From assembly GCF_019649055.1 (NCBI RefSeq), contig NW_026570224.1:620001-684000 (forward strand): 64,000 bases of DNA. The letters are read 5' to 3'. The stretch is from Paramacrobiotus metropolitanus. Lineage: Eukaryota; Tardigrada; Eutardigrada; Parachela; Macrobiotidae. Made by a program: the position numbers and the translations under genes. Below the pieces are notes generated by a model, which saw only the letters and a list, made by a program, of their open reading frames with translations, did not search any database and was not told the origin of the DNA. Shown here piece after piece: positions 1 through 64,000 of the stretch (its first letter is position 1; each line of letters starts with the position of its first letter).

Positions 1-1077
1 AGTGACTGTCGCTGCACCAAGATGTGCAGCGCTAATGTTCGTAGGAGGAAACACTGCATTACCGCTGCCAAAAACTGTGCTGTTGTCCAGCTGCTCCGGC
101 ACTGGAGACTGCTGTAACTGTATATTAAGAACCTGTACTGTACTCTGGTTTTCTTTAAGCGGTAGCGGTTGGACCAAGAAAGCAGGTTTCCCGACAAACA
201 TGTCGTTTGCATCGATATGCGCTATCATTGACGTCGTTGTTGGTAGAACGGGCTCAATTTGATCTCCCGAAGAGAGAACTTCACCGACTGTTCCGTTCAC
301 ATTAATTGTGGAAGACATAGGAAGACCGGTCGTGGCTGCTGACGGCGGTTCTGTAAACGTCGGGTTTGTCATGAGGTCACCAGCAGATAAAGTGTTGTTC
401 AGTAGCTCATTATTTGCAGTTCCCGTTGAAGAAGACACCGGTGTCTGAGCGTCGATTACTAACTGCAACCGATGGAAATTCACTGGCGTTGCATCGGTGT
501 TTACAGGTAAAATGAGTTCTTTAGTACTGTTAGCGGAAATCTTTGGTGGCATTGTGATTCCGTTAACTGATACAGTTGTCTGCAGCTGAACACCAGTAAT
601 GTTACCGATTGTATTTCCCTCAGGTTGTACAAGTATAAGGTCATGATCGGATGCGAGCAGTGTTGATGAAGTCTTCACAGCGTCTTGTGCAGTTGTGACA
701 TTAGTGCTGCGTGTACCGGAAGCTAGTGTGGCCGAGTTATCGAAAGGACTGCCATTAAGTTTTATGCTGGTCGAAGAACTTCCTTCTAGTACTTGTGGAG
801 TGATAGTGAGTTTAATTGTTCCGTTTCCGAGAGGAAGCCTAACCTGGACGTTCCCAGATGGAGATGGAATGATCAGAGATGGAGCGGAAGTTTGCAATGA
901 TCCCATGCCGGTATCAGCGCTAAGGTTTCCGCCGGCAGCGCTGGATTCGTTCTTTGTCTCTGTACCTTCTTTTTTCTCTGTGGAAGTAGATGCTAAATGG
1001 GGAATTATGACTGACTGCGATTTATTGGATGCAGATAAGCCGGGCAAATTTTGCACTTCGTCATCTCGAATCGATAC
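1..1077 (-). CDS. Ser/Thr/Asn-rich protein, internal exon (partial)
   Basis: The minus strand is open without a stop from 1077 to base 1 (359 codons) and runs off the window, so the C-terminus lies outside it. The exon is preceded on the minus strand by a pyrimidine-rich acceptor ending ttctctgcag at about 1078-1089, which gives a phase-0 start. An alternative AG 12 bases further upstream is also possible. The translation is rich in Ser, Thr, Asn, Val, Gln and Pro, with many N-glycosylation-type sequons (NST, NGT, NNT, NVT). It has almost no Cys or Trp, no membrane segment and no repeat. The composition fits either a disordered activation region of a nuclear protein or a mucin-like secreted region. 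I recognise no domain. The plus-strand reading frames here are shadows. Coding status is likely, because an open frame of this length next to a good acceptor is improbable by chance. The function is unknown. Confidence 0.65.
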
Positions 1078-3637
1078 CTGCAGAGAAACAACTACAAATT
1101 ATACGAACCGTAGCTATACAGTATGGACTAGATGATATACAGTATTCTATAAGATTCTAGTGCAATAGTTAACCATTACAGTTTACTTATTCGTCAGTTT
1201 TGTGTAAACATGTGATGATGTGGCATGAAAAAAATATCTTAGTTGTCGCTTGAGTGGATCAACAAGAAGTGGTCGCCCCGCTACCTAGCATCTACCTGGG
1301 ATACAGCACTGCAAGCGGCAAAAATCGTTAAAATCAAGTAGATGATTCGCCCCGTATGATGTCCCATTCTATATTGTGCCCGGATAAATTAGAGAGCGGG
1401 ATAATGCGCTATTACTAGTATTAACTTGATGCTGTTAAGCCAGGGAATCAGTAACTGGGCAAAACTGGCTTCTTTAGTTTTTAAAATCAGTTTTGGATCA
1501 GACGGCGCCGATTTATATATCCGCATAACGCATTCAGCACAAAGCCTATGATATCGGAAATCAACATACACTGTACTGACTGTAGTCACAAAAACTGCTT
1601 ACCTAACATGCAATTAGTCGATCACTAGTGCTTGATGCCAGGTCTGACCAACAAATGCTTGTAAGGATTTTTCCCGCATTCATACGGATGAACATATCAG
1701 TGCTATACTACGTACGAGTAATTTATTTGTTATTTTGTTTGTATAATACACTGCTTATGTGTAACCCTGCAAAGTTTGTCCCAATACTCATAACTCATAA
1801 CCAATGTTTCCTATACAGAGCAGGATTCTGCACTACTTTGGGACTTTCATTTGTTATACACTAAGCCGGCAGTTAACGCTTCATCGAACGTAAAGTGAGA
1901 ATTGCAATTTGCAGCCCTGACAATGATCTGTCACAAGATTTACTTACTTTTCTTGCACCCGATTTTTGCTACCGATACTGTAATTTCTACATTATTGCAC
2001 CCATGAAAAATGGGCTTACAGCGCGATCGTACGGCAAATTTTTTAACTTTTTTCGCTATCTCCTAAATACTTGGAAAATCGACGGCCAATGCATCACAAC
2101 ATCCCACACTTACACTGCAGGATCGGAGCGCAACAATCTTAATGCTGAGAGCTAACCGGTCGAATACACAGATATGCAGATATCTACGTATGTTACAGAA
2201 CAGTCTCATGATCATCTACTCCAGATTCGCTGTCGATGGCGCCGTTTCCAAGCTGAACTTCAGCATCTCCAGATCCAATGTTGTATATACGTAGATTATC
2301 TCGTACTCTGTGGCTCGCTTCAAGCCGGTTTCAAACTGTCGCGTCTTCCCTACCCTAGAGTAGGTCAGCCACAAGCAACAACTGAATGTGCGACAACGTC
2401 AAGATCGAGATGCATCGGCCGATCAGCCATAATAATATACCGTAATAATAACCGTATATCCCAAGGTAGCCCTCTTTTTCCAACGAGGTTACGTTTGATG
2501 GGTTGCCAAACGATTTAATCAAGAGGTTTCAGGGGCTCAGTTCGTTTTCACTCCGCCTCGAAAATACGATTATGTTTAGTCGTTCTTGGACTGGTTTTTG
2601 TCCCGCGCTGCATTTATATACAGCTGGAGCAGTGGTAGCCAAGGCCGTCCGCTACAGTAGGTTGCCGAAAATATGTACACCGGCGTGGAATGCATTATGC
2701 ATACAAGTACCGGTACTCCCAAGCGTAGTATTAGAGCGACTCTTGGGTTGGATTGATCTAAAGGTTCCAATGGACGCTACCGGAACTGGTCCGGAAGTGC
2801 TTTGAGCCTTGCGCTGATTCTGAAACATTCGGGCCTGGCGGGAATCTCCTTGCTCGCAGCTGGCAAGTGCGGCCTGATAATTTTGACCATTTCCACGTTT
2901 TTCTTTGTATTTAATTTTACAAATTCTTGACATGACGGAGTGGATAGTCAATGAAATAACCAAACAGTATCACCTAGTTTTGTCAATTTCCGGTTATTCA
3001 CAGTCCACAACGAGTACGACCTCACCTGGCATGTGCATTGTGCAGACTTGTGAGCGCCCGCGGGACGCGATGTGTAAAATACAGCGCCTTTTATTGAAAA
3101 CCTGTAGAGTTCGGAATTTTTGCCATTAAAATTTCAACTTTCCAACCAAATTTTGTACTCATCAGCCGCGATCAGTACTGCATCATTTTCAACAGACTAA
3201 TGAGTAGGTCAATAGGAGGACCCGATTTTTGATTGCTTATCAGATCTTCCAATTTTTGATATTTTTTCCTGTTAGTCATAGTTCACGCATTGTGCTACAA
3301 GATGCTTAATTTCTTGTGATACAGGGTGGCGGGTGCTGTGATTTGTATTTGATTTGTATTTGTGAATTAAAGAAAAGGTTTCTTCAAGTTACGACGGTAC
3401 GTTACGTCTGTCTGTTGATTTATCCAACGGCTTGCAAGGCAGCAATCTACGTATCAAAAATTCTCTAACATACAGCATACGATTACACAGTTCAGGTAAG
3501 AATTTTCGAAACTTCGACGGACACGGAAACGGCTTAGGTGTAAATGGAAATCAGGAAATGTGCGTAGCTAATAAGTTATACTGCATTACTCATTATTCAG
3601 AAGGATCTCTGACATCTTTCAGTTTCATCGAAGGACC
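1078..3637. other. intron plus intergenic region
   Basis: This is AT-rich sequence between the minus-strand exon ending at 1077 and the plus-strand TFAM-like start. The two genes are divergent, so it should hold both promoters. Apart from the candidate exon at 2711-2933 I see only short, composition-driven open frames. Nothing else can be supported. Confidence 0.5.
2711..2933 (-). CDS. possible 5' exon of the minus-strand gene at 1-1077
   Basis: The minus strand carries an open frame with an ATG at 2933-2931 and a possible donor (gtacttg) after 2711. The translation is Gln/Ser/Arg-rich (for example GQNYQAALASCEQGDSRQAR), a composition compatible with the Ser/Gln-rich exon at 1-1077. Phase 1 at this donor only fits if the downstream acceptor is the alternative AG near 1089. 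There is no homology support. Treat this as a candidate first exon only. Confidence 0.22.
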
Positions 3638-4800
3638 ATGTCGCTCTGCAGCATTGCACTGAGCCGTTCCTTGGCGCACCAGTTGCGCATCACCAGCTGC
3701 AGTTCTCTGCCCGTACATCGTGATGGTTTTGCGTCGTTTTCTGGAAATGGAATTTTACCAGCTAGCAAAACTGCAGGCTGCGATGAGTTTTTGCCAAGGA
3801 AGGGAATGCCGAGTATCTTCGTAAGAGGTGTGCAGTCGACAGCTTCAGGCCAGGAACAAGAAGTAAAGCGTAAACGTCCGCCAACGGCCTACAATCTCTA
3901 CTTGAAGAGCGAGCTGCTGGCGCACCGCGGTGGGAAAAAAGGTGAACACAAGGAAGCGTTTATTTCAGCTGCGAAGAACTACAAACGCCTCAAGACAGCT
4001 GAGAAGAAAAAGTTCGAAGATCAAGCGGCTCAACTGAGAGAGGAATATTCACAACAGAAGGCGGCTGAGGTAAGTATTCAAAGCTGTTAATTGTTTAATC
4101 AACATTCTTTGGCGATTTCAGTACTGTAACTTACATAGAAATATTAATTACTTGAACTTGGTTCTGGTCGGTAGTTGGTCCGAAAGCACAGAAGTTGTTG
4201 CATCGGGCAATTTGTAAATTTAACCACATTAGTTAATAATGAATGTTATAATCGTTATGGTGTCGTGCAGGTAGCTGGTAGATTTGGTAATCAGTGATCT
4301 GTTACCATCTGTATAAAGGAACAATGTTTGGAGGATAACTCGAGACACTACTATCGTTCTAGGAGGGACCCAAGCGTAGCCTATCCTCGTACAATTTCTA
4401 CGTTCGTGACCAAGCACCTAATCGTCCGAAGGACCAGAAGATGGCAGACTACGTGAAGGTGTTGGGAAAGCAGTTCCAACAACTGGATTCCGCCGAGCGG
4501 GCCAAGTACGATCAACTCCACGCCAAGGACGTTGCACGGTACCAGGAAGAAAAAGCAGCCATGCCAGAAAAGCCTAAATCATACAAGCGCCCTCCCACAA
4601 GCTATGCGTTATTTCTCGTCGATTACGGCAAAGCTTCCAGAGGAAGCGGAAAAGCCATGCTGTTAAGTGATGCCGGCGTGGAATGGAGGGCTATGGATGA
4701 CGCCCGTAAAGCGAAGTATGAAGATCTCGCAAAAATTGCTAAGGAGGAGTTTAAGAAGGCTAAGGGAGGCCAGAAGCCGAATGAGCAGAAAAAGAAGTAA
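3638..4800 (+). CDS. TFAM: mitochondrial HMG-box protein, TFAM-like, three HMG boxes
   Basis: There are two exons, 3638-4069 and 4363-4800, with a gtaagt donor, a ttctag acceptor and phase 0, giving 289 aa. Residues 1-70 are rich in Ser, Arg and Leu and look like a mitochondrial presequence. HMG boxes follow at about 78-142 (starting KRKRPPTAYNLYLK), 147-208 (KRSLSSYNFYVRD) and 214-276 (PKSYKRPPTSYALFL). Each has the basic, aromatic, helical pattern of the fold, and the tail is Lys-rich. Animal TFAM packages mtDNA and activates mitochondrial promoters by bending DNA. It normally has two boxes in about 200-250 residues, so a third box is unusual. An abundant nuclear HMGB-type protein is the alternative, but the N-terminus argues for mitochondria. 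The exon 2 start was chosen because it completes box 2. An ATTAAA lies just after the stop. Confidence 0.8.
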
Positions 4801-4805
4801 CTTTC

Positions 4806-4811
4806 ATTAAA
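4806..4811 (+). promoter_or_regulatory. candidate poly(A) signal ATTAAA
   Basis: The ATTAAA variant lies 6 bases after the stop codon of the TFAM-like gene. This is close for a 3' UTR, so it is only a candidate. Confidence 0.3.
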
Positions 4812-5699
4812 TGTTGGAATGTTTCCCATTCTGTTAGGTAGGAAATGTTTTGATTTTTTTACACTGACTGGTAGCGCTCTCTGGACAACGTTCCTGCTGT
4901 ACAACTTTGTTGATAACTTGATATCGTGTAACGTGTTTCTTGATGCCTTCTCATTTGCAGCATTTATGCAAAGTTTTGCGTTCCACGCTTGATGTTCTAA
5001 GGTGGGCTATCAATAATAATCTTCTAGCTGCATTCGATTTCATATGTGGAAGTTAAATGTGTAGTCAACGCGATCATATGCTAAACATTTCAAATTTTGT
5101 CGGCATTAAGGCTGGGGCACAAAAATCGCTTAATTACACTCATGGTGCTTAATTAATTCAATTTTTTCTTACTTATATTTATTTTCCTTAATTAATTTTC
5201 GTACGTATATTTATTGTTAAATAGGATCATTATCAGCAATTGGCCAACACTCGTGTGACTCTCGTAAGGGTGCATTAAGTTTATTTCACAATTTATGTCC
5301 ATTCGCCAGTTGTGTTCACTGGAATGCAATCAAATGCTGATGGCATTAACGGCAATAGGAAGCGGTATTATGGGGTCGATTCGCTTGTTTGATCTGCATT
5401 CACAAATGGAAATGAGGTAATCATATTGAAATACAAGAAACAGCCTCGGCTTCGCCTCCGCGTTTCTTGGGTTCTAAACTCCTACGCCCGTTTACGGATT
5501 GTTAACTTAGAACGGATAAATCTGAAGAGCCCGATAACAAAAATTTTATAAAAAAATGGATGTTTAGGTTTCGTGCAGTCGAACGCAATTACTTTTACTT
5601 TACAGATCATTTTTTGTTAAATTTTCGTAGCGAAAAACCATCCGAATCTAATCACCCATGAGAGTACCACATTACAAACTAAAAGGACGCTAAGACTAG
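4812..5699. other. AT-rich intergenic spacer
   Basis: No coding frame is supported. The region contains TTAATTAATT-rich tracts near 5130-5220 and one GC-rich hairpin at 5434-5469, listed separately. Confidence 0.5.
5434..5469. repeat. short inverted repeat (hairpin)
   Basis: CAAGAAAC at 5434-5441 is the reverse complement of GTTTCTTG at 5462-5469. The arms enclose a GC-rich loop containing GGCTTCGCC, itself a 3-bp stem. It stands out from AT-rich flanks and resembles the GC-rich hairpins near 59003 and 59815. Confidence 0.55.
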
Positions 5700-6865
5700 A
5701 CAATGGTGCTAGGTAGGTCACCCACTAAGAACTTAGCGGGCCCTCTTCTATTTTGCTCAGTAATATTGCAGTTTGGTCATACGTTCACCTAACGGGATCT
5801 ATGCACTGGACAGTAGTTGTAACTCGGTCACTAGATCACTTAACGGAGTTTATGCGCTAGACAGTAGTGGTAGCTCGGTCCCTAGAGCATTTAACGAAAT
5901 TCGTGCACTGGACAACAGTGGTAGCTCGGTCACGCGTTCACCTAAGGGGCTCTGTGCCCTGGACAATAGTGGTAGCTCGGTTACCCATCTACCTAACGGG
6001 ATCTATGCACTGGACAGTAGAGATAGCTCGGTCACTATATCACTTAACGGAGTTTGTGCACTGGACAGCAGTGGTAGCTCGGTCACGCGTTCACGTAAGG
6101 GGCTCTGTGCCCTGGACAATAGTGGTAGCTCGGTCACTAGATCACTTAACGGAGTTCGTGCACTGGACAGTAGTGGTAGTTCGGTCACGCATTCACCTAA
6201 CGGGCTCTGTGCACTGGACAGTATTGGTAGCTCGGTCACCCATCTACCTAACGGGATCTATGCACTGGACAGTATTGGTAGCTCGGTCACCAATCTACCT
6301 AACGGGATCTATGCACTGGACAGTATTGGTAGCTCGGTCAGCCATCTACATAACGGGATCTATGCACTGGACAGTAGTGGTAGCTCGGTCACTAGATCAC
6401 TTAACGGAGTTTGTGCACTGGACAGTAGTGGTATCTCGGTCATTCTTTCACCTAACGGGTTCTGGGCACTGGACAGTGGTGGTAGCTCGGTCACTTACTG
6501 ACCTAGCAATTTTTTGAAGCACTCAATCACTAGGTGAGTGACTGACCGAGCTCCACCTGTCCAGTAAGGAAAATCGCTGGGTAAGGAGAAAAATCGCTAC
6601 TCGTAGGTGAGGAAGTGACCCTGCTACAACTACTGTCCAGTGCACAGAGCCCGTTAGGTGAGCAAGAGCAAAGCCCGCTCGATGACTCACTCACCTAGAA
6701 TTCCGCTCAGTGGGCAGTTATGGTGTTTCGGTCACTCACTTGTCTAGAGATTTTTCGTACTGGTCAGTGGTGGTAGCTCGGTCACCCACTCATCTAGAGA
6801 TTCCGCTCAGTGGTCGGTGATAGTGTTTCGGTCACTCACTCGTCCAGTGATTTTTCGTATTGATT
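5700..6865. repeat. complex minisatellite, 51-bp unit with inverted copies
   Basis: The core at about 5773-6500 holds some 14 tandem copies of a 51-bp unit of the form GGTAGCTCGGTCAC..TTCACCTAACGG..., followed by ..TGTGCACTGGACAGTAGT. Copies differ by scattered substitutions and show almost no indels. From about 6530 to 6690 the same motifs occur on the opposite strand (for example CTACTGTCCAGTGCACAGAGCC near 6628). From about 6700 to 6860 they return in the forward orientation, organised as about 100-bp higher units (CTAGA.ATTCCGCTCAGTGG). Because 51 is divisible by three, long reading frames appear on both strands. I read these as a by-product and not as genes. Confidence 0.9.
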
Positions 6866-7733
6866 TTATATTTCATATTTTTACATTTATATCGGTTGAT
6901 TTTAAACGTGTTTCGAGCTCGGCAACACCGTCAGCAATGTTTGAATAACGCGAGTGTTTGAATAAGTACAATAATTTATTTATTTTTCGGTTTAATTAGT
7001 GTAATAAGTATGTCAATTGGTGTTTTGTATTGTATCTAGGCAAATATTTCTAAGTTTCAAGGTGACCTTTAAGATGGGTTGGATCAATCTGGTCCTGATG
7101 CCGGCTTGATGCCGGCTCGATATTTTCATAAAAAAAACACATGCCGGCCACTTCTGAACTATCCCGGATCTAATGGCGTTGTCCGTTTTTCCAGAAGTTT
7201 TATGGTTATAGAGATCTCAAAACTATGGGGCGCCGCGCGTAGTATAGATCTTGTACTTAATACGAAGTTCATACGCATCCTTTGAGTTAAGAATGTTTAG
7301 AAACTAACATTTACTATGTTGTCAATCAGGTTACTGTTTATCAGTTTGACTAAACTTCTGTCTGTGTTGGCAGGTGATAAGCAACAATGTCAGTTAGCGA
7401 AATGATATGGTGTAATAAAATTCCCTTTTCTACTGCACATAATCCTGTCTCTGTCACTGATAACAACATTTTAGTTGGCCTCGCGCTAAAGATCGCTGAT
7501 ATGCTGCAGAACAATTCGTCTTTAGTACGGCAAATAACCTTCCTAATAAAAATAAATAGTTTATTAGAGCGAGCGATTAGTAGAGCGCTATTTCGCTGTC
7601 ATATTTTGGGACTGCAAAGATGCTTTTCTAGATTTGCATTATTTATCCAATTTTTTACGGCCGAGTTGTTCCAGTTTGTTTGTACCAGCGTGCAGTATTT
7701 TGTCTGCGCTTAATAAGTGAGATTCCCCAAAAA
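6866..7733. other. intergenic, upstream of the MAM gene
   Basis: Mostly AT-rich sequence. It should contain the promoter and 5' UTR of the giant MAM gene, but I see no convincing core promoter element. Short open frames near 7079-7285 and 7387-7713 have no recognisable protein character. Confidence 0.4.
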
Positions 7734-10700
7734 ATGGCCTGGTTAGGCCTGTTGATATTGGGGGCGTCGCTACTTGCCGGAAATGCGCTAGGTAATACCA
7801 GTCAAAGGATAACGTGCTCACGGTCATAAACAGATGTGATACTAATTAGTGAAAAATGAATAATACAACTCGTTGCGAATAGATGATGTTGTGGCGGGCA
7901 CGTTTTACTGCAACTTCGAAGTGGACCTTTGCGGATTGCAGAACAGTCCAATTGGTGTTCCGTGGACACGTCAAAATAAGGCATACTTGCTATCTGAGCA
8001 TATTCCCAATCGGCCAAATGAAGTGGCTGGCGGTAAGGAGAGCAGTATTTTAGACGAAACCGCAATCTACAAAAATTTCTCACGAGACAAATGTAGTTAC
8101 CACCGTTGTCACCTTGGTCAACACAAATTTCGATATTTCGCCTGGTTTTTCAGATCAGTGGTATTTGTATTTGCCGCTTCGGCACACCAGTCAAGTGGAA
8201 GAGCCGGGTCTGGCCGTGGCCCGTACAAATATCTTAGCTGGAGGTTCTGCTCCAGTTAATCAAATGGCTGATCTTTGTTTGTCGTATTGGATATATATGA
8301 CCACCGATCAGGAGAACGAATTTCGAATTTCGGCTGCGGAACCGGACGGAAGTGTATACCGGGTGCTGCAACGGTTTATGGGCAATGCGGCACCAACATG
8401 GAGATTCAAATATATTGATTTCCAACAATCTAATCCTTTTCAGGTGAACACAGTGGTACCAAAATTAATAACAGGATCGAAATTTATGCAAACTGCATAT
8501 AATGCTAGTAGTAGACTAGTAGTTACTGTGCTTTATCAAACGGTGAACTTGGTACGGTTTTTCGTATACGGCCATCAACATAAAAATAAAAAAATCATCT
8601 ACGTATTCCCGGAAATATTATTTGAGTGCTCGAATCATGTTCGAGTAAATTAATTTAATACTGGTTCAAAATGAGCATTTATTATTCAGTACAACTGTAA
8701 AAATATCTGGTGAAAATAAATACGCAACACAAGAAATGTTAAAGCAATTCTAGTGCAAATTTATGTTTGTTGCAGTTGGAGTTATACGCAATGATTTTGC
8801 CGACATCCACTTCGAATTTCTCTCAAATTGCTATTGACGATATTGGTTTAGCTCCGGGAAAGTGTCCTAACGGTAAAAAATATTTTTCGACGTGGTAACA
8901 GTGGCTTGGTCTGCTGGATTAAATTGCTATATATAAATATTCCTTTTGTTGGTTATATAACACTCTGCGTACATCTTATAACGCGTTCTGCAGGCCTTTT
9001 TAAAATGTGTAAGCTAAACTGAGTATTTAAAAGCACTGGAAATAGGAGGTCGCCGAGGTCGGATATAATCTTGATAGAAGCATGAATAACCACTTCACCC
9101 ATCGTAACAAATTTTTTTAACATAGCGGTTGTCGGGAATCAGATCAGCTGTAACTTTGAGCAAGGCATGTGCGGTTATGAAACTGAAAATGACGACGGTG
9201 GCGACAATTGGTACCGTACATCCAAAAGCACTTCACCTTTGGGCCCGACCGACGTACCACAAGAAGATAGTACTTACCATACGGAAAATGGTGGGAAAAA
9301 ACAAATACCTCGATCCTAAAGTTGGTTTCACAGGGCTGTTTCTGTATATTAAGGATATTACGCCTTTTTTCGTATCCGAAGAAAGACCGGCTCAGGAATA
9401 CGAAGCGCCAGTCTGATCTCCGTACCGGAACAAGTAGTCGGCTCGCATTGCATATCCTTCCACTATCAAATCTCCCGGGTTACTCCTGGTTATTATCCGA
9501 TAACATTTATGCTGAAAGCCATATATGACGAAACGCAAACCTCAACCATTTGGTCAACATCATCGGCATATGGATTTCGATGGGTGGCTGCTGAAGCCGA
9601 GTTCACTGTTCCGGAAGGAATCAATCAGCTGAAGCCGTTCAAGGTTTGTCATGACTTTCAACAAAAGCAATAAGGTCACACTGTTCGGCCATAGTGGTTC
9701 GGCTAGTATGGTATGTAGCTACTCATCTTTTTAGGTTGAATTTTTGACTTCTTCCCTATCTAATACAGAAGGTTATGTCGCGTTGGACGATATATCGTTT
9801 TCTACCGGAAAATGTTTAAAAACAGGTACGAAGATTGAGTCGGTTGGTTCAAGAAGCCAGTTACAGACCTAATGCAGCATCCAGTTTCAAGTGCACGTAC
9901 TACATACGTACTGTATTTGAAATAATATACTTGAACTATTAACTGGACTTAGGCGACTGCACTTTTGATCTCAATGCTGAAAATCCCGATGGATATTGTG
10001 GCTGGGAAGTTGTTACGGGCAACCAGTTCCAGCTCAACATGATTTGGGCTGTCGGCCAACCCACTGGCCCAGTTAGCACAAGCGGTAAGTTCCTGTATAG
10101 ATGAATCACCTTTCTGGCCTGATGGTATAATATACCTTCGATGTAGGTGATTATCTTTATTTCCGCGGTGGACGTGGATCGGGAAACATGTTGAAAGCCC
10201 GCGCTCTTTTGGCTAGCGAGCAGATGGTCTACGATACAAGCAAATGCATGACCTTTCAGTATTACATCAACAAAACTGGCGCGGCGGAAATTCGCATCCA
10301 CCAAGTTCAAGATATCGATCAAGAAAGGATACTGTGGGCCGACGACGGACGCGTATCGGAAGGCGACACATCCACGGATTATAACGGATGGAGACTGGCC
10401 CGAGTGCCGTTGTTGTCGCTGAATCACGCAAATTTTATCGTAAGAAGGGAACTACTTATTGGCTCATAGTTGGGTTGCGTTGCATTCGCAGCGCATACAG
10501 TACAATTTTCAACGTTATATTATCCAAATAAATATTCTTCAGTGTTATTGCGACTACCTATGCTGTTAAAAAAGATTCGCCCTTTAGGTGACCATTGAGG
10601 GAATAATTCGGCGCGAAATCTCTGACCAGTATATTGTAGGAATCGATAATGTTAAGTTCCTGCAGGATCCATGCACCCGTATGTACATAATTATTGTGGC

Positions 10701-13700
10701 ACCATATTCTTTGTTAGTTGGGTTTTCAATCGTTTCTTCTGTTCTGTAGTGGCCCCTCCAATTGCTGCCCCTCTACCGATCGAAGAAGTTCCCGAAGAAC
10801 ACGGAGGTAGCTTTGTCTGCAAATTCATGCGCAATAGTTGAACGAATTTTCAGCGGTGTTGTTTTTAATTAGCTTCCGTCTGCAACTTTGATAACGATGA
10901 CACAAATGAAGATTGTGGTTACATCACGGATGAAGACGCTACGGCGCAGTTTCATATCCGAACTGGTAACACTCACGACGAGTATTTCAGCGAGCACGCA
11001 CCGATGTTTGATCGTACCACCCTGGAGGAATACGGGCGCTACCTGTATTTCCCCCCGATCAAAGCCGAACGCGGAACATATGCGCGGCAGATTTCGCCGG
11101 AATATAAGCGAGAAAACCCGGCCGATCCACGATGTTTGAAGTAATACGCAAAGCTCGTCACATCGTCTCAGAAATAATGGATTACTGCTTTCTCAGATTT
11201 TGGTATTACTTCCGCGAAGGACCCGGTGCTGGACAGCTTAATGTGTATGCGCGCGTTAACGACACGGATAACTTGGTATGGACTTCGGCTGAGAGCACGT
11301 GGTGGCTGAATGTGGCGTACGAATGGTCACTGGCCAGCGCCAGTATTCCCGCAGCATCCACGTTTCGGATTATATTCGAAGCCATGATTATGGAGGATAA
11401 CGGCTATTTGAGTGCCGCATTGGATGACATTACGGTGTCCATGACTGAATGCAAGGTTATGGGTATGTCATAATATTTTTATATTGAGTGGGCTGGACGG
11501 TCAGTGACCTTTTTGCCTCTTTAATGTGATCCGTTTGTGCTCTAGATTGTGATTTCGAAGAAGGATTTTGCAGTTGGCACAATTACTTTGATTTCTTTGG
11601 AACGGCGGATTTGGCGTGGGAGTTTACCAATGAAAATCTTATCCCGGAAGTGCAGAATCCGGCGCAGCCACATGGCCGGTTTATCTTCGTCCCCGTGGAA
11701 AGCACAACGCCGGCCGGTCACCAAGCCATGCTGGAGCATTACGAAGTGATGAAATCCAACGAACACGTGTGTCTACAATTTGACTACTACATCACCGCGG
11801 TGACAACGGGCACGCTGGCACTGTACTGGTACGACAAGGAAGGCGAAGTGGTCGACTATACGAAAATCTGGACTACCGAGCAGACGAGAGCATTCGGTGC
11901 ATGGCAGACCGGGCAGGCACTGATCCAGTCGAATAAAGCATGGAATGTCATGTTAGTGGCCACCGCTCGACCGAACAATTCCACCATTCCCGCCGAGAAG
12001 CTGCAGATTGTAGCGCTTGACAATATCCGACACCGCATCGTTAGTGATGCTCAGACGTGTCCTTCGTTGCCGGTGAATTCGCTGGTAACGACGACCACTA
12101 CGCCGGCAACGACTACGGTGTCCTCGCCGCATTCGAATAACTCCATCGTTTACATGTGCACCTTCGATGAAAATCTTTGTGGTTTTGAAACTGACCCGGC
12201 TTCCACGATCGAATGGCAGCGCTTGCCGGAAGAGTGGACGGTTCCTAATCGACCAAGTGCAATTAGAGGCATGTCTGGAATATATATATAAACGATTTTG
12301 ATTGAAATTAATGCGTTTTTTTTCTCGAAAAACAGGCAACAAGTTCCTGTACGCTAATTTCTTGAATGAAGAAGCAGTGTACCGATTTGGCTCCATCACA
12401 TCGCCGACAATTGACGTTAACGCCAACGAAAACCAGTTTTTCTGCATTCGTTTCTGGGTGTTCATGGACAGCTTCTCTGATAACCGATTACTGGTCTCAC
12501 TGGTTGATGGACCAATGCAGCCGTTGGTTCTAGAAACCTTTGCCGGTGTCGTGCGTCCTTGGACGGTCAAAAGTATAAATGTTCGACGCAACAAAAATTT
12601 CCAGGTTGGTGGCTAACGATTTTCGTCAAACTTTCGTACTCTGTTAATTTAGCGATGATTGCCGATGAATATATTGTAGATTCGACTATTTGTGCAAAAT
12701 GCATTGGATCTTGATCGGTACGAAGGAGTTGCTGTCGATGAATTTATCGTGGAAAACGGGAAATGCTCGGCAAATGGTAATACGATTATCACGCTTTGGT
12801 ATTTCCAAATTACAGCCATATTATAAGCTTTAAACTTGTATACCCTTACTTTTGTTTGACTTACAAAATTCTCCCATACACTTTTAACCGCACCATCTGT
12901 TACTTTTTCCATTAACACTATTATCCCAAGCAGAATAGATTTTTCCAAACTACGCAATAAATTTTTGTTGTCGACACAAAAATAACTCTTTTCCTCGGCC
13001 AGTAATTTCTGTTGATATTTTAATTGCGAACCAAAAAGAAGGGCTGTAAACCGACTGCTGACCTGTGTTTTATTCGCAGAGCCTACGCCGACCTTCGAAT
13101 TTTGTGATTTTGAAGAAGGGCCCTGTAAGTTTAGCGTCGGGTCAACCGTGGACAATTTCCACTGGCGGATCACAAACGGGCACGATGTCGAGACGGACAG
13201 TGATGCATTTATAATGTCGGTCAAGCCAACCGAAGACCATACCTATAACGCCCCAGGCGGTATATTCATACCATCTGCAATATATTTTGCTTTCATTTTA
13301 TGCAATACCGTTCTACGATATATAGGTCACTTCGGCTTCCTGTACCTTGGATCAAATACGGATGCGTGGACTGGCACTGGAGCCCAGAAAGCAGACATGA
13401 AATATTCGCCCATCCCAGCGCTTTCTGGCGATCAGTGCGTCTCATTTTTCTACCGTTTACTGAAAGGCTCGGTCAAGAATGGTCCGGAGTTGAAGGTTCT
13501 CATGAATGCGGGAGGAACTCAGCGAACGCTCTTCACGAGTAATATTCCCCACGGGCGCAAATGGATAGCTGCCAAAGCTAGCGTTCTTTCACGGGGGCTG
13601 GATGACACATACGACTTGGATGTATGTTCAACTGTATAATAAAGTTTGTATTTGAGTGACTTCCGGTAAACGTTTTCGTAACATTGGGGATTGACTTTTA

Positions 13701-16700
13701 GGTAACGTTCTCGGTTAACAGTGCAAAGGGAGCCAAAGGAGCCGTTGCGATTGACGATTTTGCGGTGACACCAGGCGCTTGCGAACACCCAGGCGATTGT
13801 AAATTCAATACTGGAAACAACGGAATATGTGACTGGCAGCATCTACCTCTTGGGGACTACGCCACGATACAGTGGACTAATCGTATGCCAGCAGGCGGAC
13901 CGGTGTCGGACAGTGAGTTCACATATCTGTAAGTGTTCGCTTCCCATGATTTTTACCACTTTTTTGTGATGTTGTAGGCAGCTACCTGTTCATCGAAGGT
14001 GGCCGTCCTACCGGTCACCTTCCGGGATCGCGCGCCGTGTTGTACAGTGAATATCTTACCTGGCCACTGGAGCAAGCGATGTGCATGACCTTTAAGTTCT
14101 TCTCTAATGCTTCGGGTGCTGCGGCTGTGCGTGTACATCAGGTGGAAGATCCCAGCGAATGGAATCCACTGTGGGAAAATTATGGTCGACAAGAAGTGAA
14201 CATGTCTCAAGGGGAATCGGTGTGGCATCCAGCGCAGATTCCGTTGCAAAAGCCTAAAGATGGAGAGGAATTTTTGGTTAGGATCTGTTGCTGTCTGTCT
14301 GTAAATGTACATTAATAATTGCCTGCTGTTGTTCAGATTACCATCGAAGGGTACATCAAACGCGAAGTGGACGCTGTGTATTTCATTGCAGTCGAAGATG
14401 TTGTGTTCTTGAATCAAGCTTGCATTCGTAAGAATCGCAAGTAACACAGAAATGTGAAGTTTCCACGTATTAACTGCATTTCGGTATTTTTTTCTAGTAA
14501 TGCCTATGGATTCAGTTCCGATTCCAACCGTGCAGCCACCTACTGATGATACAGGTACCTGGTACACTAAAATTTTCTGCTGACAAAAAACGATTATCAA
14601 CGTTCTGGTCTAATGCTGGGCGTTTTTGCTAATAGCGAATGTGTGCACATTCGATGACAGCGATATGTGTGGATGGACTCACCAATCAGTCGGATCGCGT
14701 CCGTACAACTGGGAGCTTTTATCAGGTCGAGACCAGGGAAAGGACCCCAATGTTCCTCCGTTTGATCACAGCACAATGGAAAGTTTCGGTGAGTAACTGT
14801 AATTTACTCTGTAATCATAAGCCCTGGTAGTACGACGCGGTGTTGTGTGAGAATGACATTGGTTATTATTAGGGAAATTCTTGTATTTTAACGCAAGTGC
14901 GGCTCCATTGGCTGGAACTGCCATCACGAAACCATATACCCGTCAAAATGCTAACGATCCAACATGCCTACGATTTTGGATGTACATGCAAGGCCACAAC
15001 CCCGGCGAATTACATATTAGTATGCAGGGACAGGATTTCCCAGAAAAGGAAATTTATGCCATTGCCGGCTGGGACAGTCGGCGTTGGAATCAGTACATGG
15101 TCCAGCTGCCGGTGGGAGTGAAGCAGTTTTTGTTAAAGATCGAAGGCAGAGACCAGTTGGATTTTGCTGACGGTGGAATTTCTTTTGATAATCTGGCTGT
15201 TTCTCCTGGAGAATGCCGACAAGTTGGTAAGTGGGCTACTGGGCTTGTAGCGGCGAATACGGTACATAATATGTACCGTATTCGCCACTACATATTATAT
15301 TTGTTTGTGTCCACCGTACTTTTTATAGATAGTTTTGGTAACGTACAAGTTACGAATAACTTTGGATTGATCTCGCTCTTTAAATTATAATTACATGAGG
15401 ATGTTTTGTTTGCAGACTGCAACTTTGAACACGGAATGTGTAGCTGGGAAAACTATTACGACGCTTCGGGAAAACAACAATATGATTTCGAATACGGCAC
15501 TGCCAAGACGCTTGAAAGTGAAGACGATTCAGTAGATCGTGGTGTCTTCGTGTACCTACCCGTTCTACGAACCACCCCACGCGCAGCTCAGTCATTTTTG
15601 CGACACGATAGTTTTGTGGAAGGCAATGTGGAGCGAAATTTCTGCTTGCATTTTGACTACCTAATAACAGGAGAACAAGTCGGTCGTCTAACACTGTGGC
15701 ATTACTGGGTCAACGCGGAGAACGGATACGATTATGCGACTGTCTGGAGTAGCCGCGGCGAACCAGAATATGGCTATTGGCAAAAAGGGCAAATTTACCT
15801 TGATAAAAATTCATCTTGGACGGTGCGTTGAGCGTTTATCTTTTAATTCTGGTGGTTTATTTGTGTTTGAAATCCGTTTTTAGCTGATGTTCGAAGCCGT
15901 CGGGAACGAACAAGGCGAGCTGACCTCCAATCGCTTGCATGGTATCGCCGTTGACAACATCCAGCACGAGCTGGTGTCCAGTGCTGACCTTTGTCCCCAG
16001 CTACCACGCCCGGCACCCGCTACAACTCGCCGCACCACAACGCTTGGCACAACCACGCCTCGTCCGACGTCCGGCATCGGCAACCCGATTTTGCAGTCGT
16101 GCAATTTTGACAAGGATGAATGCGGTTGGACTGTGGTGTCGGGCTCTACTATCAAATGGCACCGGGCTCATCAGACGATCACTAGTGGCGATGAGGCATG
16201 GGTTATACCTTATCGCACAGATAATATAAGTATGCAGATTTACAAGCATTCGGATAAACCCAGACTCTCACATCTGTAATGAATACTGACAGGCTAGCTA
16301 AATATAGGAATTCCGAGTGAGTGTGCTGCATACTTATTTACCGGAGGTTTTTTTTAGAAAATGATTATTTCCTGTTTGCTGAAACAACCGGAAGACCGAA
16401 TGGGAATAAAATGGGATCAATCACGGCGCCGCTTGTGCAAGCCCAAGACCAGTCGTTAGATTACTGTCTTCGTTTCTGGGCTTATGTGGAAGCGCAAGAG
16501 AACAGTGAAATCAGCATTATCCGAAAAGATAACGGAAATCGTGAGACCGTTTTGGAGCGCTATCAAGGGGAAGCACGGCCGGAGTGGTCTGCCGAACATA
16601 TCCCGTTCCAAGCAAAAGGACCTTTTCAAGTACGTGCTATACTGTTTTGCAGTTGCGAATTAAATAATCGCTAACGCTGTGCGTGCTGTTTAGATAATGT

Positions 16701-19700
16701 TTCGAGCCGACGCTCCTCGCGGAGCAGATGCTTTTGGAGTCGCGGCCATTGACGAGTATGTGCTCGAACTTGGAAAGTGCTCCAATGATCGTAAGAGCAG
16801 CTTTTAATTTCTGATTCAATATCGATGCTAATTGAAAATACGTGACTTTTTTACAGAACTACCTGAACATCCTGGTGTATTTTGCGATTTCGAGGAAGAT
16901 GACTGCGGTTATGTTAACAGAGGAGGGGGCGAAATTGTCAGCTGGACTCGTACTTCGCGCGAAATGTTAGGCACCACCAGTGATCTGATGCTGATTGACC
17001 TTACACCGTCCGAGGACAATACTTTATCGTCCATCGAAGGACATTACGCTTTTGCATACTTAGGCCCCAAAATGGAAACCACCACCACCGCCGCTGCAAC
17101 CTACTCATCACGGGTACACACGTTGCGCGGTGAACAGTGTGTTACATTTTTCTACCGGCACGTCAGAATCCCCAGCAGCACCAGCACGGCCAAACTGTCG
17201 GTTTCCGCCACCGATGGGGAGCGCGAGTGGACAATTTTTAACTCAGACATGGCGCACGGAAAGAAATGGGTGGGCGCGAAAGCTTCGTTTACGCCCATCA
17301 ACAAGACAGCCGATTATCCATTCACTGTAGGTTGACTGAATCGAATTAAAAATCCGTTCAGTGTTGCTGTGTTAGTGTTAGTATCTTGATTTGGCGCCTT
17401 TTAGGTCTCTTTTATTGTATCCGGATTTCAAAAAACCCGGGCTGCAGTGGCGCTTGACGATATTGCCATCGTTCCCGAAAATTGCCAGCACGTAGGGGAT
17501 TGCAGTTTTAACACCGGGAGCGTACAGCTGTGCATGTGGCAGCGTCATGTCAGCGAGGAATCGAAAATGCAGTGGAAAAATGGGCTTCCAAATGGTGGAC
17601 CAGCTAAAGATAGTAGGTTCCGCGATTTTTCAGCTTCCTGTTATAAGATACATATTCTGCCATTTTTGTCCAGGTGGCTACATATATTTCCAAGGCGGTC
17701 CACGATCCGGAAATCCCATTGGTTCCCGCGCTCTCCTTTACAGCCCTACCATGTTCTACGAGGACAATCTGTGTATGACCTTTAACTATTTCATGAATTC
17801 CACCGGTGCGGCGGTAGTACGAGTTCATTTGGTTGAGCAAGTAACCGGCACGGGAAGCTATAATCCGGTGTGGGAGGATTATGGGCGAGACGAAGCCAAC
17901 ACCACCCTGGGCGGCAACGGCTGGCATCACGCGCAGATTCCGATTCCTTCAAATTCCGTTTCTGATTTTTTGGTTAGTGGCGGATAAACGAAGTGAACAC
18001 TTATCAAATCAGTACTACAGCTGCATGCTTTTTCTAGGTTTTAATCGAAGGTGTCGTCCGTCGTGAAACAAACGTACCGTATTTCATGGCTATCGACGAT
18101 ATGGTGTTCTTACGGGGACCGTGTCCGCGTAAGTCCGCATACGTTTTATGTCGAAGAAGCTCGATTAATTTTATGTGGTAAAAATTTCAGTAACTCCAGC
18201 GGACGCGCTACCGATTCCCACTGTTACGCCGTCGGTCGAAGATGTTTGTAAGGAACATAATTGAAAGAAAAATTTTCGACTATGTCGTGCTCAGAGATCT
18301 GCTGTATTGTACGTAACATATATTAATTTTTTATTTAGCGGAGGTGTGCACATTTGATGACGATATCATGAACCATCCCATGTGCGACTGGCAACACGAT
18401 ACTTCGCAGTCGTTGAAATGGGAGATGCTGACCGGCTACGCTGGGCAGACATCGGCCAATGTCCCGACTATCGATCACACCACTGTGGAACCGATGGGTA
18501 CGAGGTGACCTTGAACCATTTATTTTATTATGCACTAATGCCAATGGTATCATTTGCAGGAAACTTTTTGTATGCTAATTTAACCAACGTGAGAGTCAGC
18601 AGCACGGCATCGGTGGTCAGTCGGGGTTACGATCGTGTTAAAGCCGACGGATCCGCGCTGTGTAAAATTCTGGTATTACATGTTTGGCGATCGGATTGGA
18701 GTTCTAAATGTGCGTGGAACTTATGGGGACAACCAGGCATTCACGGCGTTCTCCCAAGAGACATTCTTTACGGGACGTTGGTACATGCGTGAATACGAAG
18801 TGCCCCTGGATATCATGAGCTTTAAGCTGAAATTTGACGCATTCGCCACAACGGATACTGGACAAGGAGGCGTTGCTATTGATGACATTGCTGTGTTGCC
18901 GCATAACTGTATTCAAGTTGGTAGGTGGAAAAAAATCATAATGTTTGTGGCAATCATAATTTAACCATACTGCTACTAGTATTCCAAACAACTTTAAATT
19001 CACCAGCTTGGTTTCTGCTGGTGTGGGTTATATTCGTTTTGTGAGATAGACAGGCATTCATTTTTAGAGCACATTCAATGTACCTGTTGCATATTCATTG
19101 ACACTGAAATGTTTTATTCTAGAATGCAACTTCGAGCACGGAATGTGTAACTGGGAGAACTACTACGATGGAACCGGCAACATGGTTTTGGATTGGTTAT
19201 ATGGTGTGTCCGGTATGTTACCCAGTGCCGATGATGCGGTAAATCGCGGGATTTTCCTTTACGTCCCCGTCCGTCCATCCACACCAGCTAGGCAAACGGC
19301 TTTGATGCGTCATGATACGTTAGTGCTGCCGGGAAACACATTCTCCTGTTTCCACTTCGAATTTCTTATCACAGCACGAAATGTCGGGCGTATAACCATT
19401 TGGCTGTACTGGCTCAACCAGAATAATAACTATGATTACAAGCAAATATGGGTAAACCGAGGACTGAACAACATCGGAAAATGGCAGACAGGACAGTTTT
19501 TCATTGACCGAAGCGAAAGATGGACGGTAAAGTAACCGATGAATTCATGTTGTAATCTCTGTGAAGTGTGAATCTAGTGAATTCATGAAAACTGCGCTTA
19601 TCTCGATTTTCCTTCGACCTATGGAAGCTGTTTGGTCTATTGTTATTTTATTTTGCAGTTGATGATCGAGGCTATGGCTAACGACCTGAACGTGACAATT

Positions 19701-22700
19701 CCATCAGGGTCACATGGTATAGCTGTTGATAACTTCAAACTCGAGGTCGTGCCTGACGCCCAGCACTGTCCAACGGTTCCGCAGGATGCTACGATCACCA
19801 CTCCGACACCGTTCACGACGACGACGACGCGTCCCACGACCACGGCAGCACCCAGTAGTTTCGAATGCAACTTTGATGCTGGCCACTTTTGTGGTTGGAC
19901 ACAGCGAGACGACACCCAGTACAAGTTTTTGCTCGGCCAGAAGGGAAGCACCGAGACATTTGGGCCGGCTCTGGGTGATGATTCGGAAACCCGCGGTGAG
20001 CACCGGCGTTTGTTGATTGTTTCCTATACAACACCTTTCCCGTAAAACCGTGATGGAACAGTGTGGATTAGGTCACATTGAAACACAAGCTTGCGTTAAG
20101 ACAATTGTTAAGCTGTTAAATGCAACAGTATTTTATTCGCGTTGTAGACGGGAAATTTATCTACATCGATGCTCCGAGTGGAACCACTGGTGACGAAGCG
20201 CGACTGTTTTCGCCCACCGTTAACCAGCGAACTCCATACTGCTTCCGCTTTTTCTACAATATGAACGGAAACGGAATGGGGCAAATCAATGTTTACACAG
20301 TCAGAACGGACGGTCCATCCTTTAGTACGACCTGGAAACCACCAAAGTCATTCACCGGACGGAATTACGGCGACCAGTGGATCGGTGCAGCTTGGACAAT
20401 TACACAGTCCACCGTTAGACAAATTGTCCTTGAGGCTGTACGCGGAACCTATGCAACATCCTACATCGGCATCGACAGTATTTCCCTTAAAAATGGAGCG
20501 TGCGAAACTGAAGGTAAGCCCCGATATTTCTTAGTAATTTTACTGCACCTTATTAGGTTAGTTAAAATTATCAACACGCGTTAGTTACTGTATGAGAATC
20601 AGCACTTTCCAAAAACTATTACAGGAAACTGTGATTTTTCCAACGGTTGGTGCCAGTTCAATCCCTATGCCATACAGGGGATGGGGCACTGGGATGCGCC
20701 GCCCACGCTGTATCAAGCGATTGTTACCGCTTATATGTCCAACGGAGAATCGGCCATTTTCCGGACTGATATCTTACCAGCCCAGCAGAAGCTGTGTCTT
20801 CGGTTCAAGTTCATGGCGGATGCGAAAGCTGTCCTCCTTGTCAGATCCATCGAGGTATTGGGGCTTATGTTGCAAATCCGTTGTAACGGAACATGAATAA
20901 TATGTGCAATAGTATCCACCGGAAGGATCTCGTCCACCCGCTGTCACGGATATTTGGAGACTAGAGGGCAGTTTGGAGCTGAATTCCTTTGCTTTTATCG
21001 ATGCCCGCGCGCCAGTTACACTGGACAACAAAGGAACCAATCCCATTCAGGTGCAGAATTTTACGGTACTTCATACTGAAGTTGTGATTGTATTAAAACT
21101 CTTTGTATGGTTGCAGCTATCGTTTGAAGCGCACTTCCTTGATTTAACCGACAGTACGCCGGGACATCACCGAACTATTACGGTGGATGACGTATTTATT
21201 GATACTGCCGCCTCTTGTTCATGTATGCATCTTGGTATTCCGCTAAACATCTTTATGGTTTTGATATAGTTTGTTTTTTCCATGAACAGATGCTCCCGAT
21301 TACGCTAACCCATCTGTCACAACGACAGCTCCATCTACAACATTGGACTTTACGGTCGAGACGGTGCAACCGTCAACAGAGCCTCCCGTCGAAACCCGTA
21401 AATGACTTTCTGATAGCTTGAAATTATTTGAAAAACTGAAACACGTTTCTTTTCAGCTGTAAGCAAGTATAACTGTAATTTTGATCAACGGAACTTGTGT
21501 CTGTGGACCAGCAAAAGCGGTATTCTATGGAAAGTGTCTAACACTCAAGTTAGTACCGCTTCGGGACCGACAACTGATCACAGCGGCAAGTGAACATTGT
21601 TTGCAACGGTTTTACTTCATTTGTCTATATCTAGCCGAAATTTTTCGGTTTGGTGAATTTTGGTAATATATTTTAATACTGGTTTATTGTAATCCTGTTT
21701 TGTGTTTATGTTTTGGGAATTGCAGGACACGGATATTTTGCTTATTTGGATCCGGCGAGCAATATTTTCACCACTTCGGGCCGCCTAGAAAGTCCCTATA
21801 TTGAATGGAGCGGCAGCGAGGAACGACCGTCGTTTTACGTTTTTAGCTTCTGGTACTATATGCACGGAAGTGCCATTCACGAACTACGCGTTAACACTCA
21901 GCAGCGCGGCAGCAGTTTGTGGGAGAACAAATGGACGCTGCGTGGCGATAAGGGCAAACGGTGGTTCCTTGAACAGTTGGTGCTGCCGGTGGGCGTTGAG
22001 GACTTCAAGGTGGCTCTGGAAGGTGTTCGTAAAGAGGACTTCTTCTCGGACAGCAATGCATACATTGCAGGTACACACTATTTTGAACATACAAAACGTT
22101 TGCTTAATTATCAAGATATTGGTGTGTTGTAGTGGATGATATCATATTTGAGGCTGGAAAGATCCCTGATCAGTTTGACGACACGATCTGCGATTTCGAT
22201 ACAAATGCTTTCTGTGGTTATGCACCGGAATCGACGGTGCCGGCATTTATGTGGGCATGGCGGAATGGTGATGATACTGCCGCTCTTAACGATACCGGCC
22301 CACTTTACGACAAATCTCAGAATTCCGCATACGGTTGGTGAAATTATTAATGCAGTAGCGTACACAGTATACAGAAGATTGTAATGGTTGCTGATGTGTT
22401 ACTGTGCGCTTAAGGTCACTACATGGCCATCAGTGCCAAGGATGCCTCGGTGGGGGATTCCGCGAAATTGTTTTCCACTCTTCACGATCCTACCACCGGT
22501 GTTTGTGTGAAATTCTATTACTACCGACGGTAAGGTAGTGTCTGTGTTTGGCTTTATTGAATACTGAGTGATTTATTTTGAGATTCTTTCAGCTCTGTGC
22601 AGTCGTTCTCGGGCATACTGGACGTTTACCTCCTTAAAAATCAAGAAGCAACCGAGTCAATTTGGTCGGACGAAAACATGATTGGTGGTGATTTCTGGGA

Positions 22701-25700
22701 ACCAGTTATGCTAGAAATAGCATCCCCTGCTGAAAACTGGAAGGTTAAGGAAAGCTTTTAGAACTTTTCGGCCTTTTATTTAACACGGGTCGTAATGCTG
22801 CAGATCGTTTGGAACGCAGAAGTTGTATCTCCAGATCAGCCTGTCGTGTAAGTTGTATTTTTCTACATTCCTTTACAGAGTACGAACTATGTATACTAGT
22901 ACTTCTGTATTCGGTAAATTTTAGGTTAAGAAACCGCATTATTTGTATCGTTTGGCTTGTGTAACACACAAGCAGGGTGACACCACGTTTAGTGTTCTCT
23001 CTCAGAAGTTCCATTTATTGACCTTTTCTGTATTGTTACAGCGCCATTGATCACGTTGTAATAACGGAAGGTTTATGTCCCCGAAATGTAATCCAATGCA
23101 GTTTCGACGAAGACACGTGTGAATGGTACAACGGTCTTTCGGACGACCATGTCAACTGGGTGCTGGAGTACGGTCCGTCACAAGTACAGGGAACCGGCCC
23201 GGATTCCGATGCTCTGAACGATGCTGACGGTAGTCATTTTGTACATTACTCGAGTACCGCAGTTAAGTTTACGCATTGGTAACAAAATAAAATTGCGCTC
23301 TTAGGAGGATATCTTCTGTTCGAAGCTGTTTCGGCAGATGTGGAAGATACTGCTCGCATGCTGAGTACCCCAATCGACAACGAAGGGCACGCGGCACTCT
23401 GTTTCAAATTTCATTATCACATGTTCGGAGTCGATGTTGGTAAGACCGGTTCAAAGATGCGCACGAATGTAAAGAAACACGTACTTACCTTACGTTGGAT
23501 GATACAATTATGTCTATTCAGGTGAACTGTTGGTTATTCAAAAGAATCTCGTGGAAACATCGGAAAGGGAAATAGTTCGGTGGCAATTATTTGGTAACCA
23601 ACAAAATCAATGGCATTCAGCGCAAGTGAAAATTGCTCCTGCAACCCGCGAGGCGCCTTATCAAGTATGATTGCAATTTATGTTTTGCAGTTTTTGTAAT
23701 ATTAAACTCCGATTTGCGGCTATGCCATGACATCTTGCCGAATTTATTTAAAATTAGGTAGCCGATGTACACAGTACGTGCAGTTCCAGCGCTTTTTTAT
23801 TCGAAGAAATTTGTTCCAGATTGTTTTGCAAGCCAAGCGCAACGGACTTCTGGGCAACATTGCTGTCGATGAAGTGGACATGTCATATGTCGATAATGAT
23901 GCGGACTGCAAACGTACGCATTTTTATCCGTTCTTATCGGCTAGTCTTTTATCAGTTTTATTTGACGAAATGGTTTTTTAGTGAAACCTGAAATCGCCGT
24001 TCCGCTGCCGACCACACCACCCCCCACCACGCTGCAACCGACACAAAATCCTAACGGTACATGTACATTCGAACAGGACACCTGTGGCTGGAACAGCGAC
24101 ACGCTGAGCGGTATGAAATGGAAACGCACGCGGGCGGCAACCCAAAACCTGATCGGCAACGGTCCAGCGGTGGACCATACGATACAAGAAGGCTCGGGAT
24201 GGTATTTAGTGTTTGATCCTCGAACGGGCAAAGAGGGTGATCGTGCGCGAATACAAGGCGGGACGCTACAGGCACCAGCCTGTGTTCAGTTTTATTACCA
24301 TGCCGCTGGACAACGCGTCGGTACTCTGAATGTCCGTTCCCACAGCGTACGTTTAATAAAGGATGCTTTTTAAAGCTTGATATTAAAATATTAGCTTTGT
24401 AATAATTACTAATGTAAGTTTTATTATTATTTCTGGCAGCGACCCCGGCTTATGCAGAAAGCAGCTAAAATTATTTTCTTATTCTATGTTTCATCGCAGT
24501 TATATTTAAGTCGTAACATTACGAGACCATTTAGACTGAAATTTAAAATGTCTGCGATAATTAGAGCACTGGAGGCGAAGTTGTTCACTGGAGTCGCCAT
24601 TCACCAGATGATGGCGCAGTGTGGCAGTTTGGAGAAACCACAGTCAGCGCCCATCCCATGTCTCATGATGGTATATACCAAATTGTTTTCGAAGCCATTC
24701 GCGGAAAGGGCTCGGAAGACCAGATCGAAGGCGATATTGCTGTAAGGTCGTCGGCGAAACAAGCTCGTAAAATAGATTCTTAACCGTAATGTCTTACAGC
24801 TGGATGACATCACCGTTTTACCAACGCCCTGCCAAGAAACCGGTAAAATGCGATGATACCATTATTGTTAACCAAATCCACTGCCAAAAGAAATGCGCTT
24901 GGCTCTGCCACGAGCTTTACCGTAGATAACTTCCGATCAGCATCTGTACGGTTTGTTTGCAGTTTCGCATTGCACATTCGAGAATGGACTCTGTGGTTTT
25001 ACGCATTTCCCTAACGAGGATGGCATGACCTGGCGTCGTGTGTCAATTAGCAGAACATTCAATACTTCGGAACCACCTAATCTAGCACCGCTCATCGATG
25101 TTACAACGGGCACTAAAGAAGGTATTCTTAAAAATAATAATTATTTAAAACAGGCCATAATATTTAGTGGCCGCTGGTTGATTGGCAGGTTATTTCCTAA
25201 TGGCTAATCGTCACAACACCGCCCTGACCAGCTTAGCCCAGATCCGGTCACCGGTGTACGATTACACCAATGCCCTACAGGCCAACACGGACCACTGTTT
25301 CCGCTTCTACTACGCCATGCAGACGCGACCACGCAACAGTACGGATAATCTGGTCGTTACGTACACTCCCCTCCAGGGTGCACAACAAGTCTTCATGGAA
25401 CACTTAGCCGGTGATCAGGGATGGGAGTGGCATATGGCCACGCACCCGATTCCTCGTCAAACGGGAGCGTTCTCCGTTATGTTTACCGCTACCATTGATG
25501 ATACGGCAACTGTCTTTGCTGTTGTATGTCGTGATTTATTACTAAATTGTATTCGGTAATATAGTAAATTGGTAATGGGCTTCGTTCTTTTTAAGGACGA
25601 TGTGTCGGTGACCCCGGGACCGTGCGTTCATTTCTTGGATTGTCAGTTTGCCGGGGATTCGTTGTGCCTATGGAGAAATGCCGATGCAGTTCCAAACGCC

Positions 25701-28700
25701 AATCAAATCCACTGGAGAGCAGCATCTCCTTCTCAGGGTATTTCCAGCGGCCCTCCTGTGGATTCTTCGGGGTAAATAGTTTTCGATGTAATAATTACGA
25801 TTATAATTACTAAAAGCTGATACACCGGACTTACGAAGTGGAGTAACAACTTTTTAACCGTTGAGTCCGCTCTGTTTGTTACTGTATTTTAACCGTTGAG
25901 TCCGCTCTGTTTGTTACTGTATTTCTGTTTTTAGATGTGAGCGTTTATCATGTGTTTTTTATTTTATTTTAATTTAATTTTATTTTAATTTTATTTATTT
26001 TTATTTATTACTGTGGAAAACGTTTTATTGTGTGACTATTACGCAGATGTCATTTTGGGTTTGGCATTTATAGTGCTCAAAATGGGTGGTTTGCATTGAT
26101 TACATCGGATGCTCCCTCGAAACCTAGGGATCTGGCATGGCTAATGTCTCAAACCCTTCCGAAAGACACGTCTATTTGTTTGACATTCTGGTACGCCCGC
26201 AAAGTCAAGAAGCCATACTAAAACTTGACACTTAATCTTGTTTTGCTGCTCTGATAGGTTTTATATGGGATCTGTGGATAACCAGGTTAACATCCTCCGC
26301 ATTCTCAGTGTTGATTTTGGTAACGAGTTTTACAAAAAAATGTTATGGAGAATCGAGACGCCTGTGAGATCCGAATGGACAGCGGGGCAACTGGAAGTGG
26401 ACGGTGTGCCCTGGCTTCGCAGTGTGAGTGAACAAACGGTTGCGAAACTATTTGTTAGTATACTGACAAGGGTCGGTTTATAATTTTATTTATCGCATGC
26501 CTGTACGTTTTCTTTTAAATTAGTTGGTCTTCGAAGCGGAAGTTGGTAGCATCCGAGGTCTGTTTGTGGCCATTGATAACCTGGTGGTCCTGGATCATGC
26601 CTGTACACCAAGTAAGTTTGCCGAAGTCGTTTTTGCGCTTCGCACAGTATAAGAAAATGACTGTTGGGTGTGCGCAGATGTTCTTCCCGAAGAAGCTTCC
26701 CCGAGCTATAACCCACCGACGCCACCACCCACAACACACAACCCATTAGGTATATCCCGTAGCCATGCTGCAACGACTAAAACGTTGCAATACACCTGAA
26801 CCGCTTGGTATAGGCACTTTTATTTGTAGATTTTGATGTCAGCTGCGATTTTGAGGGAAACAATATGTGCGCTTGGCAGAATGCCGCGGACAATTTAGAT
26901 CAGTGCACATGGACTGTGCAGTCGTCTCCCGTCAACGTTCTGCAATCTGTTATGACAGGCCCGTCATCGGATCACACACTGGGAGATTCAACTGGACATT
27001 ATCTGCTCTTTAACAGCCGATTTTGTAATAATGCTACATATCCTAACGTCGGCTTCCGCGGTACAGCTCTGACCACATCGAAGACCGTAGCGGGAGAAAG
27101 GAACTGCTTAAAATTCTGGTATTTCATGTTCGGCGCGCCAGGAATGCTAACCGTCCAGATCAATTCAAGTAAGACCAGATTTAATATCAATAGCATCATT
27201 AAAAAGAAATCTGTGTTAAGTGGATGAGATTGGCATGAAGGCTTCGCTGTGTGACCTTTGGACGACTGGCGAATTTTAAGTACAATTAGATGTTTTAATT
27301 ATGGGTGTTTTCAGATTCTGGAGATTCGTGGATTGAATTCATGCGAAACGGAAACCAGGGCAAACGATGGATCGAAGCTCGTGTAAACGTTCAGAATGTC
27401 AACGATCAGCCGTACTGGATAGTTTTCGAGGCCATGATGGGTCCATCACGATTTGGGGACATTGCTTTGGATGACATCCGTTTTGATGAAGGACAGTGCG
27501 AGGCCATCAGCAATTACCAGTGCGATTTTGAAGGAAAATTTTTCTGTGGATACAGATCCGTTAAAGAAGACGGGGCTGGTAGCTTCTTCTGGAATCACGT
27601 AAAGGTCATGGATATCGTGCCTCTTGGTGTGGATCATACATTCATATCAAATCATGGTACGTTTTGTGAAATACCTAAATTATTAACATAAGGCTAAAAT
27701 GACTCATTATTGAGTATCCTTTTTTGAACTTCAGCACCAGGCGCGTGACCTATTGTACTTATTATGAAATAACAGGGACTTTTTGCAGTTGTTTATTAGC
27801 TCTAAAATACGTACTCGTTGTTTGAGAAATATTTCATATCAGTTCTGACTTCTGAGCGAATCTTACTTGTGCATTATGTCTTCAGGTCACATTGCACATG
27901 CCGACGGCCGCGGTGCCCGAAAAGGCGCCCGGACATACTTAGTCAGTCCGCCTTACATCCGCATCCCCAACTCACCGCAGTGTGTAACCTTTTGGTACAA
28001 AATCACCCCCTACCCCGACGGAGGCCGTTTGGCGGTTCACATCACACGCGCTGCTTCCGGCAATGACTTCAGCAGCCCGAAATGGTCAGTAACCGGCTCC
28101 AACATCGATCAGTATACTTGGGAATACGGAACAGTGCCCGTGGAAATCGGGGAGGATTTCAAAGTGGCTTTTGACGCCCGCAACGATAACGGGACAGCGT
28201 TCCAGGTGGACGATATTAACATCATCGATGACGAGTGTCCAGGTCTTCTGGCTTGCACTTTTGAGGATGGATTGTGTGGATGGAGCAACGGCATTCTGGA
28301 CAATATTGAATGGATTGTGCATCGCGGCGATGGTGTGCCGAATGAGGTGTCCGGTCCGTCCGCCGATGCTCTGGGTAATCCCTATGGACATTATATCTAC
28401 ATTGACAACGACTATCCTAACGCAGATGATTACGATGCGGCCCATCTGGTGTCACAGCGCGTGGTGCCGAAAGTGTCGTTTTATTGCTTTAGCTTTTATT
28501 ACCACATGTTTATCGATGGACGGTCTAATGCCTCGTTGGATTTGAGCATTGTGTCCGGTGGACAGACATCGGATTCTATTTTTTTTCGCAACGAACCGGG
28601 ACGAAATCAGTGGATGCGCGAGGCGATTGAACTCAGCGAGGGAATCGACTTTGGTGGGGATTTTGCCCTAATGTTTACAGGAAAAGTTCATGGAGAAAAA

Positions 28701-31283
28701 GGAAAGAGCGATATTGGTGAGCGGAAATTTTGTTAAAACATTTCTGATGTCCATATGCGTAACTAAACTACTAAACACTATACTAAACTAAACTAATTCT
28801 CCAACAAATTTAGTAGCTAATGTGTACCAATTTTTTTCTAGTATCTTTTCCTTACAATTAAACTGTTGCCTGTTTTCGCAAATTTAGGACAGGACGCTAA
28901 GAAAGACATTGAAGAATAAATGGTTGTGTAATTTCTGTACATTCTGTAGCGCTCGACGAATTTTCCTTCTCCGAAGGAAGGTGCACAGATACCGGTCCAC
29001 ATCCAGTTTTCATGTGTGATAACGACATAATGATCGAAGGATGGAAACAGTGCGATAATCGTGTCGACTGCACTAACGGCAACGATGAACGGAACTGCGG
29101 AAACTGTGGCTTCGAGAACGATCTGTGCGGTTACACGGTATTCCAAAACAGCAACTACACCTGGACCCGGGTTCCATCAGGATTCGCCGGCGCACCAGTC
29201 CCGACGAACACCGTGGAAGGCAGTCGGTACTATATGTTAGCAGATAACAAAGATGGACCAGATCGTTCAGCTGCCTACCTCGACAGTCCCATCATCCGTC
29301 AGACATCCAAAACCTGCAGACTGCAGTTCTGGACGTACGTCTATTCCCTGGAAGGAGATCCGGGTGCGATGATTGTGACACTACGCAGCGGCGATAGCGA
29401 CGTGACCATTGCCATTTTCGACCATAATACGGGAGTGAAAAATCACTGGAATTTGTGGATTGTGGATGTCGGACGTCATAGCGGTGAATTCCGGATTGTT
29501 TTCCGCGCGCGAAAAGGTTCCGAGACGAATGGAAGCATCGGTGTGGATGAGGTCATATTTAAGGATTGTGGTTTTCCGGAACGGCAGGCGTCCTGTGGTG
29601 CCAACGAGTGGCAGTGTCCGCAGAGCGGAGCATGTATCATCCCCACGGAATTCATGTGCGATTTCGCCGATGACTGTGGCTACTACGAAGACGAACAAAA
29701 CTGCCGGCAATCCCATCCGTTCCGATGTGATTTTGACGACGATTTCTGTGACTGGACGCAAGATGCCGGGGATAACTTTGATTGGCTCAGGACGAATTAT
29801 CGTACTTTAAGCGGTGCGTTTAACAGTTTGTGATTTTATGAATTTTTATCAAATCGTTTCTAAGTTTGTGCAATTGTGTTTAGGTTATACGGGACCGATT
29901 CGAGACCACACAACCGGACTGCGCAATGGCGGATTCATTTACGCCAGTTCCACATTCTACAACATTTCGTCCGGTTGGTCGGGAAATCGTGGCCGGTTAC
30001 TATCGCGACCACTGACATTCACTAATGATTGCATACTGCGATTTTATCGTCATATGTACGGGAATACGATGGGAGCCTTGAGAGTCTTTAGACTCGGTTC
30101 ATCTGCCGAGTTATTTATTGACAACGTCGGTCTAGGCGATAAATGGGTTAAGTCTGTGGTGCGCATTGGTGGTCCAGCCGCCAACATCAGGGTCGTCCTG
30201 GAAGCTCAACTCGGTGGTCTGGCTAGTGATATTGTAAGTGTTCCCTTTCACTCTTTACGAACCATATTTGTATAAAAGATTTTCAGGCGGTGGACGATAT
30301 TTCATTCAGCGGTTCGTGTTTCAACCAACCTGACGTGGTAACGCTGCCGCCCACCACAACAACAACAATGGCGCCAACCACAACCGCACCTTCGACGATT
30401 TCCACAGGGTCCAGATCCACAGCCACAACGGCATCCTCCTCGACTACCTCTTCGTCCACCAGCACGACTTCCTCGACGACACGGTCGAGCACGCAGTCTC
30501 CTTCCTCTACAGTTGCACCGGTCAGCCGCTCATCGACTTCAGCGCCACCACTACCGACCACTTCCGCAGGCAGTACCACGACACATTCACAACTGACCTG
30601 TCCTGACCGATTCTGTGCGACCAGTCGGGTGTGTCTGGAGCAGAGCGCCATCTGCGATGGGAAGAAGGACTGTGAGGACGGTTTTGATGAGGCCAACTGC
30701 CCAACGGCCTCACCCGCGAGCGGACTGGATCCGGGAGCCATTGCGGGGATAGTGATTGCGGTGCTAGCTGCTGTAGGAGCGGCAGGAGCTGGTGCATATG
30801 TTGTGATATATAGGAGGAGAAAACAGAATGGAACGGAGCGCAGTACCCTTGGTTATGCGACATTCGGTGCACTGGATGGACCGGCGGATGAGGACAGTGA
30901 CCATGTCGGGAATAAAGTTCTCCATGATGTAAGTACCGTTTATTTACCGATGACGTTCGCTGGTTTTTAAACCCATGTTTTTTGGTTTTGGAAAAACCCG
31001 GTAAACCGTAAAGCATTTCACTTCTAATGGCTGGCCCTTTAGTGTCCATATTAAAATTGACTCTTAGTTTATTATCTAGTAACTGTACAATGTACATTGT
31101 AGTGATTGTACATATGTAATATTAATTCGTAAATCGTATTTATAGTTATGAAGTTTTACTTCTACAAAGGCATGCATCGATTATTTCTTTGGGACTGAAA
31201 TTTTCGTTCCTGTTCTACTTTCAGGATGTTTTGGATCCTGATAACATAATTTTTTTTTTCAGATATTTTCAAAGGATCTGTGA
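7734..31283 (+). CDS. giant MAM/LDLa-domain single-pass membrane protein
   Basis: A multi-exon gene encodes very roughly 4,900 residues. Exon 1 (7734-7791) encodes a signal peptide, MAWLGLLILGASLLAGNAL, and ends in phase 1. Exon 2 begins at 7883 and joins in frame. The ectodomain is about 28 MAM domains, each with the family pattern C-x-F-(E/D)..(L/M)C.W near its start, a C(L/V).F(W/Y)Y stretch in the middle and (A/V)(I/V)DD(I/V)....C at its end. Three LDLa modules lie at about 28990-29096, 29591-29692 and 30599-30700. A Ser/Thr stalk, a TM helix (30738-30806) and a basic, stop-terminated tail follow. MAM domains mediate adhesion or homo-oligomerisation and LDLa modules bind Ca2+ and ligands. 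A role at an epithelial or cuticular surface is inference. MALRD1-type and apical endosomal glycoproteins share the modules but are smaller. Apparent frame breaks occur near 9365 and 18640. The final exon (31263-31283) was chosen for its strong acceptor. Confidence 0.85.
7883..12150 (+). other. MAM block A (domains 1-5)
   Basis: MAM1 is about 7883-8872, MAM2 9129-9829, MAM3 9951-10679, MAM4 10876-11460 and MAM5 11546-12060. A Pro-rich linker (APPIAAPLPIEEVPEE) at about 10750-10803 follows domain 3, and a Thr-rich linker (VTTTTTPATTT) follows domain 5. Each domain is spread over two to four exons except MAM5, which is uninterrupted. Domain boundaries such as the one after MAM1 are phase 1, as in shuffled extracellular modules. 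MAM2 shows a reading-frame discontinuity near a T6 run at about 9363-9370. Confidence 0.8.
12150..16090 (+). other. MAM block B (domains 6-10)
   Basis: MAM6 is about 12150-12776, MAM7 13081-13796, MAM8 13797-14430, MAM9 14636-15226 and MAM10 15415-15999. Position by position these resemble block A. MAM8 matches MAM3 (CMTF..(F/Y)(F/I)N..GAA..R(V/I)HQV), and the Pro linker PMDSVPIPTVQPP at about 14500-14550 matches the one after MAM3. MAM10 matches MAM5 and is followed by a Thr-rich linker (ATTRRTTTLGTTT). Confidence 0.8.
15252..15286. repeat. perfect 16-bp inverted repeat in a MAM intron
   Basis: GGCGAATACGGTACAT, a 3-base AAT spacer and its exact reverse complement form a strong hairpin in the intron after MAM9. 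The stem extends by about five more pairs with one mismatch. Confidence 0.9.
16090..19860 (+). other. MAM block C (domains 11-15)
   Basis: MAM11 is about 16093-16788, MAM12 16857-17499, MAM13 17500-18130, MAM14 18340-18918 and MAM15 19124-19770. This is the third copy of the five-domain block. MAM13 repeats MAM3/8, the linker PADALPIPTVTPSVED at about 18193-18246 repeats the post-3/8 linker, and MAM15 repeats MAM5/10 (NFEHGMCNWENYYDG) with a Thr linker after it. MAM14 has an apparent one-base frame break near 18640. Confidence 0.8.
19860..24055 (+). other. MAM block D (domains 16-20, divergent)
   Basis: MAM16 is about 19860-20512, MAM17 20625-21222 (the least typical, with weak central Cys/Trp pattern), MAM18 21460-22175, MAM19 22180-23085 and MAM20 23093-23915. 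A long Thr/Pro linker at about 21290-21400 follows domain 17, and a Thr/Pro linker (LPTTPPPTTLQPTQ) follows domain 20, keeping the five-domain spacing of Thr linkers. Domain-by-domain similarity to blocks A-C is no longer obvious. Confidence 0.65.
24055..30330 (+). other. C-terminal MAM domains 21-28 with two LDLa modules
   Basis: MAM21 is about 24055-24840, MAM22 24961-25640, MAM23 25641-26612, MAM24 26830-27510, MAM25 27511-28240, MAM26 28245-28990, MAM27 29100-29575 and MAM28 29730-30330. The LDLa after MAM26 (28990-29096) has only five of six Cys; the third is missing. The LDLa after MAM27 (29591-29692) has all six and the acidic Ca2+ motif region DFADDC..EDEQNC. Exon boundaries in MAM21 and MAM23 are my best in-frame choices and could be off by an alternative acceptor. 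Confidence 0.7.
25852..25921. repeat. 35-bp perfect tandem duplication in a MAM intron
   Basis: A 35-base unit beginning TTTTAACCGTTGAGTCCGCT occurs twice in immediate succession in the intron of MAM23. It is followed by a low-complexity T/A tract at about 25950-26010. Confidence 0.9.
30331..30930 (+). other. Ser/Thr stalk, LDLa, TM helix and cytoplasmic tail of the MAM protein
   Basis: After MAM28 come about 80 residues that are mostly Thr and Ser (mucin-like, probably O-glycosylated). A complete six-Cys LDLa (ending CDGKKDCEDGFDEANC) follows. Next is a hydrophobic Ala/Gly/Val/Ile helix (AIAGIVIAVLAAVGAAGAGA) and then the stop-transfer YRRRKQ. This fixes a type I topology with a short acidic cytoplasmic tail. 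Confidence 0.85.
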
Positions 31284-33600
31284 TTTCGGCTTCGGGAGAT
31301 GGGCGAATAAGAGGGCGTTATATAACAAGCAATATTTGATTTTTTTTTCAAATTTTCACTATTTTTGTCGGTATTAATAGTGAGGGTGCTGAAAGCTAAG
31401 CCCTTGCTGTTGTGTTTTTGTGTACAAATGCTGTTGGACTGCGTTAATAATATGCAAATTAGCATGTGCAATAAATTACTTGAAACAAATCGATATACAA
31501 CCGTTACCTATCGACGCTGGGCATACGGTGGCGCCTGACCAAAATGGAAAAAATACTGCACTCGTTGTATAAGTGGTAAAATTAGGGCTGTATCCCAATT
31601 GTATGAGCACCATTATGGATTCAGTCCATAAATGCGCAGCACTGACGATACCGTACATGATCGGGCGAGACAATCTCCATAATGCGAGCCGGAAGGGATA
31701 TTGATACACCAATTATCAAAACCACGGTGTCCAATTTTATGGTTTTTCATCGCTTCCTCGCCGTAATGGTTTCCTCGGGATGTGGCGTGAACTTTTTTGG
31801 TGTATTGTTGATACGAGTATTAAAACGGGATTGAATTACTACCGGCATACCACCGGTACGGGCATACATTAGTGTCCACCGGCATTTGTGCGCAGTATGA
31901 AATACAATATGCGCTCATGATCGCCGACATAGTATGACCATCAGGCGCAGTTATTAATATTATTGTGGAATATCCATGCATATGCCTAGTATTGTTTGAG
32001 CCTTGCCAAACGGTAACGTGGTTCTATGCGTGTTTTATCATATAATCGTGTTCCAAGCTTTTCCACTTCCGGTCTATGGTGAAATTGCCGATGTTAAATG
32101 CCATTTAAGATACTCCCACGATTTTTGGTCGGTTTCGATCACGTTTAAGAATTAGTCCGGTTACTCCGGTATACATTTATATGCTGTGAAATCTGTTATC
32201 AAGTACAGTACATTATTCTGTCGCGCATTTGATGTTTGCGTTATGAGATCTTTCAAAGAAAATGAGTACGAGGTAAGTATCTGTACGACGCTACGCTTTT
32301 ACTGCAGTACGATATTTTAATTGATAATTGATATCTTCTCCGACCGCGAGAATGTCTGAACGAAATCCGTGCAATGTAACATGGAACCCCTTTACCAGCA
32401 ATATTTAAAGAAAGCAGCTGTAATCATATTTGACATTAGAAAATTTCATTATGATTGTACTTTAAATTCCGACGATTGGCTTAATTTACCTTACTAACCG
32501 ACAATCAAGAAAGGATTTAATTACTTAGATCAAGTTCGGCACATGAAAATATGCACACCTCAGGCATTTCTATTCGTTCTTTAAAATACATCCTGAAATC
32601 ATTTTCGGTTTGCTGCGAGCGTTGCATAAACTATATTTTAATAATCTGTTTTTATATATTGATTTCCACAAAGGATGTTAATTTATCGCTATGAGGTGTA
32701 CCATAACTGCCAGTTTATGGATATCCTACTATTCTTCAGATATGTGGGCACCGTATGCAGGAAATGTGAATGTACATGTGTATGTATGTGTGTATAAGAC
32801 TTAGTATGTTTTGTATTTTCAGGCCGTATGACCCAAGCAACAAAACCAATTAGTACGAATTCCAGAATTCGCAATCCAATCCGCGCTAAGTTCCCGTATC
32901 AACTTTGACGAACTGGCTCATCATATGTTACATAAAAATTTCTTCTCTAAATGTGTTGGGTGCCGACGCTATGTATGTTGTTATTTGCTGCGAATTAGAT
33001 ATCCAGTGCCGCATCAAAAGAGTTACTAAATTGTGTTGGACAGTAAAGTTGTGATTTCTTCGCAGACGGTGTACGTATGCCGGTACGCATGACGTACTTA
33101 CCATTAGCCTGCGAGTACAGTAGTCTATCACAATCTTCCGATCCGTCGTCCAGTAACCTTTCCTGGTGCAGTAGATGCGTGTGAATCAGTCGATATTACC
33201 TTCGTTAGCGTCTTTATTGAGGTTCCTAGAACGGAACTTTTCATACGACTACGATGGGTACTGTGTTGTCATATCTGTTTAGGTATCACATCGGCGAGAA
33301 ACCTGCAACATCCGGAATTCGATACCCACATGCCACAGCTAATCTTGACCTTTTTCCTTTACATTTCTAGTACTAGGGATACTATTGTTATGCCTTTGCT
33401 GTATGCACTACTCGAGTGGTATCTCGAGTTGCATGCTAATGATTTAATGTCATCTGACGTATCCCGTTCATCAACCTGCAACTGCGTATCCCCATCCAGG
33501 AAATTGCAGATTAATTAATTTTGCATCAAATTACTCACACCGCTGGAAATTCTCACTGATTTTGTGGAAGCAACAAAAAAAAACCACCACATCACTCACG
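31284..33600. other. intergenic between the MAM gene and the guanylyl cyclase
   Basis: AT-rich, with the MAM 3' UTR and poly(A) signal at its left end and a short TG-rich microsatellite-like tract at about 32766-32795. No supported exon was found. Short minus-strand open frames near 31620-31800 lack homology. Confidence 0.45.
31470..31475 (+). promoter_or_regulatory. poly(A) signal AATAAA for the MAM gene
   Basis: AATAAA lies about 190 bases after the proposed stop codon and just before the end of recognisable transcription-unit sequence. It is the only canonical hexamer near this 3' end. Confidence 0.55.
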
Positions 33601-36600
33601 ATGCAAGGCTGGGTCACGATAATTTTGTTCAGCGTCGGTTTTCTGCCAAATTTACCGGCGCCGACACAGTCGTCGCGTGTCAACATTGTCTCATTCGCCT
33701 ACGCCGGCAAAGAGGCCAGTCAGGGCAACGCGGCCATTGTACCGACCATCGATGTGGCCATTGAGCGGTCTAAGCAGCAGTATCCCAATGTTTTTAGCAA
33801 TATCCACTGGATATCTAAAGCCTCACCGTACAACGGGAGCAATATTGCTCCGTGTGATGCAGCTGAAGATTCGGCTATTAGCGAAGGTGTCGCACAGTGG
33901 CTGAATGCATCCAGTGTTTTCTATGGAAGATTGGACTTCTCAGGCCGCAATCAATCAGGATTAACTGTTTTTGTGACCTCAGGTATCATGGTTGTCATAT
34001 CGGCTATTTCAATATTGGCTATTATATATCGGCTATTTTATTTTACGCATAAAGACAATCGTACTGAATATATGTATATACCTTTTTCGATAACAATTTG
34101 TTTACCTGCAATCGATTTCAGCATGCTACCGAGCGTTTTCGATTTTGGGAGACATTGGTAGAGGTACGAAAAAGACTCACAAAAAAGTTCTGGTAGAAAA
34201 AAATAAATATCAGTATCGTAAAAAGCTGTAAACATGGGATGACCTTTGTTATTGCTGCTTTCACAGAACTCGATGTACTAGCGATAGCATGGTAAGAACT
34301 ACGAAAATATAATTAACATGATTTTGTACTGTGCCATTAATTGAGGTAAAACTCAGTTAGTGAACTGCGACAAGAAAGTTTTTCGTAGCGGGACGTTTGA
34401 CGAAAAAATGAGTGATAAAAGCCGGTATCCTTCCGTGCTGGCGTTTGGCGCTCTGTCTGTCACTCAAATGGCGTCGTCGTTGTCCGCCTTTATGGACCAG
34501 TATCACTGGCAGTCCATTGTCGCTGTGTCGGATACGCTTTCCAAAGGGGCAGACTTGTTTAACAGATATAACTCCATGTGTATCGGTTCGTTAAAAATGC
34601 TGGAAGGTCGCATGCAGAATGGCACAATGCAGTTCTTGCGAATACCGATTGATTCCGATGCAGCTGGGTTTGAATGGCCGTCAGTATTGTGGCAAATATC
34701 CAACTTTAGTCGAAGTATGGCTCATTATGCAAATTTTGCAGCTTTATTAAAATTAATGCCCTTCCCCGTGTATGTGGATGATTATATCCAATGCACTTTT
34801 CTTTGCAGTTGTTCTGTTGTGTACAACTACGAGAGTGCAGAGGACGTTTCTGGTAAATCAATGTATTCGCAAGAGATGAAAAAAAATGTCGCAAATGTTG
34901 TTATTTACATGCTGAAAAGAAGTTGCGTAACTTTGGCAAAAATCAACGGTATTTCGTTAAAGGTTTTTTTGTCATACGAGTACTAACAAACCGTTACAAA
35001 AGTACTGTATGTTTTTTTCTGCAGTCTGCCGCCTACGAAAATAACATGGCTAACGGAGACTATGTAAGCGAACCGATCAACTGAACTTGATCTTGACTTT
35101 TTTAATTGTTGCATGATTTTATACGGCCCTAAAGTCATATGTTTCATAATTAGGTATTCATAAGCCCTTTCATTGGATCTGTTCCAAAGGATTTAGCTCT
35201 CAAATGGAACCGTAACGAATCCATCGACCAGGTATGTACGAGTAGCACAGCACAGTATGTTATACACAATATATTTGAAGTTTAGGGTTAACAATACGTA
35301 TATATCGTAATAAGTGTCACACAATATTTTTATAGAATGTGAGAAAAGCTCTGCCAAATGTTTTCATCTTTCGGCATCCCCCTGTAAACTGGACAAAAAT
35401 AGAAGATGTTACCGATGCTATAATTGATCGCCGCATAGAGTATTATCATGAATCTTACGAGACAGCAAGTTTTTATAGAGTAAGTAATTGCAGATATATG
35501 TCTATGCCATACCAAGTCTGTACTCTAGGGGTGTAACCCCTAGAATACAGTCTCGGCCGTATAGTTAATCTGCTACTTTCCCTTTCATTCTTTGTTATCA
35601 CCAATTACTTTGTACATCGGTATACGCGCGTATTTTTGCAGGAAAATGACTTGTCACTTAGCTGCTTGGAAGCGGTAGAAGCTCTGGCTGAGGTAAATGG
35701 AATAAAAAATATATTTATTTATTTCGCTGGATCATCCAATCTAATTTTTACGTAATCCTTGCAGGTACTTAATGAAACTTACACTTCGCTGCCGGATTAC
35801 ATTAGTGGAAAGGAGTTTGCTCGGCGGTTTTTTAATAAATCCATAGAAATAGAAACACGGAAACTGACAATTTCGCCTAGCGGAAGTCGGCAGACTGTGT
35901 TAGAGGTTGTACAGTACGACGTCAACAAGAAAGATTTCGAGGTAATAATCAGCTATGGCGTTAAAAGAAGCTTCAAAACCAACATATACATATATCTAAC
36001 ATTTTCCGCAGACCGTCTATGTGACTGATCCAGTCACAAGAAGACTGGTGGCAGTCAAAGGCGCAGTTATAGAATGGAAAGGAAAAGAAGTTCCACGCGA
36101 TCGTCCAGCGTGTGGGCTTCATGGCGAATACTGCATCGACCATACGTATCAAAATATGATAATCGAGGCGGTCGTGGGAGCATTTCTAGCCATCGCGGCT
36201 ATCGCGGTTGTCGTGGTCTTAAGACTGAAGTAGGCCTGTGAATGAATGACCTTTACTGTAACTCGCGGCACAATTAAAAGATGCAAGCGTTTCCAGAAGT
36301 TTTTTAAAATTTAAATAATTACTTTATATCACAGACTAACCTTAGTTTGATTTTGTAGCCGGCAACGTCGCGAAGCTGAATTGTTATCTCAATGGTGGCG
36401 CGTAGATTTCGCTGATCTGTCAACGCTGCCCGTATCCACTGTGCACGGCGCAACATCACTCTATGCTTCCCAAGCAGTGTTTAGCCCCGCATATCAACAG
36501 ACAACTATCAAAGAGACTCTAACTGCAAAAAACAACACAAACAGTCATCGGCTGGCAATATTTAATGAGCGCATGGTGTGGACTACCTGCTTTGTAATTC

Positions 36601-39600
36601 CAACGGAAAAGGAGAAGCAGAGCATTATTGTGCCCAACAGAACATTTCTCAAGTTTATGCGAAAGGTCATTAACAAGGCGTGCAAAAGTTACAAGTAATC
36701 TATGTTAAGATTTTGTATAGTTTAAATCTGGAAGTTCGTAAACTCCTTGTTTAACAATTGTATTTAGAAGTCTCCATTCTAGCCACATTTTGATGTTTCC
36801 GAACATAATATTAATTTTAACTACCGGTTTTTGCAGCTTCACACAGTACAACATCGACACATCAATGATTTTGTGGGAGCATGTTTGGAAAAAGAGTACA
36901 ATTTTGTGGAAGAATATCGAAAGAAAGGATCCATCTATGACATGAATCAAAGCAGTTTTTCAAAAGGGAGCAGCGGTTTTGACTGGGACATGAAATTCTC
37001 CTTTCTCGTTGACCTTGCGGATGTGAGTAAAGTTAGCGTTTGATTACCAATGCATGGTAACTATTCCAAGGTATAGAGATGAAATCTTGTCGGTTAACCT
37101 CGCCCACATTTTGGCAGGCTCTGCGCTTTCTGCATAGTTCGCAAATAAAGTTCCATGGAAATCTGAAAAGTACGAAATGCCTGTTGGATAATTACTTCAC
37201 GCTGAAGCTGTCGGATGTAGGCAACGAGCGCATGTGGTGCTACTTAAGCCGGCGTGCACAGTGCCCGGCATCTGTCTATTATACGCTATGGACGGCTCCG
37301 GAAGTGCTGCGTGGTGGGATGCCATCGGAACAAAGCGACATATATACATACGGAATAATTGCTGTTGAAATCTTCACACAATCCGGGCCATTTAATACAA
37401 AAACTTTGCACCCTGCGGACCTCGAATGTAAGACGCAGAATTTAATAATGTTGTGTAGAGAGACATGCTAGTCACGTCCAATTATAACCAATTAAAGAAA
37501 ACCTTTTTTCTTATGTTTAATAACTGTTCTTGCGCGGGTGAAAACACGTATACGATTACACTTCCTCCGGGAATTATGCAGTTCCGTATCTGAGAGAATT
37601 CCAGCTGTGCTATTGCTCCTATAGTGTCGCAATAAATACTAGGACATATTAAAATGTATTAATTTTATTAATCTACTGCACTGATTTTGCTTCTTGTGTT
37701 AATTTGTTTATCGTATTAATTCTGCTTTTCAAACTTGGTCGTCCCTTTTACATGACCATTCTTTAGTAATATTACTATAGGTACAATACATGCAGTGGTT
37801 TTAAGTTAAGCTGATGTGTGCTGAGGCTGCATGCAACAAATCGATTTTAGCAGCATTTTCATTCATCATCAAAAAAAGCCCATTCTTTACCTGTCTTAAT
37901 TAGTGTCTGAGTAAATAGTTATTACCAAAATGGTCCAAGAGCTATACTTTTACAAGCAAGTTTATGTTACATGATTTACATCTGATTGCTACGCTAACAA
38001 TCTTTTCCTCTGCATTTCTAGCAATGGTGGAAAAAGTTAAAAAAAATACTGAAGAATTTCCATTTCGGCCTTCGCTGGAGAGTCTGCAACTCATTCCGGC
38101 AGCCGAGAGTGCATTCAAAACGTTTCTTCAGGGATGTTGGGCAGAAAATCCCGATGACCGGTTCACGATGCGGCAGGCTGGGACGAAACTGGATACTGTT
38201 ATGGAACAATTGAAAATGCGAACAAAGGGATCACTTTTTGATCGTTTAATGCGACGCCTTAACGCTCATGCTCGAACGCTGGAGCATACTGTAGCTGAAA
38301 GAACACAGGAGCTGATTGAGGAACGAAACCATTGCGATATGCTTTTGAAAGAGATGCTTCCGAAGTAAATTTATAACACATGTGTATATATATAAATAGT
38401 GCAAAATAATTATCTCATAAAACTTATTATGCAGTTTCAGGTGTAACACACACATATACATAGGCTTTGTATTTTTGTAGGGAGATTCTGAAACAATTAC
38501 GAGCCGGTCAGATTGTGCACCCCGAACACTTTGAATGTGCCACAATATACTTCAGTTCAATCTTCGGATTCCTAAATTTTGCTATTTCATCTCCTCCTAT
38601 GACTGTCATCCAGTTTCTTAACGGTGTCTATTTGGAATTCGATGTCAGTATTGATGGACTAGAAGTCTACAAGGTGGAAACAATCAGCGACTCGTACATG
38701 GTTAGAAAGATTGACCTTTACGAATAATATAGCGTTGCGTACTTCCGCTTTTTTAAAGCAACATTTACATTGAATTTAAAAAATTATAATCATAATAGCA
38801 GTTATGTTGCCAAAATCGTTTGTAAATTGTAAATTGTACTGTTTGTAAATTGTAGGTGTGCAGTGGTTTGCCTACGCGTACATTCAACAACATCCATGCC
38901 GCTCATGTTTGTGAAATGGCTCTGATATTGCAGAGTCGATTCGCTGTTAAGTTCAGCCAAACGCAGTTGCAGCTCCGTGTCGGTATAAACTCAGGTACTC
39001 GTATCAAGCAATTAATTATACAATTTTATGCACTCATGATATGCACTAATGACGTAATTATTATCAACTTGCACAACTTGCACAAACTTGCACAACTTGC
39101 ACAAAACGTTGACGCAATTATTATCAACATTTTGTGCAAGTTAAATCATTCTATAAGAAATCAGGAATGTGGAAACGCGAAGTCAGGATCCACAGAATGG
39201 CTGTTGTACGAAAGGGCGGAATTTTTTAAAGACTGCTGTATTTTACAGCGTAAAATATCTATATCGTGGCATAAAGTAATAACTAACACGCGTGCACCTG
39301 TAGCTTATCTGTAAGTTCAGCTTGCCTTTGATACGAATTGTTTTCAGGTCCCGTGGTGGCTGGTGTAGTGGGGCTGAAGTGTCCTCGGTATTGCCTGTAA
39401 GAAAAAATAAAAATTAAAGAGTGGTCATTCTTTTAGTCAGTGTTAGTTATGTTTTTATTCCGAGCACACTGCTTCCGCGTGTAAAAAATAACTGGCAATA
39501 CAATAGTAATAGTGATGCGAAAACTACATAGTACAGTACCATAATTACAACTGCATAATAATGTATTCGGCAGTTAGATTGTTCTTTACGGCATGCGTTC

Positions 39601-39916
39601 TGCAACTTTACAGGTTCGGCGACACAATCAACACAGCATCAAGGATGGAAAGTAATGGTGTTCCGTCCAAAAACCATATGAGCGAAGCAGCGGCTTCTCT
39701 GGCTAAAGAATACGGTTTTGTAATCGAACCGAGAGGTGAAGTGTTTATAAAGGTATGCATGTAAAAAAGCCCGAAAGAATGAACGATATATGCATGCATT
39801 TATCTGTCAGTATCATGACGCTTGGCTTTCAGGGGAAAGGAAATTTAATTACATATTGGCTTATCAGCAAAGATGGCGCAGTTAAAGATATACCTGTGAA
39901 GAAGTTGAAAATCTGA
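33601..39916 (+). CDS. receptor-type guanylyl cyclase with altered catalytic site
   Basis: About 16-17 exons. An ATG at 33601 begins a signal peptide (MQGWVTIILFSVGFLPNLPA); an in-frame ATG at 33562 is possible. The ectodomain resembles an ANF-receptor ligand-binding region (NCDKKVF..., SDKSRYPSVL, GDYVFISPF). A TM helix lies at about 36166-36225. The kinase-homology domain follows (WWRVDFADL, HGNLKSTKCLLD, LKLSDVG, LWTAPEVLR), with HGN and DVG in place of HRD and DFG as usual for this pseudokinase. Next come the dimerisation coiled coil (LEHTVAERTQELIEERNHCD) and a cyclase domain that should make cGMP from GTP. GTP-selecting Glu (VETI) and Cys (RYCLFGDT) and the Asn/Arg of NTASRMES are present. 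The first metal-binding Asp is Ser (YFSSIFGF instead of SDIVGFT), so activity is doubtful. The second exon boundary near 34280-34346 is uncertain. Confidence 0.88.
39067..39140. repeat. 10-bp tandem repeat with inverted copy in a cyclase intron
   Basis: About four copies of ACTTGCACAA occur at 39067-39105. An inverted TTTTGTGCAAG follows at about 39130-39140, and a 13-base AATTATTATCAAC occurs on both sides. Together they can fold into a hairpin. It lies in an intron within the catalytic domain region. Confidence 0.75.
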
Positions 39917-40962
39917 ACATCTGAACCGAAAAACCAAATTCATCAATATTTGCTGCGGACTGATTCTCTTGCCTACATTTTCATGCATGTGATTTTTCGG
40001 TTTACACGTTGAATGCATTGCTCAACCGGAAAAAATTTCTGTTGATCCGTATTTTCGCGAATTTGTGTTAAATAAGAAGTTAATGACCAGCTAGCAGTTC
40101 AGGCCGTGTTTTAAGAAGGAAAGATAAAGACAGTGCAGAAACGAGCATACTGTACACTCGTAGAAGACCAGGGGTCAACAGTCATTATCAACAGGGTAAT
40201 TCTTCGGTCCAATTCTTATGACGTCTGGGAATAATTAGTAACTATTGCACTGTTAAATGCAGTTGTTTACTTATGTGCGTCGTTTCTGATTTTTTAGGGT
40301 TAGCTGTATGGTTATATCGTCTTCCAAAGGTCCAATTAAGAGATTTCACTACAGTTATATTCCTATTTATGTATTTTCCAGCTGTTGTACCGCCGACGTG
40401 CTCGTCAAGACATATTATGAAGGTCCATTTTGCAGCTTAAAAAACTAAAGTCCGCCCTTAAGTTCATTTTTATTAAAAAATAAATTGATATTGATTATCT
40501 CTCTGCGCTATTGCAGTATTACGTTCAGGGTGCAGCATGTATTATTTATAGTACAGATACCAAAGCTAGCAACATGCAGCTTCCTGCCGCACCTGCAACT
40601 ATCGATTGGTTTTGCTCCCAAGTCAGTCTGGATTCGAACACATACTGTACCTGCAGAGTTATTTGATCTGATACGGAAAGCATTCACTATGTATTGCACA
40701 GTACGCAAGGTGCTGTGGCTTTCGCGTTTAAGAAACTATTAAACGATGACGAAATAAGCAGCAAATTGTAAAAAGGTAACTGCATAATTACGGAAACCTG
40801 TAACTGGCATGAATTGTGTACTCGTTTTGTTGAGCATCAAAATGATTTCTTTTTTGTGGTTAAGCTGTTAATAGTGCTACTAAATGAAAGACGCAAGCAT
40901 CTCTACCCACTGCACACAGATGCGAATGGTCTGGCTTGAATTCCAGCCCTGGACGCGGTGTT
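39917..40962. other. intergenic between cyclase and coiled-coil genes
   Basis: Includes the cyclase 3' UTR and the upstream region of the coiled-coil gene. AATAAA occurs at 40479-40484, rather far (about 560 bases) from the cyclase stop. No coding exon is supported. Confidence 0.4.
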
Positions 40963-43518
40963 ATGATTCAACCAATTTACAGCACTTGCATCCATTGCAC
41001 GACTGACCCCGAGAAAACTGACGCAGAGCCTTCTGTGAACTTCCCGGATACTGCAGCCGTGATGCCTGTCCAGGACGACACACTGTTGCACCGTTCCAGT
41101 TCCAGCTCCTCATCGGGAAACGGTCCGGTGGCGCCAGCACGACCTCGCAAGCTGCTTAAGCAGACATCGCCGCTCTCCGTCAAAGCGTCCTCTTCTTTCT
41201 ACTTTACACCGCAAACCACCGCCGATACCGTTCCTTTAAATCATGAGAATTTTCCCTCGCCGGGTGAGATAACGGGGCAGAATATGCAGTCGGTCCGCGG
41301 TGACCGATCCGGATCCACGCTGGTATACGGTGAGAAATTCCATGAACTGAGCACGGCCGATCTGGTGGTGGTGATCGATGCACAGCAGGCCCTGCTCGAC
41401 AAACTCAACACGGAGAACCGTGATCTGTCGTCTAAATCGCGGATGCTGGAGAGGGAGCTGTCGCTCGTTACGGAGGAGAACAATCAAATGCGATCGGTGG
41501 TCAGTCTGCGGTCGGCGCAGTCCAACATGGACTACCTTCTGCAGACTGTCGGAACCATTGAAAATGTCCCGCCGACCAATGGTATGACAAAATGTACACA
41601 CGACACACTTGCGTACAAAATTAATATACATTTGTAAGATGGTTAAAATAAAACAATCCTTATATGTCCTAATAAATAATTTCGCCAAACCTTTAAAGGT
41701 AATATTAAAACTGGTTATATCACTTTGAAGAAATAGTTAAGTAAAAAAATTAACTTTAGTTTAAAATTTCAGAAATAAATTTATTTATGCAGGGAAAAGC
41801 CAGCTTTTGCAAAATGGATTTTAAATAGCACAACCAAAGAATCAGTTTGCTGAATTTTTTAAATAGTTGTGCATTCCAATGCTATTACCCAAATCGCTTC
41901 TATAAAGGTTCGGCCAGTACAGTGAAATCTGTACAGAATGCCTTAGCATCGCAGGTCCAAGCGCTGGAAGCCGAACTAACCGCCAAAGAGCAAGAACGAC
42001 AACGCCTGGCCGATGAAATCACCTTTATTCGACAACAGCTGCAAGATAAAATTTCGGCTGTGGATGAGCTGCAGGAAAAGCTCCAGAAAGCCCCGACAAC
42101 CTCCACAACATCCGTATCGGATATGGAAGGTTTAGTGGACACTTTGTCCAGTAATATTAAGACACTCAAGCTGCGTGAAGCAAACCTTTTGACGGAAATT
42201 GCTGTGGTCAAAGAACAACTTGGACAGATCCATGCGGAGAATACCATTTTAAAAGACGTTGTACATCGTCAGGAAATTCAGAGTAGCATGACGAAAACGC
42301 AGCTGGAAAGCGAAATGCTTTCGTTGCAGAGAAAATATCGGTCCGAGAATGAGCGGCTGGTCAGTGAGTCACGTGATAATGCAGACGCGGTACAATTGCG
42401 CCAGAAAGATTTGGATGAGCAGTTGCAGGTACCGTACTAAAATATGTTAGAATTTGATTGAAATCTAGGGTAGTGCACGATAAAACCGTATCAATACAAA
42501 CACTTTGAAAAACTAGACTTGTTTGTTGCACGATTACCTATTCAGTACGATAATTATTTATCATGTAATTAAAAATCAATTCTGTATCGAAACAATGGTT
42601 TGTTGAATTAAAAATAGGCTGGTTAATTTGATTTGATCGATTAACGGTGTGTAGTGCTAATCTGTCTTACTAAACGCTGAATAAAATATTTAGCTAAGTT
42701 TGTTAACGCCTAAATTAAATTAGCAACAGAATTACAGAAGTATCCAGAGTTTGATGTAAACTTCCTAGGCTATTCAAATGAAGCTCACTGAAGAGCGGTT
42801 ACGCCGGGAAAAGGTTGAAGCAGAAGTGCATCTAGCAAAGATCCGCTCAGGCAACGTAGACGATATTGTGGCGGAGAGCGTACAGCAGCTCCAGTCGGAA
42901 ATGGCGCAGTTGCGTGCAGCGGCCAGTGCGGCCGAGGAGCGCTCATCCATCCAGCATCAACATGACGAATGCGAACGCCAACACTACATGACGAAGTGGA
43001 AAAACAACGAAGACCAATTGTTAAAATTAAAGCATGAGCTGGAGCTGGCACGGACAGCCTCGGCGGCCGTTGGGCAGGAAAACGCCCAGCTCTTAATGCA
43101 ACTGGCTGACGTTGATCGGCAGGTTGAGCACAGTGCAGCCGTCAGTAATCATCGTCCATTATCGGCTGATGCCGAAATTGATGTCTTAAAGAGCCGCATT
43201 GAGCAGCGTGAGAAGGAACTGCAACAGCTGCGCCAACACACGGCCGCGGCCGACGAACAATTGCAGGACTTGTGGCAGCGTCAGACCCAGCTGATTGAGA
43301 AATTCAAAGATGAATGTGCCGGGTTGGCCGGACAATTGGACAGTGTACGCGGGGTACAGGAGAAAGAGCGGTTGGAGAATAGTGTGTTTCATGTAGATGT
43401 CAGCCATAAATACGGCAGTGCGGTGGAGCTCAATCGGCAGTTGTTAGCCGAGTGTCAGAGCCTGGCCGCCCAATTGTTGGCTATACAGTCCACCCACAAA
43501 ATTAGTCGAGAGGAGTAG
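40963..43518 (+). CDS. coiled-coil protein, unidentified
   Basis: There are three exons, 40963-41581, 41908-42428 and 42769-43518, with GT-AG boundaries and consistent phases (1, 0), giving 629 aa. Residues 1-120 are low-complexity and Ser-rich (HRSSSSSSSG) with no signal peptide. A conserved-looking segment, FHELSTADLVVVIDAQQALL, starts at about 126. The rest is almost continuous heptad-patterned coiled coil rich in Gln, Glu, Leu and Ala, with short breaks. There is no motor, kinase or membrane segment. The shape is that of a centrosomal, Golgi or scaffold protein, but I cannot name a family. The ATG at 40963 is the first Met in the open frame. An additional upstream exon is possible, because the frame stays open to about 40936 before it. 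Confidence 0.8.
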
Positions 43519-46350
43519 TGAACGTGACCTTCGAAAATTATTTGCCAGTGCTAGCTAGCGCTGTACTGCCTACATCTTTCATGCTTGTAATCACTTAATT
43601 AATCTTCTTTATTGTTTTTTATTTGAAGCAAATGCAACTTGAAAACTACGTACCGAGTATGCTGCCATAAATATATGAATCTGTGACTACATATTTTTTG
43701 GTTACTGGGAACATTAGATTTTGCTATCACAGACTGCTCTTCTAATGACACGGCTCAGTACACGCATCTACAATCTACATAATTATATGGCTGCAATGCA
43801 TGGAATCGTTTTTTGGCAGTGGAAGACCGGCTTCAAACAAGTGTGATGTCTAGCTTTGTAGTAATGAGCTGGATAACTTGTCTTTGAATTCAAATCTTTA
43901 ATATTAATTTTTTTATTTTCGTAACGTTATTTTAGTTTTTGCGTATATATTTTTGTATTTTTTCAGTAATCTGTAATCATAATCATACAAGCTCATGTCC
44001 GTAATCCATCGCATTCGTGATTCGATTACAGGTTTGTCCGTTGTTGGCAGCATTTTGTAGCAAGCAGTGGTAGCAGTTGAAAGACAGGAAATCATGAAAA
44101 TGCGTGGTCAACCACTGATTTGCCAGACGTTAATTTCGGGGATTTATTCTTGAGAAATGCTTTAAGGAACTGTGTACTGCACTGTATAGTTGATTTCGCC
44201 GTGTGTTTAGTGTTGAGTAGGTCATCGTCACTGTTTGAACTGTGGAGAGTCTGTGAGTAATCGTATTTGTCTGATTACGACTTGTTCTTGATCTTGACAT
44301 TTCGCTAATTTTAATCTTTTCACTTTATAATCAAAGACCATTTACAAATTTTGCATAATGTGCAATGATAGCTATTTCCAACGGTAAAACTGCAAAAGGA
44401 AATGAATCCAAATCGTTACTCATTTTAGGAATTTAATACGCAAAAAAAGCTTGCACCTCTATAAATAATTAAAAATGGCGGTTACAGGAGCTTACATCAG
44501 CTCTGTATTCACATTCGCCACTTTTGACATGCCAACATTGCAATAAACAATTTTGGAATAAATAATTTGTTACAAGAAGATCTGTTCTAAATAATCTATG
44601 CACGCGCTCTCCTAAAATACATATATTTCATTTGTCGAATGATTGCCAAACTAATGAAGATAGTTATTGGTATAGAGCGGCACTAAAAAACTCCAACAAT
44701 ACTTGTATAGTTGTACTATCAATAAAAAAATTGAAGTGCGTGCTATTATTGCTAGAAGTAATTGTGATCGTGAATATTCCCACATGCACGCCTTCCAAGC
44801 AACATAGACAGGTACCGCGTTTATCCGTTTTCAATAAATAAAATAACTGATGTTGTGCAATGTGCCGCAAATCCATTTGAATACAGCAAGTACTACAGTA
44901 GCACTGCATATTTTCATTAGGACGATAATCATGGCGACTTCCACTGCAATGGATGATAGATCACGGGAAACTTAAATTTTGAATACTTCTAGTGCTTACA
45001 AGATTAGATGTATGCCGAAAACGTCTAAAATGCTATCGAACATGCAAGCCGCCTCTTTGTGGTCAGCTGCTAATATGTACACAATCCATTCAGATAGTGC
45101 GAGCCGACATTAAGCTCTGATCGGATTTTTTTCTCAGCGTTTCCGTAAAACACGGAAGGTGGCGTTGTGGATCACTTGATTTGCTTAATGATAACGTCCC
45201 TCAACTTGTCCATACCATTCAGCTAACCGATACTACTATAGTTTATACCTGTGATTATGCACGTCCGGACGAACTACAGTACCATTAGAACTGTAATGTA
45301 ACTTAAATTTCTTCTGGTAGGATTATACTGTGATTAACCTTGTTAGAGAAAATTTATAATAGTACGGCAAACACCGGCAAATGTCAGTTTTGCACTGACA
45401 GCGGTCATGTTCGCAAAGGAGATTGGTGTTGCCGGACAGAACATTGGTGATTACATAGAACATATCAACGCGCGTACCTGCATCTGCATGTGTCTGTGTG
45501 TGCAAATCGTATCTGGACAAATGTGGATGGATAGAAAAACTGGTTCGTGTTGAAATGTGAACTGCTAATCGGTAAACATAATTAATTACGCGAATTGACC
45601 GTTTCGTGGTTGGCACGCGGGAAGAGACGACGTAGTGGATGGTGTGCAATGTCTTCTTGGCCCAAAGGCGCGGTACGTACCAATTATCTGTGTGTACCCA
45701 ATACCTACGGTTCAACTTTACACACAGTGTCCGATTTGTGGATTTTCAAATAGATGGTCAATAACCACAGAGTCTGACCTCTCTCGCAACAGGAGACGAA
45801 CTTAAACTTTAAGAGCCTCTGAAGAAAAATTGATTCAAAACCAAAGACGTGTATCGCTCGATATATAAGTGAACGATTTGTCCTTTTTCAGCTCTCTTAG
45901 TATGAGGACACGTATTTTCACTTTATGCGGAAATCAAATGTTGGATGCTAATGACTGTCAATGATAAGCAACGCTAGCATCTAACCCACGTTAAGGACTA
46001 TATCCATACAATTGCGTCCATCTGCGACTGCAATTATTAACGGTACATTATCGCAATATTGCATCTTATATATATAAATGGCTCATATGCAGGTACCGTG
46101 CCGGCTATCAGGTAGCGTATCCTTATTAGTATTTGTACGTCAAGTGTGTGACCCCCTAATTCATTTCATCAGACGCTGAATTTTATTTGTAAATTTGATG
46201 TGGGTCGAAATTATTGCGCGATTTCGTTCGAAATGTGTAAATATGGAGGGAAAGTGTAAATTAGCCGAAAATGACGTGTGGCATTACGCTGACTGTATCA
46301 ATAGAATTTTTTGTCATAGAGCCCCGAACTAGTGCCTATAGACCGGCATT

Positions 46351-46383
46351 TAATTATTGACTAAAGCCTTTAGTCAATAATTA
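46351..46383. repeat. perfect 16-bp palindrome with 1-base centre
   Basis: TAATTATTGACTAAAG, one C, then its exact reverse complement. The flanks (CCGGCAT on the left, GATGCAGATCGG on the right) are weakly complementary as well, so the foldback may be longer and decayed. Confidence 0.9.
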
Positions 46384-47057
46384 GATGCAGATCGGCCCCT
46401 TGTATACGCAGGTTTGTATACAATATTTCATTTTACTGCTCATGCCGATCTGTACAGTGGCGGTGTGAAGGCTAGCTATCCGTATTATACATTGACGGCG
46501 CGCGTGCTCAATTAGAGTATCATAAATCTCTCGCATATTGTACAATGGCAATTTTTCAATCAACGTGTGGAGCCAGTTTTTGCGTTGCACTGTTGTAGGA
46601 TCTAGGGATTGGTTTGTACATGTAAATGCACCGCCCCCACACACTGGTTAGCCAGCAAAAACAACTGGAGCAGTGTTAAGAAATGGACTGGTCAGCCAAC
46701 AGGACTATCCCCGACGACGGGGAGGGCTCTAAGTTGCATATTATGTCCATGTCTATATAAAATGCCGCTGTACTATAACCTCATGGAATGTTAGATTGTT
46801 TGTGAGAATACTATATGCTCGTGCGTAAACTTTGAGTTGGAATTAAGGTGGGAGCATTTCAAAATGAAGTATATAACTTAACCCTCATCTCTTAATGTCT
46901 ATCAGTCTAGTGCATACATACCTGCCTTGGTCTCATTGGACGCTAATTCCAATCGGTCAGGAATACTTGTTTATTGCGGTACATCACCGCATTATATCTG
47001 TACACCCTTGCCTAATAAGCCGCCGAATCTTGATTTGCCACAAGCCGCTATACCACG

Positions 47058-47063
47058 TATAAT
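47058..47063 (+). promoter_or_regulatory. possible TATA element of the Gly-rich gene
   Basis: TATAAT lies about 52 bases before the proposed start codon at 47115. That would leave a 5' UTR of about 20-30 bases. The sequence is AT-rich generally, so support is weak. Confidence 0.22.
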
Positions 47064-47114
47064 TTTTCAAAACGGATCTATCCTGCCGCACATCTAGCTG
47101 TCGCTAGCGAGGAC

Positions 47115-49878
47115 ATGGAGCTAAGGCTCATCCTGGTACGTGTGACCTTTACCCATGTAGTAATAGTCATAATTTATGTTTTGCACTTATCGTATGTTAA
47201 TTTTTTAGAAAAATTATGAAATAATTTTTGATGCGGCACACGCCACTAACAAACTAGCAGAACAGTTCAAGATTTCCGTAGCATGCTGGCGTTTGTGCGC
47301 TACGCCTGTATTAAGTGGTTTACTTATGTCCTTATTGTCTCATTATCTATTCTATTTGGCTTTAATCTGTTAGCCGTGAAAAGTCATTCGTTTGCATAGT
47401 GAGCTCACCTCACCATTGATCCATTCGATTATGCTAATTATTGTCGGCATGTATAATGCGCTTATTAACATTGGAATTTGTAATTGTACCATTTTTTCTT
47501 TTATACAGTTATTGTTATTCCTCTCCACATCACATTTCCACCATGTTATTTCCGCCGCCGTTAGACCCAAACACGACCCCAGATTATCCCTCATAGCGAC
47601 GGAAGAACCCGTTCCTCCCACCAAACAATCAGCACCGACATCGACAGCTAGTCAAAGAGATGCCATATCAGCCTTAGCCAAGCAGCTGACCAGTCAAATA
47701 ACCAGCCAATTACAGGCTAATCAAGTTGTTATTGGAACACCCGTCGGCGGCGTCCCGCCGACCGTTATTCAAGGTACACCAGTAGCAGGAAGTGTGATAC
47801 AGGGCGTTCCCGTTGGCTCGTACGGTACCGGTGGCGGCTACGGGGGTTACGGATCCAGCTACGGTGGTGGCGGTTACGGTGGCGGCGGTTACGGTGGTGG
47901 CGGTTACGGTGGTGGCGGTTACGGTAGCGGTGGTTACGGTGGCGGGGGTTACACCAATCCGTATTCATACTACGGAGGAAGTGGATATGGAGGTTATGGA
48001 GGTGGTGGATACGGAAGCTATGGCGGTTACGGAGGATACGGTGGAGGGGGTTACGGATCCTTTGGATCCGGTAACGTTATTGTCGGCACCCCCGTGGCTG
48101 GCACCGGAGGAGTGGTGGTTGGGACCCCCGTAGCAGGCGTAGCAGGCGCAGCAGCTGGTTTAGTGGCAGCCGGGACTACCAACGTAGCAGCAGTGCCAAT
48201 TGATCCAACTACAACAGATGAGATTGATCGCGCCCTCAACGTGGCACTCAATGCCATTGCTAGCGGCGGCGGCTTAACGTCGCGCCAAACCTCTAACCCT
48301 ATTTCCGTTACAGTCACAACCGGCACAGCGGCTGGCTCAACCTTAACTGATCGTCAGAACGTGATTGTGGGAACACCTACGGGAACCACCGGCAACGTTA
48401 TTGTGGGAACACCAGTCGGCTATGGTACTACCGGTACTTTCGGAGGCACGTACGGAAGTGGCTTCGGAGGCTACGGAAGTTACGGAAACACCGGCAATGT
48501 TATTGTTGGGACCCCCGTCGGCACCGGAAACGTTGTTGTTGGCACACCGGTTGGCACTGGGACGACCGGCAACGTAATCGTCGGAACACCGGTCACAGGC
48601 ACCACCGGCAATGTCATCGTTGGCACGCCGGTTGGAGGCGGTTACGGAGGCGGAGGCTACGGCGGCTATGGTGGAGGCGGCTACGGAGGGGGCGGTTACG
48701 GTGGATACGGCGGTGGTGGAGGCTTCTATGGGGGGAATTCGGGCTACGGAGGGTATGGTGGTGGATACGGCTCTGGCGGATATGGCGGCGGTCTCTATGG
48801 CGGGGGCTACGGCGGCGGAGGCTACGGTGGTGGCGGATACGGCGGGTTGAGTTCGGGATACGGTGGTTATGGAGGTGGTGGTTATGGCGGCGGTGGTTAT
48901 GGCGGTTATTCTGGAGGCTACGCGCCGTACGCAAGCTCCGGATACGGTGGCTATGGAGGTGGCGGCTACGGCGGCGGTGGTTATGGTGGCGGCGGCTATG
49001 GCGGAGGCGGATACGGTACTAATTCATACGGCAATAGTGGACTTTACGGAACGGGCGGTTACGGCGCCCTGGGAAGCAGTGGGAATGTGATTGTTGGCAC
49101 ACCAGTTGCAGGCACAGGAACAGGAGGAGTGGTTGTCGGCACCCCTGTTGCAGGAACAGGAGCAGTGGCAGGACAAGTAATAACTCAAGCACAATTAGCG
49201 GCAACACTTCCAGTTGATCCTGTAGCAGGAGTAGATGAAATTGACCGTGCACTTGCGACAGGTCAAGGCCAATTATCCTTCATGCCCACTCAAGGCCAGG
49301 GCACTTCGTCATCGTCCGTTCTGTCAAGCCCATTAGCCCGTCAATTTGCTATTAATACCGTGGTAGGAACGCCAGTCGCCGGCTCATCAACCGGTAATGT
49401 CATTGTAGGAACGCCAATTGGCGGCGGTTATGGCGGCTACGGCGGTAGCAGCGGTTATGGTGGATATGGTAATACCGGCTACGGCGGCGGCGGTTATGGA
49501 TTGAACCAGTATGGAGGCGGCGGTCTGTACGGTGGTGGATACGGAGGCGGCGGTTATGGTGGTGGGGGATATGGTGGTTATGGCGGATATGGTGGTGGCG
49601 GTTACGGAGGTGGCGGATACGGTGGCTATGGAGGATATGGTTACCGGTCCGGTTCATCGAAATCCAGCTCGAGCAGCTCCAGTTCCCCGTCTTCATCGTC
49701 CCCATCCAGCTCCGCTTCGTCATCCAGTGCGTCGTCATACCGACCGCCATACGGAGCGATCTCAAGTTCGTACAGGCAGTCCGGCAGCAGCAGTAGCAGC
49801 AGCAGTCCCGGCGCTCAAACGTATCCATCGTCATCGCAGTTTTATAAATCACAACTTTCGTCCTATGGGAAATATTAA
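47115..49878 (+). CDS. secreted Gly/Tyr-rich structural protein with VIVGTPV motifs
   Basis: Exon 1 (47115-47135) encodes MELRLIL and ends at a gtacgt donor. Exon 2 (47509-49878) opens with LLLFLSTSHFHHVISA, so only the spliced form yields a complete signal peptide. This is why I reject the longer unspliced frame starting at 47392. The product is 796 aa. The mature chain alternates GGY-type blocks (GGGGYGGGGYGG and variants) with hydrophobic motifs NVIVGTPV(A/G)GT. I count 12 GTPV plus one GTPT and one GTPI. A DEIDRAL motif occurs twice (near 48220 and 49236). The C-terminus is Ser-rich (SSKSSSSSSSSPSSSS) and ends SSYGKY. There are no Cys in the repeats. GGY repeats occur in cuticle, silk, eggshell and adhesive proteins, where Tyr can cross-link. 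An extracellular structural role is inference. I do not recognise the family. Confidence 0.88.
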
Positions 49879-51407
49879 GTTATTTAACTAAATCTGTTGA
49901 TTAATCGTTTTTTACTTGGTTCAGTATACAAGAAAAATTTCTTCCAGTTTTGACAGTTTTGCTCGTTGGTGTACAAAATGCCAAAATGAAACTTTTTGTA
50001 CAGGCCGGGTTTTTTTTCCAAGCGCGATATGTCTTTGCTGTTTTTTGATTCGTCGTGTTATATTTAAAAATGCCAAATACAGTCGCTGTTCTGGTTAATG
50101 TAATAATCTTTTATATGTAAGCGCCCACTTCTATATGTGCCTTTGCATTATCATTATTTTTGCACTTTTAGCAATACAATAGGTTTGTATGGACAATGTC
50201 CGCTCAATATCAGGAATGGTTTCAATATCATTGTGCCATCATAAGTACCTGACCATTGTCACAAAGCGTTAAATCTATAACGTTTCATTATTGAACGAAA
50301 AACAACCCATCACCGCTGCAATCATCTACACACTTCTTAATTAGCAAACGGTGTCAGCCAAAAAAACAGCACAGTAAAAACAAAACGCGTAACAAAAGCG
50401 CTGATCATCTAGGCAATCAACGTTGTGCAGGTTACCGTATCTAATTTCAAAATGCCATTAACAACAATTAGACTGTTATGTTAACAAAAGCGTGGCTGTA
50501 TTCGCCGGCCGCGTTGGAAATTCATGCTGTATCTGAATAACGCAACATGACGTTATGGGTTACGAGTGGAGGTTATCGCGAGAAAATATCCAATTAATCA
50601 AAATAATAAAAATGTAGTGAAGTAACACTTTCAGCTGAAAATCTGGTACATCACAAAATGCCGTTAATATCGTTCTTACAAAGCCATGAAAACAGCGTTG
50701 AACATGACCGTTCATAACGACATTCTCGAAACCCAAAAAACCTAATTGTAAACAAGTCTACGTTTTAATCTTCAACATTGATACCTAAATTACTTACTCT
50801 CAATGCTACTGTAGCACAATGGCATCCGATAATAATAACAATAAAAAATTGCAATCAACAACGGCTCACCAATACGTCCTTACAACCAGGTGCCCACAAG
50901 GCAGTAAGTGTACAGCAGCTCATGCGAAATTGCAGACGGCCCAATACAATGGTTAATCAAGTTGCGTGGTTACTTTGTAAAAATTTCAGCAATCAGAATA
51001 CTGACTGAAAATTAATATCTAATACGGTTTTTGCAGACAGGGCATCCGTTTAACTGCAGTACGTATACTTAGTAGTCCGTTTCTTTACTAACACATACTG
51101 CCAAAACAAAGTAAGTGATAACATCATACTGCAATATGCAGAGCCTCACAGAAACATGTGCGTATGAAAACATGACCTTGTAATTTTTTGATAAAAAGCC
51201 GGTATCTCACGGTAAAATGCGCAGTACACAGATACATTAGAAAGTATGCGAGGACAAACCATAAAAAAATCTAGTTTAATTTACGATAAAAATGCATGCT
51301 CGTGAGAACGATACAGAACCTCAGGGAATCGGGAATTTTTGTAGTACTCGTACACATGCTTTAACTTTCTGACATACTCCTGCGGCGCAAAGCGTTAACG
51401 TTCGACA
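49879..51407. other. AT-rich intergenic region
   Basis: About 1.5 kb between the Gly-rich and SOCS-box genes. I see no exon, RNA gene or clear poly(A) signal. It should contain the Gly-rich 3' UTR and the promoter of the next gene. Confidence 0.45.
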
Positions 51408-52771
51408 ATGTCACAAGGACAGTTAGTCGGACAGCCGAGCGCCATTGTCCGCGCCAGCGCCCTTCATCGATCAAGCTCGCGGTTTTTCCGGTCGAGTAGC
51501 GCACAGCGTACTCCGGGCGATGTGTTTGAGCTGATGTCGCTGCAGGAACTCTGCAAGCGTTGCATCCTCCGACAGTTCGGCATTGAGAACATCCAGCACT
51601 TGGAGTTCATCCGCATCCCCCGACGAATCCGATCCTACCTCAAGAAAATCCCTACAGAATACTTTATCAAGCCAGACAATTTTGGCTGGTTGCACTATCT
51701 AAATCACTTCACTCTGCGCAATATCCATGCCGCCGAATGCCTGCTGGATCGCCGAATCTATACCGTCAAAATGGTGTCATCCACATTCGTCTTGCCCAGT
51801 GCAACTGTTGAGGCATGGAAAGCCATTCGCCACCCTAACATCATGCAGTACATCACAACAGTACGGGAAGTTCCGCCATGGCGGATTTACCACATTTTCC
51901 AAGGCACCAGCATGTCCCTGCGTGTCTGCGACGAACTGAAAACATGCCGAAAACTAATCATTCCGGAGTTGCTTTTATGGGATGTAATCGAAAAGGTCGT
52001 ACTCGGTCTGATCCATATTCATCATAATCGCCGATTGGTTTATAACAACTTCAGTTTGGACCATATTTATTACGCCCTCGATGGCTGTCAGTTGCTCCTC
52101 GAAAACCCCTTACTTCATGATTTTCCCAATCTTTCTTCGCAGGTATCGATATTAACTTTGATTTTGGATTACGGCGAGAGCATACTATTTACATACGAGA
52201 GCATACTATTTACATACGGCTAGTGATTTTATAATACTCAATTTTAATTATTCAGATTCCGCGGAGCTCGGGTCACTATCGACCGCCGCCCTACGTGGTG
52301 GTCACCGATCTCGACGGCGCCCTGCCCGGCGGCCACGATCCGCTTTTCGACATATCTCCGGATTATTATCTCAAAGAATCCGAGAGACGCGCTGTGCAGT
52401 GCTTGGGTAGAATACTGGACAAGTTATCACTGCCGGCCGATGCATCCACCGCGCTGTTCGGACAATCTAACGGCAATCGTAGGGAACAATCAGCACAAGT
52501 GCAGCGAGCCGTCCGAGCTGTGCATTATTCCAAGCGCCTAATTTCCCTGGTTGAGAGCATGCGTGCCGCGCGGGACACAACGGAGTGGCCGAGATTTTTG
52601 GATATCTATGATACGGTGAAGGAAGCACGTCAGGTCTTTCAAATGGCGCTAGCGGGACGCCATCCTATGACAATTATGGAGTATGTGCGACCGGAAGAAG
52701 GCCCGGTGCCGTTGATCAGGCGATATCTTTCACCGTGGACCGAAGCAGATGAAGATGAATTACAATCATAA
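51408..52771 (+). CDS. SOCS-box pseudokinase
   Basis: There are two exons, 51408-52142 and 52256-52771 (phase 0), giving 416 aa. Residues 44-80 read like a SOCS box: SLQELCKRCILRQFG, then IRIPRRIRSYLK, matching the family pattern LQ.LC+..I...IP..L+.YL. That box recruits elongin B/C and cullin-5 for ubiquitination. From about 105 onward the protein looks kinase-like: YTVKMV (candidate beta-3 Lys121), RHPNIMQYI, then LLLWDVIEKVVLGLIHIHHN like helix E. The catalytic loop is VYNNFSLDHI instead of HRD....N, and no DFG is visible, so it should be inactive. The second exon continues a helical C-lobe. The usual order in SOCS proteins is substrate domain first and SOCS box last, so this arrangement is unusual. 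A divergent SCY1-like or NEK-like kinase is the alternative for the second half. Confidence 0.75.
52175..52216. repeat. 21-bp perfect tandem duplication at an intron
   Basis: CGAGAGCATACTATTTACATA occurs twice in immediate succession inside the single intron of the SOCS-pseudokinase gene. Confidence 0.9.
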
Positions 52772-52854
52772 TGTCCTAACAAATTACAAGTGCTGTACGG
52801 TTTTGAATTAGAGTAAATATTAAAATATTTACTAAACGCATATTTCTAAATTAG

Positions 52855-52860
52855 AATAAA
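52855..52860 (+). promoter_or_regulatory. poly(A) signal AATAAA for the SOCS-pseudokinase gene
   Basis: The canonical hexamer lies 84 bases after the stop codon, a normal 3' UTR distance. Confidence 0.6.
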
Positions 52861-54171
52861 GTACAAACAATATTGTCTTCGCAATTTTATCCATCGTCTT
52901 CCTTGTATTCTTCGATTCGGTCCGTATTTAATTTTTATTAAGTGCTTAATACTTCAGTTACTTGGAAGCCTGTCTGTCGAGCAAGTTGATTTTCGCAAGT
53001 GGCACAAAAAGAAATGTCCACGCTAAAAAGAATACAAATATTTATTGTTTAGTGCTGAAGCGTGTTCATGGCCTGTTATGGGCCGTGAGAAAAAGCGCAG
53101 CCACAAAAGAAACCGGGCGGTAGTGCATCATTATGTGAAGATAGTACGAGTACAGTAGAATAGGGAAGTACTTACTCACTTACAAGTTAACAGTAATTAC
53201 GTAGCTTTTGTTAAAGATGGCGACTTTGGGCTCATGGTCAGTTGAAAACTTCCAGAAGTTTGCTGACCTAGATGAATGCCACCTTTCGTAGGTATACTCG
53301 TCCACTTATTGCACTGATCCCATTTTGGTTCGATTTGCCCGTCGACGCCCTGCCGTGCACTTAACAAGTTAACAACTGAGTTGTTTTTTGTATCATCCTT
53401 GGAGACGAGACCGGTTTAATAGATTTAATGCATTTTATGAGAACAGGTTTAGGAAATGCGCCTGAAGAAAAACTCAAGAATTTAGTCTTTGAAATTCTTC
53501 GAACTATTTTTTCATGATGCCGTCACCGCGGGATGACACGGGAACTGTTACCAGCAACTAGCAAGTAGCTTAAGATTTTTGTTGATTAATTTTCAACGCA
53601 GTCTCAAAGTTTATTAAAATTAATGCTGTACGACCCGACCCGTTCGAGTATCCGAATATCGTACTGTACGGGCAGGCGGGCAGCTTTATTATTGTAGTAT
53701 CGTTTTTGCTTTCGAACATTTTTACCAGGTTTCCGCTAATTAATCATTATAGCAACTTGCACAGAAGTACCGGTACTCGTGTAATAACTAATAAAGTACA
53801 CGTATTATTAATTTGTATTTACAGTACATTATGTTCCTTACCTCACATCAGTTACCTGTACCACGGCCCTGCCTGTAGGCCCTGTTCCGCAGGTTGCCTA
53901 AATGAAAAGGTTCAGAACTAGTCATGTGTTCTGCTATGAAGTGCTTTGGATGCAAAAACCTGTAGCCAATGTCAACACTCATTAATACCTATCTGCCGAT
54001 GACGGTGCAGTTTATGGTTAGAATTTCATCAGCAGGTGATTAGGTAAGATGCGGTCTGATCCTTATTTTGCATTACAAGGTGCACCACATTTAGTTTTTG
54101 CAGTTTCCGGACTGCTTCTGTGGATTGTACATGTGAACTGAGCTCGCTAGCTGTAGCGACAACTGCGAAAA
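52861..54171. other. intergenic, upstream of SLC26
   Basis: Mostly AT-rich. An acceptor-like tttttgcag at about 54096-54104 suggests a non-coding 5' exon just before the SLC26 start. A short open frame from ATG 53217 (MATLGSWSVENFQKFADLDE) ends in a donor-like gtaggt, but I found nothing for it to splice to. Confidence 0.4.
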
Positions 54172-57100
54172 ATGTCCAAGACCGTGGAAGCTAATTTTAA
54201 AATGCTGCACGAAGATCGTCATAAACAAGTTGTTTTTATTCCCATCCGCCACGAGGACTCTTTATCCGGAGAAGAGGCGAAACCGAATTCTCGTGGATAT
54301 GCAATATGGAGACGAATAAAGAAATGCTTACCCGAAGATTTCTCAACCAGTTCCCCTTCGACCGACAGTCGCGTCTGGTCTTGGCTGGCTGTTTATATTC
54401 CATTTTTATCGTGGATCGTAAAATATGACGTCAAGGATAATCTTTTTCGAGATGTTATCTCTGGTAAAATGATTGCCTTCTCTCCCCAATTTCGTATTCC
54501 AGAATTGCCTGATATGTTTTAATGCGGTCTACATTCCAGGATTAACCGTTGGCACACTGGCTGTACCGCAAGGTAAAACAGCCATTCGAAGTCTGATTGC
54601 CGAAAATGTCTGGATGCAGTGCTTGTCTGTTTAGCTTTGGGATACGCACTTGTGGCGGGTGTTTCACCGATTTTTGGATTGTACACTTCATTTATAGCCC
54701 CGTTTATATACGCGTTGTTCGGCACTTCCCGGCATGTGTCCGTTGGTAAAATATTAAGACGTATTCTGATGTCTCGAATGTAGTACAAGTTTTTATATTT
54801 TATATTTATTCTGTTTTTTTCTAAGGGACGTTCGCTTTGGTGGCTTTGATGTGCGGAGAAACCGTGGCGGATGTGATGGAGAGACAGAAAATTGCGGTTA
54901 TCGTGGTTGATAATGCGAACGCTACGTTTAATCGGTCATCGATAACATCAGCGCCGGCGGTATCTTCATCGGAAGTAGCGTCCGTGCTAGCAGTTATGGT
55001 CGGTGCGTGGCAGGTACGACTGATTTTCAGTGCAAAGATAGCGTCCTGAAAACTGTAAGAATTTGTAAATTTCTTAATTGACTGTGTCGGTTTTAGATTC
55101 TGCTGGGCTTCCTTGGTATGGGTGCTCTGACTGTGTTTCTCTCTGACCGCGTGATCAAGGCGTAAGGAAGAAAAAATTCATGCGAAACAGCTCATGGCTT
55201 ATGTTAGCAGCAGATGGGTAATTTCTGTAGCTGTTTGTTCTTACGTCATTTTTCTTGTGTAGTTTTGCATGTGGGGCCGCTGTTCATATATTGTGCACGC
55301 AGTTACAGTGGATTCTTGGTTTATCTCTCCCTAAACGTCGTGGACCATTCAATTTGTTTTATGTACGTCTTTCTCTTGTTTCTCGAATTCAGAATTTTCT
55401 TTCTCCATATCTTACGCATCAGGACTTTTTCAGCATGTTGGAGTTTTGTTTTCATTAGCGCGCTAATTTAAGGGATTTGGCTCGGTACATAGAACCAAGT
55501 TCGTGTACATCCAGGGGAACTTTCGCTGTTGCGCGCTCCCAAACACTTTTTTGTATTGCTTTATGGTATTTTGTAGCCAGAAGAATTGTTCCATTTTGTA
55601 TGGAAACTTTACCGTTTCAGTTTTTTGCAGAGGCTGTTTGATGTCGCCTGTAGGATACCGGACATTCATCTCGGTACATTATTGGTGTCCGGTATATGCT
55701 TCGCCGTGTTGGTCTTAGCGAAATTCCTTAACGGAAATGCTCGTGTGATGAAAATAATACGATTTCCTATCCCGATTGAGTTGCTTGTGGTACGAACGCT
55801 ATTTTTGTGCTGGTTAATTAAAGAAGTTTGTTTGTGTACAAGTGCCTTAATTTCGGTGCGCGTATTCACGACTAATATGACTACTCGTATTATTATAAGT
55901 AATAATTATTATTATTATTGGCTTTCCGGTTTACTGTTAAACATAAAATTTATATTTAACTTTGCAGATTATTTTCTCATCACTCACGTCGTATTTGATG
56001 GATTTGCAAACAGTTTACCGTGTTGACACCGTGAAGAGCATACCACTAGGACTGCCGCAGCCGCTGCTGCCGCCCTTTTCTCTCGTGCAGGAAGTTATTG
56101 TGGATGCATTCCTGATTGCGGTGATTGCTTTCTCCATGGCAATTTCGGCTGGTCGCGTATTCTCACAGAAGCACGGATACACTATAAATGGGAATCAAGA
56201 GCTGCGTGCTTTGGGGTTTGCCAATTTCTTTTCTGGATTTTTCCAGTGTTTTCCGTCCGGTGTCGCGTTGGCACGGAGCCTTGTGCAAGAGTCTAGTGGA
56301 GGTCGCACTCAGGTATATAACTGTCATAAAATGTCCTTATCTGTGCACGTTACATAAAGCTTTCAGTATTGTTTTTTATTTTCTCAACTAGATCGTCAGT
56401 ATTCTGATGGGTCTTGTTGTCGGTCTGGTGATTGCCTTCGTCGGGCCTCTTTTGGAACCAATACCCAAATCCTGTCTGGGATGCATCATAATCGTGGCTC
56501 TTAGTCCAAGCTTGCTGGGCGTTACAGACGTCAAGCGTCTGTGGCGCATTTCTAAAACCGAAGCAGTACGCGAAAAAAATGAAATCTTTCGTATTTTTAG
56601 TTGTGATTTTACTACTATTACCGTGAATCGTGATATTGAATTATTAATGTTCGGTTTCATTTTCTAGGCCATGTTTCTGGTGCCCTATTGCAGCATCATC
56701 ATATTAGATGTGGAAATCGGCTTGGCCGTGGGTGTGATCTTTTCGCTTATAGCCACCGTTATTTATCAGTCCCAACAGTCCCCTGTGGATCAGTTGGAGG
56801 CAGTAGAGAGAAGCTACGATTGTTTTCCGGTGACAGATCTGAACGAAAATTTTCGTATAATTAGAATGAAAGGTCCGCTATACTTCGCCAACGCGGAAGC
56901 CTGCTTGATGCGGATGAAAGAGCAAGCGTGGCCGGAAATATCTAGTTTTCCGCCTTTGCCTGCCGGTGCGAAATCTGAAGATAGGGATTATCTTCTCAAG
57001 GAAAATCCGGCTTTAATTGTCGATATGGTAGCGGTGACGTTTGTGGATATTTCGGGAGTGGATGCATTGAAGAAGTTACACAAAGAATGTACGAAAAAGA

Positions 57101-57387
57101 AGATTCAAGTATTTGTTTGTGCTGTTTCAGGTGAGACAATCTTTAAACGTAGTGCAGCCTGTAAGTATTCTCAATACAGACATAATCAAGCGTTATTTAA
57201 CTGATTTCATGGTCTTGGCGCTTTTATAGAAAATGTCAAGAAAATGTTAATGAGGTGTGAATTCGTCGTGGAAACTGGGAAGTCAGTCAGCTCTTCGGGC
57301 GGGCAGTTATCGGAAGATTATCTCAAGGATTCGGTGATAGATGCCGTTTATGGTATTAGGAAATCCCGGTCTCAACTTGATGATTGA
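54172..57387 (+). CDS. SLC26 family anion transporter with STAS domain
   Basis: Eleven exons: 54172-54463, 54540-54572, 54635-54745, 54826-55013, 55097-55161, 55263-55362, 55631-55789, 55968-56312, 56392-56565, 56668-57130 and 57230-57387. All phases agree and give 695 aa. The family hallmarks are in order: the first-helix region [52 protein letters not shown], then [20 protein letters not shown] and FFQCFPSG, then a C-terminal STAS domain ([20 protein letters not shown]). SLC26 proteins are plasma-membrane exchangers or channels for sulfate, chloride, bicarbonate or related anions. The paralogue and substrate cannot be assigned from this. An extracellular loop around 54895-54975 carries an N-glycosylation sequon (NAT). 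The length is slightly short for animal members, mainly because the STAS domain lacks a long insert. Confidence 0.95.
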
Positions 57388-57552
57388 TTTTACTGTGACA
57401 TATTGTGCATGTTATCGTGCAGCTGGTTTCTGTTTTCTAGTCAGATTGTTTAACATTAACCGTCCTTTTGTTAATATAATCTGCAAAATTTTCGCGATAT
57501 TCAGTTTTTTACGTTTGCTGAATTATGGCCAGTCAACAAACAACGGCTTGCA

Positions 57553-57558
57553 AATAAA
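57553..57558 (+). promoter_or_regulatory. poly(A) signal AATAAA for SLC26
   Basis: The canonical hexamer lies about 165 bases after the SLC26 stop codon. Confidence 0.55.
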
Positions 57559-58265
57559 TTATTGTTATCGGTTTTGGTTTGGCAGTTGTAAACATCGTCC
57601 CCGGATAACATTATTATTTTTAAACATTAATTTTGTGCGACGATGTCGGCGACTTGAGAGTCATTTGCGCGAGTATGTTGGAATCTGACCAAGCATTCTG
57701 CCGGCAAAAGTACAGTAGTCGGCATTTGACTAGATAATCGGACTTTTTGATCCGCTGGATTGTCCGGTGGCTAGGCATAAAAATCGTAAGTCCATTCGCG
57801 TGCGGGATGCGGAAAGATGGTAGGGAAACAGGATAGTGTTAAGTACCATGGCCTGCAAGGCCCTGCATGCCACCACAAAATGCATTAGGTTATCAATAAA
57901 GGTGTAAAAGGAGTGCGGTACACCTGTAATTCCGGTATCAGTGACATTGTGCTGCGGACTATGCAACGGTGGCACAAAATCATATTCTGAGCTCGAGGGC
58001 TTTACATGCATCAATTTACTACTTTGTAGCAGTTCGAGCAAAATAAGGTAATCAGTGCTAATCACTGATCATCCGTAATTACAATCTGAAATCTGAATCA
58101 CTGTACAAGGCTGGAAAGTACGTATGTCGAAATAAATGCACCAAATTTAATAAGCATATCTCACGATCACCTGAAAAGACTGAAATCGATACCTTAAGTA
58201 CAAAAAACGATACATAAAAATAATGTTAAAAAATAAGTGGAACATAGTAGCTTTAATCACTGAGG

Positions 58266-58369
58266 TATAAAGTTGCAGTTTCGCGTCTCTTAGTGAGAGA
58301 AATTCCAGACCCTGCAATCAAAGTTCCCTAACTAGAGAGGGAGTGTATCGAGCTTGCTGCAACTTTATA
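58266..58369. repeat. about 104-bp element bounded by 13-bp inverted repeats
   Basis: TATAAAGTTGCAG at 58266-58278 is the reverse complement of CTGCAACTTTATA at 58357-58369. The interior contains a second small foldback (CTCTTAGTGAGAG). The size and ends are compatible with a MITE-like foldback element. No target-site duplication was verified. Confidence 0.5.
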
Positions 58370-58422
58370 ATATATAGATATATACATATCAACAGATTCA
58401 TATATCCTTACGTCCTTATTTT

Positions 58423-58750
58423 TTGAAAATTATCTCCTAAATCAAAATTGATTGTTTCAATAAGATGACGCTTTTATAAAATAGAGCATCGCACAAACAT
58501 TCCTACCTTTAGATTTAAAAAATCTTAAGTTTTGGAGAAGGTCTAAAAAAATTTTTAAAAGCTGTAGTACTTAAAGGTTGTTGGTTTTGGAAAATATCTC
58601 CTAACTCGAGATTCCGTTTGTGAAGCTTTTGATAGTTTTAGAAAATCCAGCATCTCCCACAGCTCCTACCTGCTGCTTGAAAAAAAATTTTGGTTTCCGG
58701 AACGTTTTCAAAAACCCTTTTAAACTTTCAGTACTTAGCGTTTAAAGTTC
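58423..58750. repeat. two diverged tandem copies, about 164-bp period
   Basis: The anchors TATCTCCTAA (58431 and 58595), CTACCT (near 58503 and 58667) and AGTACTTA (58566 and 58730) recur with the same 164-base offset. Intervening sequence is alignable but heavily substituted, indicating an old duplication or a low-copy satellite. Confidence 0.7.
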
Positions 58751-59002
58751 ATAAAAATTTCCAGTAAATTCTGGAAACGTCTCGAATGAGCAAACACAGG
58801 TTTTGCAACTTAGCACCTAAACAATAGTTATTTAAAATTGTCAATTACATCAAACTTTTAAATATACATTTTCAAATTCTAGAAACCTTTAAGATGTTTC
58901 TAAATGCGTTTGAATACCTCAGAATAACTGTAAATTTATCCAAAGTCGGCTCCAAAGCTTTTACATTTTCAGAATTTCTAAATATTTCTATATATTTCGA
59001 CT

Positions 59003-59023
59003 CGGCCCCGCTGCGCGGGGTCG
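59003..59023. repeat. GC-rich hairpin
   Basis: CGGCCCCGC, a TGC loop and GCGGGGTCG form a 9-bp stem with one G-T pair in otherwise AT-rich DNA. Confidence 0.6.
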
Positions 59024-59167
59024 TTACCTCTAATTTTCTGAGCCTCCAGAGTTTCAAAATTTTAAAAATATCTAGAAATCTGAGTATCTCAATATCGCAC
59101 GGTTTAAATGGTCTAATTTATGTGTAATTTCTAAATATCTAAAAGCCGGCCCGCGGCCCGTTTACCG

Positions 59168-59280
59168 TACTCACTAACGTAGCGGCTCTGTAATTCTGGT
59201 GGTAGCTTGGGCACTCACTAACCTACTGCACGTTGCTCTGTAATACTGGCGATAGCTTGGGTACTCACTAAGCTCGAAAT
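59168..59280. repeat. short tandem repeat related to the 51-bp minisatellite
   Basis: GTACTCACTAACG recurs as GCACTCACTAACC and GTACTCACTAAGC at 59168, 59211 and 59261. The copies are separated by GGCTCTGTAATTCTGGTGGTAGCTTGG-type sequence. The GGCTCTGT....TGGTAGCT(C/T)GG..CAC order matches the unit at 5700-6865. Confidence 0.6.
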
Positions 59281-59814
59281 CTAATAATATAATATATGTA
59301 TTTATTTTATTTTAATAATTACTGAAGAGTTTGACTGAATGGCTGAAAATCTTACAATCTTACATGCAGCGTGCGAGGTCACCTTGGGCAACCGTTAATT
59401 GTTTCCCACAAGTTTCCAATAATTCTGCGCTGAAATATCGGCTGAACGGTTTTTTATGGGCATCGTTTAAATGATCCCACTCCATCCATTTTATCACCGT
59501 TTAAATATTATACTGTCTTACCAAAAAATACAGTTTTCAAGTTCGTTAGAATCGGCAATATAAAGTTACATTGAAAACGGGAAAAAGAACCGTGAAAAAG
59601 GCAAACAAAAAGAAAAATTACGGAGGTTTTCAGTTTTTATAAAACTGGTCGAATTTAACCGGAAAGCTTGAAAACTGTCCGCATTTCCACATGTTTAAAA
59701 TATTTTCGTAGCTGGCCTCGCTGGGGTTTTATATTTGAAATATTTAAAATCTTTTTTATTGCTGTACGAAGTGTATTTGTATTTCTTTCATTTTTCCATA
59801 CCTCGAACATAACT

Positions 59815-59834
59815 GGTCGCGCGCTAGCGCGACC
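59815..59834. repeat. GC-rich hairpin
   Basis: GGTCGCGC, a GCTA loop and GCGCGACC form a perfect 8-bp stem. It sits 20 bases left of the large palindrome at 59855-59925. Confidence 0.75.
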
Positions 59835-59854
59835 GATACTTGTATATATCTATT

Positions 59855-59925
59855 CCCACAAAAACCGCGTAGCCACAGTATTGATTATATTATAATCAAT
59901 ACTGTGGCTATGCGGTTTTTGTGGG
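59855..59925. repeat. 71-nt near-perfect palindrome
   Basis: Two 33-base arms beginning CCCACAAAAACCGC and ending GCGGTTTTTGTGGG are complementary at 32 of 33 positions around a 5-base TATTA centre. Weak complementarity continues outside. It could be a foldback or MITE remnant, or a hairpin RNA precursor. Confidence 0.9.
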
Positions 59926-60063
59926 AACGATATACGCATTTATGATGATGACAATAAACGGAAAATTTGCCGTAAGTAAAGTACCGAAATAATAATCCTA
60001 TGACCAGCATTCCCGGTCAGACTCCTGCGACACCGCGAGCACAGCATAACTTCAGCGTGTTAT

Positions 60064-60069
60064 TTTATT
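60064..60069 (-). promoter_or_regulatory. poly(A) signal AATAAA for RpS3A
   Basis: On the minus strand AATAAA lies about 53 bases after the RpS3A stop codon, a typical spacing for a short ribosomal-protein 3' UTR. Confidence 0.6.
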
Positions 60070-60121
60070 TTTCATCTGCAAATTTCCCGAAACGTATGAC
60101 AATTTCCCAACCACAAAATTA

Positions 60122-61839
60122 TTAAACATTTTGAAGCACAGGTGGTTCATATCCGTCCGGTCTCTCAACGGCTACCCCTTCGGCGTTCGTGGTCACTGTG
60201 GCACCTTTGCCACCTTCTCCGTGCATTTCGAGCAGTTTGCTCACTGCAAAAGAAACAGATCAGCGCAATCCGAAAGAACACCCACTATTCCAACATAAGT
60301 CTACCTTCGTTTTATTATTCAACTTTTATATGCTAATATTAAGCACATATGGATACTGCCATATGATAATATATCAGTATTCAGTTTCAGTATACCCTTA
60401 TTAAAATTACAATTAATAAACTGTCACAATCGCCGTATTACGCCAAAAAATTCGGTACAAATTTACAGATTTGTCATAAAGTCACTTGCTTGCTAATTTA
60501 GTTTTCTAGAAGTCACCGAACAGTCTAGCCCATGTGAATGCATAGAAAACTATCAATAGGATGCTTTCACTGTAGAATTATCATATTAATACTAATCAAT
60601 CGCTTATAAAGCTTACATTCAAACTTGGGTTTCTTCATAACTTTGACTTTTCGCACATAAACATCGTGCAAAGGATAAACCGTCTGGCATGCTTTTTCAA
60701 TATCCTTCGCGATGGAGTCTGGCAGAAGCTTGTTAACAACTTCCTTCAGATCGCTGGAGGAAATTTCTCGAGTCACGATGTTGATCATTCGCTTTCGAAT
60801 CTCTTTGACCTAGCAAATTAAACATTTCCTATTAAAGCATCGCTCCGGTACGCTAAGAAGTAAGAACCCTTCAACAACCATTCCATGGGTAAAATGTCTG
60901 ACAAGATTTTTAGGCTGTTTGCTAACTGCACAAACCTGCGAACTTTGCGCATAGCAAGTCTTTCGGAGCGTATTCTGGCGCTTCTTGGTAAACCCGATGA
61001 CAAAGACGCGCAGCAAATATCCATCAGTGGTCTTAACATCGGTGTGGGCTTCGATCAATGTCTAAAGAGACAAACCATGCCGATTACAGTAGAGCCAGAC
61101 CACGTAGCCAGACAGATGTGGGCACAATAGTAGTGACAATAGTGTGTGTGGTATTAACGATTAACTGGTAAGCGAAGCAAATTTTTTTCGGACCTGCCAT
61201 TTTTTGACCATGGAGCGAATCTTGTCCGTAGATAAAGTCATTCCATGGAAATTTGTCAAGACATTCTTCCCACTGACATCCTCCGACATCAGCCGGAATT
61301 TACGGAATCCAATGTCGTCATTATGAATATCAGCTTGCGCGACCTCAAAAACGCGGTTCTTCAAACCTTCCGATGCGATCTCTGAAAACATTCATGACCC
61401 ACTCCTTAGTAAGTTATCAAACGCACTCCCGTCATTTTGGACTCGTATGAACCGCGATAAAATGGATTTTGCACTTCAGCTCAGCTCAGTAATAATTTAA
61501 GAGCTAGTACTCCTTCAGCACCAGTACATTCACCTGACTCGAGGTGCCCGTAACAAAACTAATTCTAGAGACAAAAATCGGAGACTTACTAGTTCCCTGG
61601 GTTCTGTTGACAATAGTTTTTCCAATGGTTCTCGTATTGAACATCGAAGGGGCACGGATATCATACCAATCCTTTCGAGAGAAAGGATCAACACTGCAAA
61701 CACACGAATTCATGAGTAACTGAAGAGCCATCCGTGACCAACCGGCTGCATACGCTCATCATGTTCGCGGCACTTACATCTTCTTTTTTCCACCTTTTTT
61801 GCCTCCCTTTGCCAAGCGCTTATTCTTTCCTACCGCCAT
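60122..61839 (-). CDS. RpS3A: 40S ribosomal protein S3A (eS1)
   Basis: Six exons on the minus strand: 61839-61778, 61693-61590, 61381-61194, 61061-60936, 60809-60617 and 60243-60122. All phases agree and give 264 aa, the same length as human RPS3A. Recognisable eS1 segments in order are [102 protein letters not shown] and [19 protein letters not shown], then the C-terminal LLEMHGEG and [10 protein letters not shown]. The protein is a structural component of the small ribosomal subunit near the mRNA exit channel. Introns are 84-373 bases. I looked for box C/D snoRNA signatures in them and saw none. The gene is convergent with SLC26. Confidence 0.98.
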
Positions 61840-62181
61840 GATTAAAATTCGAGGAATCAAGCGACTTCAAACTGGTAATCAAAACGGAGAACCAATGCAG
61901 GTAGAAATGTTGGAACCGCGCTCTCACTACACGATAAGAGTCCGTACATCGTATAAACCTGCACGCGCATACGGAGTCGTGCAGGGAACATTTCGGCTTC
62001 TGCATTCATATGAACGCTTTGAACCAGTCGCAGCGCTCATTGGTTGCCATTCGCAGGGTAAAAAATCGCAATCATGATTGGCACTTCTGCAATATGGTCC
62101 AACCCATTCCGATCAGTCTACCTCTCAAGGGTGTCAGTCACAATATTCTAAGATTTTTGAATACGAGTATTATTGACGTTG
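61840..62181. other. spacer between two minus-strand genes
   Basis: About 340 bases holding the RpS3A promoter and 5' UTR and the 3' UTR of the gene to the right. The plus-strand open frame crossing here is a shadow of RpS3A and its neighbour. No clear TOP or TATA element was identified. Confidence 0.4.
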
Positions 62182-63896
62182 TTACAGAGTACACGTCGAA
62201 TTCTGGAACGAATTTTTCCGAAATTTCATCAACAATAAAAACTTACAATTTCGCCGGTGTACAGTGCCAGTCTGCTAGAAACCCTTTAGAAAGAAAGTAC
62301 GAACTAGAGATACCAGATCTCAACATTCAGATCAGAAATCCGGGACAGTCTGCCAAGCAACATTTTGTCTGGTACAAAGACATTTGCAAACACAAACATG
62401 ACACTGATGAATTATTAATTCAGTAGCGTGACAGATTTTTCTCTCCATGCCAGCAGTAAAGCGCCAACAATTACAAAAAAAAGACTAACCCTGCAATTTG
62501 TATATTCCAGATTTCAAAAAAGTTTCTATATCGGCCTCAGTGGGATCTTCTACGTTTTTCGCCATCGTTGCAATGCAGTCCACAAACGCTCTTCGGTATT
62601 TCTTTATAAAATTTATCTGATCGATGGCAGTTTGCTGCAGCTCAACTAATGTAGGATTATCCAAATTGGGGGGAAGCTCGAAGTTAGCATCGAGAAGAGA
62701 GGTAGCTGTCTGCGGAAGATGCCGTGCGGTCCACAGAGCTTGCGCGGCAGTTTGTTTGAAGGTATCCTAATTCGGCAGATTCGAAAATGAACGCGCAGTT
62801 TCGCAATGATAGAACAAAAAATTCAGTCTATTTATTGCACGAATTTTCCCCAATTAATTTTACCAAGGTGGACAACTCCTGCAGCAGCGCATAAATTTCC
62901 GCATCAGGTTTAATGTCCAGCTCAGCCAACATTTTATCGTCTGCATCTGTGACACTGAAAACATGTAACTGTGATTACAAAGTCGACTACTTTTTCAAAA
63001 GGGTCAGAGCAACATCTGCTAGTGATACGGTACTGATACAGTACCTGTCGGACAATCTTCCACTACCCTCTCCGGCCATCAGACTTAAATTTGATAGGTA
63101 ATTTTGCAGAAACACGGCATCCGCTTTGAATTGCGTCTATAAAATACAGTAAACTGGAATAGGGTAAAAATACTGTAATCTGCATACAACTGCCAGAAAG
63201 TCATAGACTGCACTACACAGACGCATAAATGCGAAAAAAAGCGAAGTGATAAAGCGAAGGATGGAAAACGCGCAGCGGGAAGCAGCAGACATCATAGAGT
63301 AGACTGCTTAGAATCAAACAAGTCTACAAACTGCCCATTTTCTCCAGATTGCTTAGCATCGCGGACGGTCCAATATTACTTAAATGCACGCGGGTGCACA
63401 AGCACAGCGTTATTAACCGGCGACAACTTGCTTTCATACGAATTACGAAAATAAAGTAAGAAATACCTTGAAAACCTTTACGAACAGCTTTAAGCAGCAG
63501 ATTTACCCCAACGGCCGTTTCGTAGTTGTCAGATAAGGCTTTCATAGTGGTTTTGATGTTTCTGAACGAAGGTCCACCCGAGCTGGCCGAACCCGACGGA
63601 GTGAAAGTCAACGTGTTGGCAAGTGGTACAATCGGAATCGAAGCAACGGTAGAATTCGTGACCGCCGTCGCACCAGGGTAACCTCCATGGATAGCTTGAG
63701 ACATCTGACCGGGACTTGTAAGATTTGAGCCGGCAGCTGCTAAGGAACTGGTAGTGCTACTTGGAAGATAACCAGGCGGCTGCTGCGTGTTGCCTGCCAC
63801 CGGATGGCTATCGAAAAACGGCTGCGGGACGGTTGCGCTATTCGAACCAGGGTTCATTCCTTGAGGTCCCATTCCGCCGAACTGAGGACGATGCAT
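62182..63896 (-). CDS. unidentified helical protein with low-complexity N-terminus
   Basis: My seven-exon minus-strand model is 63896-63467, 63123-63045, 62954-62864, 62766-62490, 62368-62314, 62274-62247 and 62202-62182. Every junction is GT-AG and phase-consistent, giving 326 aa. Residues 1-110 are Gly/Pro/Ser/Thr/Gln-rich (MHRPQFGGMGPQGMNPGSNS), like the N-termini of some transcriptional co-regulators. The rest is predicted helical, with segments NIKTTMKALSDNYETAVGVN, LAELDIKPDAEIYALLQEL, TAAQALWTARHLPQTATSLL, LQQTAIDQINFIKKYRRAF and LGRLSRISDLNVEICRLAL. There is no signal peptide or TM. A Mediator-type or other complex subunit is conceivable, but I could not match a specific family. The acceptor of exon 2 and the last two tiny exons are the least certain parts. 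Confidence 0.6.
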
Positions 63897-64000
63897 TGCG
63901 GAACAATGCAATAATACAAATCAATAAAAACGAACTAGCAAAATCCAAGTAGAACAAGCATCGATGCGTCGACGCTAAAAGCAGCGCACCCTGCAAAACA
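63897..64000. other. upstream edge region
   Basis: 5' side of the minus-strand gene starting at 63896. No feature is visible in the remaining 104 bases. Confidence 0.3.

Follow-up and report, generated by a model that had tools for sequence, protein, structure and literature searches.

A putative secreted silk-like protein with alternating valine motifs and Gly-Tyr arrays in the tardigrade Paramacrobiotus metropolitanus

What kind of protein is encoded by a gene in which short valine-rich motifs alternate with long glycine-tyrosine arrays? The locus that raises this question lies in a 64,000-nucleotide stretch of Paramacrobiotus metropolitanus DNA (contig NW_026570224.1, positions 620,001 to 684,000; hereafter the window, whose numbering is used throughout). 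An initial annotation had proposed a secreted protein of block-copolymer-like design, reminiscent of silk, glue or eggshell. Our analysis favors, with a probability of roughly 0.6, a natural block copolymer that is secreted and serves as a structural component of some extracellular material, be it cuticle, eggshell or hardened gland secretion. The most likely identity is a lineage-specific silk-like structural protein, presumably of cuticle, eggshell or glue.

The predicted gene occupies the + strand and consists of two exons (47115-47135 and 47509-49878), which join into one open frame of 796 amino acids; the model is a prediction from sequence. TATA-like strings are present at 46754 and 46870, and candidate 3′ strings at 50076 and 50173 (AATACA) and at 50605 and 50840 (AATAAA), all of them string matches only. 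A pattern search in all six frames of the window found repeated GGY or valine-type GTP motifs in no other gene. The gene and its product are divided as follows:

47115..47135, + strand: exon 1, with ATG at 47115, encoding MELRLIL, the opening of a signal-peptide-like segment; donor GT at 47136, phase-0 join with exon 2
47136..47508, + strand: predicted phase-0 intron, GT...AG, with a T-rich 3′ end (TTTTTTCTTTTATACAG); a sequence-based prediction
47509..49878, + strand: exon 2, completing the 796 residues
47509..47556, + strand: rest of the signal-peptide-like segment, residues 8-23, from hydropathy; cleavage site placed by eye
47557..47724, + strand: N-terminal block, residues 24-79 (56 residues), defined by composition, without Gly or Tyr
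47647-47718, + strand: predicted helix of the N-terminal block, residues 54-77 (AlphaFold2, block mean pLDDT 91-92 over local residues 31-50)
47725..47817, + strand: valine-motif cluster 0, residues 80-110, with VVIGTPV, VIQGTPV and VIQGVPV
47818..48066, + strand: GGY array 1, residues 111-193 (83 residues), without Val or Ile
48070..48420, + strand: module A, comprising a valine-motif pair (195-216), a spacer (217-290) and a second valine-motif pair (292-310)
48421..48636, + strand: short Gly-rich stretch with one GGY, and a cluster of four valine motifs with cores at residues 341, 352, 366 and 379
48637..49077, + strand: GGY array 2, residues 384-530 (147 residues), without Val or Ile, up to 69% Gly per 80 residues
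49081..49419, + strand: module B, a duplicate of module A, comprising a valine-motif pair (532-556), a spacer (557-621) with DEIDRAL at residue 583, and a second valine-motif pair (622-644)
49420..49638, + strand: GGY array 3, residues 645-717 (73 residues), without Val or Ile
49639..49878, + strand: Ser-rich tail, residues 718-796, with 41 Ser and 8 Tyr among 79 residues and the C-terminus ...SSYGKY, followed by the stop

The repeats are far from what the composition alone would yield. The mature part of the protein contains 12 matches to [VI]VGTP[VIT], whereas shuffling its residues 10,000 times gave 0.0021 matches on average and never more than 1. GTPV itself is found in exactly 12 copies, the number originally claimed, and the wider core G[TV]P[VIT] in 15. 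The same annotation placed most of these motifs within a longer consensus, (N)VIVGTPV(A/G)GT; here the GTPV repeats stand, and the consensus was overstated, as exact VIVGTPV is present in six copies, GTPV[AG]GT in three and the combined VIVGTPV[AG]GT in two. The product further contains 50 copies of GGY, including 23 of GGGGY. Read along the chain, the succession of motifs and GGY units breaks into 8 runs, whereas 10,000 shuffles gave at least 13 (mean 24.1), in agreement with the proposed alternation of valine motifs with long GGGGY arrays. Spacing, described as ordered, is so inside the clusters, where motifs follow one another at 10-14 residues; between clusters it is irregular (34, 76, 83, 94 and 158 residues). 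The Ser-rich tail ending in Tyr was also found as described.

The two kinds of block are cleanly segregated: within limits set by hand by the analyst, the three GGY arrays contain no Val or Ile in 303 residues. The mature chain (773 residues) is composed of 34.3% Gly, 11.3% Ser and 10.3% Tyr, the richest 80-residue window, at residue 383, reaching 68.75% Gly and the best 28-residue window 78.6%. Cys and Trp are absent from the mature chain, His occurs once, and there are 6 Lys in the chain. Segregation, run number and Gly content together uphold the block-copolymer design originally assigned to the protein and its likeness in composition to silk.

The duplicated module and the predicted helices are additions to the initial annotation. 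Modules A (about residues 195-310) and B (about 532-645) align locally with a score of 272. Their spacers alone score 68, a value reached in 0 of 5000 shuffles (maximum 58) and, in a separate set, in 0 of 2000. The modules are thus duplicates, each consisting of valine motifs, a DEIDRAL spacer and valine motifs again, with a GGY array downstream; in the spacer of module A, DEIDRAL lies at residue 244. No homology of the N-terminal block to the spacers of A or B was detected (scores reached by 3357 of 5000 and 4381 of 5000 shuffles), so the order of blocks that is seen three times in the protein is a likeness of layout rather than demonstrated descent. Besides the helix of the N-terminal block, AlphaFold2 weakly predicts one in the spacer of module A (residues 243-258, block means 62-66). 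The hydrophobic moment of this helix is reached by about 1% of shuffles, that of the matching stretch in B by 11% and that of the N-terminal helix by 24-32%. In view of these values a coiled-coil reading was dropped.

The N-terminal segment MELRLILLLLFLSTSHFHHVISA is likely a signal peptide. Its hydropathy is 1.62 over residues 5-23, and both this value and inspection by eye, applied to a chain whose exon 1 is itself predicted, support the signal-peptide-like start that had been placed ahead of the repeats. The beta tendency ascribed to the valine motifs is weakly supported: motif cores account for 27 of the 30 five-residue windows with the highest Chou-Fasman beta propensity, and single-sequence AlphaFold2 predicted no strands in residues 195-391, where its mean pLDDT of 38.5 says little either way. 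What stands of the 'beta-prone' description is therefore a propensity, not a predicted strand. A beta-solenoid, as the 11-14 residue motif spacing might suggest, likewise received no AlphaFold2 strand in this region, at very low confidence, and as a model it is unsupported rather than refuted.

Searches of family and structure databases returned no convincing relative. With exon 2 as the query, Pfam gave no family at E up to 0.01; when four pieces were searched with the limit relaxed to E 10, the sole match was DUF7055 (E 3.2), whose 8 bits fall far short of the family's cut-off of 27.6, and Pfam found no chitin-binding or other cuticle domain. NCBIfam, a library built for prokaryotes, gave nothing at E up to 1. 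In the PDB, exon 2 had no match at E 0.001, and two matches of the N-terminal piece (E 7.4 and 9) were dismissed as chance. With residues 196-391 as the query, the four-motif cluster matched eight chains named Cake2-Cake10 (E 0.012 to 0.27). These chains we take to be designed repeat beta-propellers; kinship with them was rejected, and the weak match (best E 0.012) was attributed to a common repetitive beta-like composition. The 117 residues of module A yielded 424 pattern stretches in prokaryotic contigs and 145 in viral contigs, none of which was confirmed by tblastn at E 1e-3. This is expected for an animal gene, and for the same reason the negative result does not bear on novelty among animals.

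The strings VIVGTPV, VGTPVAG, VGTPVGT and IVGTPVG do not occur in the searched literature. GGY strings matched four papers, three of them concerned, by their titles, with DNA methylation and one with tarantula toxins, and among the matches listed for tardigrade cuticle and eggshell proteins none was recognised as describing the present protein. The view that VIVGTPV lies outside known families thus held against Pfam, NCBIfam, the PDB and, for these four strings, the literature. The kind of protein is well known; it is the valine motif itself that is absent from the searched literature.

The closest class by description is that of silk-like structural proteins. In the excerpted text of McDougall et al. 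2016 (PMC4944945), secreted proteins whose Gly content reaches 25% or more over some stretch of 80 residues are tied to biological materials, and most silk-like structural proteins are described as restricted to one lineage. The SilkSlider procedure asks for a signal peptide, at least 25% Gly in 80 residues, no transmembrane segment (by TMHMM) after the signal peptide and manufacture by a tissue that builds a biological material; for Gly, the present protein reaches 68.75% at residue 383, and for the transmembrane segment, three windows within residues 208-228 exceed a Kyte-Doolittle hydropathy of 1.6. The class as described there (PMC4944945) resembles our protein in Gly far above 25% in 80 residues, in modularity and in the lack of a recognised domain, and the start of our protein is at least signal-peptide-like; the class is set by composition rather than descent, and VIVGTPV and DEIDRAL lie outside its definition. 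Motifs of elastin and spidroins are not a feature of the protein, which has no VPGVG-type motif, no GPGG and one AAA.

In suckerins, beta blocks are rich in Ala, Thr, Val, Ser and His, and amorphous blocks in Gly, Tyr and Leu. The blocks described here differ in consisting of Val, Ile, Gly, Thr and Pro with few Ala or Ser, in a mature chain with 1 His and with predicted helices. The block-copolymer layout of these squid sucker ring tooth proteins, as given in the excerpt of PMC4595719, is found here as well, the beta blocks here being such by propensity only. There is no sign of common descent, and suckerins are set beside the present protein by description, not by sequence.

Among ecdysozoans, nematode epicuticlins are called intrinsically disordered, and dityrosine was shown in nematode cuticlin layers, according to the excerpted part of PMC9612446. 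Epicuticlins and the arthropod GYR/YLP cuticle proteins treated in that excerpt (PMC9612446) resemble our protein in being secreted, repetitive, Tyr-rich and of ecdysozoan cuticle. The epicuticlin repeats described there are Ala/Pro-rich with GYR and YGD (PMC9612446), whereas the present protein has GYR once (residue 718) and neither YGD nor YLP; Pfam gave no match of the tail to the GYR family at E up to 10. By analogy, and as far as the excerpt extends, cross-linking through Tyr has a precedent among ecdysozoan cuticles in the epicuticlins (PMC9612446). The C. elegans pharyngeal cuticle proteins APPG and IDPA-C, compared by description from an excerpt of PMC9629831, are likewise low-complexity and secreted, with predicted phase separation and setting into a cuticle. 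Cysteines are discussed in that excerpt as possible cross-links (PMC9629831), in contrast to the Cys-free mature chain reported here. For histidine-rich GHGLY-type peptides, excerpted text of PMC10766971 reports that Tyr stacking stabilises droplets; the GGY arrays are devoid of His, and the likeness is an analogy only.

We suggest the following route from this chain to a material. The signal peptide would direct the protein out of the cell, where valine motifs may pair into small beta-type contacts acting as physical cross-links. The GGGGY and GGY arrays would be disordered and flexible and could attract one another through Tyr, and oxidative Tyr-Tyr bonds might then fix them. With no Cys and 6 Lys in the chain, no other covalent route is obvious. 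Extra sites for self-association or partner binding may come from the short helices and the Ser-rich tail, and the whole would assemble into a solid extracellular material. A bolder version makes this a new multi-block material protein, in which a helix or DEIDRAL spacer, a valine sticker (VIVGTPV) and a Gly-Tyr spring follow one another in fixed order three times, so that a single Cys-free chain would combine two separate types of physical cross-link, one through beta stickers and one through helix contacts, with covalent Tyr-Tyr links, the valine motif being a previously undescribed sticker. We offer this version as doubtful speculation.

Several other readings deserve weighing. The locus could be an artefact, namely a GC-rich minisatellite carrying a chance open frame, and array 1 lends itself to this idea: part of it (47860-47952) is a clean 15-bp DNA repeat with 6.2 copies and 91% matches, and among its GGGGY copies the fraction of differing third positions is only 0.38. 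The corresponding values are, however, 0.67 in array 2 and 0.60 in array 3; over all 23 GGGGY copies 0.597 of third positions differ, against 0.652 expected for a random draw from the gene's own codon usage. Among valine motifs, the 66 pairs formed by 12 copies gave pS 0.742 and pN 0.135, a set taken from 15 copies with the three most N-terminal and more divergent ones omitted. Codon choice in the motifs is nearly random and the residues are kept; such conservation of amino acids over almost saturated synonymous sites suggests selection on the protein pattern. This behavior of the motifs and of arrays 2 and 3, together with the 26 and 22 stops that interrupt the two alternative frames of the spliced coding sequence, argues against a minisatellite, a reading that is disfavoured and barely credible. 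The low third-position difference of array 1 indicates a more recent expansion of this array, in agreement with the 15-bp repeat, which is likely a site of length variation between individuals. Exon 1 being a prediction, one could also imagine that a wrong exon created the apparent signal peptide of an intracellular Gly-Tyr low-complexity protein, and GY-rich disordered domains do occur in RNA-binding proteins. Nevertheless, the hydrophobic LLLFLSTSHFHHVISA is located in exon 2. If the intron is not removed, the frame extends upstream to 47380 and includes Met codons at 47431 and 47449, and a start at either Met again gives a hydrophobic N-terminus. Pfam detected no RNA-binding or other domain, and we judge an intracellular protein to be most improbable.

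A membrane-anchored surface protein would place a transmembrane or membrane-associated segment around residues 208-228 of module A. Three overlapping 19-residue windows starting at 208-210 indeed have Kyte-Doolittle values of 1.76-1.89, above 1.6 and above the signal-peptide window (1.62). Yet this stretch is mostly Gly, Ala and Val with Pro and forms half of a duplicated valine-motif element, and its counterpart in module B attains only 1.40. The duplicates thus do not share this hydrophobicity, an argument against a conserved membrane segment, and an anchor is very unlikely. Secreted and GGY-rich proteins can also be precursors of Gly/Tyr-rich antimicrobial or neuropeptide-like peptides, of which nematode YGGW-type peptides are an example. 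Here the arrays run unbroken for 73-147 residues, the mature chain lacks dibasic sites, and R-x-[KR]-R is absent from the protein as a whole, which leaves this reading disfavoured, with next to no probability. A secreted gland adhesive or cement would share the same anatomy and differ in its use from a cuticle or eggshell protein. Comparable are the glycine-rich tick cement proteins described in excerpts of PMC11772090 and PMC2901319, which resemble our protein, by description, in being secreted, Gly-rich and structural or adhesive. The Gly- and Tyr-rich composition fits glue equally well, and the sequence holds nothing that separates glue from cuticle; Pfam, on the other hand, recognised no tick-type family. 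We consider a gland adhesive conceivable, at clearly unfavorable odds.

If the product is a structural protein of an outer material, as we prefer to read it, it adds a clean block design free of Cys, in which the defined valine sticker and the duplicated spacer module could be examined as separate peptides, and would represent another independent origin of silk-like proteins. The present gene alone leaves the general understanding of silk-like proteins unchanged. The newness of the motif was judged on Pfam, NCBIfam, the PDB and the literature, and eukaryotic proteomes are needed before the motif is called new.

The gene has neighbors in the window with animal-type domains recognised by Pfam: MAM, LDL-receptor class A, SOCS box, STAS and sulfate permease. 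A tandem DNA repeat at 5764-6517 (+ strand) is open in two overlapping frames of about 245 and 218 codons, one of which encodes LNGVYALDSSGSSVTRS-like repeats. The region 33448-39314 (+ strand) includes a kinase-domain piece at 37061-37468 (Pfam E 2.6e-13) and looks, on visual inspection, like a receptor guanylyl cyclase; for its upstream piece (33448-34158) Pfam gave no family supporting this reading. At 51408-52220 (+ strand), a SOCS box (Pfam E 1.7e-5) stands in the same frame ahead of a kinase-like stretch, whose best PDB match is Nek7 (E 0.0031; Pfam Pkinase only at E 0.12); this order, with the SOCS box on the N-terminal side, seems unusual. Finally, many open stretches between about 8000 and 31000 (+ strand) appear MAM-like by eye, the piece 28913-29830 containing MAM (Pfam E 3.1e-26) and LDL-receptor class A domains, and this region is probably one very large multi-MAM receptor.
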